Source: Thermoplasmata archaeon
Lineage (GTDB): Archaea > Thermoplasmatota > Thermoplasmata > Sysuiplasmatales > Sysuiplasmataceae
NCBI GenBank assembly: GCA_021817225.1
Contig: JAKAVR010000004.1
Coordinates: forward strand, 1-61,935
Reading direction: 5' to 3'
Length of the DNA: 61,935 bases
This document shows, piece after piece, positions 1 through 61,935 of the stretch. The position numbers were made by a program, and so were the translations under genes. The notes under the pieces are model-generated. The model saw only the letters and a program-made list of their open reading frames with translations. It had not been told where the DNA came from and searched no databases. How positions within the stretch are numbered: the first letter of the stretch is position 1; each line of letters starts with the position of its first letter.

Positions 1-2
1 TC

Positions 3-1091
3 AGCAGAACATTCGAAGAGAAGGAGATTTTCGAGGGGGATGAGATATGCATCCGGTACTCCCTCGGATTCAGTGGATTCAGGCCGAGGCTTGTGCAGCT
101 GGTACAGGAGTTTCCCGAAGGCATGTCATTGCCTCCGGCCCAGGAGTACAGGATTATTTCCGGGCAGGCGGAACTCGAAATGAGGGTCAGGGCGGTCTCA
201 AGGGGAAAGTACCTCTTCCCGCCATGCAGGCTGGCGGTCTCGGACATTGCCGGCCTGAAGGTCGAATTTCACCATTTCGGCGGCGAGGAGCGCATTCTTG
301 TCTCTTCCAGGGTGCAGAGAATAGACGTGGACGCCATTCAGCCAATGCGCCCGAAGACGGTGACGGGCAACAGGATTTCACGCTACAGGGGAGGAGGCAG
401 CGACTTCTACTCCCTCAGGAAATACATGGAGGGGGAGTCGGTCCGCAGGATAAACTGGCGCGCGTCCGCCAGGTCGGATGAACTCTGGGTCAATGAGTAC
501 CTCGCCGAAAGCAGCGGGACTCAGATCATTGTTCTTGATGCCAGGACAATGGAGGACGACAGGCGGCTCACAAAGGAGATGGCCGATGCAGGCATTCGTG
601 CAGCAACTTCAATAGCATATTCATCCCTGAACGACCGCAATGCAGTCGGCATGTTCATAATCTCCGATGCAGCGAGGATAATCAGGCCGGACTACGGCGC
701 AAGGCAGTTCATACGCATCGGCGAGGCCCTCAAGAACATGGGCGTCCCAACCTCAAAGGGGGCGCTCAATATGCAGAGGATGGCAAGGGTCTACGGCGAC
801 GAAAAGGCGCAGTATGTTGTCATTTCGCCGCTGCCGGATGATGATACACTTGATTCCGTGGCAGAGCTCGCTCTCTCCCATGAAGACGTACTCGTGCTTG
901 TCCCGCTTGTAAGCATAAGGGAAAGGGCCAACGGGCCGGAGGAGATGGCATTGACTGTCACGAGACTCAGACAGGAGACAAATGCAGTCATACTGTCGCA
1001 GATTTGCAGGACGCTTACCTGGCAGAAGGACAGTGAGCTGTCTGTGGCTGTGGGCAGAGCAGGAATGTACCAGATAAGGAGGAGGCTATGA
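3..1091 (+). CDS. DUF58 family protein (5' end outside window)
   Basis: DUF58 proteins are usually partners of MoxR ATPases; their exact biochemical role is not settled. The frame is already open at base 3, and the first codons read like the beta-rich middle of a DUF58 protein (FEGD, then a hydrophobic strand pattern), so the gene starts left of the window; the GTG at 93 is internal. The diagnostic DUF58 core (EGESVRRINWRASARSDELW, bases about 430-489) is intact and is followed by a VWA-like strand, IIVLDAR. The stop overlaps the next start as ATGA, so the two genes are probably cotranslated. It is a paralog of the DUF58 gene at 2417-3724 on the other strand. Confidence 0.9.
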   Translation, partial: SRTFEEKEIFEGDEICIRYSLGFSGFRPRLVQLVQEFPEGMSLPPAQEYRIISGQAELEMRVRAVSRGKYLFPPCRLAVSDIAGLKVEFHHFGGEERILVSSRVQRIDVDAIQPMRPKTVTGNRISRYRGGGSDFYSLRKYMEGESVRRINWRASARSDELWVNEYLAESSGTQIIVLDARTMEDDRRLTKEMADAGIRAATSIAYSSLNDRNAVGMFIISDAARIIRPDYGARQFIRIGEALKNMGVPTSKGALNMQRMARVYGDEKAQYVVISPLPDDDTLDSVAELALSHEDVLVLVPLVSIRERANGPEEMALTVTRLRQETNAVILSQICRTLTWQKDSELSVAVGRAGMYQIRRRL

Positions 1092-1597
1092 ACAGAATTT
1101 CGAACATTGTGCTTGCAGCGCTCTTCCTTTCGGCGGTAGCAGTCATGTATCTGCTGGCAGGAAAATACCTTCCTGCCTATCTGGCAGGGGAAGCGGCGAT
1201 CGCGATCTCAGCTGCATTCAGGGCAAGACTCCCGATCCAGGCAGCCGGACTTTCGCTAACATTACTTTTCGCCCTGACATCCATACCCACCCTTCCCCTT
1301 CTTCTCCTTTCAGTCCTTTTTGTGGGCATATTCGTCTACGGTGTAAACTTCTTCGGCTACCTGCCGTGGAGAAGAGTTGAGACGCCTTTCCAGGGGAGTG
1401 GCGGAGGCCGTGCCGTGCTATCGAACATTTCGGAGATTTCGGCGGTCGGCGTCGCCATCTTCCTTCTGTCCCTCATGGCATCCGTCTTTTCAGGGCTGAC
1501 TTCAGTCAGGGCAAACGGCATTATTGTTTTCCTGTTCATGATTTCGATCGGCCTGCTTCTTCTTGCATTCGTGTCGGCGTACATGGCTGAGCGCTGA
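1088..1597 (+). CDS. hypothetical four-helix membrane protein
   Basis: A 169-residue protein with about four or five hydrophobic segments (near residues 5-25, 35-75, 75-92, 115-140 and 145-165) separated by short charged loops. It starts on the ATGA overlap with the DUF58 gene and so is likely its cotranscribed membrane partner. I do not recognise a named family. It ends 11 bases from the convergent stop of the minus-strand membrane gene. Confidence 0.75.
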   Translation: MNRISNIVLAALFLSAVAVMYLLAGKYLPAYLAGEAAIAISAAFRARLPIQAAGLSLTLLFALTSIPTLPLLLLSVLFVGIFVYGVNFFGYLPWRRVETPFQGSGGGRAVLSNISEISAVGVAIFLLSLMASVFSGLTSVRANGIIVFLFMISIGLLLLAFVSAYMAER

Positions 1598-1608
1598 TGT
1601 GCGGCAGG

Positions 1609-2430
1609 CTACGCTCCAGTCCGCATAGTCCTTCTTGCTGTCCTTGCCACGAGAATGAAAACTGCCAGCACCGCCACGGATATCACTGTGATAGCGAATC
1701 CCGAACCTGACGCGGCAAGAGAAACCGAGAGAACAACTATTGTGGCTGCGGCACCGACTGCAAGATGAAGCGCCGTTTGCTCCAGCCTGATTGAATTCAC
1801 GCCACCTGCTGCATGCATTATGAACAGGAAGAAGCCGGCAACTGCGAGGAGTAGAAGAAAGAGTATTTCGGGGGATATTCCGATGTTCATTGTCTGCAGC
1901 GGCAGGCCGGACTGGTACCCGCTCTCGAACAGGGAAGCTATTCCAGAGAGCTGAAGCGACCAGACGTCGATGTAGGCTGCAATCACAGGCACCGTGTGCA
2001 TCTGAGAGTAGCTGACAGTTGCAACTTCATCCAGCGTAATCCCTGTGCCGAGAAGGAACGCGCTCATCGCCTGGAAAGGCTCCCTTGAACGGAGTATTTC
2101 CATTCCGAATATGAAGGGAAGAGCAAACTCCGCCGACATGATTGCGGAGTATACCTCGGTCCCCCTTTGCTGGGCGCCGCCCCCTGTCGGCCCGATGGCA
2201 TAAAAGAGAACAGAGAGCATAAAAAGCATCTCGACGGCGAAATAGAATGGAACTTTCCTCCTGTCTGGCAGGGCCCTCGACACAAAGGGGACTGCAATGA
2301 AAGGGACGACGAGAAGGGGGTTCAGGCCAGGAGCAAAGAAGGGGACCGTGTATGCGAAGAGGGCAAAGAGAGGAAGAGCCACCAGGAGCCGGGATGTGTT
2401 CAGAAGGGTTCTGCCTTCAGTATCCGGCAT
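1609..2430 (-). CDS. hypothetical polytopic membrane protein of the MoxR/DUF58 cluster
   Basis: About 273 residues and mostly hydrophobic, with roughly seven predicted membrane spans. The start at 2430 is chosen because a GGGAGGT ribosome site lies a few bases upstream; the frame extends to 2502, but that extra stretch overlaps the DUF58 gene and looks non-membrane. It overlaps the end of the DUF58 gene by 14 bases and is the last gene of the minus-strand cluster. In related MoxR/DUF58 clusters the last genes are often membrane or transglutaminase-like proteins; I see no transglutaminase motif here. Confidence 0.75.
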   Translation of the reverse strand: MPDTEGRTLLNTSRLLVALPLFALFAYTVPFFAPGLNPLLVVPFIAVPFVSRALPDRRKVPFYFAVEMLFMLSVLFYAIGPTGGGAQQRGTEVYSAIMSAEFALPFIFGMEILRSREPFQAMSAFLLGTGITLDEVATVSYSQMHTVPVIAAYIDVWSLQLSGIASLFESGYQSGLPLQTMNIGISPEILFLLLLAVAGFFLFIMHAAGGVNSIRLEQTALHLAVGAAATIVVLSVSLAASGSGFAITVISVAVLAVFILVARTARRTMRTGA

Positions 2431-3724
2431 ATGAATACCTCCCTTCGAACCATACGGCCGCGAGGTCTGAAACAAGCGTCCTGGAGGAAGACAGCTTGGC
2501 ACGTACCCCGAGCCCGTTGAGCAGCCTTACGTTGTTTGACATCTGACTCCTCCTTCCGACTGTGACCATCCTCATCAGTGTGAAGCTGGCATTCTTCCCG
2601 GAGGAGTCGAAGAAGGTGGATGCCTCCGGGACTATAAGCCTCACCGAACGTCTTGAGAGAAGAGGCACAGACTCGCGGCTAATCGCCATGCCGTCGAAAG
2701 TCATCAGAGGCGAAATGACAACAGTAAGCGCTGACTTGCCGTACCTTTTTTTCAGCGCCCTGACAGACCCTGCCAGGTCAAACTGCCCGTCGGGTTCGGT
2801 CGACTTCAGGATCGCCTGCAGCTGCTTCGCCGATGATGCGACAGGTTCGGGAGCAACAAAGAAATTCCGTGTCGATGAATAAAGGAAGAAACCTACCCTG
2901 TCGCCCTGCCTGCAAAGTGCAAAAGATGCGCGGAGGGCACTTGATACCTCGTTGCAGTATATCCTGTCCAGCTGGCCGATGTTGGTTGATGAGCTATAGT
3001 CGATTACGAATATTGTATCCGTGTTTCTCTCGTCCTCCATCTCCTTGACATAGACATCATCACCACTGACCGTTCCGAACCTGTTCCATGCTATCCTTCT
3101 CGATTCATCGTGGACAGTGTAGGGCCTTATGCTGAGGAACTGGTAACCCTGGCCAGGGCGCGGCAGGCTGCCCGCCCCTGCGACGAATGTGTTGCTCCGC
3201 GTGGCCACGCCCCTCATCTCGGCCCTTTCGGCTATTATGGGAGGAATGGCAACCCGGTCCGTTACTGGCTTCAGTATCCTGAAGCGGCAGAGGCCAAACG
3301 GATCAGATGCGCTCAGCTCCAGCGGTCCTAGAGTGTGGCGGCCGAAGTAGGGGGAGGTGACCGAATACTCCTTGTATGCCTGCCCTCTGCCCCTGAAGAT
3401 TATGCTCCCGCTGCTCTCGCCCTGCGCCTCGAGGCCTTCCGAGAGCAAATCGGCATATTTGAAGACGAGAAGTCCCTGGCCGGTACCTGAAAACTCAAGT
3501 GCAACGTCGAACCAGCCCGCTTTCGCCGAAGGAACTATCCTTCTGCGTACCTGCAACGACTTGATTCGCTCCACTGTAACAGTATGAAAAATGACAACAT
3601 CTGCTGAAACAGTGAAGAAAAGAAGCAGCGAAAAAATCAGGAAGTAGCTGTATCCGAGCATAACTGCCTCGAATATGCCGAAAGTGAGCAGAAACAGCAG
3701 CGGGTAGGTGGACCACTTTATCAT
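2417..3724 (-). CDS. DUF58 family protein, membrane anchored
   Basis: A 435-residue DUF58 protein. Two hydrophobic helices occupy residues 7-48, followed by a beta-rich region (about 50-160), then the DUF58 signature around residues 195-235 with ESRRIAWNRFG and YVKEME, then a VWA-like strand FVIDYSSSTN at about 239-248 whose D-x-S-S-S resembles a metal-site loop. The start overlaps the MoxR stop by 4 bases (3721-3724), so it should be translated with the ATPase. MoxR plus DUF58 is a widespread pair thought to act as a chaperone-like or regulatory module; the target here may be the surface protein or membrane genes of the same cluster (inference). Confidence 0.92.
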   Translation of the reverse strand: MIKWSTYPLLFLLTFGIFEAVMLGYSYFLIFSLLLFFTVSADVVIFHTVTVERIKSLQVRRRIVPSAKAGWFDVALEFSGTGQGLLVFKYADLLSEGLEAQGESSGSIIFRGRGQAYKEYSVTSPYFGRHTLGPLELSASDPFGLCRFRILKPVTDRVAIPPIIAERAEMRGVATRSNTFVAGAGSLPRPGQGYQFLSIRPYTVHDESRRIAWNRFGTVSGDDVYVKEMEDERNTDTIFVIDYSSSTNIGQLDRIYCNEVSSALRASFALCRQGDRVGFFLYSSTRNFFVAPEPVASSAKQLQAILKSTEPDGQFDLAGSVRALKKRYGKSALTVVISPLMTFDGMAISRESVPLLSRRSVRLIVPEASTFFDSSGKNASFTLMRMVTVGRRSQMSNNVRLLNGLGVRAKLSSSRTLVSDLAAVWFEGRYSYAGY

Positions 3725-4692
3725 CTTGGAACTTTCACGTCCTTTATTATCCCGTTTATGACCGCATTCATCACCGCAAGTGGCTCGTTGTCGCTCTCCA
3801 GATGCATTTCAGGTTGAAGTATGAGCCTGTGGTTCAGCATCTCATATGCAATGAATTTCACGTCGTCAGGCAGGACATAATCTCTGCCGCACAGGAGCGC
3901 GTTTGCCCTTATGGCCCTGATGTACTTGACGCTCGTCCGCGGACTGGCACCTAGAAAGACTCCTTTTGCCTCCCTTGTATGCCTGATAAGGTCAACCACA
4001 TATTCGGACACCTCGTCCGATACATGGACATCCTTCACTGTCTGCCTCAGCGACCTGATCTCTTCGGCCGTGAAAAACTCGGGTCTCTCACCCGCATCCA
4101 GGGAGGTGCGAACTGCCTTGAGTTCATCTTCCCTTGTGGGGTAAGTCATCCTGTATCTGAACAGAAAACGATCCAGCAGCGCCTCCGCCAGCGGAAATGT
4201 GCCTTCCTGCTCTATCGGGTTCTGAGTGGCTATAACAAAAAAGGGCTCGGGCAGAGGATGCATCTGGCCGTTTGAGCTTACCTGCCTCTCCTCCATCGAC
4301 TCCAGAAGTGCTGACTGCACTTTCGGCGGCGTTCTGTTTATCTCGTCCGCAAGCAGTACATTTGTGAAAACAGGTCCTTCCCTGAATTCCATTTTCCTTG
4401 TCTGCAGATTCAGGACGTAGTTTCCCATCACATCGGTCGGAAGCATGTCCGGGGTGAACTGAATTCGCTTGAAGTCCAGGCCGAGATGTCTTGCAAACTC
4501 ATTTGCAAGCCTTGTCTTGGCCAGACCTGGGACACCCTCCAGAAGAATGTGGTTTTCGGTGAGGATCGAGATGAGCATGAACCTCACTATCCTTTCCGAC
4601 CCAATGACGCGCTTTCCGATCTCAAGCCGGAGCCGCAGCATCTTCTCATCCAGGCCTTTTCTCTCTCTTTCTTCCATGACCGCACCTGTCAT
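3721..4692 (-). CDS. MoxR family AAA+ ATPase
   Basis: A 323-residue AAA+ ATPase of the MoxR type. Walker A GVPGLAKT is at residues 53-60, Walker B LLADEINR at about 113-120, the sensor asparagine in IATQNP near 158, and the arginine-finger segment LAEALLDRF ends near 176. All catalytic positions are present, so it should be active. It sits directly before the DUF58 gene with a 4-base overlap and 6 bases after the small membrane gene. The start could also be Met6 at 4677. MoxR proteins commonly drive assembly or activation of partner complexes together with DUF58 or VWA proteins. Confidence 0.95.
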   Translation of the reverse strand: MTGAVMEERERKGLDEKMLRLRLEIGKRVIGSERIVRFMLISILTENHILLEGVPGLAKTRLANEFARHLGLDFKRIQFTPDMLPTDVMGNYVLNLQTRKMEFREGPVFTNVLLADEINRTPPKVQSALLESMEERQVSSNGQMHPLPEPFFVIATQNPIEQEGTFPLAEALLDRFLFRYRMTYPTREDELKAVRTSLDAGERPEFFTAEEIRSLRQTVKDVHVSDEVSEYVVDLIRHTREAKGVFLGASPRTSVKYIRAIRANALLCGRDYVLPDDVKFIAYEMLNHRLILQPEMHLESDNEPLAVMNAVINGIIKDVKVPR

Positions 4693-4698
4693 GAGCCC

Positions 4699-5157
4699 CT
4701 ACCTCCTTCCCCGGCTGAGCGACAAGCCCTCGTCCCCGGTCGACTCCTTGTATATGAGCGCCATCTGTTCAATGATTCGGTCAATGTCCGCGCGCGTCGA
4801 TGCTTCTCCCTGGCCGGTTTCCCCGGCAATGGCCGTAAACTCCGAGCGAAGTCTTCCAAAAGCGGAAACATCGCCCCCCGACTCCTTCACCATTTCACCC
4901 ATTGCCTCCACATAAGGCAGGTAATGGCCCCCCCTTATCATGTCAAGCTCCCTCTGATAAGCGCCGACTTTCTCATTTGTGCCTCCGGAAGTATTGGACG
5001 GCCGGTATATTTTCCAGCCGAATCCGAAAAGCCTGAACAAATAGGCTGCTGCAACGATTGCGGCAACCGGAATTATGAATCTGGAGAGGGATGAGGCTAA
5101 ATCCACCCCTGAGGCCACACCGGCGAAAAGCATGGGAGAGCTGGCTGGTTTGCCCAA
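4699..5157 (-). CDS. hypothetical single-span membrane protein of the MoxR cluster
   Basis: A 152-residue protein with one clear hydrophobic segment (about residues 24-45), a short linker, and a charged, helix-rich soluble tail. Position and layout (one span, helical tail, next to MoxR and DUF58) resemble DUF4129-type proteins, but I cannot see a decisive motif. It lies 6 bases before MoxR and 22 bases after the 162-residue gene, so is likely in the same transcript. Confidence 0.7.
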   Translation of the reverse strand: MGKPASSPMLFAGVASGVDLASSLSRFIIPVAAIVAAAYLFRLFGFGWKIYRPSNTSGGTNEKVGAYQRELDMIRGGHYLPYVEAMGEMVKESGGDVSAFGRLRSEFTAIAGETGQGEASTRADIDRIIEQMALIYKESTGDEGLSLSRGRR

Positions 5158-5179
5158 TCTGCACTTTGTCTCCAGCCGA

Positions 5180-5668
5180 TCAGTCCTCCGTACCAGACCG
5201 GCTCATTGCCTCCCTGAAGAGAAGTTTCATTCTCTCAGCATTAGGCTTGATTCCACCCCCGAAGACGAACGGCTCGTATGATTCGAAGTAGAGTGTTGAC
5301 AGGGACACGATAGCTTCAAATTGGTCTCTGCCTGGGCCATTATCCCACACGAGAAGGCTGGTGAATTTCAGTGCATCTCTTGAATCTGAAGTGAGTATTG
5401 AATCATTAACCGTACTGAATGAGGAAATTGAATCCGAGATGAATTCCCTGTAGGTGCTTGAGCTGTCTATTGTCTTCTTGAATCTTCTGAGATAAGCGCC
5501 AAGCGCTGTTTCGAAACCCCTTCTTGCTGCCAGCTGAAGCTGCCCTTCTTCAATCATCTTCTCAATTCCGCTCCCCTGATCTTCAGTTGGTCCGGCGACA
5601 GAGGGATTCTGCTGCTCGCCCTTCTTCAGCGCATATTTCCTTTCAAGGTAATTTTCTCTCCAGTCCAT
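5180..5668 (-). CDS. hypothetical soluble protein of the MoxR cluster
   Basis: A 162-residue, mainly helical, charged protein with no signal peptide or membrane span. No family recognised. It is placed 9 bases after the large surface protein and just before the small membrane gene, in the same direction, so it should be part of the same operon. Low sequence complexity is not a concern and codon usage looks like its neighbours. Confidence 0.7.
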   Translation of the reverse strand: MDWRENYLERKYALKKGEQQNPSVAGPTEDQGSGIEKMIEEGQLQLAARRGFETALGAYLRRFKKTIDSSSTYREFISDSISSFSTVNDSILTSDSRDALKFTSLLVWDNGPGRDQFEAIVSLSTLYFESYEPFVFGGGIKPNAERMKLLFREAMSRSGTED

Positions 5669-5677
5669 TTTCCTACC

Positions 5678-7897
5678 TCATGTTGTGTAGCCGCTTCCAA
5701 CCGGCATGACAGTTGCGATTGAGTAATCTAGCTTGAGGACCAGGCTGACCACCATGTCATTTCCATCCGTGGAATTGAGTCCCGAGGAGATTAGGTTTAT
5801 TGTGAGGATACCTCCCTCGACAGTATGTGGATGCGCGAAAACAGTCGAATTCCCGGCGAAGGAGAATGCCGCATGCGAGATGTAAGCTGTTGAAAGGGAT
5901 GGAGTGAAATTCAGGGAAAGGAGCTGCATGCCATCAAGGAGAAGGGCTGATGCAGCCGTTGTGCTCATGGTGAAAGTTGCGTTGTAGATGCCAGTGGTCG
6001 CGTTGAAGCTGCTTCTGGCAGCGGCGGACGAGATGTTTGCAAACGTCCTGTTGAAATAGAGTGTGATGACGGGGATGGCGGCCGAGATGCTGAACGACGC
6101 GGACAGGGGGTATGTGCCGTTCATTGTCGTCGAGGCCATGGAGTAGTTACCGATGTGCTCCTGGAACACCAGTGCAGTGTTTCCGCCTAGAGTCGTATTG
6201 CTGATGCCGGTTGAAGATGTGAGGCTAACATTCCAGGTCAGATTCGAACTGTCAGTCAGCACCACAAGGTACGGCAACAGGGGCAGGTTGACACTGACAT
6301 TGTTCCCGGAGATGTTCGCAGCAACCGAGGCGTTGACATATCCCGGTCCCGTATAGGAAAAGGAATACCGGCCGTCCGGCAGGAAGTATCTGAAGACGGT
6401 GGAGTTGCCGGATGCATGTGCGACAAAAGGGATTGTGAGAAGTGAATTCGAAACTGAAATGCCGCCTGCAGGAACGCTGAAGTTGTGAAGCCGGTCCGAT
6501 GCATTAATCGAGAGGTTGTGGGATGCCTGCCTTGACAGCTGCAGGGAGAGCGAGGAAGAGCCGCTGTAGAATGAGGAAGTGCTGTACCGGCCGTAGAAGA
6601 GCGTAAGCACAGCGATGCTGTATGAGCCTGAAAAGTTCAGCCGAATGGAGCCAATGCTCTGGCTGCCTGAGCCGAATATGCCCCTGTAGAATATTCCTGC
6701 CGAGTCTATGTATGCCAGGAACTGAATGTTGGGCAGTGGGCTTCCTCCGTAGCTGAAGCCAAGGGACAAAGAAGCTGGAGCGTAAGAAACGGGACCGGAT
6801 GGATTTGCCGAGGATAAGGTGGAAACCAGAGAGGTTGCGTTTGTTGAAGGATCACCAGTCTGGGACGATGATGTGAGATTGATGATGTGAAGGCCCTGAC
6901 CGATGGAGAAGAGGGGATGCATTGTCAGATTGAGTTCGGTCTGGTCAGCCACTATGGAAGTGACAACGAAGGAACCATCTGAATACCCAGGCGAGCTTAC
7001 GTTCAATTTGACCGAACCATACATGTTCTTCAGTGTAAAATGGCCATCGGCTCCGGTTTTCGTGCCGTTAAGGATAGGGAAGGTGGACAACGTCGCATTT
7101 GCTACCGCATGGCCCGCTGTGTTGAGAACATACCCACCGAGACTGAAGGGTGAAGGAACGCTCGGAGTCAGCCTGACTGACAGGTTGGTGATGCTGCGGC
7201 CGCTGACATTCAGAGTCACATTCAAGGCAATGTAATTGATTCCTGAAAATCTGACCTGGTAGCTGCCGTTTGTGAGATACATTGCGAAGCTCCCGTTCCC
7301 GCCAGACAGAGCGCCAACCGCCTGGTAGAAGTCGGCTGCTGTTACGCCCACATCCGCTATCCTGTTGTCGTAGGCATCGGATACATTGCCCGCAACCTTG
7401 TACTTGGGCATTGGCTCCATGCTCATGTTCGCCCACACAATGTTTCTCCCTGCATCTATATGAACAGTTCTGGGATAGTAACCTGGAATCTTGTATGCAA
7501 AATCACCGTTGCCCCTGTACATTATGTAATACTGGTAGACCCCGTAACTGTTGGTGGCGATTACGGTCTCGACTGGAAAGACAGCGACGAAGAGCCTCGA
7601 GGAGACAATGGGCAATGCGCTTGAATTGTTGTACACAAGACCCTCTATGAGGACTATGGACTGTGACACGGGGGAAAAACTGGTTTCGTTTGCGCCCAGT
7701 CCGCTTGTGTCGTTGAATTGGTTGAGGAAAAGCTTGAATGTTTGCCCTCCTGGAGTCGTTTTCTGCGGTGAGGTCGGGTAAACGACCCTGAATAAGCTGA
7801 AAGCTGAAATGACAAGAGTCACGGCAACGACTAGTATAAGCGCTGCCCTCAACACAGAGCCTTCGTTTGACATCCGCTTCAACGAAATGCCCCGCAT
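5678..7897 (-). CDS. large secreted/surface protein with carboxypeptidase-regulatory-like repeats
   Basis: A 739-residue protein with an N-terminal hydrophobic helix (about residues 16-38) that acts as signal or anchor, followed by a Ser/Thr/Asn-rich exterior region with very many N-x-S/T sites, as expected for a glycosylated archaeal cell-surface protein. Several stretches (for example about residues 160-235 and 250-320: GNVSDAYDNRIADVGVTAAD, GGYVLNTAGHAVANATLS) look like carboxypeptidase-regulatory/CarboxypepD_reg beta-sandwich repeats. I see no C-terminal anchor. An AAAGGGT site precedes the ATG at 7897; Met9 at 7873 is an alternative. It is the first gene of the MoxR/DUF58 cluster, so the ATPase module may serve its export or assembly (inference). 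Confidence 0.85.
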   Translation of the reverse strand: MRGISLKRMSNEGSVLRAALILVVAVTLVISAFSLFRVVYPTSPQKTTPGGQTFKLFLNQFNDTSGLGANETSFSPVSQSIVLIEGLVYNNSSALPIVSSRLFVAVFPVETVIATNSYGVYQYYIMYRGNGDFAYKIPGYYPRTVHIDAGRNIVWANMSMEPMPKYKVAGNVSDAYDNRIADVGVTAADFYQAVGALSGGNGSFAMYLTNGSYQVRFSGINYIALNVTLNVSGRSITNLSVRLTPSVPSPFSLGGYVLNTAGHAVANATLSTFPILNGTKTGADGHFTLKNMYGSVKLNVSSPGYSDGSFVVTSIVADQTELNLTMHPLFSIGQGLHIINLTSSSQTGDPSTNATSLVSTLSSANPSGPVSYAPASLSLGFSYGGSPLPNIQFLAYIDSAGIFYRGIFGSGSQSIGSIRLNFSGSYSIAVLTLFYGRYSTSSFYSGSSSLSLQLSRQASHNLSINASDRLHNFSVPAGGISVSNSLLTIPFVAHASGNSTVFRYFLPDGRYSFSYTGPGYVNASVAANISGNNVSVNLPLLPYLVVLTDSSNLTWNVSLTSSTGISNTTLGGNTALVFQEHIGNYSMASTTMNGTYPLSASFSISAAIPVITLYFNRTFANISSAAARSSFNATTGIYNATFTMSTTAASALLLDGMQLLSLNFTPSLSTAYISHAAFSFAGNSTVFAHPHTVEGGILTINLISSGLNSTDGNDMVVSLVLKLDYSIATVMPVGSGYTT

Positions 7898-7961
7898 TTG
7901 ATATTACCCTTTGGTATATCAGGCAGGCTCTGGCAATATGGAAGGAGTGAATAATGCTGCC

Positions 7962-8822
7962 TCAAAAAGATGCGCGCCTTGTCCAGTAGTAGTACAGGAG
8001 ATAGAAAATCAGCGTATTGAATACAAGACCGGCCACCAACATTACAATCAGTGTGGGCGTCATGTAATCCGGGGCCGGGGAAAGAGAGGGAAAGCTTATT
8101 GCCGGAGCTGACAATAAAACGTAGGCGCTTGCCGAAAGAGAAGGCGTGAGCAGCGCAGACACGAACAGCGGCTGCGTGCTGTCATTGTGCAGGGCGAGCA
8201 GAACAGGAAGCAGCGACACGACAAGATAGGACATTCCGTAACCAAAGGATCGTGCAGGACTCCTTGTAATGACCCCTGTCCAGAGTGTGACTGACGCCAG
8301 GCCCATAACGGCAAGGAAGTTGAAACCTACAATTAGAAGAGCATCGGCCGGGGAAGGCGAATTGGCGGAAAGCGCCATGGCGGTCAGAACAGGAATTGAA
8401 AAAACAAGATAAGGAAGGAGCGCCGAGGAAACAATTATAGACGAAAACACAGCCTTCCTTCCCCCCGGCATGAGGATAAGAGTGGACATTGTCCCGTCCC
8501 TTATGTCCCCCACGGCGCCAAACGAAAGATTCTTGAAGAGAAGGGCAAGTGCGGCAAAGCCGCTCAGAATAAATGAATCGAACACAGTGTTCAGCTCAAA
8601 GAACCGTTGAATTGGATCTGGGGCCTGAATGACGGTGAGCACGGGAGGGCTGATTACCGGAAGCGGGACACTGTTGAAGACTGGAAGGAACGGGTTTACC
8701 GCGCCCAGGGATATGACGACCAATATTAGGACTGCGGACGCAAGCGAGTCATAGTCCATTTCGAGCCTCATTACAAGGATTTCAACGAAATCACGAAGCG
8801 CTTGTGTTCTCGTCCTCTCCAA
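7962..8822 (-). CDS. ABC-2 type transporter permease-like membrane protein
   Basis: A 286-residue protein with about six hydrophobic spans, of the ABC-2 export permease layout: a cytosolic amphipathic start, a large extracytoplasmic loop between spans 1 and 2, and RDGTMSTLILMPGGR-type coupling segment after span 2. The start used is TTG at 8822 because a GGGAGGAAT ribosome site lies 8 bases upstream; ATG at 8771 is the alternative and would remove the 32-base overlap with the ATPase gene. Paired with the ATPase, it would export a lipid, drug or envelope component; the substrate is unknown. Confidence 0.8.
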   Translation of the reverse strand: MERTRTQALRDFVEILVMRLEMDYDSLASAVLILVVISLGAVNPFLPVFNSVPLPVISPPVLTVIQAPDPIQRFFELNTVFDSFILSGFAALALLFKNLSFGAVGDIRDGTMSTLILMPGGRKAVFSSIIVSSALLPYLVFSIPVLTAMALSANSPSPADALLIVGFNFLAVMGLASVTLWTGVITRSPARSFGYGMSYLVVSLLPVLLALHNDSTQPLFVSALLTPSLSASAYVLLSAPAISFPSLSPAPDYMTPTLIVMLVAGLVFNTLIFYLLYYYWTRRASF

Positions 8823-9669
8823 CCGAGAATTCCTCCCCTACCCTTTCAATTGATTTGATCCTCACTCCGCTCCCCTCAAGCAGCGCGATGGCGGAAGAAA
8901 TGCCATCGGGTGGTTCTCGTATCAGTATGGAACCACCTTCAACACCCACAGCATTGAGAACCCGGCTTGCAAGCACAACGTCGGAGACCCGAAGCCGCAG
9001 CCTTGAACCGGAGCGGACAGCGCCTTCGGAAAGGGATAACCCGCTTTTCACACAGCCGTCCTGGATCCTTACAAAGGAATTCGCGAAATCTTCCACGCTG
9101 CGCCTATCAGAAGTGGTTATGAAGAGCGTGGATGATTTGTTTCTGACAATGTCAGCAAGGCAGGAGTAGATGAAACTCAATTGGGACGGATCGAGTGCCT
9201 TGTCCATGCAATCCACAATCATGAGCTCTGGCCTGCGGCAGATGGGAAGAAGAAATTTGGCAATCTCCACCTTGTGAGACGGAATTCTGGAAATACGCAC
9301 GTGCCTTTCATTCCACAGGTCCAGCAGCCGCAACGCCTCTCTGGCATCATCCCGCGTGAATCCATACAGCTTGGATGCGTGGACGAGCATATCATCCAGG
9401 TAAAGGTTCGAAGGGAGTGAATAGCGGCCCGAAACGAATGCACAGCTGCGGCTCAGTTGTAGGGAGGAGAACGGATCCACTCCCAGGACACGGACCCTTC
9501 CGCCGTCGATCGTGGTCAGTCCTGCGATGATGGATACAACAGTTCCCTTCCCTGAACCCGGCGGGCCCGTAAGGCATGTGACTTCCCCCGATTGCGCGGC
9601 AAAGGAAACTCCTTTCAGGGAAACGTCCCTGCCCTCCTTCGAGACTTTTTGAAACTCGATAGCCCGCAT
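8791..9669 (-). CDS. degenerate ABC transporter ATPase
   Basis: A 292-residue ABC ATPase. Walker A is present (GPPGSGKG, residues 35-42) and the D-loop ALDP is at about 158-161. Other motifs are altered: the Q-loop region reads FVSGRYSLP with no Gln, the signature position reads SRIPSHKVEIAK instead of LSGGQ, Walker B reads MIVDCMDKALD with Cys in place of the catalytic Glu, and the switch region reads FITTSDRR with no His. It can probably bind but hardly hydrolyse ATP. The start at 9669 is preferred over the upstream GTG at 9756 because a TATA-like box (9722-9731) falls inside that extension. It pairs with the overlapping permease gene. Confidence 0.85.
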   Translation of the reverse strand: MRAIEFQKVSKEGRDVSLKGVSFAAQSGEVTCLTGPPGSGKGTVVSIIAGLTTIDGGRVRVLGVDPFSSLQLSRSCAFVSGRYSLPSNLYLDDMLVHASKLYGFTRDDAREALRLLDLWNERHVRISRIPSHKVEIAKFLLPICRRPELMIVDCMDKALDPSQLSFIYSCLADIVRNKSSTLFITTSDRRSVEDFANSFVRIQDGCVKSGLSLSEGAVRSGSRLRLRVSDVVLASRVLNAVGVEGGSILIREPPDGISSAIALLEGSGVRIKSIERVGEEFSVGEDENTSAS

Positions 9670-9721
9670 GAATGGAACCAGCTGTTTCAACTTTCCTGGA
9701 TGCCCATTCGATACTCGTCCA

Positions 9722-9731
9722 CAATATATGT
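9722..9731 (-). promoter_or_regulatory. TATA-like box for the ABC ATPase/permease genes
   Basis: On the minus strand the bases read ACATATATTG. The centre is about 57 bases from the ATG at 9669, which leaves a leader of some 30 bases. It argues against the longer N terminus starting at 9756. Confidence 0.4.
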
Positions 9732-9785
9732 TTGTTTTGAGGAGGGGCGAGGACACGGTAATTGCAAAACCGACAGTTTAATTAA

Positions 9786-9797
9786 TGATATATTATA
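9786..9797 (+). promoter_or_regulatory. AT-rich promoter between divergent ABC and MoxR/VWA units
   Basis: A TGATATATTATA run lies in an otherwise GC-rich intergenic gap, about 65 bases before the GTG start of the MoxR2 gene. It is the best TATA candidate for that unit. Confidence 0.4.
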
Positions 9798-9857
9798 ACG
9801 TGAAACCAAGTGCTATGATCGACAATCCTGACTGGTGTTGGCAGAGGATGCGGAGAG

Positions 9858-10823
9858 GTGTCGATTTTGCGTGAGACATCCGCACTCGGTGGAACCGTAG
9901 AAGATGCCGTGGATGCCATAAAGGCAAAGAACGGCATAGTAGGAAGGGAAAAGGAGCTCAGGCTGGCGCTGCTCTGCTCCTTGGCAGGGAGGCACACCCT
10001 CATAGAGGGTCCAGTGGGAGTCGGAAAGACGGTTCTGGCGACAGCCATTGCAGACCATCTCAACCGGCCCATATTCCGTGTTGACGGCGATGAGCGCTAC
10101 ACTGAACAGAAACTGACAGGGTGGTTTGATCCCCCCATCGTGATGAAGAAAGGCTACACAATGGATGCGTTCATAAGCGGGCCGCTGACATCGGCGATGG
10201 ACACAGGTGGCATCCTTTTCATCAACGAACTGAACAGGCTTAATGAGGGCGTGCAAAACGTTCTGCTGCCAGCAATGGACGAGGGAAAGATAGAGGTCCC
10301 GAGGATTGGCACCATGATGGCAAAAGAGGGTTTTCTGATCATTGCAACGCAGAACCCACGTGAATTTGTCGCCACGAGCTCCCTCTCAGAGGCATTGTCA
10401 GACAGGTTTGAGCTGCTGCCCCTCACTTATCAGTCGGAGGAGGAAGAAAGGCTCATAGTTGAGACGAGGACTGGAATCAAGGAGCAGCGTGTCATCAGGG
10501 CAGTCACATCCATCATCCGCGAAACAAGGGTGCACCCCTCGATTCGCCGCGGCGCATCAATCAGGGCGGCCACAGGAATGGCCCTCCTTCTTTCAAGAAT
10601 GGGAACCTCATTCGCGGCATTCCGGGAGGCCGCGTACATGTCAATACCCACCAGGGTCGAACTCCGTGAAGATGCCAAGAAGACGGTCTATGAGGTAATA
10701 GACGAAATACTTGAGAAGGTTCTGACAGATATTCCGATTGAGCAGCCCGCTCAGGTCAGAGCTGAGTCGAATGAAGAGCCTCCGGAGAAGAAGTCCGAGG
10801 AAAAAAAAACGATCAGGAAGTAG
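9858..10823 (+). CDS. MoxR/ChlI-like AAA+ ATPase (second copy)
   Basis: A 321-residue AAA+ protein. Walker A GPVGVGKT is at 51-58, the Walker B region reads ILFINELNRL at about 119-128 with Asn where Asp is usual, sensor asparagine lies in IATQNP near 166, and the arginine segment LSEALSDRF ends near 184. GTG start at 9858 follows a GGAGAG run. The tail (from about residue 290) becomes Pro/Glu/Lys rich and ends at TAG 10823 just after a run of nine A. A -1 slip there would join it to the VWA gene in the next frame, giving a ChlD-like arrangement of AAA domain, acidic linker and VWA domain. It likely works with that VWA protein as a chelatase- or MoxR-type complex. Confidence 0.9.
   Translation: MSILRETSALGGTVEDAVDAIKAKNGIVGREKELRLALLCSLAGRHTLIEGPVGVGKTVLATAIADHLNRPIFRVDGDERYTEQKLTGWFDPPIVMKKGYTMDAFISGPLTSAMDTGGILFINELNRLNEGVQNVLLPAMDEGKIEVPRIGTMMAKEGFLIIATQNPREFVATSSLSEALSDRFELLPLTYQSEEEERLIVETRTGIKEQRVIRAVTSIIRETRVHPSIRRGASIRAATGMALLLSRMGTSFAAFREAAYMSIPTRVELREDAKKTVYEVIDEILEKVLTDIPIEQPAQVRAESNEEPPEKKSEEKKTIRK
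10801..10810 (+). other. candidate -1 ribosomal frameshift site (A AAA AAA C)
   Basis: Nine A followed by C. In the MoxR2 frame the codons are GAA AAA AAA ACG, so an A-AAA-AAA slippery heptamer sits in register, 12 bases before the stop. After a -1 slip the reading continues AAC GAT CAG GAA GTA GAG through an acidic linker into the VWA gene. A sequencing error in the homopolymer (10 A instead of 9) would give the same fused frame. Confidence 0.45.
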
Positions 10824-10852
10824 AGAGTGAGCCTGACGATGCCCTGGACATA

Positions 10853-11719
10853 ATGCAACGGTTGAAGGGTATAGTCGATGTTCCCGGGGGAACCGGAGAG
10901 GAAATTATCTGGTCGATTGCAAAAAACTACCAGAAGATAAGGCTCAAGGCAAAGGACCCATCGCTTGTGAGGGCGGCAAAAAGGATTGCAATAAGGGCAA
11001 TAATAGACAGGACACTGAGGCAGCTCGGCCCCACCAAGATGCCTACGGTAAAAAGGCTTGTGGATTACAGGCCGGGCGTTGAAGGGGAGATTGAGATAGC
11101 CAGCACACTGGATAATATTGCTTCCCCCAGGGACATTCAGCCCGAGGAAATAGTGCTTGAGAGGAAAGAACTGAAACACATTGCATGCGTGCTTATGATC
11201 GATGCAAGCCTCTCAATGACAGGGGAGAAGCTCGCCGTTGCAACTAGCTCGATAGCTGTCCTGGCGCACAGGCTCAAGGGAATTGAGTACGCGGTGGTGC
11301 TCTTCGAAAACAAGGCAAACACAATAAAGAAGATGGAGAAGGATGCGGACATGGAAAAGCTCATTGGCGATCTCCTTGACCTGAACGCCATGGGATACAC
11401 CAACATAGAGGAGGGATTGAGGGCGGGCCTCAGGGAGCTCGAAAAAGCAAAGACTCCCAATAAGATAGGTGTAGTCGTCACAGACGGCAATTATACCATG
11501 GGCCACGATCCGAGGCAGCTTGCAGCATTGTTTCCGAAGCTGCACGTTATGATGACAACAGGACTGGATGCAAGGGACGACGTGTGCCAGGGAATGGCAA
11601 GCAATGGCAAGGGTGAGATGTACGAGATCAAGAATTACGAGGAAATGCCGAAGGTCCTGTACAGCCTGATCAAGACGTTCAACCTCAGACTGCACCAGAG
11701 GGGCGGAACAAACAGGTAG
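10853..11719 (+). CDS. VWA domain protein (ChlD/CoxE-like partner of MoxR)
   Basis: A 288-residue protein with a helical, basic N-terminal part and a VWA domain from about residue 108. The metal-site residues are visible: DASLSM at 117-122 (D-x-S-x-S), a Thr in GYTNIEEGL near 183, and VVTDGN near 208-213. The ATG at 10853 has no clear ribosome site, and the frame is open upstream back to the A9 run, encoding an acidic stretch (EVESEPDDALDI); it may therefore be made mainly as the C-terminal part of a frameshift fusion with the MoxR2 ATPase. AAA plus VWA is the architecture of metal chelatases and MoxR/VWA chaperones; no chelatase pathway genes are nearby. Confidence 0.88.
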   Translation: MQRLKGIVDVPGGTGEEIIWSIAKNYQKIRLKAKDPSLVRAAKRIAIRAIIDRTLRQLGPTKMPTVKRLVDYRPGVEGEIEIASTLDNIASPRDIQPEEIVLERKELKHIACVLMIDASLSMTGEKLAVATSSIAVLAHRLKGIEYAVVLFENKANTIKKMEKDADMEKLIGDLLDLNAMGYTNIEEGLRAGLRELEKAKTPNKIGVVVTDGNYTMGHDPRQLAALFPKLHVMMTTGLDARDDVCQGMASNGKGEMYEIKNYEEMPKVLYSLIKTFNLRLHQRGGTNR

Positions 11720-11782
11720 GCAGGCACCAGCCAACTGTTAAATAACCTCTGATGATTCTTTCAGGCCATAAAAGTGGTTGTT

Positions 11783-12823
11783 ATGGTCTACAGGGTTACT
11801 TTGATTCCGGGGGACGGCATAGGACCAGAAGTCACGCAGGCCGCAGTGAGGGTTCTCGAAGCGACTGGAGTGCGATTCGACTGGGAAGTGGTAGAGGCTG
11901 GACAGAAAGTAATTGCAGAAAAGGGGACTCCGCTTCCAGAGAGCGTCCTGGAGAGCCTGAGGAAGAACAAGGTGGGGCTCAAGGGCCCTCTGACGACGCC
12001 AATCGGCGGCGGCTTTAGGAGCGTAAATGTATCACTGAGGCAGATGCTCGATCTGTATGCAAGCGTCCGGCCGGCAAGGTCCATTGCAGGTGAGGGTACG
12101 CTGTATTCGGATGTGGACCTTGTTGTCGTGCGGGAGGCAACGGAGGAACTCTACTCGGGCGTGGAGCACTGGGTCGACAGGGATCATTCTGCCGCTGAGA
12201 CGATAGGCATTGTCACGAGAAAGGCATCCGAGCGGATTGTCAAATTCGCGTTTGAATATGCGCTCAAGGAGAAGAGGCACAAGGTCACGGCCGTCCACAA
12301 GGCCAATATTATGAAGTTCACAGGCGGCCTTTTCCAGGAAGTCGCGCAGAAGATCGCAAAGTCATACCCTTCGATACAGTTCGAAGAGAGGCTCGTCGAC
12401 AACATGGCCATGCAGCTTGTGAAGAAGCCCCAGGATTATGATGTCATTGTAACGACAAACCTGTTTGGTGACATACTCTCCGACCTGTGTTCTGGACTTG
12501 CTGGCGGGCTGGGTATAACACCCGGGGCCATTATAGGGGAGGATATGGCTTTGTTTGAACCGGTCCACGGTTCTGCCCCCAAATACGCGGGCCAGGATAA
12601 GGTAAACCCTGTTGCGACCATCCTTTCCGGAGAAATGATGCTGAAGTACCTAGGCGAGAGAGAGGCTGCTGAAAAAGTGTGGAATGCAGTCTACGAGACA
12701 ATAAAGGAAAAGAAGCATGTCACATACGACCTCGCTCTACCGGGCTACACATCGAGGCCTGTGCCGCCATCAAAGTGTTCGGAAATGACGGACGAGATTG
12801 TGAAGAGGGTCGAGGCAACCTGA
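11783..12823 (+). CDS. icd: isocitrate dehydrogenase-like enzyme (probably NADP-dependent)
   Basis: A 346-residue member of the isocitrate/isopropylmalate dehydrogenase family, oxidatively decarboxylating a 2-hydroxy tricarboxylate. The N terminus [12 protein letters not shown] is typical. The substrate loop reads [20 protein letters not shown], whose S-x-N-x-x-L-R fits isocitrate rather than isopropylmalate. The cofactor loop [15 protein letters not shown] matches the Lys-Tyr form seen in NADP enzymes. It is shorter than bacterial Icd (about 416) and near the short archaeal/mitochondrial type. ATG 11783 is chosen; a GTG lies 9 bases upstream. An AT-rich box (TTAAATAA near 11739-11746) precedes it. 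Homoisocitrate dehydrogenase is a less likely alternative. Confidence 0.88.
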
Positions 12824-14053
12824 TCAGAGGGCCAGCGTCTCTCCCTTCTTGGGCATGAACACCCGCCTTTCGCCAAGAGCGTCGGCAAGCGGCTGCCTTT
12901 TGTCGCCGTCCCCGTGAACCAGTATTACAGTCTCCGGATCACACCTGTTGACAAAATCAACGAGTTCCGAGTGGCCCGCGTGGGCAGAAAGGTCAAATCG
13001 CTTCACCTCGCACTTGACTGTCTCCAGTACCCCGTTTATTTCAAGTTGACCCGTATGCAGCAGCCTGTAGCCGTTTGATTCCTCAACCTGGAAGCCGCTC
13101 ATCAGCACGCCACTTTTTGTATCGTTTTTTATTTTTTCGATGTAGGTCAGCGCGGGTCCACCGTCCAGCATTCCGCTCGTGGTTACTATGACATCGGCCC
13201 TGTCGCTTCTGAACCTGTCTTCGTTGGTCTCCACCGCGAACGCCTTCAGGCAAGCCCTCTTCAAAGCGGAGTGGGAGGTCACATATTCCCTGGAATGGTT
13301 GTATATCCTGTTTATCTTGCGGCCCATGCCGTCGACCCAGATGTTGTAGTCTGTCTTCTCAAGTATCATCAGCAGCTCCTGGGTCCTTCCGACGGCAAAG
13401 GCAGGGAGTATGGCCTGACCGCCCCTGTCTACAATCTCCTTCACCTTGTCCAAGAGTTCGTTTTCTGTCTTCCTTCTGTCCGGATGGTCGCGCCCGGAAT
13501 ATGTTGATTCTATGACAAGGATGTCGGCCTTTGGCACGATGGCCCCAGGTACGAGCCGCGTCTCGGCGGTGTGTATGTCACCGGTGAAAAGCACTGTGTT
13601 CTCGCCCTTGAATTCGAACATTGCCGCTCCCGGAATATGGCCCGCCTGCCTCGGTATGAATTCGGTGCCTCCGATGTCAAACCCGTTATCGAACCGTTCG
13701 ACCGAGAAGAGCGACATCGTGTCCTCCACATCTCCGTTCTCGTACGGTTCCATGTATCCTTCCATCTTCGCGACCTTGAGGCTGTCGAGCATGAGCAGTT
13801 TTCCAACTTCCTTCGTCGGATAAGTTCCGTGAACCGGAACCTGGTATCTTGACGCTATCCACGGTATCATCCCGGAGTGATCCACATGCGCGTGAGTCAG
13901 TATGATCTCGTCAACAGGCGGTGCCTGAAGCGGATAAACTGGCGGATCCTTCGGTATCAGGCCATAGTCGAACATTACCTTTCCAAAGCCGTCTTCAACA
14001 GTAACTGCGAGTCCGCCGACTTCATCGGCCCCGCCATAAAATGTAAACTTCAA
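12824..14053 (-). CDS. beta-CASP metallo-beta-lactamase ribonuclease (aCPSF2-like)
   Basis: A 409-residue metallo-beta-lactamase/beta-CASP nuclease. Motif 2 THAHVDHSG is at residues 53-61, a GH-containing motif (AGHIPGAAMFEF) near 137, FTGDIHT near 157, and beta-CASP motifs in VIESTYSGRDH, PAFAVGRTQE and the terminal SAHAGHSEL and VHGDG. Absence of N-terminal KH domains separates it from aCPSF1; the HAHVDHSG form fits CPSF-like enzymes better than RNase J. It probably processes mRNA 3' ends or degrades RNA. It ends one base after the convergent dehydrogenase. Confidence 0.9.
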   Translation of the reverse strand: MKFTFYGGADEVGGLAVTVEDGFGKVMFDYGLIPKDPPVYPLQAPPVDEIILTHAHVDHSGMIPWIASRYQVPVHGTYPTKEVGKLLMLDSLKVAKMEGYMEPYENGDVEDTMSLFSVERFDNGFDIGGTEFIPRQAGHIPGAAMFEFKGENTVLFTGDIHTAETRLVPGAIVPKADILVIESTYSGRDHPDRRKTENELLDKVKEIVDRGGQAILPAFAVGRTQELLMILEKTDYNIWVDGMGRKINRIYNHSREYVTSHSALKRACLKAFAVETNEDRFRSDRADVIVTTSGMLDGGPALTYIEKIKNDTKSGVLMSGFQVEESNGYRLLHTGQLEINGVLETVKCEVKRFDLSAHAGHSELVDFVNRCDPETVILVHGDGDKRQPLADALGERRVFMPKKGETLAL

Positions 14054-14416
14054 TCCCTGTCACCCATCTGATAATCTGTGCGATACAACAGAACACTAAT
14101 ATCTATTTTCAGTGAATGCTTAGACAAATCGGTATATGTACTTTTTGCAAAGGAAGCCATGGAGTCGCGACGGATGTGAACATCGGATTTTCCTTCAAAG
14201 CCGCTGGAGAATACCTCCCGACTGATTCAGAAGGTGGCTGTACGAAGCACGACGGGAGTCAACAAAAGATAAGCCAAAATGGCGCCAGGAGACTCAATTG
14301 AAGTTTGCATGCGAATACATTTCGCCAGTGACGAGTCGCGGTCATGCCGGTTGGAATTCATTTAACACAACGAAACAACATCCACAGAAAAGTGCATATA
14401 TACCGTATCCTTATAA
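14054..14416. other. intergenic stretch before the peptide transporter operon
   Basis: No convincing gene. A 61-codon frame at 14116-14301 lacks any family resemblance and has no ribosome site. The right end carries the operon promoter. Confidence 0.5.
14393..14402 (+). promoter_or_regulatory. TATA-like box of the peptide ABC transporter operon
   Basis: GCATATATAC lies 30-40 bases before the ATG at 14432, the spacing expected for a short-leader archaeal transcript. The GTG at 14417 would lie before or at the transcription start, so ATG 14432 is preferred. Confidence 0.5.
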
Positions 14417-14431
14417 GTGAAACGAGCGGAA

Positions 14432-15499
14432 ATGGAACTGCGCTTCTATATTGTCAGGCGTATACTGGTCCTCATACCTACTCTGCTCGGCCTGACGCTT
14501 CTGATGTTCCTGCTTGAGGCAATGATTCCTCCGGCACTGCTTGAAATACCATACTTCAATCCCAAATCAGGTATCTCAAGAACAATACAGCTGCATAACG
14601 CTGCAATACTTCTTGGACTCAATCTGCCTCTTCCGCTTAGGTATTTCAAATATGTGTGGCTCATCCTCCATGGTGATCTTGGTGTTATGAACCTTGCCGG
14701 TTACCCCGGTTCTGTCACGCTGGCAATAGAGCAGGCTTTTCCTAACACAATACAGCTTGCACTTTTTGCAACAATCCTTGCCCTGGCAATAGCGATTCCG
14801 CTTGGCACGTTCATTGGTGCCAGGCCGAACAGCGTTGCGGATCAGGTCGGCAGAGTGTTCTCCCTTTCTGGGTTTGCAATGCCCGCCTTCTGGCTTGCCG
14901 TCATGCTGCAGATAGGGCTCGGCAAGAATGTGATAACAGGCAACCCGTTCGGCGTATTCCCGATCAGCGGATCCGTCCCCGATGTCCCGATTGCACCGTC
15001 CTTCTACACCAATGGAATAACATCGCCGACTCATATACCGATATTTGATGCATTGCTCCACGCTGACTGGTCTTACGCGTGGGGGTCGTTCATGCATGTC
15101 GTGCTCCCGACTCTGACTCTTACATACGGCATTCTTGCGGGTATTCTGAGGTTCATAAGGGCGGGCATGGTGGACAGCACTTATCAGGAGTATGTGCGCA
15201 CAGCAAGGGCAAAGGGAGTGCCTGAAAGGGATGTCATCAAGAGACATATAAGGAGAAACGCCCTGATTCCGACGGTCACCGTCATGGGGCTTCTGTTTGC
15301 GAGCCTCCTTGGCGGGGCTGTGCTTGTCGAAACTGTTTTCAACTACCCCGGCTTAGGATTGCTCTCGGTGCAGGCGGCGATAAATTTCCAGATTTTTGCC
15401 GTTATTGGAAGTACACTCGTATTCGGAGTGATCCTGATGGTCGCGAACCTGATAGTGGACATCGTGTACGCACTGATAGATCCGAGGATAAGGTACTGA
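14432..15499 (+). CDS. dppB: peptide-type ABC transporter permease (DppB/OppB family)
   Basis: A 355-residue permease with six predicted spans. The N-terminal YIVRRILVLIPTLLGLTLLMF helix is the family hallmark and the EAA coupling loop (EYVRTARAKGVPERDVIKRH, about residues 250-270) contacts the ATPases. A long extracytoplasmic loop follows span 1. It is the first gene of an operon with a second permease, two ATPases and a small membrane protein. Substrate is likely peptides, but this family also carries sugars or metals in archaea. Confidence 0.92.
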   Translation: MELRFYIVRRILVLIPTLLGLTLLMFLLEAMIPPALLEIPYFNPKSGISRTIQLHNAAILLGLNLPLPLRYFKYVWLILHGDLGVMNLAGYPGSVTLAIEQAFPNTIQLALFATILALAIAIPLGTFIGARPNSVADQVGRVFSLSGFAMPAFWLAVMLQIGLGKNVITGNPFGVFPISGSVPDVPIAPSFYTNGITSPTHIPIFDALLHADWSYAWGSFMHVVLPTLTLTYGILAGILRFIRAGMVDSTYQEYVRTARAKGVPERDVIKRHIRRNALIPTVTVMGLLFASLLGGAVLVETVFNYPGLGLLSVQAAINFQIFAVIGSTLVFGVILMVANLIVDIVYALIDPRIRY

Positions 15500-15509
15500 G
15501 GGAGCACCA

Positions 15510-16493
15510 ATGGCTGATGTCAACGTAACCGGTAAAATGAAACCCGCCGTCACGGCTGCGAAGAAAAGACACCCGATGCTGGAAGACTTTTCTGCCACCT
15601 TCAAGGCATTCACGAGAAACAAGTTGGCGGTCGTCGGCTTCAGCATAACAATGGTGTACTTTGCACTGACTATTCTTGATTACGTTTACCCTGCATATCT
15701 TGGCGTAAGCAACATAGATCAGGTGACAAGCTGGGTATTTCCGCTGACTGCCAATCCTCCGACGGGTCCATTTATAATCCCGAGCACGGCCGCGGCGACA
15801 GCTCCGCACTGGTGGTTCTGGTTCGGGACTTCGCTTTCACGACAGCCAATATTACCGATTATGCTCGCTGCCCTTAAAACGGACATAACGTTTACCCTTG
15901 AAGTGGTCCTGCTTGGACTGTTGATAGGCATAACTGTGGGGGCCGTCGCAGGTTATCTGGGCGGAGTTGTTGACGAGACGCTGATGAGGATTACAGACAT
16001 ATTCTTCAGTGTTCCTTCACTGATACTTGCAATTGCCTTCGTGTATGTGCTTGGCTATTCTCTAAACAATCTTCTTGCTGCTCTTGTCATCCTCTGGTGG
16101 CCCACCTACGCAAGGCTCACAAGGGGCGTCACGCTTACAGTCAAGAGCATGAAATTTATCGAGGCCTCCAGAGCGAGCGGCGCCTCGAAAATCAGGATAA
16201 TATTCCGGCACGTCATTCCTAACGTCCTCTCTCCTTCATTTGTTCAGCTATCACTTGACCTCGGAACCGTCGTGTTGATACTGGCGGGCCTCCGTTTCAT
16301 AAATCTGCCGATTATCAGCCCCCTCATTCCAGAGCTTGGGACAATGATAAACGATGGGAACAGTGTTCTTGTCGGCGGATACTGGTGGGCCGTTACAGTC
16401 CCCGGCGTCTTCCTGCTTATTTTCACCGTTGCTGTAAATCTAATGGGGGATGGGCTCAGAGATGTTTTCGACCCTAAATTGAGAGGATTGTGA
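15510..16493 (+). CDS. dppC: peptide-type ABC transporter permease (DppC/OppC family)
   Basis: A 327-residue permease with an N-terminal OppC_N-type helix (about residues 45-65: NKLAVVGFSITMVYFALTIL), a substantial loop, and five further spans. The coupling loop reads KFIEASRASGASKIRIIFRH. It begins 10 bases after dppB and its TGA stop overlaps the start of the first ATPase by one base (TGATG), implying coupled translation. Partner of DppB in the translocation pore. Confidence 0.93.
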   Translation: MADVNVTGKMKPAVTAAKKRHPMLEDFSATFKAFTRNKLAVVGFSITMVYFALTILDYVYPAYLGVSNIDQVTSWVFPLTANPPTGPFIIPSTAAATAPHWWFWFGTSLSRQPILPIMLAALKTDITFTLEVVLLGLLIGITVGAVAGYLGGVVDETLMRITDIFFSVPSLILAIAFVYVLGYSLNNLLAALVILWWPTYARLTRGVTLTVKSMKFIEASRASGASKIRIIFRHVIPNVLSPSFVQLSLDLGTVVLILAGLRFINLPIISPLIPELGTMINDGNSVLVGGYWWAVTVPGVFLLIFTVAVNLMGDGLRDVFDPKLRGL

Positions 16494-18202
16494 TGGCGGT
16501 TTCTTCGGACGGACAAAACAGCAACTATTACGTTAGAGTGGATGGACTCGTCACCAGGTTCTTCACTTCACGTGGCATTGTCAAGGCGCTTGACGGCATC
16601 ACGCTTGGCATTAGAAAAGGTGAGATTTTCGGTCTCGTCGGCGAAAGCGGGTGCGGCAAGAGCGTCACCGCGAACTCGATAATGGACCTCATACCTGATC
16701 CACCGGGAAGGATTATGGGCGGAAGCATATTCATCGACGGTTTCAACATTGTCAGTGACATCGAGAAGATGTCGACTGTCAATGTCAAGAGCGAGACAAA
16801 CGTCAAGGTAAGAAGGAGGAAAAGGTACATCAAGAGGCACAATTACATTCTTTCGCGGATAAGAGGAAAGAAGGTGGCCATGATCTTCCAGGAGCCTTTC
16901 CTCGCGCTGAATCCCGTCATCACTTCTGGCGAACAGATAATGGAGTCTATAATGCTCCACGACAGAATCGGGATCGCGAATTCAATAATCAGGAGAGAAA
17001 CGATCAAGCAGGATGATATTGATTCATTTGTGGACGATGTGCTCGCTGCACATGACCCAGAGGACAGGAAAAAGGTAATCAACAGATGGACAAGGCAGTT
17101 TGGATTTGCGGAGATTGAGCCTTCTCTCAACGATCTGTTTGAAAATGAGAAAAACAGGGAGAGAATAAATTCCGAGATCATAAGGATTGCAGGTGAAGAG
17201 AAGACTGGCATAAAGACGGCCAGACTTTTCAAGGCAAGAGATTACTACAGGCAGCTGGACAACGTCTTTGAGCTGAGTCTCAGGCAGCTCGAGATGGAAA
17301 ATGAGCAGGAGGCTGAAGTCAGGCGACTTTCGTCAAAGCTTGCAGAGACACGGACTGCACTTGCAAAGGCAAAACAGGAACAGGACGCCAGTGCAATAGA
17401 ACAATTGCAGGGCGAAGTGCAGAATCTGAGGAAAGAAATCAAGGAAGCAAGCACGAAAGTGGACAGAACAGAGATCAGGAGTCTTGGAAGGCAGATACGA
17501 CAGCTCAAGATGGAGATCTTCAGGAAGAACCTGCCGTACATAATCGCTCTGAAGCTTCTCAGAAAGAGTACAGAGAAACCTTTCAAGAATGAGGCAAGAA
17601 AGAGGGCACTTGAACTTCTCCAACTGGTAAACATAGCAGAACCCACGAGAGTCATTGATTCATATCCGCATGAGTTGAGCGGCGGCATGCAGCAGAGAGT
17701 GATGATCGCGATGGCACTTTCGAGCAATCCAAGATTGCTCATTGCGGATGAGCCGACAACCGCCCTCGATGTCACGACGCAGGCCCAGATCCTTGACCTC
17801 ATCAAGGAGCTGAGAAGCGTTACTGACTCGTCCGTCCTTTTCATCACGCACGATCTGGCAGTCATCGCCGAAATGTGTGACAGGGTCGGCGTGATGTACG
17901 CAGGCAATCTTGTTGAGGAGGCAACCTCGAATGAGATTTTCTTCAACGCCAAGCACCCCTACACGCAGGGTTTGCTGCAATCCATCCCCAAGACGCCCGA
18001 CGGAGGAATGAAATTCCAGAAACTGAGTTCCATTCCCGGCAGCGTGCCCAACCTGATTACGCCGCCGGAAGGCTGCCGCTTCCATCCACGGTGCGCGTTC
18101 AAAATGGACATATGCGAGAAGCAGAAACCGCTTCTTGTGGACGTCGGAAAGGGACACAGGGTAGCGTGCTGGCTTTATCCTGACCAGCAGAAGGTGAGCT
18201 GA
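16493..18202 (+). CDS. dppD: peptide ABC transporter ATPase with a ~200-residue coiled-coil insertion (DppD type)
   Basis: A 569-residue ATPase; family members usually have about 330. Walker A GESGCGKS lies near 52-59, the Q-loop FQEPFLALNP near 131-140, the signature LSGGMQQR near 393-400, Walker B LLIADEPTTALD soon after, and a C-terminal oligopeptide-transporter HPRC cysteine motif near 530. Between Q-loop and signature are about 260 residues where 60-70 are normal; the extra part is charged and from about 263 to 342 has a strong heptad-like coiled-coil pattern. All catalytic motifs are intact. ATG 16493 overlaps the dppC stop. Confidence 0.93.
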   Translation: MAVSSDGQNSNYYVRVDGLVTRFFTSRGIVKALDGITLGIRKGEIFGLVGESGCGKSVTANSIMDLIPDPPGRIMGGSIFIDGFNIVSDIEKMSTVNVKSETNVKVRRRKRYIKRHNYILSRIRGKKVAMIFQEPFLALNPVITSGEQIMESIMLHDRIGIANSIIRRETIKQDDIDSFVDDVLAAHDPEDRKKVINRWTRQFGFAEIEPSLNDLFENEKNRERINSEIIRIAGEEKTGIKTARLFKARDYYRQLDNVFELSLRQLEMENEQEAEVRRLSSKLAETRTALAKAKQEQDASAIEQLQGEVQNLRKEIKEASTKVDRTEIRSLGRQIRQLKMEIFRKNLPYIIALKLLRKSTEKPFKNEARKRALELLQLVNIAEPTRVIDSYPHELSGGMQQRVMIAMALSSNPRLLIADEPTTALDVTTQAQILDLIKELRSVTDSSVLFITHDLAVIAEMCDRVGVMYAGNLVEEATSNEIFFNAKHPYTQGLLQSIPKTPDGGMKFQKLSSIPGSVPNLITPPEGCRFHPRCAFKMDICEKQKPLLVDVGKGHRVACWLYPDQQKVS

Positions 18203-18203
18203 G

Positions 18204-19682
18204 ATGGCAATGCCTGCAGAGATGCCCAAGAGCGACATACTCCTCTACGTCTCCGATCTCAAGAAGCACTTCGAGATTTCAAACGGCCTCAGGACGACGG
18301 GATACGTGAAGGCGCTGGATGGTGTCACCTTCCAGCTTCGCCGAGGGGAGACCCTTGGTGTTGTGGGTGAAACAGGATGCGGGAAGACAACTCTCGGGCG
18401 GACGATCCTCAGGCTTATAAAAGCAACAGACGGATATGTGTACTTCGATTTGCCAGACGACGTCATGAAGAACGTAATCAGGCTCGAGGAAGAGCTTCAT
18501 TCACTGAAGAACAAGGATGAACCGAGCGAGGAGGACGGGAGAAGGACCTCTGAACTTACCGATCAGCTGGGCCACCTCAGAAAGCAGTATTCGCTGACCA
18601 TGATGAGCGAAAGGAAGCTTAGGGCGGCAAGAAGGAAAATGCAGCCCATATTCCAGGACCCGTTCAGTTCACTTGATCCAAGGAAGCTTATCAAAGACAG
18701 TATTGCCGAGCCAATGAAGCTTCTCACCGATATGCACAGGGGCGAGATTTTCGAAAAGACGAAGGAGCTCGTGGAAAGCATAGGATTGAGCGAGGACCAC
18801 CTCTACAGGTTCCCACACGAGTTCAGCGGGGGGCAGAGGCAGAGGATTGGCGTCGCAAGGGCCATAGGCATCGACCCACTCCTTCTTGTGCTGGATGAGC
18901 CCACATCGGCGCTTGACGTGTCCGTCCAGGCCCAGATACTGAACATACTGAAGGATATCCAGTCGAGGATGGGCCTTTCGTACATATTCATATCCCACCA
19001 CCTCAGCGTCATAAGGATAATGGCGGACAAGGTAGCGGTAATGTACCTTGGACAGGTAATCGAGCTTGCTGAGACTTCGAAACTGTTCTCCGAGATGCTG
19101 CACCCCTACACTGCTGCGCTCCTGAGCGCCATACCCGTGCCGGATCCGAGGACAAAGAGGGAGAAGATTGTCCTGGAGGGCGAAATACCCAGCCCCGCAA
19201 ATCCGCCCGCCGGGTGCTATTTCCACCCCAGGTGCCCTGTCGCCATGGAAAACTGCGGATGGTCTCCCAGGGATATGAGCAAATCGGTTCAGCACATGCT
19301 TGACAGGACAAGAAACATTGAGGCTACCGAACTGCCTGAACTTGTGGAAATAATCCTTGACGAGCCGAACTGGGAACTGGAGATCGTTTTCAGCGGGAAC
19401 ATCAGCGACGCATCGCTTGAGATTTTCAGACGTATAATGGCGAAAGAGGCCGAGAGACAGGGAGGCGTCAGGTTCAAGGCGGTCAAGTCCATCGGCATTG
19501 GAGAGGAATCAACATCCATCAAACTCATCATGCGGAAGCCCGATATTCCCCGCCTGAAAGAGGTGGCCGCAGACCACTTTGTGTCATGCCTCATTTATGA
19601 CAAAACCGACGTTGTCAGAAAGGGGAGCTATGCAGAAGAGGCATCCAGGATACGTAAAAGTATCACAAAGACAAGTGCGTGA
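18204..19682 (+). CDS. dppF: peptide ABC transporter ATPase with insertion and C-terminal extension (DppF type)
   Basis: A 492-residue ATPase; usual length is about 320-340. Walker A GETGCGKT is near 55-62, Q-loop IFQDPFSSLDP near 148-158, signature FSGGQRQR near 206-213, Walker B LLVLDEPTSALD follows, and the HPRCP cysteine motif is near 342. The gap from Walker A to Q-loop holds about 50 extra charged residues (100-145). After the cysteine motif there are about 145 further residues with alternating helix and strand that I do not recognise. It starts one base after the DppD gene's stop and is the second motor of the importer. Confidence 0.92.
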   Translation: MAMPAEMPKSDILLYVSDLKKHFEISNGLRTTGYVKALDGVTFQLRRGETLGVVGETGCGKTTLGRTILRLIKATDGYVYFDLPDDVMKNVIRLEEELHSLKNKDEPSEEDGRRTSELTDQLGHLRKQYSLTMMSERKLRAARRKMQPIFQDPFSSLDPRKLIKDSIAEPMKLLTDMHRGEIFEKTKELVESIGLSEDHLYRFPHEFSGGQRQRIGVARAIGIDPLLLVLDEPTSALDVSVQAQILNILKDIQSRMGLSYIFISHHLSVIRIMADKVAVMYLGQVIELAETSKLFSEMLHPYTAALLSAIPVPDPRTKREKIVLEGEIPSPANPPAGCYFHPRCPVAMENCGWSPRDMSKSVQHMLDRTRNIEATELPELVEIILDEPNWELEIVFSGNISDASLEIFRRIMAKEAERQGGVRFKAVKSIGIGEESTSIKLIMRKPDIPRLKEVAADHFVSCLIYDKTDVVRKGSYAEEASRIRKSITKTSA

Positions 19683-20004
19683 GGAAGAAGTCAGTTCCAA
19701 GGATCTCACCAAGCGTGAGCTCTTCTCATATGTCTTATCCGATTTCTTCAGAATCTCGTACGATGTGCTTGCCATATTCTTCGACGGGCTGATACTGCCT
19801 GAAATATACTTCCTCAGGCCCAGGGGGCCACTCTACTCGTCGTTTGAGAGGAGTTTCTCCCTTTCAGGCATCACCTATATGATTTACATGTATTGCGTCA
19901 TCGCCTTGCTTGAGGCGTCCGCAATCTGGCTTCAAATCCACGGATATCGCCGGCTGTGGCCTAAAGTCCGGTCAAGCAGCCCAAGAAGTAGAAGGATCGA
20001 ATAG
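19630..20004 (+). CDS. small hypothetical membrane protein at the end of the peptide transporter operon
   Basis: 124 residues, with an acidic/basic N-terminal part, a hydrophobic region around residues 40-57 and a clear span near 78-98, and a basic tail. ATG 19630 is preferred because GGGGAGCT precedes it closely; this overlaps dppF by 53 bases. No family recognised. Position suggests an accessory subunit of the transporter, but the reading is unconfirmed. Confidence 0.5.
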   Translation: MQKRHPGYVKVSQRQVREEEVSSKDLTKRELFSYVLSDFFRISYDVLAIFFDGLILPEIYFLRPRGPLYSSFERSFSLSGITYMIYMYCVIALLEASAIWLQIHGYRRLWPKVRSSSPRSRRIE

Positions 20005-20257
20005 CCTGGAACGGGATAGGAGAAGCCTTTTCAGCTGCATTCATCTGCTCCCGAGAAGGAGGGCAGCCGATATTATCGTCAATGGCTCTGACTCTTCCCG
20101 CTTATGAACAGAAGCGGGGTACGCACATGCTCCCTTGGCCAATAGCAGGCAACATCAGACCATGACGGAGGAATGCAACTTGTATGTTCTGTGCCGGGGA
20201 ACACAAGAGAAACATGACATGAAAATAAAACTGGAAGAGATTGTGTAAAAGGTTTTG

Positions 20258-20280
20258 TGGTCCGACCAGTCGGATACTCA
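20258..20280 (-). terminator. hairpin just after the binding-protein gene
   Basis: TCCGAC-CA-GTCGGA (20261-20274) is a perfect inverted repeat starting 7 bases past the stop at 20281; on the minus strand it is followed by a CCACAAAACCTTTT stretch. A terminator or RNA-end stabiliser is plausible. Confidence 0.35.
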
Positions 20281-23118
20281 TCAGGTGTACTTCACATACT
20301 GATACAGGAGGTCTCCCGACTGTCCAGTGTATGTGGACTGCTCCCACTGCAGCAGTGCGTTCTTGTCCACGCTCGTGTTGTATATCCAGAAGGTGTACGT
20401 CTGGAATATGTAGACATAGAACGTCATGTTGATGAGCATGTCGTTCATGGCGTGGAACCATGCCTCTGCGTGCGCCGGGTCCGCTACTGTGGCATTGTGG
20501 TAGTCGTTGAGCATCGAAGTCAGGTTGTTCGACTGTGAGACCATACTCGACTGGCCCATCAGCGGGTTGGATGTGTTGCCGTTGAACCAGTACGGTGTCA
20601 TGTCGTTCGGGCCAGGGTATGTGCTCGAGTTGACCGGCAATGCCATTGGTCCAAGGTAGTCTGTCGGGTACGGGTAGTCGGGGGCCCAGCCAAGTTCATA
20701 GACAGGCATGGGGTTCTGCCCCTGTACCTGGTAGGCAAGCAGGCTGGTGAACGCTGTCGGGAAGATTGTAGACTGGAAGCCCGGGATGACCTGAGCGAGG
20801 TATGCTTCCCAGCTTGTGGCACCGGCGAGTGAAACCGGGTCTGCACTGAATATAAATATCGGTACGTTCAGCGCCTTCCCGTTATACTGGTCGATTCCAC
20901 CGCTGTAGCTGATTCCCATTTTAGTTCCCATCGAGCTGTTGACAAATCCGGCCCATATGGACTGCGCCGTTGCCAGGTTGAAGTAAGGTACGCCGTTTGT
21001 CGTCGTGTTGAGTTGTGTTATGCTCTGGTTGTAAAGCATTCCAGCCGGGAGCATTCCAGCATACTTGCTGGCGAACGTCACATTGTAGACTGCGTTTCCG
21101 ATCTGCTGCTGGATGAACTGGTCATACTCGAAGGCATATGCGAATGCCTGCCTTGCGGCAAGGCTGTCGAACAGCACTGCCGGCAGGTTTGCGCTCTTGT
21201 CAACGCCGGAGAGCATTGTCATGTTAACCAGCGCGTTGAAGTTGAACCAGAATATGCCGAGGGTCGGGAAACCGAAGTAGTCTGCGGTGTGCGTCTTCTG
21301 CAGTCCCTCAACAAGGTTCCACTGGCTCGTCGGTACGGACGAGAACTGAGAGGAGCCTGCCTTCAGGTTGAGGTACGACGTTGATGGCTGAGCTACCCAC
21401 TTGATGTAGATTGTCTTGATTACCGGCGCCGGGAAATACTGGTTCGGAGACACAAAGTTCGGGTTGGCAATGAGCACGACTTGCTGGCCCGGAACACTGT
21501 AACTGACTGTGTAAGGCCCGTCTGCAAGAACGTTGTACTGCACGTATGTGTCGTAGCTACCCTGGTTGCCCTGAGCCTTGTATGCTTGGAAGCCACTAGC
21601 GCTCCACGGTATTCCTGCTCCATGCTTTATCAGCCACGCTGCGCTTGCCCAGTTGGAACCGGCCGCCTGACCGAATGTCTCGTAGAAGAGCTGCGGTGCT
21701 ACGGGGCTCTGGAAGTGCATCGTAAGGCTGTTTGTTGCGTTGTTGTAGGTCATGTTTGTAGTTATGTTATAGAACGTGTTGCTCGCGTAGTAGTCGCCTG
21801 GCAGCAGGAACTGAGCCTGTATCCAGCCTGGCGTGCCTGGAGAACCGCCGTCAAACAACAGGTTCCTTATCAGTGAATAGTAGACATCATAGGCTGTCAC
21901 TGGTGTCCCGTCCTGCCACTTCGAGTTGTTATTGATGTATACTGTGTAATTCTGGTAAGGCAGAGAGTTGATTGTCAGGCTGCCACCGTTCGGTCCCGCA
22001 ACAGTGTAGTTGTATTCGATGCCGTTTACCTGACCGTTCTGGACAGTTGGCAGATCCTTTGCAAGTACTGGTATGAACGAGTTGGAAGCTCCGGTAGAGT
22101 TGTAACCGAAGAGTGTCAGGTAGGTGTTCATCACAATTTCATTGCTCACCGTGTCATACTCAATCGCCGGGTCGAGTGTCTTGAAGCCGCCTGTCTCGAG
22201 CTCATACCTTACGAGCTGACCAGAGGCGACGCCACCTGTAGAGATGCTCACGTTTGAGAAACTTGGTATGTCATAATAGGTGTAGGTCACATTCGTGGGG
22301 CTGGAAAGCGGACCGCTCGCACCGAAAGGAGCCGTGTAACTTGCTATGACCACCGTGTAGTATGATGAAGCCATGTTAATCAGGTTCACCGTCTGAGATG
22401 TTGCGTTGCCAACATAGGGCACGGAGAAGCTCTGCACCATCTGTGTTCCCTGGTATACTAAGACGCTCTGAGACACAACACCGTATTCGATGTTTGGAGC
22501 AGGTATTGCCGCAGAAAGGTTGAACACAGCGCTGGATCCTGGTGTGAACGCATAGATGGGGCTGGTCAGTGTCGGCGTGTCGCTGAGAACTGGATAAAGT
22601 TCCATTGTTCCGTAGGCAACAAACTGTTCTACTGATGCCTGAACTTGGGCGTTGGGGTATCCAACTGTCACGATGTTCAGCGCGTTTGCGTTGTTGGCGG
22701 AAGATGTCGAATTGAAGACGACATCATAGAAAACAGCAAAGGTACCAGTCGAATGGTACGTGTGAGAAACAGCCACTACTTTTGACCCAGAATAAGAAAC
22801 TGTCTGGGTAAAGCCGTCTCCCCAATACACAACGATCTGTTGAAACGGACCGTTGGCAGTGACGGTATAATTGACCTGCTGGCCAATATTTGCTGTTGCG
22901 GTCGATAACGTTGCGCTTGCCGATGTTCCGGGCTTCACAGCCGGAGTGGTCTTGCCCTGCTGTGCCACTATGACTACAGCAAGACCCGCAATCACCACCA
23001 ACAAAACGATGATGACGACAAACCACTTGGTATTCGGAGAACCGCCAGCCTTCGGAGGGGCCGATGGTTCGCCTATACCGCCGGTGTTAGCGCCCTTTCC
23101 TTCAACACTACTGGTCAT
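20281..23118 (-). CDS. membrane-anchored peptide-type substrate-binding protein with PKD-like domain
   Basis: 945 residues. A short Gly/Pro-rich cytoplasmic tail is followed by a single hydrophobic anchor (about 32-52), a Thr/Ser-rich linker, then a PKD-like beta domain (about 60-135, with YWGDG and SHTYHSTGTFAVFY), another beta-rich region, and an SBP_bac_5 peptide-binding fold from about 300 to the end (KWQDGTPVTAYDVYYSLIRN, LKAGSSQF are typical). The extracytoplasmic part has many N-x-S/T sites. It is convergent with the dpp operon and very probably supplies its substrate-binding subunit. It has its own promoter (23166-23176). The family normally has about 550-650 residues, so the N-terminal domains are extra. 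Confidence 0.92.
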   Translation of the reverse strand: MTSSVEGKGANTGGIGEPSAPPKAGGSPNTKWFVVIIVLLVVIAGLAVVIVAQQGKTTPAVKPGTSASATLSTATANIGQQVNYTVTANGPFQQIVVYWGDGFTQTVSYSGSKVVAVSHTYHSTGTFAVFYDVVFNSTSSANNANALNIVTVGYPNAQVQASVEQFVAYGTMELYPVLSDTPTLTSPIYAFTPGSSAVFNLSAAIPAPNIEYGVVSQSVLVYQGTQMVQSFSVPYVGNATSQTVNLINMASSYYTVVIASYTAPFGASGPLSSPTNVTYTYYDIPSFSNVSISTGGVASGQLVRYELETGGFKTLDPAIEYDTVSNEIVMNTYLTLFGYNSTGASNSFIPVLAKDLPTVQNGQVNGIEYNYTVAGPNGGSLTINSLPYQNYTVYINNNSKWQDGTPVTAYDVYYSLIRNLLFDGGSPGTPGWIQAQFLLPGDYYASNTFYNITTNMTYNNATNSLTMHFQSPVAPQLFYETFGQAAGSNWASAAWLIKHGAGIPWSASGFQAYKAQGNQGSYDTYVQYNVLADGPYTVSYSVPGQQVVLIANPNFVSPNQYFPAPVIKTIYIKWVAQPSTSYLNLKAGSSQFSSVPTSQWNLVEGLQKTHTADYFGFPTLGIFWFNFNALVNMTMLSGVDKSANLPAVLFDSLAARQAFAYAFEYDQFIQQQIGNAVYNVTFASKYAGMLPAGMLYNQSITQLNTTTNGVPYFNLATAQSIWAGFVNSSMGTKMGISYSGGIDQYNGKALNVPIFIFSADPVSLAGATSWEAYLAQVIPGFQSTIFPTAFTSLLAYQVQGQNPMPVYELGWAPDYPYPTDYLGPMALPVNSSTYPGPNDMTPYWFNGNTSNPLMGQSSMVSQSNNLTSMLNDYHNATVADPAHAEAWFHAMNDMLINMTFYVYIFQTYTFWIYNTSVDKNALLQWEQSTYTGQSGDLLYQYVKYT

Positions 23119-23444
23119 TTTTTAACACCACAGTTTGGCGATTAAGACTTGCTAATCTCACAGTGCTATATAAAAGGCATTGTTATCGAAGTTGATATTA
23201 AGTGGCCAACTGGCACCAGCAATGCCCCTAATCCCATGGGATGGAGTTGGTGCAACCCCAGGCTTGACTAGGAGCTGCTGGCAGTGTCGTCCCTGTCCAC
23301 CTGGTATATTTACAGATTGATAATGATTTTTGCACATGTCACAGATATCAGACGGGATAATCAGGGCTAGCTTCGGTTACCTATTTGAAAAAGAAAGCAA
23401 CATTCATTCCGGTATGAAATCCTGACAATCTGCCCGGAACGGAA
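23119..23444. other. intergenic stretch with promoter and a GC-richer island
   Basis: Contains the binding-protein promoter near the left end. Bases about 23210-23310 are GC-richer than the flanks and include the perfect palindrome ATCCCATGGGAT (about 23230-23241); no gene is seen there. A small RNA is possible but unsupported. Confidence 0.4.
23166..23176 (-). promoter_or_regulatory. TATA box of the binding-protein gene
   Basis: On the minus strand CTTTTATATAG, a strong archaeal TATA match, about 53 bases before the ATG at 23118; a leader of some 25 bases with GGTG at the ribosome-site position follows. Confidence 0.6.
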
Positions 23445-23777
23445 TCAGTTTGTGTATGCTATGAAGCCATAACGCTTCAGAGCAATTTCGTTGAACTCGT
23501 TAGCGACCCTTGCAGTCGGGACTTCATGTTTGAGAACATCCGCGGGATCGTAGCCGGTGAACCCTGCCAATTTCATCAGCCTCTCAAACGGAAAAGGCTG
23601 TTTTCCGATAACTATTTGCCTGAGTGGCCAGGCAGGATGTATTCTCGACTTGTATCCGATTATCCGGGCAAGCCTGTTTATGCCGTCGGCCTTCTCGATG
23701 CCTTCGCTAATGATTCGTATACGGAAGGGGGCGCTGAGCCACACTTTCCTCGTGTTCGTCATGACCTCAACCGCCAT
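23445..23777 (-). CDS. hypothetical small basic protein
   Basis: 110 residues, basic, helix-rich, with no membrane span. Segments such as INRLARIIGYKSR and FERLMKLAGFTG have the spacing of helix-turn-helix or similar nucleic-acid-binding helices, but I cannot assign a family. A TATA-like ATTAAATACT on the minus strand (about 23803-23812) lies the right distance upstream for a leaderless start at ATG 23777; Met6 (23762) is an alternative. Confidence 0.55.
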   Translation of the reverse strand: MAVEVMTNTRKVWLSAPFRIRIISEGIEKADGINRLARIIGYKSRIHPAWPLRQIVIGKQPFPFERLMKLAGFTGYDPADVLKHEVPTARVANEFNEIALKRYGFIAYTN

Positions 23778-24015
23778 TATGGGGGTTTATTACCCTCTTA
23801 CAGTATTTAATAGAATGCTCATTAAAGGCTTTGTGAATAATCCATGTGTTTGCCCATCATCATTCGCTTCCATTCATCTCCTCTGTAGATTGGGGGAGTC
23901 GGCCGAATGCTGTCAGGTGGCACCACATTCCTGCGAGTTCATAAAGCGTTCAAGAGACACGAATGCGGGGCCAAAGAATACACGAAGAATGTGCACGCTT
24001 GAATCATACTCTTCA

Positions 24016-25251
24016 TCAATAGTGAGTGAATTTTCTGTCTGCGTAGACTGGTTTTCCGTTAATGATGGTATGTGTAACATCGCTTGCCTGTGCGCTATAA
24101 ACAATTTGATTGACTGCATTCTGCCTCGTAAGGGGAGCCATCCTGAGGCTGGAACTGTCAAGGACCACAAAATCTGCTTTCTTCCCCTTCTCTATTGACC
24201 CAATCTCGCCCGCCGCCCCAAGGGATGCAGCGGCGTTCCTGGTGGCCATGTCCAGAGCCGTCGCGGCGGGGAGCACGGACGCATCCCACTTGCTGACTTT
24301 CTGGAGAAGGGATGCCGTTCTTATTTCCTCCAGCATGTCAAGGTTGTTGCTTGTGGTCGCGCTGTCTGTGCCGAGTGACACAGTGACCCCTTCATCAATC
24401 AGTTCCTTCACCGGGGGGATGCCTGACCCGATCTTCATGTTAGACCTCGCGCAGCTCGACACACGAACATCCGCGTTTTTCAGAGTCCTCATCTCTGACT
24501 TTGTCAGCCATGCGCCGTGGGCAGCCAGCAGCGGGACGCTCCCGTCGAGGAGACCGATATGGTCAAGCCATTCAACCGGCCTCTTCCCTGTCTTGCCTAC
24601 ATGACCGTAGACCTCATGCCTCGTCTCGCAGAGATGCATGTGCAGACCTGTTTCAAGTCGTGAGGCAACTTCCTTCGCAGAAAGCACCGTGTCTTCGGAA
24701 CATGCGTAGACCCCCTGCATTCCCACCATGGGAGTTACGAGACTCTCCTTTCCGCGCCAGCTTTTTACAAAGTGTTCGGCATTCGAAACAGGATCGCCTT
24801 CCTGCGTGGTGATCTCTTTGTCAAGGGTCACCCATGCCAGGAAACCGCGAATGCCGATGTCCCTGCATGCCTCCGCTATGACGTTCTCCGAATAGTACAA
24901 ATCTGCGAAGCTCGTGGTCCCACCGCTTATCATTTCGCGCAAAGACATGAGTGACGCCTGACGTATGTCTTCATCGGTTCTGCCAGAATCGAGCTTGAAT
25001 GTCTTTTCCAGAAATGGTTCGAGGTTCAAATCGTCCAGAAGGCCTCTGAAGCCGGTCATGGCGACGTGGGTATGAGTGTTTATCAGCCCGGGGACAACAA
25101 CACCGCCCTTTGCTTCGACGACAAAATCGGATGTGTCAGTTGATTTCCCGACGTGAGTGATGATCCCGTCCTCAACGAACAAATTCCCTTCAACTATTGA
25201 TCTGTTATCATCCTGCGTGACAATTATTGCATCGCGAACCAGCAGATTCAT
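24016..25251 (-). CDS. amidohydrolase: S-adenosylhomocysteine/methylthioadenosine/adenosine deaminase type
   Basis: A 411-residue amidohydrolase of the ATZ/TRZ group. Metal ligands are visible: NTHTHVAM (His60 and His62), LHMHLCET (about 206-213), AHGAWL (about 245) and GTDSATTSNN (about 295). It most likely removes the amino group from SAH, MTA or adenosine to form the inosine derivative, recycling methyl-donor products; archaeal relatives serve this role (DadD/MtaD group). The start at 25251 is supported by a TATA-like box (25284-25293); the frame extends 37 codons further upstream without family resemblance. Guanine deaminase or chlorohydrolase activities are less likely. Confidence 0.88.
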   Translation of the reverse strand: MNLLVRDAIIVTQDDNRSIVEGNLFVEDGIITHVGKSTDTSDFVVEAKGGVVVPGLINTHTHVAMTGFRGLLDDLNLEPFLEKTFKLDSGRTDEDIRQASLMSLREMISGGTTSFADLYYSENVIAEACRDIGIRGFLAWVTLDKEITTQEGDPVSNAEHFVKSWRGKESLVTPMVGMQGVYACSEDTVLSAKEVASRLETGLHMHLCETRHEVYGHVGKTGKRPVEWLDHIGLLDGSVPLLAAHGAWLTKSEMRTLKNADVRVSSCARSNMKIGSGIPPVKELIDEGVTVSLGTDSATTSNNLDMLEEIRTASLLQKVSKWDASVLPAATALDMATRNAAASLGAAGEIGSIEKGKKADFVVLDSSSLRMAPLTRQNAVNQIVYSAQASDVTHTIINGKPVYADRKFTHY

Positions 25252-25283
25252 AATGGGCACCACTGGGAAATACTGAAAATGGA

Positions 25284-25293
25284 GATATAAAAA
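25284..25293 (-). promoter_or_regulatory. TATA box of the deaminase gene
   Basis: TTTTTATATC on the minus strand, centre about 37 bases before ATG 25251, giving a leader of about 10 bases. Confidence 0.55.
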
Positions 25294-25417
25294 CATGCGG
25301 AGCATGCATCCAGGGCATTTGCAGCTCAAGTGAAGTCGGTCGGAAACGCGGGAGCGACGCAATATTAAATATTATGAAGTCAATATCGTCAGACGGATGT
25401 CAGACCGGTGATTTAAC

Positions 25418-26674
25418 TTGAAGAGATATGCAGATCAGCCCTTCAATGCCGAGGACATGTACAGGATACCGATGGATCCCTCGACACAGCAGCCTGTAGT
25501 TTACCAGCTGCCAAAGCAGCAGGACAAGAGGAAGAGGCCCGGTCTTGGCGGCAAACCGTACAGCGTCTGGGCTGCATCCAAGTACATACTCATGATTTCG
25601 CTCATGCTGTACTGGCTCCCGCTTGTCGGACAGATGATAGGCGGGTTCATAGGCGGGAGGCGCGCAGGGTCACCGTTGCGAGCCATAATGGCTGCAATAG
25701 TACCTGTCGCGATATTCTTTGGTATTTCAATGGCGCTGCAGACAGGATTTATACCAATCAAACTTCAAAACGCCACTGTTCTTGCCTATACTCTGGTGGA
25801 GCAGACGCTTGAAAGGCTTCCCATTGCATCCCCGTATGTGAGCTTTGCAACAACATATGTGGGTTCTTTCATAAATGAGCTGAAGTCCGCGGCTTCCCTG
25901 AAGGTGGGGAACTACCTCATAACGATCGCATTCGCATATGTGGGAGGCATTCTGTCTGACCAGAGCAGAAGAGAACTCGAGTACGTTTCCAGATACGGAT
26001 CACCGACCACGAACATACTCGTTTCAGGCAGGGAGCAGGAACAAAGGCATGTCCAGTTTCCCAATCCCATGTCCTTCTTCCATTCGCTTGTCCCTTCGAG
26101 GAGAACACAGCAGGCGTCGGGCTTCGCGAGCCTTATGCCAGTCGCATATTCAGCGAACGGGACTGCACCCGCAAGGCGGCAGCAGGTAAGCCGGGCACAG
26201 CTGGCGCAGGATGAACAGGATTTCGCCCCCGACCCCAACGAGGGGAGGATGGTGCGCAGGAGACCTGCCGCCCCGGAATTCAAGGCGAGGTCCTGGGAGG
26301 ACGTCTATCTGAGGAACATGAGGATAGCAGGCCTTTCCGGGGCAGGCGTCGGAAGACGTGGCTCAAAATGGAGTGTGAGGGACAATTCCCAGAACATTGT
26401 GGCAGCGGGATTTGATACGGATGCACCGGAAGAGCCCAGGTTTGTGCGGGAGAGAGCCCCGGCAAGGCAAGTGCCTGCAGTTGTCCGCAAGGACAGGATA
26501 CGGGATGAGAGCACGAGGAAACTTGTCGAGAGGGCACTTGGAAAAGACTATATGAAGGGGCCATCGGCTTCAAATAGGCGGGCATCTGCAAAACTTACTC
26601 CCTTGCCCGACCATGCGTCCGGAAGGAAGTCGGCTCCGGCAATCAGAAAGAACGGTGAATGGGAACTCCTTTGA
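25418..26674 (+). CDS. hypothetical membrane protein with long basic disordered tail
   Basis: 418 residues. A short basic start, then about four hydrophobic segments (near 50-75, 85-108, 110-130 and 160-185), then some 230 residues rich in Arg, Ala, Pro and Ser with little regular structure and a high positive charge. No family recognised. TTG 25418 is the only reasonable start that keeps the N terminus; an AATATTAAATATT run (about 25361-25373) can serve as promoter. The tail could interact with nucleic acid or ribosomes, but this is speculation. Confidence 0.75.
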   Translation: MKRYADQPFNAEDMYRIPMDPSTQQPVVYQLPKQQDKRKRPGLGGKPYSVWAASKYILMISLMLYWLPLVGQMIGGFIGGRRAGSPLRAIMAAIVPVAIFFGISMALQTGFIPIKLQNATVLAYTLVEQTLERLPIASPYVSFATTYVGSFINELKSAASLKVGNYLITIAFAYVGGILSDQSRRELEYVSRYGSPTTNILVSGREQEQRHVQFPNPMSFFHSLVPSRRTQQASGFASLMPVAYSANGTAPARRQQVSRAQLAQDEQDFAPDPNEGRMVRRRPAAPEFKARSWEDVYLRNMRIAGLSGAGVGRRGSKWSVRDNSQNIVAAGFDTDAPEEPRFVRERAPARQVPAVVRKDRIRDESTRKLVERALGKDYMKGPSASNRRASAKLTPLPDHASGRKSAPAIRKNGEWELL

Positions 26675-26708
26675 TACCACTGGCTGCACGGGATCGCTCC
26701 TGCAAAGG

Positions 26709-26718
26709 CATTTAAACT
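26709..26718 (+). promoter_or_regulatory. TATA-like box of the TFS gene
   Basis: CATTTAAACT, centre about 33 bases before ATG 26746, consistent with an almost leaderless transcript. Confidence 0.55.
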
Positions 26719-26745
26719 AGTTACATCTCTAAACATTCGACATTG

Positions 26746-27051
26746 ATGTTTTGTCCGAAATGCAAGTCGTTAATGGTTCCCGAGGAGGGGCTTCTCAGGT
26801 GCAAAAGATGCGGATACGAGATGAAGGCTTCGGAAAGCCCTAGGCCGACGATAAGGTCGGAAATGAATGCCGACATGGGAATGCTTGTTGTTGAGGGAAA
26901 AACGGACACTCTACCGAGAACGGAGATAAGATGCCCTAAGTGCGGCAACAACGAGGCTTACTGGGTTCTCAGGCAGACACGCGCGGCCGATGAGCCCGAA
27001 ACAAGGATCTACAGGTGCACAAGGTGCAGCCACTCCTGGCGTGAATACTGA
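26746..27051 (+). CDS. tfs: transcription factor S (archaeal TFIIS/RPC11-like)
   Basis: 101 residues with two zinc ribbons: MFCPKCKSLM and LRCKRCGYEM at the N terminus, CPKCGNNEAYWVLRQTR and YRCTRCSHSW at the C terminus. The acidic hairpin pair in QTRAADEPETR, needed for stimulating transcript cleavage by RNA polymerase, is present, so it should act as the normal cleavage factor that rescues arrested polymerase. ATG 26746 gives the conventional N terminus; an upstream TTG is one codon earlier. Confidence 0.95.
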   Translation: MFCPKCKSLMVPEEGLLRCKRCGYEMKASESPRPTIRSEMNADMGMLVVEGKTDTLPRTEIRCPKCGNNEAYWVLRQTRAADEPETRIYRCTRCSHSWREY

Positions 27052-27129
27052 ATGAGATGCCAAATTTCAGTCATCACAGCCAAAAGGCACGAAACACTTT
27101 CCGAAAGAATCGGGCCATAAGCACAACCA

Positions 27130-27139
27130 TTATATTTTT
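27130..27139 (+). promoter_or_regulatory. TATA box of the PCNA operon
   Basis: TTATATTTTT, centre about 36 bases before ATG 27170. Confidence 0.5.
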
Positions 27140-27169
27140 CAAGCCTTTTACACCGATCCGGAGTTCTAA

Positions 27170-27904
27170 ATGTTGAAAGCCAGCGCAAAAGCAGACATCC
27201 TCAAACAGATTGTTGATGTCGTTTCCACGCTAGTGGATGAAGCCAAGTTCAATGTGGATGCAGACGGCATATCGCTCAAGGCGGTGGACCCTGCGCACGT
27301 AGCGATGATAGAGCTGACGCTCGGAAAGGATGCGTTCGAAAGCTACGAAGGAGAGGATACAGAGCTTGGCATAGATATAGAAAAGCTCAAGGAAATACTG
27401 AAGCTGGCGCACTCGGGGGATGTAATCAAGATAGAGCACAATGAGGACAAAAACCAGCTCGTAATGAAGATAGGGGATGTGACAAGGCGCATGAGCCTTG
27501 TCGACACTGCAGGAATGTCCGACCCCAAAGTGCCAAACATTGAACTGCCCACTGTCATGAAGCTCAGGGCGGAGGAACTCAACTACGGCATAAAGGCGTC
27601 GGAGAGCGTTTCGGATCATATTGCTCTTGTTGCAGACGAAAGCTCCTTTGAAATGAGTTCGGAGGGAGATTCGGATTCGGTGGACTACAGGCTTCCCAAG
27701 GAAAAACTCATTTCGCTCGAGGCAAAAGGAAAAGTGAGGAGCCTCTTCCCCCTGGATTATTTCTCAAATATGGCCAAGGCAATTTCAAGCGGCAGCGAAG
27801 TCAAGCTTAACCTGGGGAACAACTATCCTGTGAAGCTTGAGTTCGACATAGCAAACGGAAACGGACATGTCAGATACCTTCTGGCGCCACGGGTCGAGAG
27901 CTGA
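27170..27904 (+). CDS. pcn: DNA polymerase sliding clamp (PCNA)
   Basis: 244 residues, the usual PCNA length. The N terminus MLKASAKADILKQIVDVVSTLVDEAKF, the GISLKAVDPAHVAMIELTL strand, the interdomain connecting region around 115-130 and the C-terminal LDYFSNMAKAI and LLAPRVE segments are all typical. It forms a ring that tethers DNA polymerases and repair enzymes. It is followed 10 bases later by purN, so the two genes are probably cotranscribed. Confidence 0.97.
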   Translation: MLKASAKADILKQIVDVVSTLVDEAKFNVDADGISLKAVDPAHVAMIELTLGKDAFESYEGEDTELGIDIEKLKEILKLAHSGDVIKIEHNEDKNQLVMKIGDVTRRMSLVDTAGMSDPKVPNIELPTVMKLRAEELNYGIKASESVSDHIALVADESSFEMSSEGDSDSVDYRLPKEKLISLEAKGKVRSLFPLDYFSNMAKAISSGSEVKLNLGNNYPVKLEFDIANGNGHVRYLLAPRVES

Positions 27905-27913
27905 GCAGGAGCC

Positions 27914-28513
27914 ATGCACAGACTGTGTGTGCTGGTGTCCGGGAATGGAACAACACTGCAGGCAATAATCGACTCGATAGACAGGGGAGAACTTGAGGCC
28001 TCCATAGCTGCCGTGATTTCAAGCAGGCCGGACGTTTACGCGCTGACCAGGGCTTCCAGACACGGAATCGAGGCGATTGCGCTTGACTTCAGAAAATCGG
28101 GGCAGAAGCAGTACGACGAGATGCTGTATGAGAGGCTCGTCGTGCTTTCGCCGGACCTTATCTGTCTTGCAGGATATCTCAGAATACTTGATGCGCGGAC
28201 AGTCAGGCATTTCAAAGGAAGAATTGTCAACACGCATCCGGCACTGCTCCCTTCCTTCGGGGGGAGGGGAATGTACGGTGACAGGGTTCATGATGCGGTA
28301 CTGAAGAGCGGGGCGCAAAAGAGCGGTTGCAGTGTGCACTTTGTCACGGAGGGCATTGACACCGGTCCAGTCATTCTGCAGGCATCTGTCCCCGTGAAGA
28401 AAGGGGATACTGTCAGGGATCTCGCCGACAGGGTGCACGATGTGGAGCTGAAGGCTTACCCTGAGGCAATAAGACTCGTGCTCGAGGGCAAGGCTGTCTT
28501 CAGTGGCGCCTGA
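27914..28513 (+). CDS. purN: phosphoribosylglycinamide formyltransferase
   Basis: 199 residues. PurN transfers a formyl group from 10-formyl-THF to GAR in purine synthesis. The N terminus LCVLVSGNGTTLQAIID, the catalytic NTHPALLPSFGGRGMYG (Asn and His near 106-108) and the Asp in TEGIDTGPVI are present. It follows pcn closely and its last base pair overlaps the start of the transketolase N-half gene (28513), so the purine, replication and pentose genes may share a transcript. Confidence 0.95.
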   Translation: MHRLCVLVSGNGTTLQAIIDSIDRGELEASIAAVISSRPDVYALTRASRHGIEAIALDFRKSGQKQYDEMLYERLVVLSPDLICLAGYLRILDARTVRHFKGRIVNTHPALLPSFGGRGMYGDRVHDAVLKSGAQKSGCSVHFVTEGIDTGPVILQASVPVKKGDTVRDLADRVHDVELKAYPEAIRLVLEGKAVFSGA

Positions 28514-29466
28514 TGGCTGATCAGTCGGAAGCATCAGATTTTGTTGTCCATGTTGACCAGCTTCTTAAAAAGATTAAATACGTGTATCTGTTCGCAACAA
28601 ATCAGGTGTGGAATCCCTTGTTCGAACCCCTCCCCAGGAACAGGACATATGAGGAGCTGGAAAGAATTGCCCGAGAGGTCAGGAAGGACATCATAAGGGT
28701 GACAAATGCAGCAGGCTCCGGCCATCCCGGTGGATCCCTTTCCTCCGCCGATATTCTGACCGCCCTGTATTTCAGGCTGCTGAAGCACGACCCGAAGAAC
28801 CCTAAATGGGAGGGACGCGACATATTCATACTCAGCAAGGGTCACGCCGCCCCTGGCTATTATTCCGTTCTGGCCGAAGCAGGCTACTTCTCGAAGGAGG
28901 AACTGATGACTCTGCGAAAGATGGGCAGCAGGATACAGGGACATGCACACACGGATGTCCCGGGTGTCGAGGTTTCCACAGGCTCACTCGGCCAGGGACT
29001 TTCGATCGCGAACGGTTTTGCACTTTCATACAGACTCGATGGCAGAAGCCAGAGAATCGTGGCATTGCTCAGTGATGGGGAAAACGACGAGGGGCAAACA
29101 TGGGAGGCGGCCATGTTTGCCTCTTTCCGCAGGCTTGACAATATCACCATCTACGTGGACAGGAACGGCATACAGAACGACGGTTTCACAAAGGATATCC
29201 TTGACACCAGCCCTCTGGAAGAGAAATGGCGGGCATTCGGCTGGAATGTAATAGTCATTGACGGGCATAGCATGAAGCAGATTGTTGAAGCCTACGAGGC
29301 ATCACTGAAGGTGAAGGGAAAGCCGACCGCCATAATTGCCAATACAGTCAAAGGAAAGGGAGTGTCTTTCATGGAGAACAACGTTGCATTCCATGGCAAG
29401 GCACCGAACAAGGAAGAGACTGTTAAGGCGCTTGCTGAACTTGATGCGGGGAGAGGGAGTCAATGA
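28513..29466 (+). CDS. transketolase N-terminal subunit
   Basis: 317 residues: the thiamine-diphosphate pyrophosphate-binding half of transketolase. The family segments GHPGGSLSSADILTALYF, ILSKGHAAPGYYSVLAEAGYF, GSLGQGLSIANGFAL and the Mg/TPP motif SDGENDEGQTWEA are present. The first 45 residues precede the usual start (about MEELERIAREVRKD), so an internal start such as a codon near 28600 is possible. In archaea transketolase is often split like this; the C half follows with a 4-base overlap. Confidence 0.94.
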   Translation: MADQSEASDFVVHVDQLLKKIKYVYLFATNQVWNPLFEPLPRNRTYEELERIAREVRKDIIRVTNAAGSGHPGGSLSSADILTALYFRLLKHDPKNPKWEGRDIFILSKGHAAPGYYSVLAEAGYFSKEELMTLRKMGSRIQGHAHTDVPGVEVSTGSLGQGLSIANGFALSYRLDGRSQRIVALLSDGENDEGQTWEAAMFASFRRLDNITIYVDRNGIQNDGFTKDILDTSPLEEKWRAFGWNVIVIDGHSMKQIVEAYEASLKVKGKPTAIIANTVKGKGVSFMENNVAFHGKAPNKEETVKALAELDAGRGSQ

Positions 29467-30425
29467 GTCCGGCGGCGGTCAAGATGGAAAGCCAGCGCAG
29501 GGAATACGGAAGGGCCCTTGTCGAGCTTGGCGCAAGGAACAGGGATATCGTGGTGCTCGACGCCGACCTGTCAGTATCGACACGCACTGCCGACTTCGGC
29601 AAAGCATACCCCGAGCGCTTCTTCAACTGTGGTGTCTCCGAAGCCAACATGGTTACGACGGCAGCGGGACTTGCAATGGCGGGCAAGCTTGTGTTTGCAT
29701 CCTCATTTGCAGTCTTCCTCACGGGGCTGACATACAACCAGATCAGGCAGTCGATCGCATATCCGAGGACAAACGTAAAGATCGTGGCGAGCCATGCGGG
29801 ACTTTCAGTCGGTCCGGACGGCGCGACGCACCAGATGCTCGAGGATGTCGGACTGATGCGGGGCCTGCCAAATATGACAGTTGTCGTGCCGGCAGATGCG
29901 CGTGAGACCTACCAGGCGACGCATGCACTTGCATCATTCAAGGGCCCAGCGTACATGAGGTTCGGACGGGCGGATGTGCCTGCCATCTCTGATGAGGGAA
30001 GTGATTTCGCCATAGGCCGGGCATCGATGCTGAGGAAAGGCGCCGACGTAACGCTCATAGGCTGCGGGCAGCTTGTCCATACCTGCCTTGCAGCCGCACG
30101 ACAGCTTGAAACAGAAGGAATAAGCGCTTCGGTGGTCAACATGAGCACCATAAAACCACTTGACACCGGCATGGTGGACAGGTGCGCGAGGGACACCGGT
30201 GCAATTGTCACGGTTGAAGAGCACAACATAATAAACGGACTGGGAGACGCGGTGTGTTCCGCGGTTGCAGCACACTATCCGGTTCCCGTGACAAAGATCG
30301 GGACAATGGACACATTCGGTGAATCAGGGGAAGCGGGTGAGCTGCTTGTCAAGTACGGTCTTTCGGCGGAGCAGATTGCAATGAAAGCAGCCAGGACCGT
30401 AGAAACAAAGAAGAGGATGAGATGA
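29463..30425 (+). CDS. transketolase C-terminal subunit
   Basis: 320 residues: pyrimidine-binding and C-terminal domains of transketolase. Typical segments are [32 protein letters not shown], the [21 protein letters not shown] segment and a C-terminal [15 protein letters not shown]. It forms a heterodimer-type enzyme with the preceding gene to exchange two-carbon units between sugar phosphates. Overlaps the N half by 4 bases (ATGA-like) and the transaldolase start by 1 base. Confidence 0.95.
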
Positions 30426-31069
30426 TGAAGCTTTTTCTCGACACGGCCAACATTGATGAGATACGTGAGGCGTGGAGCTGGGGAGTAATAGACGGTGTGA
30501 CAACGAATCCATCCCTTGTTTCAAAAGAGGGCAGGAAATTCAAGGATGTTCTCAGGGAAGTCTGCAAAATAGTTGACGGCCCAGTCAATGCTGAGGTCGT
30601 AAGCACCGAATGCGAGGGCATGCTGAAAGAGGGACGGGCGCTCGCCAAGATAAACAGGAGAATCGTGGTCAAGGTGCCGATGACCTCCGAGGGCATCAAG
30701 GCAACGAAAACACTTTCTTCAGAGGCAATCAGGACAAATGTGACTCTCGTGTTTTCCCCAAACCAGGCGCTCCTCGCCGCAAAGGCAGGCGCAACATTCG
30801 TCAGTCCCTTCATCGGGAGGCTTGACGATGTTGGAAACGAGGGGATGCAGATAATAGGGGACATAGTCACCATGTATTCCCACTACAGCTACAGGACCGA
30901 AGTCCTGGTTGCAAGCGTTCGACATCCGGTCCATGTCGTTCAGGCGGCGAAGCTTGGGGCACACATTGCAACAATTCCCTTTTCGGTCCTCAAATGGATG
31001 CTCAAGCATCCGCTCACTGACACCGGCCTCGAGAGATTCCTCAAAGACTGGGAGAGAGTTCCCAAATGA
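30425..31069 (+). CDS. tal: transaldolase (short, TalC/MipB type)
   Basis: 214 residues, the short class of transaldolase or fructose-6-phosphate aldolase. [13 protein letters not shown] starts the barrel, GVTTNPSLV follows, and the Schiff-base lysine is in [12 protein letters not shown] (about residue 83-86); [28 protein letters not shown] closes the protein. It supplies three-carbon transfers with the transketolase pair, giving a non-oxidative pentose phosphate set for making ribose. The two activities of this class cannot be told apart by eye. ATG 30422 is also possible. Confidence 0.93.
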
Positions 31070-31305
31070 ATTCCCCCGAGCCCCAGGAGCCGCAGCAGGA
31101 AGCACCCGAAAAGAAGGATGCGCTTGACGAATGGGTGGATGAGCTCGACAGGCTCATCGGCATCGAGCCGATGACTGAAGAGGATATGGCACTGCAGCAA
31201 CAGAACACGCAGAAGAAAAAGGGTTTCGACCCTGTCGTTGTGATTGTCGCAGTCATCTTAATTCTGATAGTGGTGGCGCTTCTGTTCTATTTCAGGGTCA
31301 TATGA
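31066..31305 (+). CDS. tail-anchored small protein in the pentose phosphate operon
   Basis: 79 residues: a Pro/Glu/Gln-rich acidic start, an amphipathic acidic middle ([20 protein letters not shown]), a short Lys patch and a single C-terminal hydrophobic segment (about 55-75) ending in RVI. It starts on an ATGA overlap with transaldolase, which strongly supports translation. No family recognised. It might tether or recruit a soluble enzyme to the membrane (inference). Confidence 0.7.
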
Positions 31306-31397
31306 CCATGCAGACAGATGGGGTTGCCGAATGAGGGCAAATTAGCACCGGGCCCCGCGCAATTCTTGTGCGGCAGAGCGCCCTGCGCGATTCCGTC

Positions 31398-32654
31398 CTA
31401 AGTTGTCAGGAGATAGAATATATTGAAACCTAAAATCACGGATGCGAAAACAACTGCTGTCACTGTGATCAATTTCCTGTTGACAAAATCACCCATGAAC
31501 TTCTTCCTTGACGAGTAGTAGATCAGCGGTATCATGGGCAGTGGTATCATTATGCTTAGAACAACTTGGCTGTAGAAGAGAACAAAGAACGGATTCAGGC
31601 CAATAAGAATGGCAACGGTCGTGGGGAAGACGTTGATGACCCTTGTGACGATTCTTCTCAGCCACGGGTTGACCTTCCTTCCAAGCATGCCCTCCATTAT
31701 GGACTGCCCTGCGATTGTGCCTGTTGTGGATGAGGATAAACCGGATGCAAGGAGTGTTGCGACGAAGACATAGGCGGCCGCATTTCCGAAGAGCGGCCTG
31801 AGAGTGTGGTAAGCCACGTCGATGGTTGTGGCAAAGGTTAGATTCCTGGCGTGAAATGCTGCTGCGGCCATGATAAGTATGCACGCGTTCACTATCGACG
31901 CCGCAGTCAGGAAGACGATTGTATCTATGCGATGGTATCTGAGAAGCTCCCTCTTTTCCTCCAGGGTGCCCGTCTTCAGCTTCTTCCTTGTGAGATCCGA
32001 GTGCAGGAATAACACATGCGGCATGACGGTCGCGCCTATTATCGAGACTGCAAAAACAGCAAGCTGAGCATTGAGTGAAGGCACGAACGAGTTTGTGACA
32101 ACAGTTCCCATGTCCGGCTTTACGATCAGAAGCTCATACACGTATCCAATACCAATCATTCCGACAAACAGGAAGAATGCCTGTTCCACCCTCCTGAACC
32201 CCCAGCGTTGAAGGTAAATCAGGAGGAATACGTCGAAAACACCTATTAGCGATGCCTCGAGATAAACCATGCCGAAAATCAGGTGGAGTGCTATCACGGT
32301 GCCAAGGAATTCAGCAAGATCCACTGCCGCAGAAGCAGCCTCCGCACCCACCCAGTAAGGCAGGACAAGGTAAGGCTTCCCGAGGGATGAGCGGACGAGC
32401 TCCGGAAGCGACTTGCCTGTTGCTATCCCGAGCTTGCCGGAGAGGTACTGAAGGACCATGGCCATCAGCCCCGCCAGCCATACGACCCAGAGAAGCGTAT
32501 AGCCTGTGAGTGCACCGGAGTCTATGTCGCTGGCAAAATTGCCGGGGTCCTGATAGGCAACGCTGACTATCAGTGCCGGGCCCATGAATGCGACAAGTTT
32601 GAGAAGGCGCGCTGACCTTCCGGATTTCTTACCTTCGCTCTTGCTATAGAACAT
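31398..32654 (-). CDS. mntH: Nramp/MntH family divalent metal transporter
   Basis: 418 residues and about eleven spans. Nramp hallmarks are present: YQDPGNFASDI in the first helix (about 34-44) and IGATVMPHVLFLHSDL with the Met-Pro-His pair in the sixth, where Met gives preference for Mn/Fe over Mg/Ca. It imports Mn2+ or Fe2+ with protons. It follows a PadR-type regulator gene by 33 bases on the same strand, so the pair is likely one transcript under PadR control. Confidence 0.93.
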   Translation of the reverse strand: MFYSKSEGKKSGRSARLLKLVAFMGPALIVSVAYQDPGNFASDIDSGALTGYTLLWVVWLAGLMAMVLQYLSGKLGIATGKSLPELVRSSLGKPYLVLPYWVGAEAASAAVDLAEFLGTVIALHLIFGMVYLEASLIGVFDVFLLIYLQRWGFRRVEQAFFLFVGMIGIGYVYELLIVKPDMGTVVTNSFVPSLNAQLAVFAVSIIGATVMPHVLFLHSDLTRKKLKTGTLEEKRELLRYHRIDTIVFLTAASIVNACILIMAAAAFHARNLTFATTIDVAYHTLRPLFGNAAAYVFVATLLASGLSSSTTGTIAGQSIMEGMLGRKVNPWLRRIVTRVINVFPTTVAILIGLNPFFVLFYSQVVLSIMIPLPMIPLIYYSSRKKFMGDFVNRKLITVTAVVFASVILGFNIFYLLTT

Positions 32655-32687
32655 TTTACAACTTCAGGAAACTTCACAAAACGTTTC

Positions 32688-33029
32688 TCAGGCACTTGCA
32701 CGCTTTCCCGGTGGGATAAGCCAGTCCATCAGGAAGTTCTTCATCGGAGGGCCAAGATCTGATTTGAGCAGTTCGAGCGACTCCCTTCCCCTTGAGGTCG
32801 TCGTGTAGTACTTGTGTACCTTTCCATGCTCAATCCTCACTTCCTCTTCCAGAAGGCCGTCATCCATGAGCTGGTGCAAAACGGGGTACAGCTTTCCGGG
32901 ACTCAGCACATGGTCGTGCATCCTTTCCACGTTCAGGAAATCTGTCCCCGAAATTGGTGACTTTGAGCAAATCCAGAGCACATAGGGCCTGAAAAGGCCT
33001 CGTTCCAGGAAGCGTGTCATTTCATCCAT
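32688..33029 (-). CDS. PadR family transcriptional regulator
   Basis: 113 residues with a winged helix. The PadR pattern is visible: GTDFLNVERMHDHVLSPGKLYPVLHQLMDDGLLEEEV with the recognition-helix-wing unit, then KYYTTTSRGRESLELLK. The protein probably represses its own gene and the adjacent metal transporter. A 7-3-7 palindrome lies 35-51 bases upstream of the start and overlaps the TATA region. Confidence 0.92.
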   Translation of the reverse strand: MDEMTRFLERGLFRPYVLWICSKSPISGTDFLNVERMHDHVLSPGKLYPVLHQLMDDGLLEEEVRIEHGKVHKYYTTTSRGRESLELLKSDLGPPMKNFLMDWLIPPGKRASA

Positions 33030-33063
33030 AGGGGCATTCTCCAGAGAATAATAACGGTCATCG

Positions 33064-33080
33064 ATATCGGCATCCGATAT
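33064..33080. promoter_or_regulatory. palindromic operator candidate for PadR
   Basis: ATATCGG-CAT-CCGATAT, a perfect 7-3-7 inverted repeat, directly overlapping the minus-strand TATA-like region of the PadR gene. Confidence 0.5.
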
Positions 33081-33087
33081 TAATAGG
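33077..33087 (-). promoter_or_regulatory. TATA-like box of the padR-mntH unit
   Basis: CTATTAATATC-like sequence on the minus strand about 50 bases before ATG 33029. It partly overlaps the palindrome. Confidence 0.45.
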
Positions 33088-33163
33088 TTTCAGCTGCAGG
33101 TCAGAAATGAAGAAACAATGCAGATGCAGCGGACTGAACGCAGCCGGAATGGCGCGCGGAGGC

Positions 33164-33919
33164 CTATCTGCCTCGGAATGAAGGGCGTCTCTTCTCTCCG
33201 AAGGCCTTCTTTCCCTCCTCAAAATCCCCGGACAGGCCGAGATTCCTCTGGACTTCCGCCTCCAGGGCAAGGAACGACTGGGATTCGCCAAAAATAGACT
33301 TGTTAATCAGCCTCTTGCTCTGCAGGTAGGACAAGTATGGGCCGCCGGACAGTTCCGAAGCTTTCTTCAGCGCTTCGCCCACGGGGTCATCCACGGAGCG
33401 GAAGAGACCCAGGGCTGAAGCCTCTTCACTGTCCATTTCCCCGCCCGAGAGCAGCATCTCCATCGCTTTCCCGGCTGGCATCAGTCTTGGCAGGAGAAAG
33501 GAAAGGCCTGTGTCCGGGGCAAGGCCGATCTTGTGAAAGGCTGTAATGAACCTGGCGCCGCGGGAGCAATACCTCACGTCGGCGGAAAGTGCGAGGCTGA
33601 TGCCCGCCCCGGCGGCGACGCCGTTGACAGCGCTGATAAATAACTTTGGCCCGAACCTTATCTCGTTAAGCAGCGGATGGAATGTGCTTGCCAGGTCAGC
33701 CCCAAGATCCTCCTTGATTGAATCAAGGTCGGCGCCGACGCAGAAACCCTTGCCTTCGCCAGTCAGCACAATGCACCTGACAGTTTCGTCTGAATTGGCA
33801 CCCTGCAGTTTGGCCATGAGCTCAAGCCTCATCTGTTCGTTGAGAGCGTTAAGCTTCTCGGGCCTGTTGAGCCTGAGGACGGCTGTTTGACCCTTCCTTT
33901 CCGTTTCCACTAGACTCAT
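33164..33919 (-). CDS. crotonase family protein, PaaG-like
   Basis: 251 residues with the crotonase fold: LNRPEKLNALNEQM, the oxyanion-hole segment GFCVGADLDSI and NGVAAGAGISLALSADVRY. The first catalytic Glu of enoyl-CoA hydratase is missing; instead there is an Asp in GLAPDTGLSFLLPRL, as in PaaG-type ring-opening/double-bond isomerases. It should act on an acyl-CoA, most likely as an isomerase. Met4 of the frame, 33919, is chosen because it makes a TGATG overlap with the upstream crotonase. Confidence 0.88.
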   Translation of the reverse strand: MSLVETERKGQTAVLRLNRPEKLNALNEQMRLELMAKLQGANSDETVRCIVLTGEGKGFCVGADLDSIKEDLGADLASTFHPLLNEIRFGPKLFISAVNGVAAGAGISLALSADVRYCSRGARFITAFHKIGLAPDTGLSFLLPRLMPAGKAMEMLLSGGEMDSEEASALGLFRSVDDPVGEALKKASELSGGPYLSYLQSKRLINKSIFGESQSFLALEAEVQRNLGLSGDFEEGKKAFGEKRRPSFRGR

Positions 33920-34683
33920 CACTTCCACTCCGGTTTCCTCTTCTCCACAAATGCGGTGATGCCCTCCCTTCCTTCCTCGCTTTCCAGGGAGAGATAAAAG
34001 TCCCTGCGTTCGAATTCAAGGCCCTGCTGAAGCGTCGTCTCGAAGGCTGCATTTATGCTTTCTTTTGAAAGCTCGAGAGCGAACTGTGGTCTTGAGCCCA
34101 TTGCCACCGCAATCGATACAGCCTCATCCATGAGATGCCCATCATCGACAGCCCTGAGTATGAGACCGCACTGAGCCGCCTCTTCAGCGGACAGGAGCTT
34201 CCCCGTCATTACCATCTCCATCGCCTTCTGCTTCCCCACAGCCCTTGTGAGTCTCTGCGTTCCGCCCGCGCCTGGCATTATGCCAAGATTGGTTTCAGTC
34301 TGGCCGAGCATTGCGCTTCTTGATGCGACTGCGATGTCACACGCCATTGCGAGCTCAAGGCCGCCACCAGCAGTTATGCCGTTGAGGGCTGCAATCACCG
34401 GTTTCCTGAAGCTCTTTAATCTTGTCCACAGCGGCATGTGCCCGCCCCTTGCCACCTCTTCAATGGACATGTGAGACATCTCGACGACATCGGCGCCCGC
34501 TGAAAAGGCCTTCCCGTTGCCCGTTACTATTACAGTGCGGACAGCGTCGTCCTTCTCGAATGAGTCAAATGCCTCGACGAGGTCCTTTACCATTTCCATA
34601 TTGATTGCATTCAACTTTGCGGGCCTGTTGAGACGGATGATGCCCGCACTCCCCCTTGTCTCTATTTCAACGGTTCCAGCCAT
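33919..34683 (-). CDS. enoyl-CoA hydratase
   Basis: 254 residues, crotonase family. LNRPAKLNAINMEM, GKAFSAGADVVEM, NGITAGGGLELAMACDIAVAS, and both catalytic glutamates (in GQTETNLGIMPGAGGTQRL and LSAEEAAQCGLI) are present, so a standard trans-2-enoyl-CoA hydratase activity is likely. It forms a two-gene unit with the PaaG-like gene. A TATA-like TTAGATATATG box is on the minus strand at 34709-34719. Confidence 0.9.
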   Translation of the reverse strand: MAGTVEIETRGSAGIIRLNRPAKLNAINMEMVKDLVEAFDSFEKDDAVRTVIVTGNGKAFSAGADVVEMSHMSIEEVARGGHMPLWTRLKSFRKPVIAALNGITAGGGLELAMACDIAVASRSAMLGQTETNLGIMPGAGGTQRLTRAVGKQKAMEMVMTGKLLSAEEAAQCGLILRAVDDGHLMDEAVSIAVAMGSRPQFALELSKESINAAFETTLQQGLEFERRDFYLSLESEEGREGITAFVEKRKPEWK

Positions 34684-34708
34684 GCCGAATCACCAGCCAC
34701 TTGAACCG

Positions 34709-34719
34709 AATACATATAT
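34709..34719 (-). promoter_or_regulatory. TATA-like box of the crotonase pair
   Basis: TTAGATATATG on the minus strand, about 30 bases from ATG 34683. Confidence 0.45.
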
Positions 34720-34776
34720 CTAACAGTATAGTCCCGGCAGCCGCTCGGTTTATCCGGTGCGCAATGACGCCTCAAT

Positions 34777-34792
34777 CGGGCGCTTGCGCCCG
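34777..34792. repeat. GC-rich perfect palindrome between divergent promoters
   Basis: CGGGCGC-TT-GCGCCCG, a 7-bp inverted repeat. It lies between the TATA boxes of the crotonase pair and the diiron protein gene. Confidence 0.6.
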
Positions 34793-34824
34793 CGCCGTTC
34801 AAGGCATGCACCAGCTGCCCATTC

Positions 34825-34834
34825 TTAAATAATC
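34825..34834 (+). promoter_or_regulatory. TATA-like box of the diiron protein gene
   Basis: TCTTAAATAA-like box about 30 bases before ATG 34859. Confidence 0.45.
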
Positions 34835-34858
34835 GACAGTGCACTATCCCAAACCAAC

Positions 34859-35887
34859 ATGAATGAAAGCGGTGGACCGGACAAGATAGAGCTGCCCGAA
34901 TTCCCGCCAAACAACATTTACCCCGCGGAGTGGGACTTCAGGAACGACCTGGAATGGAGACTCTATTCCAGGTCAAAGAGGGAACAGTGGGACGAGGAAA
35001 AACTGAACTGGGCAAGACTCGATGAAATTGTGACCGGACTCGACAACAAGGAAAGGCTTGCGATGGCCTACTGGTGGGCGCTTCTTTCCACCTTCGACAA
35101 TGCAAATCCTGTCTTCTCCTACGCCGTTGTAAAGGCGCACGAACTGAAGGAGAATACGGCGGTGAGATGCCTGCTTAACACAATAGCCTTTGACGAAAAC
35201 AGGCACAACATAGTCTGCGGAATGTGCATAAACAAGCTGTGCCCCGGCTTTCCCATGAATTTCAAGCCGAAGGACGACCTGGAGGCACGGGCGAGGGCGA
35301 ATATCATATGGACTTGGTACAACGGCGCAAGATACTGGAAGGCTTATCTCGAGTCATATAACAAGTACTCGACCGATGTGCTTTTCACATCTTTCATGAT
35401 GGGGGAGGCAGCAGCCACGACCGTATTCACCCAGATGTCAAACAACACAAAGATCGAAACCTTCAGGGAAGCATTCAGGAACATTGCAGTGGACGAGACA
35501 AGGCATTACGCGTTCACACAGCTTGTAATGGCCGACGGCGCCAAGAAGATGAATGAAGAAAGGAAGAGGCTGGTGACAAAGCAGATCAAGGCCGGCTTCA
35601 TCTTCCTGTCTCTGATCACATACAAGCTTCCGGCCAAGTCAAACACTTTCTGGAAGTTGCCCCATTACTTCGTAGAAGTGAACGAAAGGATGGAAGACAT
35701 TGCAAGGGATTCCGGTCTTGGAATACCACTTCTTTCTGAAAAGGAGAACGCATGGAGATCGGCTGTAATGAAGGTGGGCGCGTCACTCAAACGGTACGGT
35801 ATAAGGCTTCCCGAAATACCTGAGCTTGGAATCAGCGGGGACGACGTCGGCGATGTTGACGGTGACGAGATAGTGCCCGTGTTCTGA
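34859..35887 (+). CDS. ferritin-like diiron oxidase/ribonucleotide reductase R2-like protein
   Basis: 342 residues, mostly helical. Two ExxRH-type diiron elements are visible, AFDENRHNIV (near 108) and VDETRHYAFTQ (near 210), with further acidic residues in the helices between (ELKEN, GEAA). This is the R2-like superfamily, which includes ribonucleotide reductase small subunits, R2lox oxidases and acyl desaturase-like enzymes; I see no partner R1 gene and no clear radical Tyr, so an oxidase or desaturase is as likely as a reductase. The C-terminal tail is acidic. It is followed 30 bases later by geranylgeranyl reductase. Confidence 0.75.
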   Translation: MNESGGPDKIELPEFPPNNIYPAEWDFRNDLEWRLYSRSKREQWDEEKLNWARLDEIVTGLDNKERLAMAYWWALLSTFDNANPVFSYAVVKAHELKENTAVRCLLNTIAFDENRHNIVCGMCINKLCPGFPMNFKPKDDLEARARANIIWTWYNGARYWKAYLESYNKYSTDVLFTSFMMGEAAATTVFTQMSNNTKIETFREAFRNIAVDETRHYAFTQLVMADGAKKMNEERKRLVTKQIKAGFIFLSLITYKLPAKSNTFWKLPHYFVEVNERMEDIARDSGLGIPLLSEKENAWRSAVMKVGASLKRYGIRLPEIPELGISGDDVGDVDGDEIVPVF

Positions 35888-35917
35888 TCAGGCTGGAAAT
35901 TCACGAGGAAACTGGAA

Positions 35918-37084
35918 ATGGTCTCCGGAAAGTATGATGCTGTTGTCATCGGTGGAGGACCTGCTGGCCTCACATTCGCGGCTGAAACGGCCGGGAAGAT
36001 GAGCGTGCTCCTTCTGGAAGAGAACTTCGAGGTGGGAAAGCCAGTGCAGTGCTCTGGGCTTGTCAGCCCGAGGGTGATCGAGATGAGCGGACTCGACAGG
36101 TGGCACAATGTCATCGGCTCCGTAGATTTCATCTCGCCGAACGGAGGCAGGCTCTCGCTGCGCGGAAGCGAGCCGAAGGGTTATGTGATCGACAGGAGCG
36201 GCCTTGACGTCCACCTCGCGGAAAGGGCGGCAAGGAACGGGGTCGAGACGCTTATGGGGGCGACATTCACAGACGCACAAAGGGTACCGGACGGCGTCAG
36301 GATTTCATTCAGGCAGGGCGGGGAGACACGATTTGTGGAGACGGGCCTTGTCGTCGGGGCAGATGGTGTGTCCTCTGCAGTGGGCAGGAGGTTCGGCCTC
36401 ACAAGATTCAGGGAAATGGTCTCATGCATCCAGACGGATGCAGTCGCGGCAGGTCTTGACGAGGGGGACGCAGTGAGTCTTTTCTTCGGGTCGGAAGTGG
36501 CGCCCGGTTTCTTTGCATGGTCCATACCCGCGGGCGGTTTTGCAAGAATCGGCCTGGGAATATCGGCAGGCGCGAACACAGCCGACCACTACTTCAAGAA
36601 ACTTCTCGAGAGGCTCGGCGTCAGGAGGACGCTCAACATAACGGCCGGGCCCATCCCCATCGGAAACAGGGGGAGAATGGTCGACGACAACGTGCTGATA
36701 GTGGGTGATGCTGCGGGACAGGTGAAACCCATCTCCGGCGGGGGCATTTTCACTGGCATGGCCGCGGCGCGGCTTGCCGCCGGGGTCGCAATCTCCGCTC
36801 ACGAGAGGGGCGGAATGACGAGGAAATCACTCTCGCTGTACGAGAGCGGCTGGAGAAAGGGGGTAGGGAGGGAACTTGAACGCGCAGCTCTTGTGAGAAG
36901 GATCTTCCTGCAGATGAACGATTCAAAGCTCGACCTGCTCTTCCGCATACTCGACGAGAGCTCGCTGAAGGAAGTGCTCTCAACTGGCGACATAGATTTT
37001 CCAACAGAGCTTTCACCGCTTCTGCTTTCAAGGGAGCCATCACTATGGCGTTTCTCGCCCCAGTTGATTCGTGCGCTCTTCTGA
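35918..37084 (+). CDS. geranylgeranyl reductase family flavoprotein
   Basis: 388 residues. An N-terminal FAD Rossmann motif (VVIGGGPAGLTFA), the family hallmark PVQCSGLVSPR with a redox-relevant Cys, PGFFAWSIPAGGFARIG and GDAAGQVKPISGGGIFTG are all present. In archaea this family reduces the double bonds of isoprenoid lipid chains; related members reduce free geranylgeranyl groups. GTG/ATG choice at 35918 (ATG) is well supported by the FAD motif spacing. It is convergent with the secreted protein that ends at its stop. Confidence 0.93.
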   Translation: MVSGKYDAVVIGGGPAGLTFAAETAGKMSVLLLEENFEVGKPVQCSGLVSPRVIEMSGLDRWHNVIGSVDFISPNGGRLSLRGSEPKGYVIDRSGLDVHLAERAARNGVETLMGATFTDAQRVPDGVRISFRQGGETRFVETGLVVGADGVSSAVGRRFGLTRFREMVSCIQTDAVAAGLDEGDAVSLFFGSEVAPGFFAWSIPAGGFARIGLGISAGANTADHYFKKLLERLGVRRTLNITAGPIPIGNRGRMVDDNVLIVGDAAGQVKPISGGGIFTGMAAARLAAGVAISAHERGGMTRKSLSLYESGWRKGVGRELERAALVRRIFLQMNDSKLDLLFRILDESSLKEVLSTGDIDFPTELSPLLLSREPSLWRFSPQLIRALF

Positions 37085-37801
37085 TCATATGTGCCTGCGC
37101 TTCTTTTCGACCCTGTACAGGACATAGGAGAATGCGGCGAATACACCTGCGAGGCCGCCCGTAATCCACAGCAGGTAGACGGGCGAAGGCGAGTTGACCG
37201 TGAAGGATGTGTCCGGCAGCACACCCTGGTACCCCAGCGTTCCGTTGAGGTAGCTGTAGTTAAGGTAAGTCGTCCCAGTCCCCTGGACGAGAATCCTGCT
37301 CCACTGAGTCTGGTTGAATACACCCTTTGACGCCATGCGTATGGTGCTCCCGTTGAGCGAAAAGGAAAGGTAGGTGCTTACGAAGTATGTCCCCGTATTG
37401 AAGAAGTCACCGTGCCTTGTAGACTGTGTAGTGGCCACAGTGAAATTGAGGTAAACCGATGCAAGCGGGCCGAGGCTGCTCAGATTGCGGTAGGCTGCCG
37501 TCCCGCCGCCAACAAAAGAGGGGCGCTGTGAGGAAGGAAGGGAAACAACCGAAGCATCCGAATCTGTTGTTGCATAGCCGTATATCACAAGCCTGACACT
37601 TGCATTCGCGATAGTGTGGTTGAACGGGTTCAGGACCTTCAGCTCAAGGGGGCCGGACTGTCCTGGAGACAGCTGTGGTGTTTTCACAACGACGAGAAGC
37701 CTGTCGGCATAGTTCTGGTAGTTTGCGGGACCTGCGACTGCAGGCTGGAAGGAACCGAGCAGGAGTGAAAGAACGAGCAGTGGCATGATGACCCTGAGCA
37801 T
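37085..37801 (-). CDS. hypothetical secreted protein with C-terminal membrane anchor
   Basis: 238 residues: a cleavable-looking signal peptide (about 1-23, ending AVA), a beta-rich extracytoplasmic part with several N-x-S/T sites, and one C-terminal hydrophobic span (about 212-230) followed by a basic tail, the usual archaeal surface-anchor layout. No family recognised. Its stop directly abuts the stop of the reductase gene on the other strand. Confidence 0.75.
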   Translation of the reverse strand: MLRVIMPLLVLSLLLGSFQPAVAGPANYQNYADRLLVVVKTPQLSPGQSGPLELKVLNPFNHTIANASVRLVIYGYATTDSDASVVSLPSSQRPSFVGGGTAAYRNLSSLGPLASVYLNFTVATTQSTRHGDFFNTGTYFVSTYLSFSLNGSTIRMASKGVFNQTQWSRILVQGTGTTYLNYSYLNGTLGYQGVLPDTSFTVNSPSPVYLLWITGGLAGVFAAFSYVLYRVEKKRRHI

Positions 37802-37855
37802 CGACGGACAAAATCACCGATAACTATTAAAAACCGGTCGGTTGAATGCCGACCT

Positions 37856-38878
37856 ATGGTGCCGAGCGCTGCATTGCTCGTAGCGGCAGGTGAGAGGAAG
37901 AGTGCGATGCAGTATCTAATTGGCGCGGGACTCGTGGACCCGAGGTTCAGGGTAGTGGCTCGGGGCGGTGATGTCGTAATACCGCTGAAGGAAATGCCGG
38001 CGGAGCTGCCTGAAGGTGTGGAAGTCAGGCAGGCGGATGCAGCAATTTTCGAAGGTAGATATTCGGGCGACCCTTACACCGTTGCTGTCATGGAAACAGG
38101 CCTGGCCGAGCATCTCAGGAAGATGCTTCCCAGGAAGTGGGAGATGGTGGGCCGATCTCTCATGCTGAAGCTGGATCCGGTGCTCCTTGATCACGCCTTC
38201 GATATAGGCCGTGCGTATGCGACTGCACTGAACGCCGAAAGCGCCTATGTGGTTCTGGGGAGGGTGAGGGGGAATTACAGGAAACCCTCCCTGCGACTCG
38301 TCTATGGCAAAGGAGGCGAGACAGTGCACAGGGAAAACGGCGTCGATTATGTACTGGATGTTGCAAGCGTCATGTTTTCCTCGTCGAATCATGACGAGCG
38401 AATCAGGATGTCGGCGCTGGACTGCACGGGCGAAACGATTGTGGACATGTTTGCAGGCATCGGACACCTTTCCATGCCCATTGCTGTCCACGGTTCGCCT
38501 GCACGCATCATTGCTTCTGAGGCCGACGCTGACACATTCATGTACCTGAAGAAGACGATAGAGGCTAACCTTGTTTCCTCAATATACACCGCCGTCAATG
38601 CGGACAACAGGGAACTGGAAGTTGCGGATTGCGACCGCATAATCATGGGCTACCTGGAAGGGACAAGGGATTATCTGCAGAAGGCGCTCTCGATGGGAAG
38701 GAAGGGGACCGTCATTCATTTCCACGAAGAGGTAAGGCACGGGATGGAAGATGAATGGAGAAGGCTGATAGTTGACAGGTACTGCTCCGGAAGGGTAAGG
38801 GCGCTGTCGATGAGGAAAGTCAAGGGTTATTCGGCACTTTCGGACCACATGGCGCTTGATCTCGAGGTGCTGGACTGA
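37856..38878 (+). CDS. taw2: TYW2-like tRNA wyosine-pathway aminocarboxypropyltransferase
   Basis: 340 residues, Trm5/TYW2 family. The SAM-binding core carries VDMFAGIGHLSMPIA (about 197-211), and the family motif FSSSNHDERIRM (about 174-185). In place of the NPP of Trm5 methyltransferases it has DRIIMGYLEGT, which fits the TYW2 branch that transfers an aminocarboxypropyl group to 4-demethylwyosine at G37 of tRNA-Phe. A Trm5 role is less likely but cannot be excluded by eye. The N terminus (about 1-50) is variable. Confidence 0.85.
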   Translation: MVPSAALLVAAGERKSAMQYLIGAGLVDPRFRVVARGGDVVIPLKEMPAELPEGVEVRQADAAIFEGRYSGDPYTVAVMETGLAEHLRKMLPRKWEMVGRSLMLKLDPVLLDHAFDIGRAYATALNAESAYVVLGRVRGNYRKPSLRLVYGKGGETVHRENGVDYVLDVASVMFSSSNHDERIRMSALDCTGETIVDMFAGIGHLSMPIAVHGSPARIIASEADADTFMYLKKTIEANLVSSIYTAVNADNRELEVADCDRIIMGYLEGTRDYLQKALSMGRKGTVIHFHEEVRHGMEDEWRRLIVDRYCSGRVRALSMRKVKGYSALSDHMALDLEVLD

Positions 38879-38938
38879 ACAGGGCGCAAACTGTTTAGTA
38901 AACAGATAGCATTGATTGAAAACTGAACAGGTCTGGTT

Positions 38939-39658
38939 ATGGGAGAAAGAGAGGACTACGCCAAGGGATTCCTGAAAGGGTACGAAGACGCCCTCAACGA
39001 GGTTTGGAACGAGGTCCTTGCCATCGGCAGCAGGTCGTACTCCCCTCACGAGCTTCAGATACTCGCCCGGACCAGGAAGAACATGATCCAGCAGTCCGTG
39101 GAAATGAAGAAGGCGGAACTTCAGAGGTTGCTGGGCATAGTGCTCTCGGTGCCCGAGGACAGGTCGAAGCTTGCCTCGGGCCTCTCGGAGGGCGATTCCA
39201 TAATGGTCAGGGAGGAAAGGCCCGACAAGGCGTTTGCAATATTCGCAAGGCTCACGGAAAGGGGCATGAGGGGCATGTCGGTGACAAGAACGGACCCCTT
39301 CAAGGCAGTTGCCCGCTACGGACTGAACGGCGGGAAGATAGATTTCATCTGGCTCACAAGGATAGAGAAGGACGTGATTGAAAACGGAGGAATAAGGGCA
39401 AAGGTCAGGAGCAATCTGGCCGGCCTGGCGTCCGAAATAAGGGACTTCCTTTCAAAACCGGGTGGAGGGGCAGTCGTGCTCGAGGGGATGGAATACCTGG
39501 TGACGCAGTACGACTTCAGGTCGGTGCTGCGCTTCATCCAGATGGTCAGGGAGCAGGTTTCCTACACAGGCGGTTTCTTCATCATTTCCGCCGACCCTGA
39601 TGCGGCGGATGAGAAGGACTACAGGCTGATTGAGAAGGAGATGACGCTTACACTCTGA
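38939..39658 (+). CDS. DUF835 protein (KaiC/RecA-related, degenerate)
   Basis: 239 residues: a helical N-terminal half (about 1-80) and a C-terminal DUF835 domain with GAVVLEGMEYLVTQYDFRSVLRFIQMVREQV and FFIISADPDA. DUF835 resembles the RecA/KaiC fold without the P-loop and is common in Thermoplasmata and Thermococci; function is not established, often linked to sensing proteins. It ends 4 bases from the convergent stop of ppdK. Confidence 0.85.
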   Translation: MGEREDYAKGFLKGYEDALNEVWNEVLAIGSRSYSPHELQILARTRKNMIQQSVEMKKAELQRLLGIVLSVPEDRSKLASGLSEGDSIMVREERPDKAFAIFARLTERGMRGMSVTRTDPFKAVARYGLNGGKIDFIWLTRIEKDVIENGGIRAKVRSNLAGLASEIRDFLSKPGGGAVVLEGMEYLVTQYDFRSVLRFIQMVREQVSYTGGFFIISADPDAADEKDYRLIEKEMTLTL

Positions 39659-39662
39659 TCTC

Positions 39663-42335
39663 TCAGTCCTGGTCAGTGCCCGACTTTTTCACCTTTCCCC
39701 TTATGGCAGCCTGGGCCGCGGCAAGCCTCGCCACGGGCACCCTGTAGGGCGAGCAGCTGACGTAGTCGAGGCCGGCATTGTGGAAGAACTCGACGCTCTT
39801 CGGATCACCGCCGTGCTCCCCGCAGATGCCCGTCTCCAGATGCTTGTTGACCTTCTTTCCCCTCTGTATGCCAATCCTGACAAGCTCCCCGACACCTTCC
39901 GCGTCGATCGTCTGGAATGGATCGTATTTCAGGAGAAACTTGCCGACGTAGTCTGGAAGGAACCTTCCCGCATCGTCCCTGCTTATTCCCAGGGTTGTCT
40001 GGGTGAGGTCGTTCGTGCCGAAGGAGAAGAACTCAGCAATTTCGGCTATCTCGTCAGCGAGAAGCGCCGCACGTGGAAGCTCGATCATTGTTCCGACGAG
40101 GTAATGGACGCTGAAGCCGTATGCTGAAAAGACTTCGCCTGCCACCCTGTCAACATCCTTCTTGAGCAGCTCCAGTTCCTCCTTCCCCACAATTAGCGGG
40201 ATCATTACTTCAGGCACCGGATTGCGCCCTTCCTTCTTGAGTTCACATGCTGCCTCGAATATTGCACGGCACTGCATCTCATAGATTTCAGGATAGGTCA
40301 CGGCAAGCCTGCAGCCCCTGTGCCCGAGCATCGGGTTCAGCTCCCTCAGCGCCTCGGTCCTTGCCCTTACCCTCTCCGGCTCGATGCCCATCTCGTGCGC
40401 CAGGCTCCTCACTTCAGCCTCCCCCTTGGGAAGGAATTCGTGGAGAGGCGGGTCAAGCAACCTTATGGTTACTGGGAAGCCGTCCATTTCCCTCATCAGG
40501 CCAATGAAGTCCGACTTCTGGTACGGGAGCAGAGATTCGAGCGCAATCTTCCTTTCCTCCGTGGTCTCGGACAGAATCATTCTCCTCATGTGAGGCAGGC
40601 GGTCTGACCCGAAAAACATGTGCTCAGTCCTCACAAGTCCTATTCCGGTTGCACCGAACTGCCTTGACACCCTGGCGTCGACTGGCAGGTCTGCGTTCGC
40701 CCTCACTCCAAGCCTCTTGATTTCGTCCGCCCAGTCAAGGAATGTCCTGAAGTACGATGTAACCTCGGCGCTCCTTGTGGGAATCTGACCGAGGTACACG
40801 ACCCCCTCGGTTCCGTCAACGCTTATGTAGTCCCCCTTGGAGACTGTGACGCCGCCGTTTCCCCTGAAATGGCCAGCTGAATAATCGATTGCTATGTCCG
40901 AGCAGCCTGCAACGCATGTCTTGCCCATGCCCCTGGCGACAACAGCAGCATGGGAAGTCATGCCTCCGGTGGCAGTCAGTATAGCCTGAGCTGCCGCCAT
41001 TCCGTGGATATCCTCGGCGGAAGTCTCGTTTCTGACCAGTATTACCTTCTCGCCACGACCGGCCATCTCGACCGCCTGCTCGGCATCGAAGACGACCCTG
41101 CCTGTTGCGGCTCCGGGCGAAGCCGGAAGACCCTTGCCTATCCTCCTCTTTTCCGCCTTTTCGTCAAACACGGGGTGAAGCAGCTGGTCCAGCGTGGACG
41201 GGTTGACGGAGAGCATTCCCTCCTCCTTCGTGATCAGCCCCTCGTTGACCAAGTCAACTGCTATCCTGACAGCCGCGCCTGCGGTTCTCTTCCCGCTCCT
41301 TGTCTGGAGAAGGTAGAGCTTGCCGTTCTGAATTGTGAATTCTATGTCCTGAACGTCCTTGTAGTGGGATTCCAGCTGCGCCTTTATGGCGATCAGCTGA
41401 CCGTGGACCTCCGGCATCCTTTCTTCAAGCGAAACACCTACTTTTCCCGCCTCCCTGTTGATCGGCTGGGGCGTCCTTATTCCCGCGACAACATCCTCGC
41501 CCTGGGCGTTTGGCAGATACTCGCCGTAGAACCTGTTTTCACCTGTGGACGGGTTGCGCGTGAAGGCTACGCCGGTCGCACAGTCGTCGCCCATGTTTCC
41601 GAACACCATCGACTGGACGGTGACCGCCGTTCCCCAGTCTTCAGGAATGCCGTTCAGCTTCCTGTAGGTGATAGCACGCCTGTTGTTCCATGATTCGAAA
41701 ACGGCACCTATGGCTTCCCATAGCTGCTGCTCAGGCTTCTCCGGGAAGGGCTTCCCCGTTATCTCGCTGATCTTCTGCTTGAACTTTGTGACTATATCCC
41801 TGAGTTCCTCTCCACTCAGTTCCGTGTCCAGTGCGATGCCGCGCCTTGACTTCACCTCAGACATAATGTGCTCGAACTCGTCGTGCTCGACGCCCATGAC
41901 AACGTTCCCGAACATCTGCACAAAACGCCTGTATGTGTCATATGCCCATCTCGCGTTTCCTGTTTCCCTCACCACAGCAGCGAGCGTCCTGTCATTCAGG
42001 CCAAGATTCAGCACAGTGTCCATCATGCCGGGCATCGAAACCCTGGCGCCTGATCTCACAGACACGAGAAGCGGCTTTTCATCTGAATCGAATGCCCTCC
42101 CCATCTTCTGCTCAACGGTCCTGAGCGCCTCGTTCACCCGTCTCCTGAGGCCGGGGGGGAACTTCCTGTCCAGCCTGTAGAATATGTTGCATACGTTGGT
42201 GGTAATGGTGAAACCGGGCGGGACAGGAAGTCCCAGCCGTGTCATTTCAGCCAGGCCCGCTCCCTTGCCGCCCAGCAGGTTCCTCATTTCTGCGCTCCCT
42301 TCCTCAAAAAGGTAGACCATTTTTCTCTTGACCAT
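39663..42335 (-). CDS. ppdK: pyruvate, phosphate dikinase
   Basis: 890 residues, normal length. The N-terminal nucleotide-grasp domain (GGKGAGLAEMTRLGLPVPPGFTITT), the phospho-His loop GGMTSHAAVVARGMGKTCVAGC (His near 455), and the PEP domain with its acid/base Cys in GICGEHGGDP near 848 are all present. It interconverts pyruvate, ATP and phosphate with PEP, AMP and PPi, which is useful for gluconeogenesis in archaea. ATG 42335 (Met6 is an alternative) is preceded by a TATA-like TTTAATTATACG (42370-42381, minus strand). Confidence 0.97.
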   Translation of the reverse strand: MVKRKMVYLFEEGSAEMRNLLGGKGAGLAEMTRLGLPVPPGFTITTNVCNIFYRLDRKFPPGLRRRVNEALRTVEQKMGRAFDSDEKPLLVSVRSGARVSMPGMMDTVLNLGLNDRTLAAVVRETGNARWAYDTYRRFVQMFGNVVMGVEHDEFEHIMSEVKSRRGIALDTELSGEELRDIVTKFKQKISEITGKPFPEKPEQQLWEAIGAVFESWNNRRAITYRKLNGIPEDWGTAVTVQSMVFGNMGDDCATGVAFTRNPSTGENRFYGEYLPNAQGEDVVAGIRTPQPINREAGKVGVSLEERMPEVHGQLIAIKAQLESHYKDVQDIEFTIQNGKLYLLQTRSGKRTAGAAVRIAVDLVNEGLITKEEGMLSVNPSTLDQLLHPVFDEKAEKRRIGKGLPASPGAATGRVVFDAEQAVEMAGRGEKVILVRNETSAEDIHGMAAAQAILTATGGMTSHAAVVARGMGKTCVAGCSDIAIDYSAGHFRGNGGVTVSKGDYISVDGTEGVVYLGQIPTRSAEVTSYFRTFLDWADEIKRLGVRANADLPVDARVSRQFGATGIGLVRTEHMFFGSDRLPHMRRMILSETTEERKIALESLLPYQKSDFIGLMREMDGFPVTIRLLDPPLHEFLPKGEAEVRSLAHEMGIEPERVRARTEALRELNPMLGHRGCRLAVTYPEIYEMQCRAIFEAACELKKEGRNPVPEVMIPLIVGKEELELLKKDVDRVAGEVFSAYGFSVHYLVGTMIELPRAALLADEIAEIAEFFSFGTNDLTQTTLGISRDDAGRFLPDYVGKFLLKYDPFQTIDAEGVGELVRIGIQRGKKVNKHLETGICGEHGGDPKSVEFFHNAGLDYVSCSPYRVPVARLAAAQAAIRGKVKKSGTDQD

Positions 42336-42369
42336 CGGGAAAGCACCTGCTGATTCGGTAGCAAGTTCG

Positions 42370-42381
42370 TATAATTAAATG
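42370..42381 (-). promoter_or_regulatory. TATA-like box of ppdK
   Basis: TTTAATTATACG on the minus strand, roughly 40 bases before the start. Confidence 0.5.
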
Positions 42382-42462
42382 GTTCGAAGTCCGCAACACA
42401 GGCAGCGCTGGCGCCGGCGAATGATGTTGTCTGCGGCTATAAGACACGAATTGAGTATGTTC

Positions 42463-42735
42463 TCATTTGCCGAGGACAATCTCTATCGAGGAGACGTTGG
42501 AAGTAGTCCCGTCCTCCTCCTTCAGCACTTCGGTTGTTATCTTGATGTCCTTGACAAGCGCTTCCTTGAGAAACCTGTTCCTCGTTATCTCGGCAACGTC
42601 GACTGCCCTGCTTATCGATTTGCCCCTGGCCTTGATTCTGACATCCTTTCCCGCACTGTTGAATTGTGTTACGACCGCCAGGACATAGTTCATTGCCGGT
42701 TTCTTGCCAATGTAGATGATGTTATCTTCTGCCAT
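42463..42735 (-). CDS. albA: Alba, archaeal chromatin/RNA-binding protein
   Basis: 90 residues, the typical Alba size. [21 protein letters not shown] carries the two lysines used for nucleic-acid contact and modification, and [20 protein letters not shown] is the second family hallmark. It coats DNA and also binds RNA. A TATA-like CCCATATAAA (42760-42769, minus strand) lies 25-34 bases before ATG 42735, so the transcript is almost leaderless. Confidence 0.96.
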
Positions 42736-42759
42736 TTGTCGTCACGACTGTTTATAGAT

Positions 42760-42769
42760 GTTTATATGG
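42760..42769 (-). promoter_or_regulatory. TATA box of alba
   Basis: CCCATATAAA on the minus strand, centre about 30 bases before ATG 42735. Confidence 0.6.
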
Positions 42770-42893
42770 GCCGATTGCAGCGTTTTTTGAAGACGCTACG
42801 GGTATTAATACATTATTTCAGGCCCGGCCTGCCGCTGGCAGGAGGACGGCAATGGTTCAAGGCTGCCCGGGAACGGCCTGCGGCATCAGCATA

Positions 42894-42903
42894 GTATTTA
42901 AAC
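42894..42903 (+). promoter_or_regulatory. TATA-like box of the UPF0200 gene
   Basis: GTATTTAAAC, centre about 35 bases before TTG 42933; supports the TTG start with a leader of under 12 bases. Confidence 0.5.
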
Positions 42904-42932
42904 AGGCTGGTTTTCCATAAGTTCGAGAGTTC

Positions 42933-43493
42933 TTGAAGGCACTCATAATTTCCGGGATGGCCGGGGCGGGGAAGACCGAATTCGCTGTTTACTGCAAATC
43001 GCTCGGCATACCCGTTGTGCAGATGGGCGACATAGTAAGGGAGAAAGTGGCCGAGCACGGACTTGAACAGACCGGAAAGAACGTTGCACGTATTGCAAAT
43101 GAAGAGAGGCTGAAACGTGGTAACGATGTCTGGGCAAGAAGGACGGTCAAACGAGTGGGCGGCAGGAACACCGTGATCGACGGGACAAGGAGCGAGGCTG
43201 AAGTCGCCTATTTCAGGAGCTATTTTGGGAAGGACGCTGTCGTTGTGGCAGTGGTTGCATCTGCGGTGACGAGATATGAGAGGCTGAAGTCCAGGAACAG
43301 GGAGGATGTGCCGCTCAGTCTCGGGGAGTTTGATGAAAGGGACAGGAGGGAGCTGGGATGGGGTCTCGGCAACGTCATAGCCCTTTCAGACAGGGTTGTT
43401 GGCAATGAGGGCACCATCGAGGAACTCAGGAAGAGCATAATGTTGCTTCTTGAAGAGCTCGATTTTATCAAGAAGAGTGAACAGGAGGCCTGA
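42933..43493 (+). CDS. UPF0200 family nucleotide kinase-like protein
   Basis: 186 residues. P-loop ISGMAGAGKTE (6-16) and LID-like charged region (about 115-130: RLKSRNREDVPLSLGEFDERDRRE). UPF0200 is an archaeal family related to dephospho-CoA/adenylate kinases; substrate is not known. The start is TTG at 42933; the P-loop position agrees. It overlaps no neighbour and is followed 3 bases later by the next gene, so it is probably an operon leader. Confidence 0.9.
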   Translation: MKALIISGMAGAGKTEFAVYCKSLGIPVVQMGDIVREKVAEHGLEQTGKNVARIANEERLKRGNDVWARRTVKRVGGRNTVIDGTRSEAEVAYFRSYFGKDAVVVAVVASAVTRYERLKSRNREDVPLSLGEFDERDRRELGWGLGNVIALSDRVVGNEGTIEELRKSIMLLLEELDFIKKSEQEA

Positions 43494-43496
43494 GCG

Positions 43497-43808
43497 GTGG
43501 ATTTCCTCACTGCGAGGCCATGCACCGGTAACTCCTACGTTGTCTATCCGTCAAGGCTTTACGAGCTGCCGCTGGCAGAATGCGGCAGGGTCTTGAAGAA
43601 AAACGGCTGCAAAGTGAGGGAATCGGGGTTCATGATAGACATAGACCTTCCCGGCCACACATGCACTCTTTACAGGACGGGCAGGCTGCTTGTGAATCCG
43701 TGCGTAGACGAAGAAACTGCACTTCAACAGGCAAACCGCATCTTCGGGCTGATTGAGAAGAACCCGAGGCTATCACTGCTTCTGAAGGAAAGGGGAGCGT
43801 TATTATAG
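43497..43808 (+). CDS. small hypothetical protein resembling a TBP repeat
   Basis: 103 residues, GTG start. The order of strands and the stretch CTLYRTGRLLVNPCVDEETALQQANRIFGLI resembles the second half of a TATA-binding-protein repeat (strand, Gly-Arg turn, strand, long helix). This is only a visual similarity. It lies between the UPF0200 and DUF92 genes in the same direction, 3 and 13 bases apart. No sign of transfer. Confidence 0.65.
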   Translation: MDFLTARPCTGNSYVVYPSRLYELPLAECGRVLKKNGCKVRESGFMIDIDLPGHTCTLYRTGRLLVNPCVDEETALQQANRIFGLIEKNPRLSLLLKERGALL

Positions 43809-43821
43809 TACGGCCTTCGAA

Positions 43822-44574
43822 TTGGGATTGTTCCTGATGCTTGCTTCATTGCCTGAAGGGATAATATCCATCATACTCAGCCTGCTGCTCAGTTACGCAG
43901 CCTACAGGCAGAAGATGCTCACTCTGGCGGGATCGGTCGCCGCATTCACAGTCAGCGCCCTCATCGGGCTGCTGGGCAACCTTTCTTGGCTCCTGCTCAT
44001 TCTCACATTTGTTGCTGCGGCATTCGTCACAACCAGGTTCCGTATACTGGAGAAGGCCAGAATGGGGCTCCAGGAGGGAAGGAAAGGAGAAAGGGGCAGC
44101 CTCAACGTGGTGGGAAACAGTCTTCCCGCTGTCTTTATTGCCCTGCTCAGCACGGTTCTTGGAGTGCAGGGCTCCCAGACGAGCTACGCAATAATATATA
44201 CGGTGGCGATTGGCGCGGCGACTGCCGACACGCTTGCAAGCGAGATCGGTGTGATTGACAGGCACCCGCGGCTAATCACGACGATGAGGCCCGTCCCGCC
44301 TGGAACCGACGGCGGCATCTCAGTGCTCGGGACCGCTGCCTCCTTTGGCGGCGCCCTGTTCATATCGGTGGCTGGATACGTCCTTATGATGCTCCTCGGC
44401 CAGCCCCTTCCTGCATACTTCATTCCACTTACGGCGGTGCTTGGCCTTCTTGGCTCGTTGATTGACAGCCTGCTCGGGGCAACGCTTGAGAGAAACGGAC
44501 TGATTGGCAAGCAAACGAACAATCTTGCCTCAATTGTTGTCGCCTGCCTCATCGCCGGGGCCCTTGTGATTTGA
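43822..44574 (+). CDS. DUF92/TMEM19 family membrane protein
   Basis: 250 residues with about seven spans. The family motif is clear: AATADTLASEIGVIDRHPRLITTMRPVPPGTDGGISVLGTAASFGG (about 128-175), with two acidic residues in the membrane region. The plant relative VTE6 is a phytyl-phosphate kinase, so an isoprenoid-phosphate kinase role in lipid recycling is possible here. TTG 43822 is used; ATG 43837 is an alternative. Last gene of a three-gene run; a TATA-like box for the 5S gene begins 37 bases after the stop. Confidence 0.85.
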   Translation: MGLFLMLASLPEGIISIILSLLLSYAAYRQKMLTLAGSVAAFTVSALIGLLGNLSWLLLILTFVAAAFVTTRFRILEKARMGLQEGRKGERGSLNVVGNSLPAVFIALLSTVLGVQGSQTSYAIIYTVAIGAATADTLASEIGVIDRHPRLITTMRPVPPGTDGGISVLGTAASFGGALFISVAGYVLMMLLGQPLPAYFIPLTAVLGLLGSLIDSLLGATLERNGLIGKQTNNLASIVVACLIAGALVI

Positions 44575-44610
44575 TGCAGGCAGTGATTTCGCATTCGTCC
44601 CTGCAAAAGG

Positions 44611-44619
44611 CATAAATAG
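44611..44619 (+). promoter_or_regulatory. TATA box of the 5S rRNA gene
   Basis: CATAAATAG, centre about 32 bases before the proposed 5' end of the 5S at 44647. Confidence 0.5.
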
Positions 44620-44646
44620 GAAATAGGATTGTTGATTTTCAGGAAT

Positions 44647-44784
44647 GGTACGACGGCCAAAGTGGTGGTGTCACACCTGGTCTCGTCCGATCCCAGAAGT
44701 TAAGACCACCTACGTTCCCTGTGGTACTGTTGTGCGCGAGCCAACGGGAAGCTTGGCCCCGCAAGGGGTTTTGCCTTTAGTGCC
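44647..44784 (+). rRNA. 5S ribosomal RNA (3' boundary uncertain)
   Basis: The 5' half is a clear 5S: GGUACGACGGCCAAAGUGG, GUCUCGUCCGAUCCCAGAAG and UUAAGACCACC, then GGUACUGUUGUGCGCGAGCC and GGGAAGC in the right order. Helix I can form as GGUAC (44647-44651) with GUGCC (44780-44784). Between the GGGAA element and that end there are about 15 bases more than usual, including CCCC-GCAA-GGGG (44757-44768), a stable tetraloop hairpin. If these belong to the rRNA the molecule is about 138 long; the alternative is a shorter 5S ending near 44768. No other rRNA genes are in the window, as in Thermoplasma-type genomes where the rRNA genes are unlinked. Confidence 0.9.
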
Positions 44785-44792
44785 CAGGCAAA
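44770..44792 (+). terminator. stem-loop at the 3' end of the 5S region
   Basis: TTTGCCT (44770-44776) can pair with AGGCAAA (44786-44792) across a 9-base loop. It competes with the helix I pairing proposed for a 138-base 5S, so it may be a processing or termination signal. Confidence 0.35.
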
Positions 44793-44946
44793 TTAATCGA
44801 TATCCTTCGGGATAACGATGAAGTTTGCCGTTATAAAGGTGCTAAAGCGCTTAGAGCGCTGTCGGCCATTCCCCGCTGCTTTTCTGTGAGAACGACTCAG
44901 TAAGCTTTATTTGCGCATCTGCAGACTATCGCAGAGGGTAAATGAC

Positions 44947-45831
44947 TTGGACCTGACCATTCAGACCGCATTCATCCTAGCCGCGCTGATAGCGGCCCTC
45001 ATCCTGGCAGGCTACCTGGAATGGAGTTACGCCAGAGGCAGGCTGATGAGGAAGAGGAGCGCAAGACTCGCGGCCGGCGTTGCAAGGGAGGAGGCATTCA
45101 ACGCCTCTGTAACAACAAAGGCAATCATGAGAAACCTCAGGGCTCAGGGTTACGACGTTGCCAGGGCAGAACCTCTTGTGAGGCAGACGGATGCTGAGCT
45201 CGAAATGGGCAATTTCACCAGCGCCAAGCTTCTCGCCGAAGATGCAAAGAACACACTGTTCGAAATCAAATCGGCCAGCGTGAGGCAGACAGGCGGGCTG
45301 ACGAAGGAGCCTGCAGGCGAAACAGCAGGTGCGCAGAAAGGGCAGGGAATCAGGCAGGCGCCGCCCCCCGCCGAGGCGCGGCAGCCAGTCGCACAGAAGA
45401 AGCTGCCAAGGAACTATGCCGAAGCAAGCTTCACAATCAAGTCCGTTGAAACAGAAGTTGAGAATGCGGCCGGTGAAGGGAAGAACACCGAGATACCGGC
45501 TAAGTTCCTGGCGGAGGCAAAAGAGAATTTTGAAGATGAAAGGTACGATGATGCACTTCGGCTTGCCGTGAGGGCAAGCAGGTCACTGGCAGGAGAGGGA
45601 GGCGGCGAAACAAACATACAGGCTATCCCGCCGCAGACACCTGCGAAGAGCGGTGAAACTCCGAAAACAGCAAACCAGGTATGTGAAGAGTGCGGTGCAC
45701 CGTTGAAGACAGGCGACAGTTTCTGCAGGAAGTGCGGCGGGAAGATCAGACTTCAGTGCCCTGCTTGCGGAGAGCAGCTCTCGAAGGGTGATACCTTCTG
45801 CGGCAAGTGCGGCGGCAGGATAGAAAGCTGA
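44947..45831 (+). CDS. membrane-anchored protein with coiled middle and two zinc ribbons
   Basis: About 294 residues from TTG 44947, which has GAGGG 8 bases upstream; the frame extends to 44911. A hydrophobic anchor (about 7-25), a basic patch, two helical repeat-like segments (about 50-95 and 155-210) that share a 'leucine-rich, E/K/A' pattern, a Pro/Gln-rich linker, and two C-terminal zinc ribbons (CEECGAPLKTGDSFCRKCGG and CPACGEQLSKGDTFCGKCGG). Such anchored zinc-ribbon proteins are common in archaea with unknown function. A TATA-like AGCTTTATTTG (about 44901) precedes it. Confidence 0.8.
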   Translation: MDLTIQTAFILAALIAALILAGYLEWSYARGRLMRKRSARLAAGVAREEAFNASVTTKAIMRNLRAQGYDVARAEPLVRQTDAELEMGNFTSAKLLAEDAKNTLFEIKSASVRQTGGLTKEPAGETAGAQKGQGIRQAPPPAEARQPVAQKKLPRNYAEASFTIKSVETEVENAAGEGKNTEIPAKFLAEAKENFEDERYDDALRLAVRASRSLAGEGGGETNIQAIPPQTPAKSGETPKTANQVCEECGAPLKTGDSFCRKCGGKIRLQCPACGEQLSKGDTFCGKCGGRIES

Positions 45832-45936
45832 GGGCATTGTCACATGTGTCCATTCCCGGCCCATATAAGGCACAAATAATATTATATTGGAAATCCACGA
45901 TGGGTATGCGTATACAAAGGAGTTGAACACACCACG

Positions 45937-46323
45937 GTGGAGAGCAAAACAGCGAACAAGAAGACCGAAGAGCGAATTCTAGACAGGCTCGTTTCAGAAG
46001 GTCCTCTCACATCATGCTCAATTGTTTCAAGAACGGGGCTGCTCGTGGCCGGGGACTCTGTGAGCCCGCAGAAGAAGGAGACATTCGCTGCCATGGCCGC
46101 CATAGTATTCAGCGCAGCCGAGGCAGTCAAGGGGGATGTCAAGGCAGGGAAGGTGGACAACATAGTTGCGACCTTTGAAGACAACAGGCTTCTTCTTTTC
46201 CCAGTGAGCTCCAATTACATACTGGTGGGAGTGCTCGAGGATTCTCAGGCGACGGAAAAGGCGCTCCGCGGGATGGAAGAAGTGGCGACGAAGCTCAGAA
46301 AGGAAGCGCCCTGGCTGAACTAG
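45937..46323 (+). CDS. roadblock/LC7 domain protein
   Basis: 128 residues with the roadblock fold: IVSRTGLLVAGDS early, a helix AAMAAIVFSAAEAV, then IVATFEDNRLLLFPVSSNYILVGVLE. In archaea these proteins act with small Ras-like GTPases (MglB-type activators) or form scaffolds; no GTPase gene is adjacent. GTG start at 45937; an ATAATATTATATT run about 40-50 bases upstream may be the promoter. It ends 4 bases before the pyrI stop, which is convergent. Confidence 0.88.
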   Translation: MESKTANKKTEERILDRLVSEGPLTSCSIVSRTGLLVAGDSVSPQKKETFAAMAAIVFSAAEAVKGDVKAGKVDNIVATFEDNRLLLFPVSSNYILVGVLEDSQATEKALRGMEEVATKLRKEAPWLN

Positions 46324-46778
46324 ATTATGTATTTCTCCACACTGGACTGAATCCTGTCACAGAAATGGCACTTGAGCGTCAGCGGCCTCTGGCTTACAAC
46401 GAGGAAGCTGGTCTCCACAGGCTCGTTGCTGTTTGTTACGCAGTTCGGATTGGCGCACCTGACTATGCCCTTCACGACCGATGGAAGCTCGACCTTCATC
46501 TTCTCGGCCACGTTGTAATCCCTGATTATGTTGATTGTGGCACGGGGCGCGATTAGGGAAATTCTGTTTACCTCGTCCGAATAAAGCTCCCTGTCCTCGA
46601 TCTTCACAATGTCCTTCCACTCATCCTTCTTGCTCCTCACGTGCATGGCCACGCTTACTGTGCTCTTTATGTTCTCCCCTGTCACTTCGAGTATTTTGAG
46701 CACGCTCAGAGCGGCACCCGTTTCAATATGGTCTATCACGGTGCCATTCCTTATCGGCTGGACCTTCAGTTCCTTCAG
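46320..46778 (-). CDS. pyrI: aspartate carbamoyltransferase regulatory chain (CTG start)
   Basis: 152 residues, normal for PyrI. An N-terminal allosteric domain (VQPIRNGTVIDHIETGAALSVLKIL), and a C-terminal zinc domain with CANPNCVTNS and CHFCD. The conserved start LKELKVQPIRNGT is encoded upstream of any ATG/GTG/TTG; the only plausible start is CTG at 46778, which overlaps the pyrB stop as CTGA, a GGGGGTGG ribosome site lying 5 bases upstream. A GTG at 46739 would delete the conserved VQPI region. PyrI binds nucleotides and tunes PyrB activity. Coordinates with the CTG are my choice. Confidence 0.93.
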   Translation of the reverse strand: MKELKVQPIRNGTVIDHIETGAALSVLKILEVTGENIKSTVSVAMHVRSKKDEWKDIVKIEDRELYSDEVNRISLIAPRATINIIRDYNVAEKMKVELPSVVKGIVRCANPNCVTNSNEPVETSFLVVSQRPLTLKCHFCDRIQSSVEKYII

Positions 46779-47707
46779 AATTCCACCCCCAGAAGCATTG
46801 AGAGTATTGCCATTCGCACCGGGATACCGTATGCGGCCTGCTTGAAGTAAAGTGAATGGGATGTCGAATCCACCTCGGGAGCTATCTCGCTGATGCGCGG
46901 GAGCGGATGCATCACCGAAAGCGTTGACTTTCCCTTTGAAAGCAGTTTTGAGTCTATCCTGTAGGAGCCAGCGACCTTCGCGTACTCTGTCGCATCTGCA
47001 AACCGCTCCTTCTGTATCCTTGTCACATAGAGCACATCAGCATCCTTCACCGCGTCCTCGAGCGCGGTTGCATACCTTGGCCTGCAGCCCTTTGATTCTA
47101 TCTCGGCAATGACTTCCTTTGGCAATTCAAGCGAAGGGGGTGCTACGAAGGTGAGGTTTGCACCGAAAAGTGCCAGCGCCTCCGAAAGGGAGTGGACGGT
47201 CCTTCCGAACTTGAGGTCGCCGAGTATGACTACATTGAGCCCTTCAAGCTTCTCCTTGCTCTCAAGCATCGTGAAGAGGTCGAGTATAGTCTGCGTTGGA
47301 TGCTGTCCGGCACCGTCCCCTGCATTGACAACAGGCTTCGTGCTCAGGTCAGCCGCCAGGCGTGCGGCACCCTCCAGAGGATGCCTTATCACGAGTATGT
47401 CTGCATATGTTTCTGTGACACGGATGGTGTCTGAAAGGTTTTCCCCTTTCTCAATTGAGGTGCCCATCGGGGAGGAAAAACCCATCACCGCCCCGCCGAG
47501 CCTCAGCATCGCCGATTCGAAGGAAAGCCTGGTCCTCGTTGAAGGCTCATAGAAGAGAGTGCCAAGAATCTTGCCTTCGAGTGCATTTGACTTCTCTTCG
47601 CCGCTTGCGAAAGGGACCATCTGTTTTGCCTTCTTCAGGACAAATGAAATCTCCTGCTTCGAAAAGTCCCTAATCGACACAAAATCAGAAAATCGTGGAC
47701 TCCCCAT
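46775..47707 (-). CDS. pyrB: aspartate carbamoyltransferase catalytic chain
   Basis: 310 residues. The carbamoyl-phosphate loop FYEPSTRTRLSFESAM, the HPTQTILDLFTM motif, the 80s-type ENLSDTIRV loop and the HPLPRISEI motif are all present, so the enzyme should catalyse the first committed step of pyrimidine synthesis. ATG 47707 (instead of the upstream frame start at 47800) gives the normal N terminus and lies about 34 bases after a TATA box (47737-47746). Overlaps pyrI by 4 bases. Confidence 0.97.
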   Translation of the reverse strand: MGSPRFSDFVSIRDFSKQEISFVLKKAKQMVPFASGEEKSNALEGKILGTLFYEPSTRTRLSFESAMLRLGGAVMGFSSPMGTSIEKGENLSDTIRVTETYADILVIRHPLEGAARLAADLSTKPVVNAGDGAGQHPTQTILDLFTMLESKEKLEGLNVVILGDLKFGRTVHSLSEALALFGANLTFVAPPSLELPKEVIAEIESKGCRPRYATALEDAVKDADVLYVTRIQKERFADATEYAKVAGSYRIDSKLLSKGKSTLSVMHPLPRISEIAPEVDSTSHSLYFKQAAYGIPVRMAILSMLLGVEF

Positions 47708-47736
47708 CTCACACCATAAATGCTGATGTACTTGGA

Positions 47737-47746
47737 GTATTAAATC
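47737..47746 (-). promoter_or_regulatory. TATA box of the pyrBI operon
   Basis: GATTTAATAC on the minus strand, centre about 34 bases before ATG 47707. Confidence 0.55.
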
Positions 47747-47803
47747 GTAGGGGTAAAGAAGGGCGATCCAGCCCAAGCCGACCTGTGGCTGGACATGCAA
47801 ATA

Positions 47804-47815
47804 CCTTTTAAAAGG
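47804..47815 (+). promoter_or_regulatory. TATA box of archaeosine synthase gene
   Basis: The palindromic CCTTTTAAAAGG has its centre 25-26 bases before ATG 47835, predicting a fully leaderless transcript. Confidence 0.5.
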
Positions 47816-47834
47816 ACGAGGTCATCTTTCACCG

Positions 47835-49664
47835 ATGATCGATATACATTCACGCTACTCCATTGCAAAAGTTGCAACTTCATCCCTCGGCACGGTGAAG
47901 CTCCGTGTCCCCAACGTCCTTTTCTCTGAACCCCACGACAGGGATGAGTATGCGGGTCAGTTCGAGGCGCTGCTCACATCCAGGATCATAGACACGGAAA
48001 AGGTGCAGTTTGTTGCCCCGCAGAACGAAATGGTAAGGGGTGAAAGGAAGGCGGTTTTCGGCGGCGGCGCGGTTGTAATGCCGAACTACATACCATTCTC
48101 ATCCCTCATAGAGAACATAGAAACAAGCTACGAAAGGGACAGGAATGCCGAAGTCTTCATCGCAGTCGGCAGAAATGAACGGATTGCCTCGGAACTCAGT
48201 GGCGTGAAGTCGGAACTTGTCGAGGTATCCAATGCGCCCGAGCTGTCAAGGGATCCCTACGACCTTGCTCAAACGATCATAAGTGCGAGGGGCGCCGTCG
48301 GGATGAACAGGCTCCTTTACTTTCCCGGTGTGGCAACGCCTCAGAACCTCTCCATGCTTGTGTATTCCGGCGCAGACATCACCGACTCCTCGTCCACCGA
48401 CCTTTCAGCCCTGACCGGACAGGTATTCGTCGATGGCATTGCCTACCCTGCCTCCGCGCTCAGGGAGGGGATATGTTCATGCCCCGCGTGCATGTCCGAT
48501 GCAGGGGAGAGACCCGTCTGGCACAACAGGTACCAGCTCCTCTCCGAGCTCATGAGGTGCAGGGTGGCAATATCGTCCGGCAGCCTCAGGGAATATGTAG
48601 AGTCAAGGGCATCCGTTTCGCCCTGGAACACCGAGTTCCTGAGGTACCTTGACAGCATCCACCGCGACTTCATCGAGAAGTATGCCCCGAATGCAAACAT
48701 CATGATCAGGGCAGGCACGGCACAGTCGCTGACAAGGCCCGAGATAGTCCGCTACGTGAACCGTGTTTCGGAACGCTATACACCTCCGCCTCTGAAGATC
48801 GCCCTGCTTGTCCCATGTTCCCACAGGAAGCCATATTTCCTTTCAAGATCGCACCGCCTCTTTCTCGAGGCGGTGAGGGCGTCAGGGCACAGTGACCAGG
48901 TGCACCTCGTCACCGTTACTTCCCCCCTGGGAGTGGTGCCGGAGGAGCTGGAGACCGTCTTTCCTGCGGCCAGCTACGACATCCCGGTCACGGGTCACTG
49001 GTCACACGAGGAGAAGGAGAGGTCCATCGCGCTGCTCAGCTCGTTGATATCGAAGGGAGGCTATGAGCTTGTCATCTCCCATCTTGCTGATGAGAGGGAT
49101 TTCATCAACCGGGCGCTCGAAAGCGCAGGAGTGCGCTACGTGGACACATCCATGGGAAACACGCGGTCGGCCGAGTCCCTCAGGAGACTGACGGAGGCCG
49201 TCGACTCAGCCGGAGAAATGAAACATGTCCGGTGGGAAGAAAGAATGAAATGCCTTCTTTCAAACCTCGCCGCATTCCAGTTTGGTGAAGCTGGCAGGGA
49301 ACTTCTGAACGGTGCACGCCTTTCGGGAAGGTATCCGTACGTGCGCATTACAAGGGGACAGAAGCAGCTCGGAATGCTCACGGGGCAGCGCGGCGTCATA
49401 TCGCTGACGCTTGACGGGGCGGATGCGCTGCAGGGAAGTGTCGAGGGTTACACAGTCGAGATGGAAGACTTCAGGCTGATAGGAAACTTGTTCGCTGCTG
49501 GTGTGGCCAGGGCAGGAGAACTGCTTAGGATTGGGGATGAGGCATTGATTTCAAGGAAGGGCAGTATCATGGCCGTGGGGGTGGCCTCGATGAGCGCTTT
49601 GGAAATGAACGAAAAAAAGAAGGGAGAGGCTGTCCATGTCAGGCATTTCAGAAGAGAAGCCTGA
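47835..49664 (+). CDS. arcS: archaeosine synthase (ArcS/TgtA2)
   Basis: 609 residues. A TGT-like N-terminal domain with a zinc-type CSCPAC motif near 216-221, the ArcS-specific [14 protein letters not shown] segment (about 329-342), and a C-terminal PUA domain (from about 505, [20 protein letters not shown] ... LRIGDEALI). It converts preQ0 at position 15 of archaeal tRNA to archaeosine. It lies upstream of radA, same direction, but radA has its own promoter. No partner TGT or QueF-like gene is visible here. Confidence 0.93.
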
Positions 49665-49716
49665 CCGGTCAGAGCCTGTGCAGCGCGGCATATTTTCGGG
49701 CTACTCCCCCTGACAT

Positions 49717-49728
49717 GTATTTAAATAA
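49717..49728 (+). promoter_or_regulatory. TATA box of radA
   Basis: GTATTTAAATAA, centre about 29 bases before ATG 49751, consistent with leaderless transcription and with rejecting the frame's upstream Met at 49715. Confidence 0.6.
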
Positions 49729-49750
49729 ACGCAATCTGGTAGTGAATCCG

Positions 49751-50716
49751 ATGTCAAGTTCAAAAACAATCCAGGTCAAAGAAAAGAAGCTCGAAGAGAT
49801 AAGCGGCATAGGGCCAGCAACTGCCGAAAAGCTGAAGGAAGCGGGCTACAGCGACCTAATGAGCATTGCGATTGAATCACCAAGGAACCTGGCAGAGATC
49901 TGCGAAATTGGAGAGTCGACGGCTGCCAAGATAATCGCCTCCGCCAAGGAAGCGGTGGACATAGGAGGCTTCGAGACGGGTGACGAAATACTGGAACGCA
50001 GAAGGCTGATTGGAAGGCTCACGACGGGTTCCAAGGCGCTGGACGAACTCATAGGCGGCGGCCTGGAAACACAGGCGATCACGGAGGTTTACGGTGAGTT
50101 CGGCAGCGGCAAGACACAGCTATGCCATCAGGCAGCTGTCACTGCAACCATGCCGGAGGACAGGGGAGGGCTCAACGGCGAAATTGTGATGATAGACACC
50201 GAAAACACCTTCCGGCCGGAAAGGATTGCGCAGATGTCATCCGCAATGGGTCTCGACCCTGTCGAGACGCTCAAGAAGATACATGTTGCAAGGGCATACA
50301 ATTCTGCGCACCAGATGCTCCTGGTGGAGAAGGCTGCAGAGCTTGCAAAGGAAAAGCCTGTGCGCCTGCTTCTTGTCGACTCGCTCACCGCGCACTTCAG
50401 GGCGGAGTATGTTGGCAGGGGCACACTCGCGGAAAGGCAGCAGGCCCTGAACACACACATGCACGCATTGCTGAGATTCGGCGATCTGCACAATGCAGTC
50501 ATACTGTGCACCAATCAGGTGGCAGCAAAGCCGGATGCATTCTTCGGCGATCCGACGAGACCTATCGGCGGTCACATTGTGGGGCACACGGCAACATACA
50601 GAATATACCTGAGGAAGAGCAAAGCAGGAAAGAGGATCGCAAGGCTTGTGGACTCTCCCAGCCTTCCTGAGGCGGAATGTGTGGTAACTGTTAACGAGGA
50701 TGGCATCCGGGACTGA
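49751..50716 (+). CDS. radA: DNA repair and recombination protein RadA
   Basis: 321 residues. The N-terminal helix-hairpin-helix domain ([25 protein letters not shown]) is followed by the RecA core: Walker A GEFGSGKT (about 116-123), [13 protein letters not shown], Walker [21 protein letters not shown], and the L2-type [25 protein letters not shown]. It forms filaments for strand exchange. ATG 49751 matches the promoter at 49717-49728. TrmG10 follows. Confidence 0.96.
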
Positions 50717-50738
50717 TTCAAAGGCACAATCGACGAAT

Positions 50739-51770
50739 ATGCGTGGTTCTGCAAGATACCTGTTTGAGCTTTCGCTGGAACACAGCGACTTCCCGTATAA
50801 TGAGCTGGCGGCGGTCAGTGAAAGGCTCGGTGACAAGTGCACCAGGACAAGCAAGCGGATATGCATCGTGGAGTCTCCCAGAACCGGCGTGGAAATGAAG
50901 GCGTATGGTGAAACGCTCGCCTTCTGCCTTAGGATTTCGTCCCTCCATGGAGAATACTCCGACTGGGAGGATTTGAAGCGGGGCGTCGAAGATGTTGCCT
51001 CGGCCGCACGAGGCAGCACAGCCTGCGTCCGCGTGGCTTCCGGCGACGAAGAGATCAGAAGAAAGAAGCCTGAACTTGAGAGGGAGCTTGGCGGCCTGGT
51101 GTCGCGCTACTGCACAATAAGGCTCGACAAGCCTGAAACAGAGGTGAGGATCGTTGCAGAAGCAGGCGTATTCTTCCTCGCCACCAAGATAATGGATGTG
51201 GACAGGAGAGCAATAGACTCCCGCCACGTCAAACACAGGGCCTTCTTCTCACCGGTCTCCCTCTCGCCGCGTTATGCGAGGGGACTGCTCAACCTGTGCG
51301 GGGTCGCCAGGGGAAAGCGTGTTCTTGACCCCTTCTGCGGCACGGGCGGAATTGTGATAGAGGCGGTCCTGCTTGGCGCGGATACAGCAGGCAGCGATAT
51401 AGATCCGCTTATGGTTGAAGGCACAATGAAGAACCTCGAACAGCTCGGGCTGGCATCGGGTTGTGAACTCCGTTGCATGGATGTGGGCCGTATTGGAGAG
51501 TTCGGGACATTTGACGCTGTTGTTACAGACCCTCCATACGGCAGGTCATCTTTCTACAACAGGGAGGATATCGGCAAACTCTACATGCGGTACCTGAATG
51601 CTGCAGAAAGGTGCCTTAGAGAAGGCGGCACAATAGGCATTGTGGTGCCTGACATTAAACTGCTTCCCGAGATCGAAGGTCTTGAGATGAGGGTGCACAT
51701 AGCACAGAGAGTGCACAAGTCGCTTGTCAGAAACTACGTCGTCCTGGGCAGGAAGGCCCGCCGGGCCTAA
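50739..51770 (+). CDS. tRNA (guanine(10)-N2)-dimethyltransferase (Trm-G10/Trm11 family)
   Basis: About 343 residues. An N-terminal THUMP-containing region (from YLFELSLEHSDFPYNELAAV to about 175), then a Rossmann methyltransferase with LDPFCGTGGIVIEAVLLGA (SAM motif I) and TDPPYGRS (N2-guanine catalytic motif). It should methylate G10 of tRNAs. ATG 50739 avoids overlapping radA; ATG 50700 overlaps it by 17 bases and is the alternative. Confidence 0.9.
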   Translation: MRGSARYLFELSLEHSDFPYNELAAVSERLGDKCTRTSKRICIVESPRTGVEMKAYGETLAFCLRISSLHGEYSDWEDLKRGVEDVASAARGSTACVRVASGDEEIRRKKPELERELGGLVSRYCTIRLDKPETEVRIVAEAGVFFLATKIMDVDRRAIDSRHVKHRAFFSPVSLSPRYARGLLNLCGVARGKRVLDPFCGTGGIVIEAVLLGADTAGSDIDPLMVEGTMKNLEQLGLASGCELRCMDVGRIGEFGTFDAVVTDPPYGRSSFYNREDIGKLYMRYLNAAERCLREGGTIGIVVPDIKLLPEIEGLEMRVHIAQRVHKSLVRNYVVLGRKARRA

Positions 51771-53266
51771 GAGTAGCCGACTGTAATGGGAACGGAACTC
51801 ACGTACCCGTTGCTTGAACCCTGTATGTGGAGTATGTATGTCCCGGACACAATGGTTGAGGTGGCGGCAATACGGACCGATGCGGATGCCGTTGCGCCAG
51901 GATCTATATTCAGAACAACGTAAGTGCCATACTGTCCACTTCCTGGCGGATATGCAAATGTGGCGACGACGTTCGCGTTCTGCAGCTGAGTGATATTGAC
52001 CGCTTCCTGGACATTTCCCGTGTTCACGACTGTTATGTTGAAATACTGGACACTGGAGGCCGAGTTCATGGAAATCAGCTGTGTGCTGGAGGAGATTGTG
52101 AATGATGTGCTGGACGATACTGTCACGATCGGAAAGGGTGTGAAAGTGACAAGGAACATCGCCAGCGCAACAGCACCGAGCATTTTCCTGCTTACCTTCA
52201 GCTTTGAAATATCGTTGAGCGGCGGGGGATGCCTGACGCCGACAAGCAGGACGAAGAGCGCTATGAGTATCCAGCTCTCGAACTCGAATGAGAGTAAGAC
52301 CATTCCCAGGATTGCAGCCCAGCCGAGATACTTCGACTGTTCTCCAAGCAGAGCCCTGGCGACATGCCCGCCGTCAAGCTGTCCCGCGGGGAGCAGATTC
52401 AAAGCGGTCGCAAAGAAGCCGACCCAAGCCGCGAACGCAGTGGGGAATATGTTCAGATTCGAGGAGAAGGGAAAAAGTGAGAGCATCAGGCTGTAGAGGT
52501 AGGGGACGGTGAAAACCTGCGCCCCTGGCGTAAGTGGTGGTGAAACAACGGGGTTCATCTGGGTCAGGTAGAAACCAACGAAAGCAACAGGTATTGCCAC
52601 GAGAAAACCTGCGATCGGCCCCGCGATGCCTATCTCGAGCAGTGCTTTCCTGTTAGGGAACGGATCGCGTATTGAAATGAATGCACCCAGAGTGCCAAGC
52701 GGTGGAATGGATGGAATGAAGTAGGGAAGCGATGCGTTGACCCTGAACCTCCGTGCTACAAGAAAATGGCCCATCTCGTGCGTTCCAAGTATGAGCATTA
52801 CAGGAGTCACGAAATATACCAATCCGTTCAGGAAGTTGCTGAGTGTCCATATGTTGTTGCTGTTGTAGTAGCCTGCCCAGAGGAAGGCGCCTGCAATGGT
52901 CGTCGAAATAAGCGTTGCCGCAAGGAGTATGATGTTTGGTATGTTTCCCTTCCTGCCGACCGGCTTTCGTTTCCCCACGGTGATTGTGTACTCTCCGCCC
53001 CTTTTCTGGAGGAATGGTATGTAGTTTATCGGGACAAGAGCCTTCCTTATAGAATCAAAATTGTTCTCCAGGGTTGCTGGATTGCAGTCCACGAAGAAGA
53101 CAACAGCGTCATAGGTGACCCTTATGTCATATACTTCAAACTGGGAAGAGACAAGGGACTTCAGTCTCTCCACTTCAGCGCCGAGCGAAGAGGGCCCGGA
53201 CGTGCCATCTCGGTAAGCCACGCTGCAACAACGCAGCCACATGTAAATAAGTATTATGTCATCCAT
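51767..53266 (-). CDS. site-2 protease family membrane metalloprotease (M50)
   Basis: About 499 residues. A soluble N-terminal domain (about 1-100), then membrane spans with GTHEMGHFLVARRF (HExxH zinc site, about 165-178) and LLPAGQLDGGHVARALLG (third ligand Asp, about 310), the S2P hallmark, and a C-terminal extracytoplasmic beta-rich tail (from about 400) with TSFTISSSTQ and N-x-S/T sites. It cleaves membrane-embedded substrates; such M50 proteases regulate anti-sigma-like factors in bacteria, targets unknown here. ATG 53266 is chosen over the frame start at 53302. Divergent from ubiA. Confidence 0.9.
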   Translation of the reverse strand: MDDIILIYMWLRCCSVAYRDGTSGPSSLGAEVERLKSLVSSQFEVYDIRVTYDAVVFFVDCNPATLENNFDSIRKALVPINYIPFLQKRGGEYTITVGKRKPVGRKGNIPNIILLAATLISTTIAGAFLWAGYYNSNNIWTLSNFLNGLVYFVTPVMLILGTHEMGHFLVARRFRVNASLPYFIPSIPPLGTLGAFISIRDPFPNRKALLEIGIAGPIAGFLVAIPVAFVGFYLTQMNPVVSPPLTPGAQVFTVPYLYSLMLSLFPFSSNLNIFPTAFAAWVGFFATALNLLPAGQLDGGHVARALLGEQSKYLGWAAILGMVLLSFEFESWILIALFVLLVGVRHPPPLNDISKLKVSRKMLGAVALAMFLVTFTPFPIVTVSSSTSFTISSSTQLISMNSASSVQYFNITVVNTGNVQEAVNITQLQNANVVATFAYPPGSGQYGTYVVLNIDPGATASASVRIAATSTIVSGTYILHIQGSSNGYVSSVPITVGYS

Positions 53267-53309
53267 GAGCCCGGAGCCCACTGCTGGTGCGCCGCACAGC
53301 ACAATTAAC

Positions 53310-53319
53310 TAATTAAACA
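53310..53319 (+). promoter_or_regulatory. TATA-like box shared region for ubiA and the S2P gene
   Basis: TAATTAAACA, centre about 32 bases before ATG 53346; on the minus strand TTTAATTAGTTAATTG covers the region before the S2P start. Confidence 0.45.
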
Positions 53320-53345
53320 GGGTTGCGGAATTCAGGCCGTTACAA

Positions 53346-54200
53346 ATGGAGCATGGGACGGGTGGAAGTGCGGCAGGTCCGGCAAGTTATCTTGGACTCA
53401 TACGCTACAGGAACTGCATCATGTCGGCTGTCGCGGTGTTTCTGGGCGCGTTTGTTGTGACCGGCAGGTCGATCACGGGCCACCTCATAGCCGTCACGGC
53501 AGGAATGGCCGTTGTCTTCCTGTTCACAGGAGCGGGAAACTCTCTGAACGACTACATAGACGCGGACATAGACAGGGTGGCCCATCCGGAGAGGCCGATT
53601 CCCTCGGGAGCAATAAGAAGGGGGAACGCCAGGCAGCTGTCATTCACTTTTTTCGCGATCTCAATTCTGCTCTCGGCGTTCATTAATGTCTACGCGCTCG
53701 CCGTGGCGCTCGTGTCCCTGGCGATAATGGTATCGTACGAATACAGGCTTAAGAACTCTGGACTGTCCGGGAATGCAGCCATTGCCTGGCTGACTGCATC
53801 GCTGTTCCTGTTCGGGGCGGTCGCGGTTGGCTCAATCTTGCCCGTCTGGGCCTTTTTCGCAACCTCATTCATGGCAACACTGGGCAGGGAAGTGATCAAG
53901 GACATTGAAGACATGGACGCAGACAAGGGCATCAGGAAGACCCTCCCCATGGTCTTGGGAACAAGGAAGTCCATGGCACTGTCAACCGTGTCGCTTGCGG
54001 GGGCAGTTGCGGTAAGCCCCTTCCCGTTCGTATTCCACCAGTTTGGATACATGTTTCTTGCGGTTGTGATTGTTGCTGATGCCATATTTGCATATACGGC
54101 ATACGTGCAGTGGAAGAGCGCCCCGAGGGCGCAGCGTATCGCCAAGGCGGCGATGTACGTTGCAATGCTCGCCTTCCTTGTGGGCGCACTGGAGGTTTGA
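53346..54200 (+). CDS. digeranylgeranylglyceryl phosphate synthase (UbiA family)
   Basis: 284 residues, about eight spans. First Asp motif NSLNDYIDADIDRVAHPERPIPSG (about 66-89) and second motif REVIKDIEDMDADKG (about 179-193) are both present. It adds the second geranylgeranyl chain to geranylgeranylglyceryl phosphate, making the archaeal diether core. The next gene, which makes that substrate, begins 2 bases after its stop, so the two steps of core lipid assembly are one operon. Other UbiA prenyltransferases are less likely given this context. Confidence 0.92.
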   Translation: MEHGTGGSAAGPASYLGLIRYRNCIMSAVAVFLGAFVVTGRSITGHLIAVTAGMAVVFLFTGAGNSLNDYIDADIDRVAHPERPIPSGAIRRGNARQLSFTFFAISILLSAFINVYALAVALVSLAIMVSYEYRLKNSGLSGNAAIAWLTASLFLFGAVAVGSILPVWAFFATSFMATLGREVIKDIEDMDADKGIRKTLPMVLGTRKSMALSTVSLAGAVAVSPFPFVFHQFGYMFLAVVIVADAIFAYTAYVQWKSAPRAQRIAKAAMYVAMLAFLVGALEV

Positions 54201-54202
54201 AA

Positions 54203-54955
54203 ATGGGAAAGGTCATGGAATACATAACCAGGAGCCTGGACAGCGGACCCATGCACATGACTCTGATAGACCCCGACAAGCAGGATCCGGAAGAGGCAGG
54301 GAGGATAACGGCGGAGGCGGAACGGTTCGGGACAGGTGCGATAATGGTCGGCGGGTCCACAGGCGTGGGGCTGGAGATAACGGACAGGACCGTCGCTGAA
54401 GTGAAGTCGAAGGTGAAGGTACCGGTGATTGCCTTCCCGTCCAGCGCGGGTGGGCTCAGCCCCCGTTTCGACGCTGTCTATTTCCTGTCCATGATGAATT
54501 CGATGAACCCGCGGCACATCACGGGAGAGCAGGCTTATGCATCATCCATCGTCAGGGACTTCGGAATTGAGCCAATAGGCATGGGATACATCATTGTGGA
54601 GCCTGGCATGAAGGTGGCTGAAGTGGGGGAAGCTGATGTTGTTGGAAGGAAGGACATTAGGAGGGCAGTGGGCTACGCCCTTGCAGCCCAGTATTTCGGC
54701 ATGAAGCTTGTCTATCTCGAGGCGGGAAGCGGAGCGCATCTTCCAGTGCCGCCGGATATGATCGGCGAGGTGAAGAAACAGCTGTCTATACCGCTGATCG
54801 TCGGAGGCGGGATAAGAGACGGTGCGACGGCGGGCACAGCGGTGAGGTCCGGGGCAGATATTGTGGTTACCGGGACCGTTGTTGAAAAGAACGGAGGGCT
54901 GTCAAAGCTAAGCGAGATAGTACGCGCGGTGAAAAAGGGGCAGGCCGGGCATTAA
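54203..54955 (+). CDS. geranylgeranylglyceryl phosphate synthase
   Basis: 250 residues, PcrB/GGGPS type TIM barrel. HMTLIDPDKQDPEEAG (about 18-33), MVGGSTGV, FPSSAGGLSPRFDAVYFLSMMNS and LEAGSGAHLPVPPDM with GGGIRDGATA are diagnostic. It joins GGPP and G1P, the first committed step of archaeal lipids. ATG 54203 is preceded by a GGAGGT site; the frame's earlier Met lies within ubiA. It is 2 bases after ubiA and overlaps the end of pdxT by 4 bases. Confidence 0.95.
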   Translation: MGKVMEYITRSLDSGPMHMTLIDPDKQDPEEAGRITAEAERFGTGAIMVGGSTGVGLEITDRTVAEVKSKVKVPVIAFPSSAGGLSPRFDAVYFLSMMNSMNPRHITGEQAYASSIVRDFGIEPIGMGYIIVEPGMKVAEVGEADVVGRKDIRRAVGYALAAQYFGMKLVYLEAGSGAHLPVPPDMIGEVKKQLSIPLIVGGGIRDGATAGTAVRSGADIVVTGTVVEKNGGLSKLSEIVRAVKKGQAGH

Positions 54956-55539
54956 ATCTCGAGAAGCATTCTGTGAATCGAGCTGTCGCCTGAGAGTTCA
55001 GGGTGGAAGACAAGCCCCACGATATTGTCCTGCCTCGCCATGGCGATCCTGTCGCCTATTCTGGATAGCGGTTTGCAGTTGCCCCATGTTTCAATGATTG
55101 CCGGAGCCCGGATGAAAACACCCCTGAATTTGTCAGTCAGGCCGTCAATGCTGAGATCAGCCTCAAACGACTCCCTCTGCCTTCCGAAGTAGTTTCTGTC
55201 CACCCTCATGTCCATCAGGCCGAGCAGGCTCGTCGAGGTACTGTCCACCTGCCTGTCCCCCTTCTTTGCAAGAAGTATGCAGCCTGCGCATGTCCCCATC
55301 AGAGGCATCCCCTCATTCGCCCTTCTGATTATTGCATCGAACATTCCAAACCGTTTCAGCAATTTCGATATCGTAGTGCTTTCGCCGCCGGGAATGACGA
55401 GCGCGTCCACTTCTCTAACCTCTTCAACATTCCTTACCCTGATCGCTTCCCCGTGCATCGACAGGGAAGCCATTGCCGACTCAAGTGCAGCCAGATGTTC
55501 GCTCACATCACCCTGAATTGAAATTACGCCTGCCTTCAT
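54952..55539 (-). CDS. pdxT: pyridoxal 5'-phosphate synthase glutaminase subunit
   Basis: 195 residues. PdxT hydrolyses glutamine and passes ammonia to PdxS for vitamin B6 synthesis. The GGESTTISKLL loop (about 52-62), catalytic Cys in GTCAGCILLA (about 83-92), GRQRESFEA and FHPEL His/Glu (about 178-182) are all present. No pdxS gene is in the window. It is convergent with the GGGP synthase gene. Confidence 0.94.
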   Translation of the reverse strand: MKAGVISIQGDVSEHLAALESAMASLSMHGEAIRVRNVEEVREVDALVIPGGESTTISKLLKRFGMFDAIIRRANEGMPLMGTCAGCILLAKKGDRQVDSTSTSLLGLMDMRVDRNYFGRQRESFEADLSIDGLTDKFRGVFIRAPAIIETWGNCKPLSRIGDRIAMARQDNIVGLVFHPELSGDSSIHRMLLEI

Positions 55540-55633
55540 CGTATTGGGGGAACGAATACAAGCCCGATTTTATCCTTTTTGCTCCTGCAATCCTAATCAA
55601 AAGGAATAAAGCGAAGAGCAGTAATTTTGAGGT

Positions 55634-56104
55634 GTGAGAGCGCATCACCGCAACCTGGACGAAAATTGCGTATTCTGCAGGATAATAGAGGGAAAGGCAC
55701 CCAGCTTCAGTGTTTATGAGAATGATTCGGCAATAGCCTTCCTTGACACTTTTCCAATTGTTCCCGGGCACACACTCATCATGCCAAAGGTGCACATCGC
55801 AGACATGACCGATGTGCCCGGGGAACTGTTGGCATCCGTATTTGACGTGGCGAAACTGATTTCCAGGTCGTTCTATTCAATGGGATACACCGCGGTAAAC
55901 TATCTCGTCAACGAACGGGCGGACGCAGGTCAGGTGATCTTCCATGTCCACTGCCACGTCATACCCAGGAAACCCAACGACGGCATAGACCTGAGAATGA
56001 GAAGGGCCCGTCTTCCAGGAGAAGAAATGGAAAGGACAGCATCGAACATAAGGACAGAAATACTCCGGACCGCCTCGCAGGGAATGCCTGAGCCTGATCC
56101 CTGA
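55634..56104 (+). CDS. HIT family hydrolase
   Basis: 156 residues. An N-terminal zinc-like pair CVFC, then IVPGHTLIMPKVH and the HIT triad HVHCHVIPRK (about 111-120). It likely hydrolyses AMP-linked or dinucleoside compounds. Starts with GTG 55634 after a TTGAGG run; another in-frame Met is not present before ENCVFC. It lies divergent from pdxT and upstream of the tRNA-Tyr gene on the opposite strand. Confidence 0.9.
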   Translation: MRAHHRNLDENCVFCRIIEGKAPSFSVYENDSAIAFLDTFPIVPGHTLIMPKVHIADMTDVPGELLASVFDVAKLISRSFYSMGYTAVNYLVNERADAGQVIFHVHCHVIPRKPNDGIDLRMRRARLPGEEMERTASNIRTEILRTASQGMPEPDP

Positions 56105-56152
56105 GGAGAAACTGGGCACGCGCGGCAAACGGCAAGAGAAAACGAAGGCATG

Positions 56153-56261
56153 TCCCGACTCCCGGATTTGAACCGGGGACCTGCTGATCTCAGCGGCAAC
56201 AATCGGATTAGCCGATAACACAACTACAGTCAGCCGCTCTACCAGTCTGAGCTAAGTCGGG
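56153..56261 (-). tRNA. tRNA-Tyr (GUA) with 35-base intron
   Basis: On the minus strand a full cloverleaf folds: acceptor CCCGACT/AGTCGGG, D-arm GCTC/GAGC, anticodon stem GCTGA/TCAGC, T-arm CCCGG TTCAAAT CCGGG, discriminator A. Loop bases are C, T, GTA, G, then the intron, then A, so the anticodon is GUA. The C1-G72 pair and A73 are archaeal Tyr identity elements. The intron (56189-56223) sits at the usual position after base 37 and contains its own hairpin ATCGG-CTAAT-CCGAT. A TATA-like box 56281-56290 lies about 25 bases upstream. Confidence 0.95.
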
Positions 56262-56678
56262 TCAATCTCAAATTGCAATCAGTATATAGTATTTATTCCG
56301 TCCGCAAATCATGGCGCCTGAAGACGATTCTGGTGCGGTTTCGAGCAGCCGGAAAACATCTGGTTTGAACAGGAACAGCTCTCAGATTCGGAATGAATGT
56401 GACTTGTGCCAAATCTTGAAAAACAGGCTTTCATTTCGACGAGGCAGAGGATTAGTGCGCAGGTATCGAAGGCAGGTATGTCCTGAATGACAGGCCTTGA
56501 AGGGAGTGCGTGAATCAAACCTCAGCAATCAGCTTGGTGTGGAATAATTCAAACAGTCCAGATTGATTGAAAGAAGCAGGCAGATTGGAGAGGTTGAGCA
56601 AAAATTTCGTACCGCAATTCCATGCTTGACCCTTCGATCACCGGAACAGCGCCCGGGTAGCTTGAAGGCAATGTGGCC
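56262..56678. other. gene-free stretch after the tRNA promoter
   Basis: Apart from the tRNA promoter at its left end I see no gene. Possible short frames (for example minus strand 56309-56518, Cys- and Ser-rich) look like chance reading. Confidence 0.45.
56281..56290 (-). promoter_or_regulatory. TATA box of tRNA-Tyr
   Basis: ACTATATACT on the minus strand, about 25 bases before the mature 5' end. Confidence 0.55.
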
Positions 56679-57680
56679 TCAGTTTGCCTCTTCGACACGC
56701 TTCAGCACTCGCATCGCCTTTAGCGTGATCCATTTACTTGGCATTCCAGGACGTTCGAGCGTCAGCGGTCTCGTGTTTCGCCGAGTGTCGTGCGGTACCT
56801 CGTCAGGATGGGAACGATCGAGAAGCCATGTCCCGTCCTTTCTTCGTTTGCTGGAAAGTATCTGAAGGGCCGGCTGAAGTCGTCGATCACCGGCGTAACC
56901 CAGCCCTGTCAGGACATCAAGTCCCACGAGAATGTCATAAAAGTAATGCGTAGGATAGTGGAACCTGAACCAGGGAGAGTACCTCGCACCCTCCTTGAAC
57001 AGATTCCGTTCGAGATAGAACTCAGCACCTCTCTCAATTGCACGCTTGATCGCGGCAGTTCTGCCTGCCTTCGGAATCGTGGATAAAGCAGAGAGCGCCT
57101 CCCAGCAGTCCAGAGTCCCAGGCTTCCCCTGTGAACAGTTCCAGCCACCATCTTCCCGCTGGTCCTCAATCATCCAGTCGTATAGTTTCCTTATCCTCCT
57201 GTCGTCGCCATAACCGAACCGAGACATCATGGCCGCCGTGTTTCCTACGATGCATACTTCCTCGGTGAAAATGTTAAGTGGCGAGCCGAGTGAAAGCATG
57301 TACCTGAAGACCTGTTCAGACAACCTCTGTACACCTGGTTCAGATTTCGTGAAGCCCATATCGGAAAGGATCATTCCCCGCCAGATCGAAGACCTGAAAA
57401 GGGGAAATCGGAGGAAGTTGAACCATTCCCGGGGGGATCTGGGTTCGTGAGCCTCCCAGTAACCCTCGGGCTTCTGCGTTTTCATAATGTCATGCCCCCA
57501 GCCTGAATACGGGATCAGTGAATTGGCCCTCTTTGCCTCCCCGTCATTTTCACTCATGTCGAGGAGATCAATCATGGTGTAGTATCTGACCGAAGGCTGG
57601 TTCTCCTCCAGCAACCAATTGGTCACATTGGCTCCCGGACCGTCATCGTTTGAATGGTTTCTCTTCAGCATGGGAAGCAA
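56679..57680 (-). CDS. prenyltransferase/squalene-oxidase repeat (alpha-alpha barrel) protein
   Basis: 333 residues, helical, with repeats of the terpenoid-cyclase/prenyltransferase type: DWMIEDQREDGGWNCSQGKPGTLDCWEALSALS and LQILSSKRRKDGTWLLDRS are typical QW-like units. I do not see a squalene-cyclase catalytic DxDD motif, so it is probably not a cyclase; such proteins are common but of unknown role in archaea. Met1 at 57680 or Met4 at 57671 could start it. It sits between the housekeeping genes and the insertion-sequence region. Confidence 0.75.
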   Translation of the reverse strand: MLPMLKRNHSNDDGPGANVTNWLLEENQPSVRYYTMIDLLDMSENDGEAKRANSLIPYSGWGHDIMKTQKPEGYWEAHEPRSPREWFNFLRFPLFRSSIWRGMILSDMGFTKSEPGVQRLSEQVFRYMLSLGSPLNIFTEEVCIVGNTAAMMSRFGYGDDRRIRKLYDWMIEDQREDGGWNCSQGKPGTLDCWEALSALSTIPKAGRTAAIKRAIERGAEFYLERNLFKEGARYSPWFRFHYPTHYFYDILVGLDVLTGLGYAGDRRLQPALQILSSKRRKDGTWLLDRSHPDEVPHDTRRNTRPLTLERPGMPSKWITLKAMRVLKRVEEAN

Positions 57681-57931
57681 GTTCAGAAGTGTGCACGTCT
57701 CGAACCTTATAAATCATGATTGGTTTGCAAGTGTACGCCATTCTTCAGCAGGAAGCTGTGTTGATGCCTTGATTGGTTCTGATATGGCACCCAAGATCAC
57801 ACAATCGGGCTTAAAACCGAGTCTACTGGAATAAAATCACAAAACCTAAAAATTTCACAACGCCACCAGCGTAGGCTTTGTGAAAGAACGAGCGAAAAGA
57901 TATGACTTTTTTCACAGGACGAACAATAAAT
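57681..57931. other. intergenic stretch with repeated TTCACA motifs
   Basis: Short motifs related to TTCACA recur (near 57856, 57914 and 57938), and TTCACAA/TTGTGAA form an inverted pair flanking about 15 bases (57856-57884). This may be the end of the adjacent transposase element. No gene seen. Confidence 0.35.
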
Positions 57932-59300
57932 TCACAGTTCTGATCCGCTGTTATCTTCCCCGATACATCGAACCAAGTATGGTGAATGTGCTCCGCTCGT
58001 CACAGTGTCGGTATCGGGAGGGTAAGGGAAGCTGATTCCGCGTTTGAAGATTTCGTGTATCACTACGGATATGTTGTATGCGATGATTTTGCAGTAAGCC
58101 TCATTGACTTGTGCTGTAGGGTTCTTTGACTTTATTGTCTCTCCGAATTTCGTCTTGATGGCAGCAAAGACCGACTCGACGTTGGAACGGACATGATACC
58201 GCCTGTCAAATTCATCACGGTTCAGAGTGAAGAGATAGTACATCTTCTTCCAGCCTGGAGATCCTTTGGCCATCGGAATAGAATCAGATTTGAAGGGGAT
58301 GATGACATCAACCCCCAGATTCGAACCTACGTTGAAGTTCAACCTGCTCAGGTATCCCTTATCTGCCACGGCCGTTCCTATGTCAAATCCTGCATGCAAT
58401 GCATCCGTCAGGAGTTCCGGAAACAGATTTACGTCAGCAATGTTGTTTTGAGTGACAGACGCTCTGAATACTCCGTGAGTTTCGCAACCCACAAGAATGG
58501 ATGACTTGAGCCAGATGTTCTTTCTTGTTGGTCCGTGTTTCTCCTGGCAATAGAAACCGTACGCAGTCGTCCTGAAACCCGAAGAGTCGATTGCAACGGT
58601 AGCTCTATCTTCGAGAGCTGCCAATGGCAGGGAAGAGAAGGATACAAGGTCTTTCAGAATTGGAGTCACATCTTTCCTAACGAGCAATCTTGAAGATATG
58701 GAGTAGTTAGGGACGAAATTGATCATTTCGTTCTCTGTCGCTCTTTCAAGGAAACCATAGGATCTCCTACAGGAATACATCGAAGCGACTTTTCTTATGG
58801 TGCAGAACAAATCTGTCGAAAACTCTGTCCGTGGTCTGCCTGTAGCCCGCGTTTGCCGAGGGTCGGCAATATTGGCCACCAAATCGCGCAATAAGGGATC
58901 AAACAGCTTGAGTTCCGCTTTTTGAGCAAGATCGTAAGTTTCCCAATCCTGTGTGCAAGAAACACTTTGAATTGTGTCTTCGGCCACTTGCACTTCATCG
59001 ATGAGATGCTCTTGTCTGACCAATACTGCAGCTATGTGCTTACAGATTTCCTCCTCTTCGCGAAAGAATCTGCATTCACATGTCCAGCGATCGATCATAT
59101 CATTAACTCTGTATCTGCCCGCACCAGTTTCAGAAGCTACAGAGAACTCACCTTTTCCCAAGTATTCGATTGCATTCGGGAATTTCCTTAGTAGCCTTTC
59201 TCCCTTTTCCTTGAGCGACTTAGTTAACTTCATCTTGAATTGCCTTTTTATTGGCTTATTATTTGCCTTATATGTTAGTCATATTATTTAAAGTTTTGTC
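57840..59300 (-). mobile_element. insertion sequence carrying the SWIM transposase (ends approximate)
   Basis: A complete transposase lies in AT-rich flanking DNA unlike the surrounding GC-rich genes. The limits given are guesses; no inverted repeat or target duplication was found by eye. Confidence 0.55.
57932..59233 (-). CDS. transposase with SWIM zinc finger and DDE domain
   Basis: 433 residues. An N-terminal SWIM finger, TCECRFFREEEEICKHI (Cys52, Cys54, Cys64, His66), then a DDE catalytic core with Asp216 (VAIDSSGF), Asp291 (AVADKGY) and Glu353 (RSNVESVFAAIK with FG following), an IS4/IS5-superfamily arrangement. The frame is intact, so the element may still be active. AT-rich DNA upstream (59234-59335) holds the likely promoter. 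I could not identify terminal inverted repeats with confidence, so the element's ends are unknown. Confidence 0.9.
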   Translation of the reverse strand: MKLTKSLKEKGERLLRKFPNAIEYLGKGEFSVASETGAGRYRVNDMIDRWTCECRFFREEEEICKHIAAVLVRQEHLIDEVQVAEDTIQSVSCTQDWETYDLAQKAELKLFDPLLRDLVANIADPRQTRATGRPRTEFSTDLFCTIRKVASMYSCRRSYGFLERATENEMINFVPNYSISSRLLVRKDVTPILKDLVSFSSLPLAALEDRATVAIDSSGFRTTAYGFYCQEKHGPTRKNIWLKSSILVGCETHGVFRASVTQNNIADVNLFPELLTDALHAGFDIGTAVADKGYLSRLNFNVGSNLGVDVIIPFKSDSIPMAKGSPGWKKMYYLFTLNRDEFDRRYHVRSNVESVFAAIKTKFGETIKSKNPTAQVNEAYCKIIAYNISVVIHEIFKRGISFPYPPDTDTVTSGAHSPYLVRCIGEDNSGSEL

Positions 59301-59376
59301 TTATCTATGAGCCAATATCTTAGCCAAATATACTTAAACCGGAACTCACATAATGCATTGAGGATCTGAGGATCAA

Positions 59377-59571
59377 GTGTCAAGAATATTCAAGTCGAAA
59401 GTAACGCGTGTAATGCCAACCTCCAGTTCACTACGAGCAACAATTCCTGAGGGCGTTGCTGCCCTGATTGGTGCTGAACATGGTTCCACTCTGTTATGGG
59501 AGACTGAACCTGGATCAACCAAAGTTGTGGTATCGGTTGAGGGGGAAAAGGGCTCACAAAGAGCGCGTTAA
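59377..59571 (+). CDS. AbrB/SpoVT-type DNA-binding protein
   Basis: 64 residues, GTG start. The swapped-hairpin AbrB fold is recognisable from VTRVMPTSSSLRATIPEGVAALIGAEHGSTLLWE. It resembles antitoxins or transition regulators; no toxin gene is adjacent (only an IS256-type remnant follows). A TATA-like ATATACTTAA (about 59326-59335) lies 45 bases upstream. Confidence 0.75.
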   Translation: MSRIFKSKVTRVMPTSSSLRATIPEGVAALIGAEHGSTLLWETEPGSTKVVVSVEGEKGSQRAR

Positions 59572-59593
59572 ATCCCGCTTTAACTTGAGTTTC

Positions 59594-59896
59594 TCATGTT
59601 TCCCACTTCTTGGCGCTGATGTCCTTTGCATACATTGCGGCGATGAAGTCCTCAATGCCAGTGTATCTCTGATATGGCTGGAATATCTGTGTCCTGAAGG
59701 TGCCTTCCCTGTCCCTAGGCACCTTCAAGTTGTCGATGTGGCCATACCTTGTTGTCAGATCCCTCTCGTAATGGCCGTTCCTGGTGCCATTCGAGTGTTC
59801 CAGGAACACATCTCGTTCGATTCCCATTACGCGTTCAAGCTCTTCTTTCAGAACTTTCTTTACAGCCGAGTCCAACCCTGTTTCGATATCCTTCAC
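59594..59896 (-). pseudogene. IS256/Mutator transposase N-terminal remnant
   Basis: 100 residues matching the start of an IS256-type transposase (VLKEELERVMGIERDVFLEH, NGHYERDLTTRYGHIDNLKVPRDREGTF, FIAAMYAKDIS), ending where the catalytic domain should begin. Not functional alone. It belongs to a different copy from the plus-strand remnant at 60506. Confidence 0.8.
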
Positions 59897-59995
59897 GACA
59901 TTACCCTCCTCAGGGAGTCGTGGAGGTATCCTTTGCTTCTACACAAAACTTAATGCACTACCTTAATTAATGGGACGAATGATAATATTATTGGT

Positions 59996-60241
59996 ATGGC
60001 AAGAATGAATAGGCGGTTTAAGGCAGCCCTGCTGGGCGTGCTCATAGTGGTGGTCGCCTGTGTAATACTCTTCGTACCATTTATTCCAGAGGCAATAGGA
60101 GCCCCTGTACAACAGGTTGGTTATCCTCGTTTCATATTTCATTACTATGGATCGATTGGCTACGTGCTGTTTGGCCTCGGGGTAACATACTGGAGAGGCG
60201 AGTTTTATTGGGGCCCTCCACCACCATATTTCTATGCATAA
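59996..60241 (+). CDS. small hypothetical membrane protein
   Basis: 81 residues with two hydrophobic segments (about 9-30 and 48-65) and an aromatic/proline-rich tail ending in a GPPPPYFYA. The ATG at 59996 lies about 28 bases after a TTAATTAAT box (about 59963-59971), the spacing of a leaderless gene. No family recognised; surrounded by transposase fragments. Confidence 0.5.
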   Translation: MARMNRRFKAALLGVLIVVVACVILFVPFIPEAIGAPVQQVGYPRFIFHYYGSIGYVLFGLGVTYWRGEFYWGPPPPYFYA

Positions 60242-60505
60242 TCACTCAAGTCTTATGTGAACTTCCACCTTACTATGAGAGAGCCCATACCCTACGGGCC
60301 AAAGCCTTTCACGCATACCGTCACGCAGCATCAGGCTTGTATTTTGGAATAGCCGTGTCGTTAGATTTGTCTACTGCACTGTGAATTTGAAACGACAAAC
60401 TTCGGCATAGACTGTCTTGAAAACGGACGTGTACACATTTTGCTGTAAATTTCAATAAGACACTGTACCTTCCCTTCACCCTTGAGTCATTAGGAGTGAA
60501 TCAGA
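60242..60505. other. intergenic stretch before the IS256 remnant
   Basis: No gene seen. It may include the left end of the IS256-type element. Confidence 0.35.
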
Positions 60506-61003
60506 ATGGAAGCACAGGGCATAGAGAACAAGGAAATCAGGGATTTAATAGCTAGCTATCTGGAAGGCAATGAGCAGGGAATGCGTGAACTCATGACATG
60601 GTTTCTCAACCATGTCATGGATCATGAGGCGGAACAGCAGTCCGGTGCAGGCAAGTACGTAAGGGGAAGGGGCAGGAGAGCACACAGGAACGGACACAGG
60701 GAGCGGTCACTCAGCACAAGGCATGGACTCCTTCAGCTGTCCAAGCCGCAGCTGAGGGAGTTCCCCTTCAGGACAAGGGTCTTCGAAACCTATTCCAGGG
60801 TGGAGAATGCGCTCACCAGTGTCATAATGGAATCGTACATACAGGGTGTTGCCACAAGGGATGTGCGCAGTGTTGTGGAAAGCCTGGGTGTGGAGAACAT
60901 ATCGCCATCCACTGTGTCAAGTGACGTGCTTACTATTGATCCGTACAGTGCGCGTGTGGAGTCCAGAGGAGAGGGGAAGGGCTTCCTTGGATCCGCTTTC
61001 TTT
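60506..61003 (+). pseudogene. IS256/Mutator transposase, 5' part, interrupted by an IS3-type element
   Basis: Reads EAQGIENKEIRDLIASYLEG, NGHRERSLSTRHGLLQLSKPQLREFPF and VIMESYIQGVATRDVRSVVESLG in order, the IS256-type N terminus and start of the catalytic domain. Similarity ends around residues 150-155 (about base 60965), after which the frame runs into the IS3-type sequence and stops at 61102 by chance. The original gene was split by that insertion. Confidence 0.8.
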
Positions 61004-61858
61004 CATAATATTACCTCCATATCAGCTGACTTTTCAACAGATTTCCTGAACTCACTAGGCGTCATATATTCGAGCGAGGAGTGCGGCCTTTCCTCATTGT
61101 AATGCCTGACGGCTTTGGATAGCATGAGCTTAGTTTCAGCGAAGCTCATGCTTTCCCGGATGAAGACATAGTCTATCTTGAAATGGCCGTGCAGTGCTTC
61201 CACCATGCCGTTGTCCTCGGGCTTCCTCTTCCTGATTGCCTCGAGCCTTATGCCGAGCAGACCGCATCTTTCCCTGATTGCAGTCGATGTGAACTGGCTG
61301 CCGCCGTCTGTCTTCAGGCGTAGAGCGTCCGCCCTGCCTGAAGGGATTGTGTTTATTACGGCGTCCTCGACAACGGCGAACGCTTCCGCCGCTCCGCACG
61401 ATGCTATGGAATCCCATGCCCTGATGTCCCTGGTGCATGAATCCTCAATCTCAATGAATGCACAGGGGCCGAAATCTATCGTATCTATGTATGTTATGTC
61501 CTCATACTACCGGACGTCAGGAACATCAGAAACGAGATTGCCTGTCTGAGACAGTCTCGGCTTGGGGAAGTGCGTCTCCCTGAGCAGGTGCATTTCACCC
61601 ATTATGCGCCTGACCCTGTTTTGTGCTGATGAATGTGCGCTGTCTTCGCAGCGGCGCCCATATGCGACGGTAGCCGTATGTGATGTTCTCTCCGGCAAAT
61701 GTCCTGATAATGTCCCTCTTCTCCGATTCATCGGTCCTGAGGCGCCTGCAGGGAGCTCGTTTCACATACTGGAATGTCGATCTGGATGTGTGAAGCATGG
61801 AGGCGGCCGAGAGTGCAGTGATCTCTCCCTTGCCTATCATTGCCCTGAACGCCTCCAT
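61003..61858 (-). pseudogene. IS3-type transposase orfB, frameshifted and with an in-frame TAG
   Basis: Read from the right, the frame encodes MEAFRAMIGKGEITALSAASMLHTSRSTFQ and ITYGYRRIWAPLRR, then shifts near 61650 into the frame with NRVRRIMGEMHLLRE, meets TAG at about 61506-61508, then continues in frame as YEDITYIDTIDFGPCAFIE, DGGSQFTS and DYVFIRESMSF to a stop at 61003. The DDE pattern (D in ITYIDT, D in LKTDGGSQ, and E in KPEDNGMVE) is recognisable. It cannot be functional as written. Confidence 0.85.
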
Positions 61859-61935
61859 GATTCGTTTTTTCCCTTTGTGACTGCCTCATTCAGCTCCCTG
61901 AGGCGGTCAATGACGAGCGCCTCCTCTGCAACAAG
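61837..61935 (-). CDS. IS3-type orfA C-terminal end (partial)
   Basis: Reads LVAEEALVIDRLRELNEAVT then KGKNESWRRSGQ and stops at 61837; the rest is outside the window. It overlaps orfB, and A-AAA-AAC (61864-61870 on the minus strand) is in register for the -1 frameshift typical of IS3-family elements. Confidence 0.7.
   Translation of the reverse strand, partial: LVAEEALVIDRLRELNEAVTKGKNESWRRSGQ
61864..61870 (-). other. -1 frameshift site of the IS3-type element
   Basis: AAAAAAC on the minus strand, read A-AAA-AAC in the orfA frame, with the orfB frame one base back. Confidence 0.6.

Follow-up and report, generated by a model that had tools for sequence, protein, structure and literature searches.

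The locus described here raises the question of whether two adjoining genes in different reading frames, one for an AAA+ ATPase and one for a VWA protein, encode two separate proteins or are joined by a shift of frame at a run of nine A. The window, a stretch of 61,935 nucleotides, comes from a Thermoplasmata archaeon, an acid-loving relative of Candidatus Sysuiplasma in the order Candidatus Sysuiplasmatales, and its nearest named records are Thermoplasmata metagenome-assembled genomes (MAGs) including that of Candidatus Sysuiplasma superficiale. From sequence comparison, we conclude that the cell very probably reads this gene pair in two ways, as an AAA motor alone or as the same motor fused to the VWA domain.

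The gene pair and its proposed slip site

The first gene (9867..10823; all features are on the forward strand) encodes a MoxR/NorQ-type AAA+ ATPase of 318 amino acids that ends in EEKKTIRK, has intact Walker A and B motifs and matches the Pfam models AAA_5 (79.8 bits) and AAA_3 above cut-off. A start at GTG 9858 had been assigned in the first-pass annotation, but TTG 9867 is probably the start instead, as stop codons interrupt the frame a short way upstream in relatives, several of which have Shine-Dalgarno (SD)-like motifs before the equivalent codon. In the window the SD-like GAGGTG lies 6 bases ahead of TTG 9867, and this or a similar motif precedes the AAA start in most relatives within the window's own family (f1; 8 genomes in 2 genera). 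The second ORF (10853..11719) encodes 288 amino acids from its ATG, scores 40.2 bits against PF00092, carries a MIDAS motif (DxSxS) as DASLS, invariant among the relatives, and would form the C-terminal half of the predicted fusion. We located the gene pair at 8 loci, distributed over 7 f1 genomes; the eighth genome of the family is 69% complete. The VWA ATG is retained at all of these loci and is the only start codon in the -1 frame that they share. No SD-like site precedes it at a useful spacing in the window, as had been claimed, and none is consistent across the f1 loci.

One f1 genome (G006) has a second copy of the gene pair on a 4.5-kb contig (G006:C59; L017/L042), which was excluded from the statistics. 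This copy is almost identical to that of species G005 and is probably bin contamination (6%).

The run between the two genes consists of exactly nine A (A9; 10801..10809), as first described. It is read in the 0 frame as GAA AAA AAA ACG, with the heptamer A_AAA_AAA (10802-10808) in 0-frame register, and the AAA gene ends GAA AAA AAA ACG ATC AGG AAG TAG, its stop lying at 10821..10823. The VWA ORF lies in the -1 frame with respect to the AAA gene, and this frame stays open between 10775 and 11716, which agrees with the earlier claim that this frame runs into the VWA gene without a stop; it reads GKK, then the linker NDQEVESEPDDALDI (10808..10852), then the initial M of the VWA ORF. A ribosome changing frame here would make a predicted trans-frame product of 617 amino acids (9867..11719) with the order AAA-linker-VWA and a predicted junction peptide of ...SEEKKNDQEVESEPDDALDIMQR.

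All 8 loci have this X_XXY_YYZ-type slip site (A_AAA_AAA) in register ahead of the 0-frame stop, with the -1 frame open. The A9 run lies within a 15-base putative frameshift signal, GAAAAAAAAACGATC (10800..10814), which is identical at all 8 loci (7 genomes, 2 genera), and the linker just upstream of it has diverged. The 0-frame stop always falls 21 bases past the G of GAAAAAAAAACGATC, even though the stop codon itself varies (TAG at three loci, including this one, TGA at four and TAA at one). The distance from the opening of the -1 frame to the site is only 1-34 bases, which forces any shift to lie near A9. In a codon alignment of 7 sequences (1,941 columns), the signal is the longest invariant run of the gene pair and the next longest is 5 bases. 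A single codon is kept at only 23 of 348 degenerate codons for invariant residues (7%) in the same alignment, and AAA is the sole Lys codon in just two of its 19 invariant Lys columns, those of the slip site. The gene pair prefers AAG for Lys, and outside the site AAA-AAA writes just 1 of 25 KK pairs. By these comparisons the site is conserved beyond what the protein needs.

The DNA between the site and the ATG gives a second line of evidence. Pairwise differences in this stretch fall mainly at third positions of the -1 frame (0.24, 0.19 and 0.55 at the first, second and third positions vs 0.13, 0.08 and 0.54 in VWA itself), so that it evolves as -1-frame coding sequence in a pattern like that of VWA. 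The comparison thus establishes the coding character of the linker along with the conserved site, the frames and the position of the stop. Since the linker precedes the one start codon shared by every locus, reading it would require entry from the AAA frame. The -1 junction and the two products proposed in the first-pass annotation are thus supported by the retention of A9 and of the stop position at all 8 loci and by the coding linker, as well as by the single-ORF sister family described below. We infer that a slip takes place here; conserved across two genera and with both products complete, the frameshift looks used rather than tolerated.

The A9 run by itself is unremarkable in 62 kb (one vs 0.49 expected in shuffles). 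Three isolated A9 runs and no A10 were found on both strands of the window's 1.97-Mb genome, and neither of the other two A9 runs lies at a transition between two long ORFs. The 8 f1 genomes together have 27 isolated A9 runs, 8 of which are the AAA/VWA site, while none of the remaining 19 joins two long ORFs.

Some of these other runs have settings of their own. In the window's genome, one is a sense-strand T9 near the end of a transposase-like ORF of 107 amino acids (L044 at about 1501; G000:C34:31976-31986), and may mark an insertion sequence that has decayed or shifted frame. A pair of A9 runs separated by 46 bases (L088 at 1501 and 1547; G007:C179) lies in an ORF resembling CobQ (cobyric acid synthase) that ends soon after, and this break may point to a pseudogene, a misassembly or a further slip site. 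An A9 run conserved in two species (L072/L079 at about 1501; G001 and G003) immediately precedes the coding portion of an ORF for a KaiC-like ATPase, where it adjoins a TATA-like TTAAATA and is perhaps part of a promoter.

Family identity and related gene layouts

The combined product had been likened to ChlD-type chelatase subunits. The order of AAA, linker and VWA does match, but the protein is not a member of the ChlD family and the likeness is one of layout only. The AAA half scores 42.7 and 38 bits against the ChlD/BchD-cobaltochelatase models TIGR02442 and TIGR02031 (cut-offs 779 and 500), the VWA half matches neither, and the fused relatives in another family of the class (f3) reach up to 66 bits in the chelatase models, again below the cut-offs, whereas genuine chelatase-type proteins from elsewhere in the class reach about 430-820 bits. 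A search for CobN/ChlH (PF02514) was negative in all 8 f1 genomes, with positive controls. Together with the Walker A motif (GPVGVGKT here, not GERGTAKS), these scores and the lack of CobN/ChlH rule out chlD membership. A tree including the chelatases was uninformative about the joins, a saturated branch separating the groups.

The best NCBIfam scores of the AAA half are to GvpN (73 bits) and MadB (67 bits), both far below the cut-offs. Its PDB sequence matches are midasin (top), NorQ, the MoxR-like ATPase 2r44 and CbbQ, and a fold search with its predicted structure (pLDDT 62.5, moderate) was led by 2r44, NorQ and CbbQ, with ChlI at rank 29. The VWA half gave no real match in a PDB sequence search, and its structural model (pLDDT 46) was too poor for use. 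The protein probably works as a MoxR-type chaperone on a client that may depend on a metal.

In f3 the same two domains, in the same layout, are encoded by one ORF of about 610-670 amino acids (13 genomes), whose VWA domain is 42-46% identical to that of the window. We also considered a slip site in these fused ORFs and rejected it, as no A run of at least 6 was found in the 7 linkers scanned. The two families are sister clades among the rows sampled (support 98/97 and 99/96), so the frameshifted form sits, by this phylogeny, next to a naturally fused version whose parts follow the same order. A two-gene layout is found in a more distant archaeon (G195, family f29) and on two Rhodococcus plasmids, which carry MoxR and vWA genes. 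The AAA and VWA ORFs of G195 (L054:7683-9538) overlap by 109 bases in different frames, and we considered them as a second case of frameshifting; we rejected this since the VWA ORF has its own SD-like GAGGT before GTG/ATG. The comparison of homologs suggested in the first-pass annotation yields a conserved A9 at all f1 loci, a fused ORF in f3 and two genes in G195 and Rhodococcus. Three layouts (two genes, frameshift and single fused ORF) among related genes of one archaeal class make the idea directly testable.

Gene neighborhoods of f1 and f3 gave no lead on a target or client protein. Downstream of the f1 gene pair (11756-14059 in the window) lie an isocitrate/isopropylmalate-type (Iso_dh-family) dehydrogenase and a beta-CASP metallo-nuclease at all 6 loci compared, and the f3 neighbors differ from these. 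An aminotransferase class III gene was observed downstream of the f3 AAA-VWA ORF at four loci (L049:5283-6737; homologs in L047, L048 and L050), either close by or a few genes off. About 5 kb ahead of the frameshift gene, the window has a canonical MoxR gene (AAA_3, 208 bits) and two DUF58 genes (1-1088, 2420-3721 and 3721-4692); in genus g2 a MoxR-DUF58 operon lies directly upstream of the frameshift gene in the same direction.

Ribosome, polymerase or separate starts

We consider it probable that the site is a conserved programmed -1 ribosomal frameshift at GA_A-AAA-AAA-A that yields both AAA (318 amino acids) and AAA-VWA (617 amino acids). Translation of the AAA+ gene would begin at TTG 9867 and, on GA_A-AAA-AAA-ACG, two Lys-tRNAs would slip back by one base in tandem and regain perfect pairing. 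Non-slipping ribosomes would stop four codons on and release the AAA+ ATPase alone, while those that slip would pass through the acidic linker into VWA. For chelatase cassettes in E. coli reporters, shifting was 63% with 11 A, 40% with 9 A and 10% with 7 A (PMC3711429). We count the 40% of the 9-A cassette and the f3 fusion in 13 genomes in favor of ribosomal frameshifting, together with the conserved signal and stop position, the coding pattern of the linker, the distribution of SD-like sites and the settings of the 27 A9 runs.

A candidate RNA structure downstream of the site (10815..10900) is unusually stable. The 90 bases after the site have the lowest mean fold energy of 132 overlapping windows along VWA (-26.8 vs -20.4 +/- 3.3 kcal/mol, about 1.9 SD), which is only suggestive of a stimulator. 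We found no conserved stem-loop at the usual spacing of 5-9 bases after the site, and the pairing is not conserved. The structure predicted by RNAalifold is weak and mostly non-covarying, and strong hairpins in two relatives (G002 and G004) start far downstream and are not shared; neither supports a conserved stem-loop stimulator.

The main rival to ribosomal frameshifting is programmed transcriptional slippage, which we hold to be rather unlikely. RNA polymerase would stutter on A9 so that some mRNAs, with 10 (or 7) A, would encode AAA-VWA in one frame and be read normally, with the same proteins as the outcome. Slippage on runs of this length is exploited or avoided by many bacteria, Thermus dnaX (PMC1088944) being one example, and such runs are rare in the f1 genomes; the absence of a conserved RNA stimulator would also fit. 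All nine A are invariant, beyond the seven of the heptamer, but the two extra A are accounted for by a conserved Glu codon and by the Asn codon of the linker. The CGATC past the run is invariant too and would be needless for a slipping polymerase, which tilts the balance toward the ribosome even if coding in two frames partly explains it. Nor did a non-exhaustive literature search find an archaeal case of such slippage. We infer that the ribosome is the agent.

Far less probable is that two separate proteins are made: ribosomes that terminate at the TAG would reinitiate 29 bases on, at ATG 10853, to make VWA, and A9 would be incidental or part of a Lys-rich tail. Distant relatives do have two genes, with an SD-like site in G195, and the retention of the ATG at all 8 loci makes some separate VWA possible. 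The f1 loci, however, have no consistent SD at this ATG, the 13 codons ahead of it evolve as -1-frame coding sequence, and AAA AAA is invariant although the genes prefer AAG. A sequencing or assembly error, with a true run of ten A and one fused gene as in f3, was the alternative raised in the first-pass annotation; homopolymer errors are common, but it is ruled out for practical purposes by the count of exactly nine A at every one of the 8 loci, which come from 7 separate assemblies (with contig names that look like those of short-read assemblies), by the 0-frame stop kept at the same place and by the rarity of A9.

Comparison with known systems and meaning

The same trick is known from the fs-chlD chelatase genes, in which a -1 shift on a stretch of A (A_AAA_AAA, within 7-11 A) likewise connects AAA and VWA ORFs to yield AAA alone and AAA-VWA, and which also have fused homologs (PMC3711429, PMC9227772). 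The chelatase frameshift cluster has predicted archaeal members (PMC3711429; PMC5009743), with cases reported in Methanocaldococcus and Methanococcus, and fs-chlD also occurs in species without CobN/ChlH (PMC9227772). The family described here is a different one, with a NorQ/GvpN-like AAA domain, no CobN/ChlH, and TIGR02442 scores of 43-66 bits in the window and its relatives. A literature search, with subscription journals mostly outside its scope, found nothing relevant on a MoxR-VWA frameshift.

A pairing of AAA with a VWA partner that has an intact MIDAS is also found in NorQ/NorD, CbbQ/CbbO and other MoxR AAA+/VWA pairs (PMC9976466, PMC13036017), and NorQ and CbbQ are, apart from midasin, the nearest AAA relatives with solved structures. 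Those pairs are separately started genes, whereas here the VWA domain would be joined by frameshifting and tethered to an AAA subunit. Midasin/Rea1 similarly combines AAA domains with a MIDAS-bearing VWA on a single polypeptide, but it is a giant eukaryotic protein with six AAA domains and no frameshift.

Among cellular archaeal genes, a 2021 review lists one demonstrated -1 frameshift, that of Saccharolobus solfataricus fucA1, with further cases unconfirmed (PMC8211752). The fucA1 slip site is also A-rich (A_AAA_AAT), but the shift occurs in two strains of a single species, relatives having the gene intact, whereas the site described here is kept across two genera and both of its products are complete domains. 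If RNA polymerase rather than the ribosome slips at A9, the site would instead represent programmed transcriptional slippage in archaea.

The NorQ hexamer binds one NorD (PMC9976466), and the VWA domain of NorD puts a loop into the ring pore (PMC13036017). By analogy, the likely purpose of the shift, at whatever rate it would occur, is to hold plain AAA and VWA-tethered subunits at a fixed ratio within one hexamer, and such a ratio would build rings with few tethered arms. We think it likely that this is a second, independently evolved AAA/VWA frameshift family, archaeal and outside the chelatases, in which a conserved A9 sets the number of NorQ-like ring subunits with a tethered VWA arm. Frameshifting as a way to attach a VWA arm to an AAA motor may thus have arisen more than once, in fs-chlD and here, and this repeated origin would point to a shared need for a ring in which only some subunits bear the arm.
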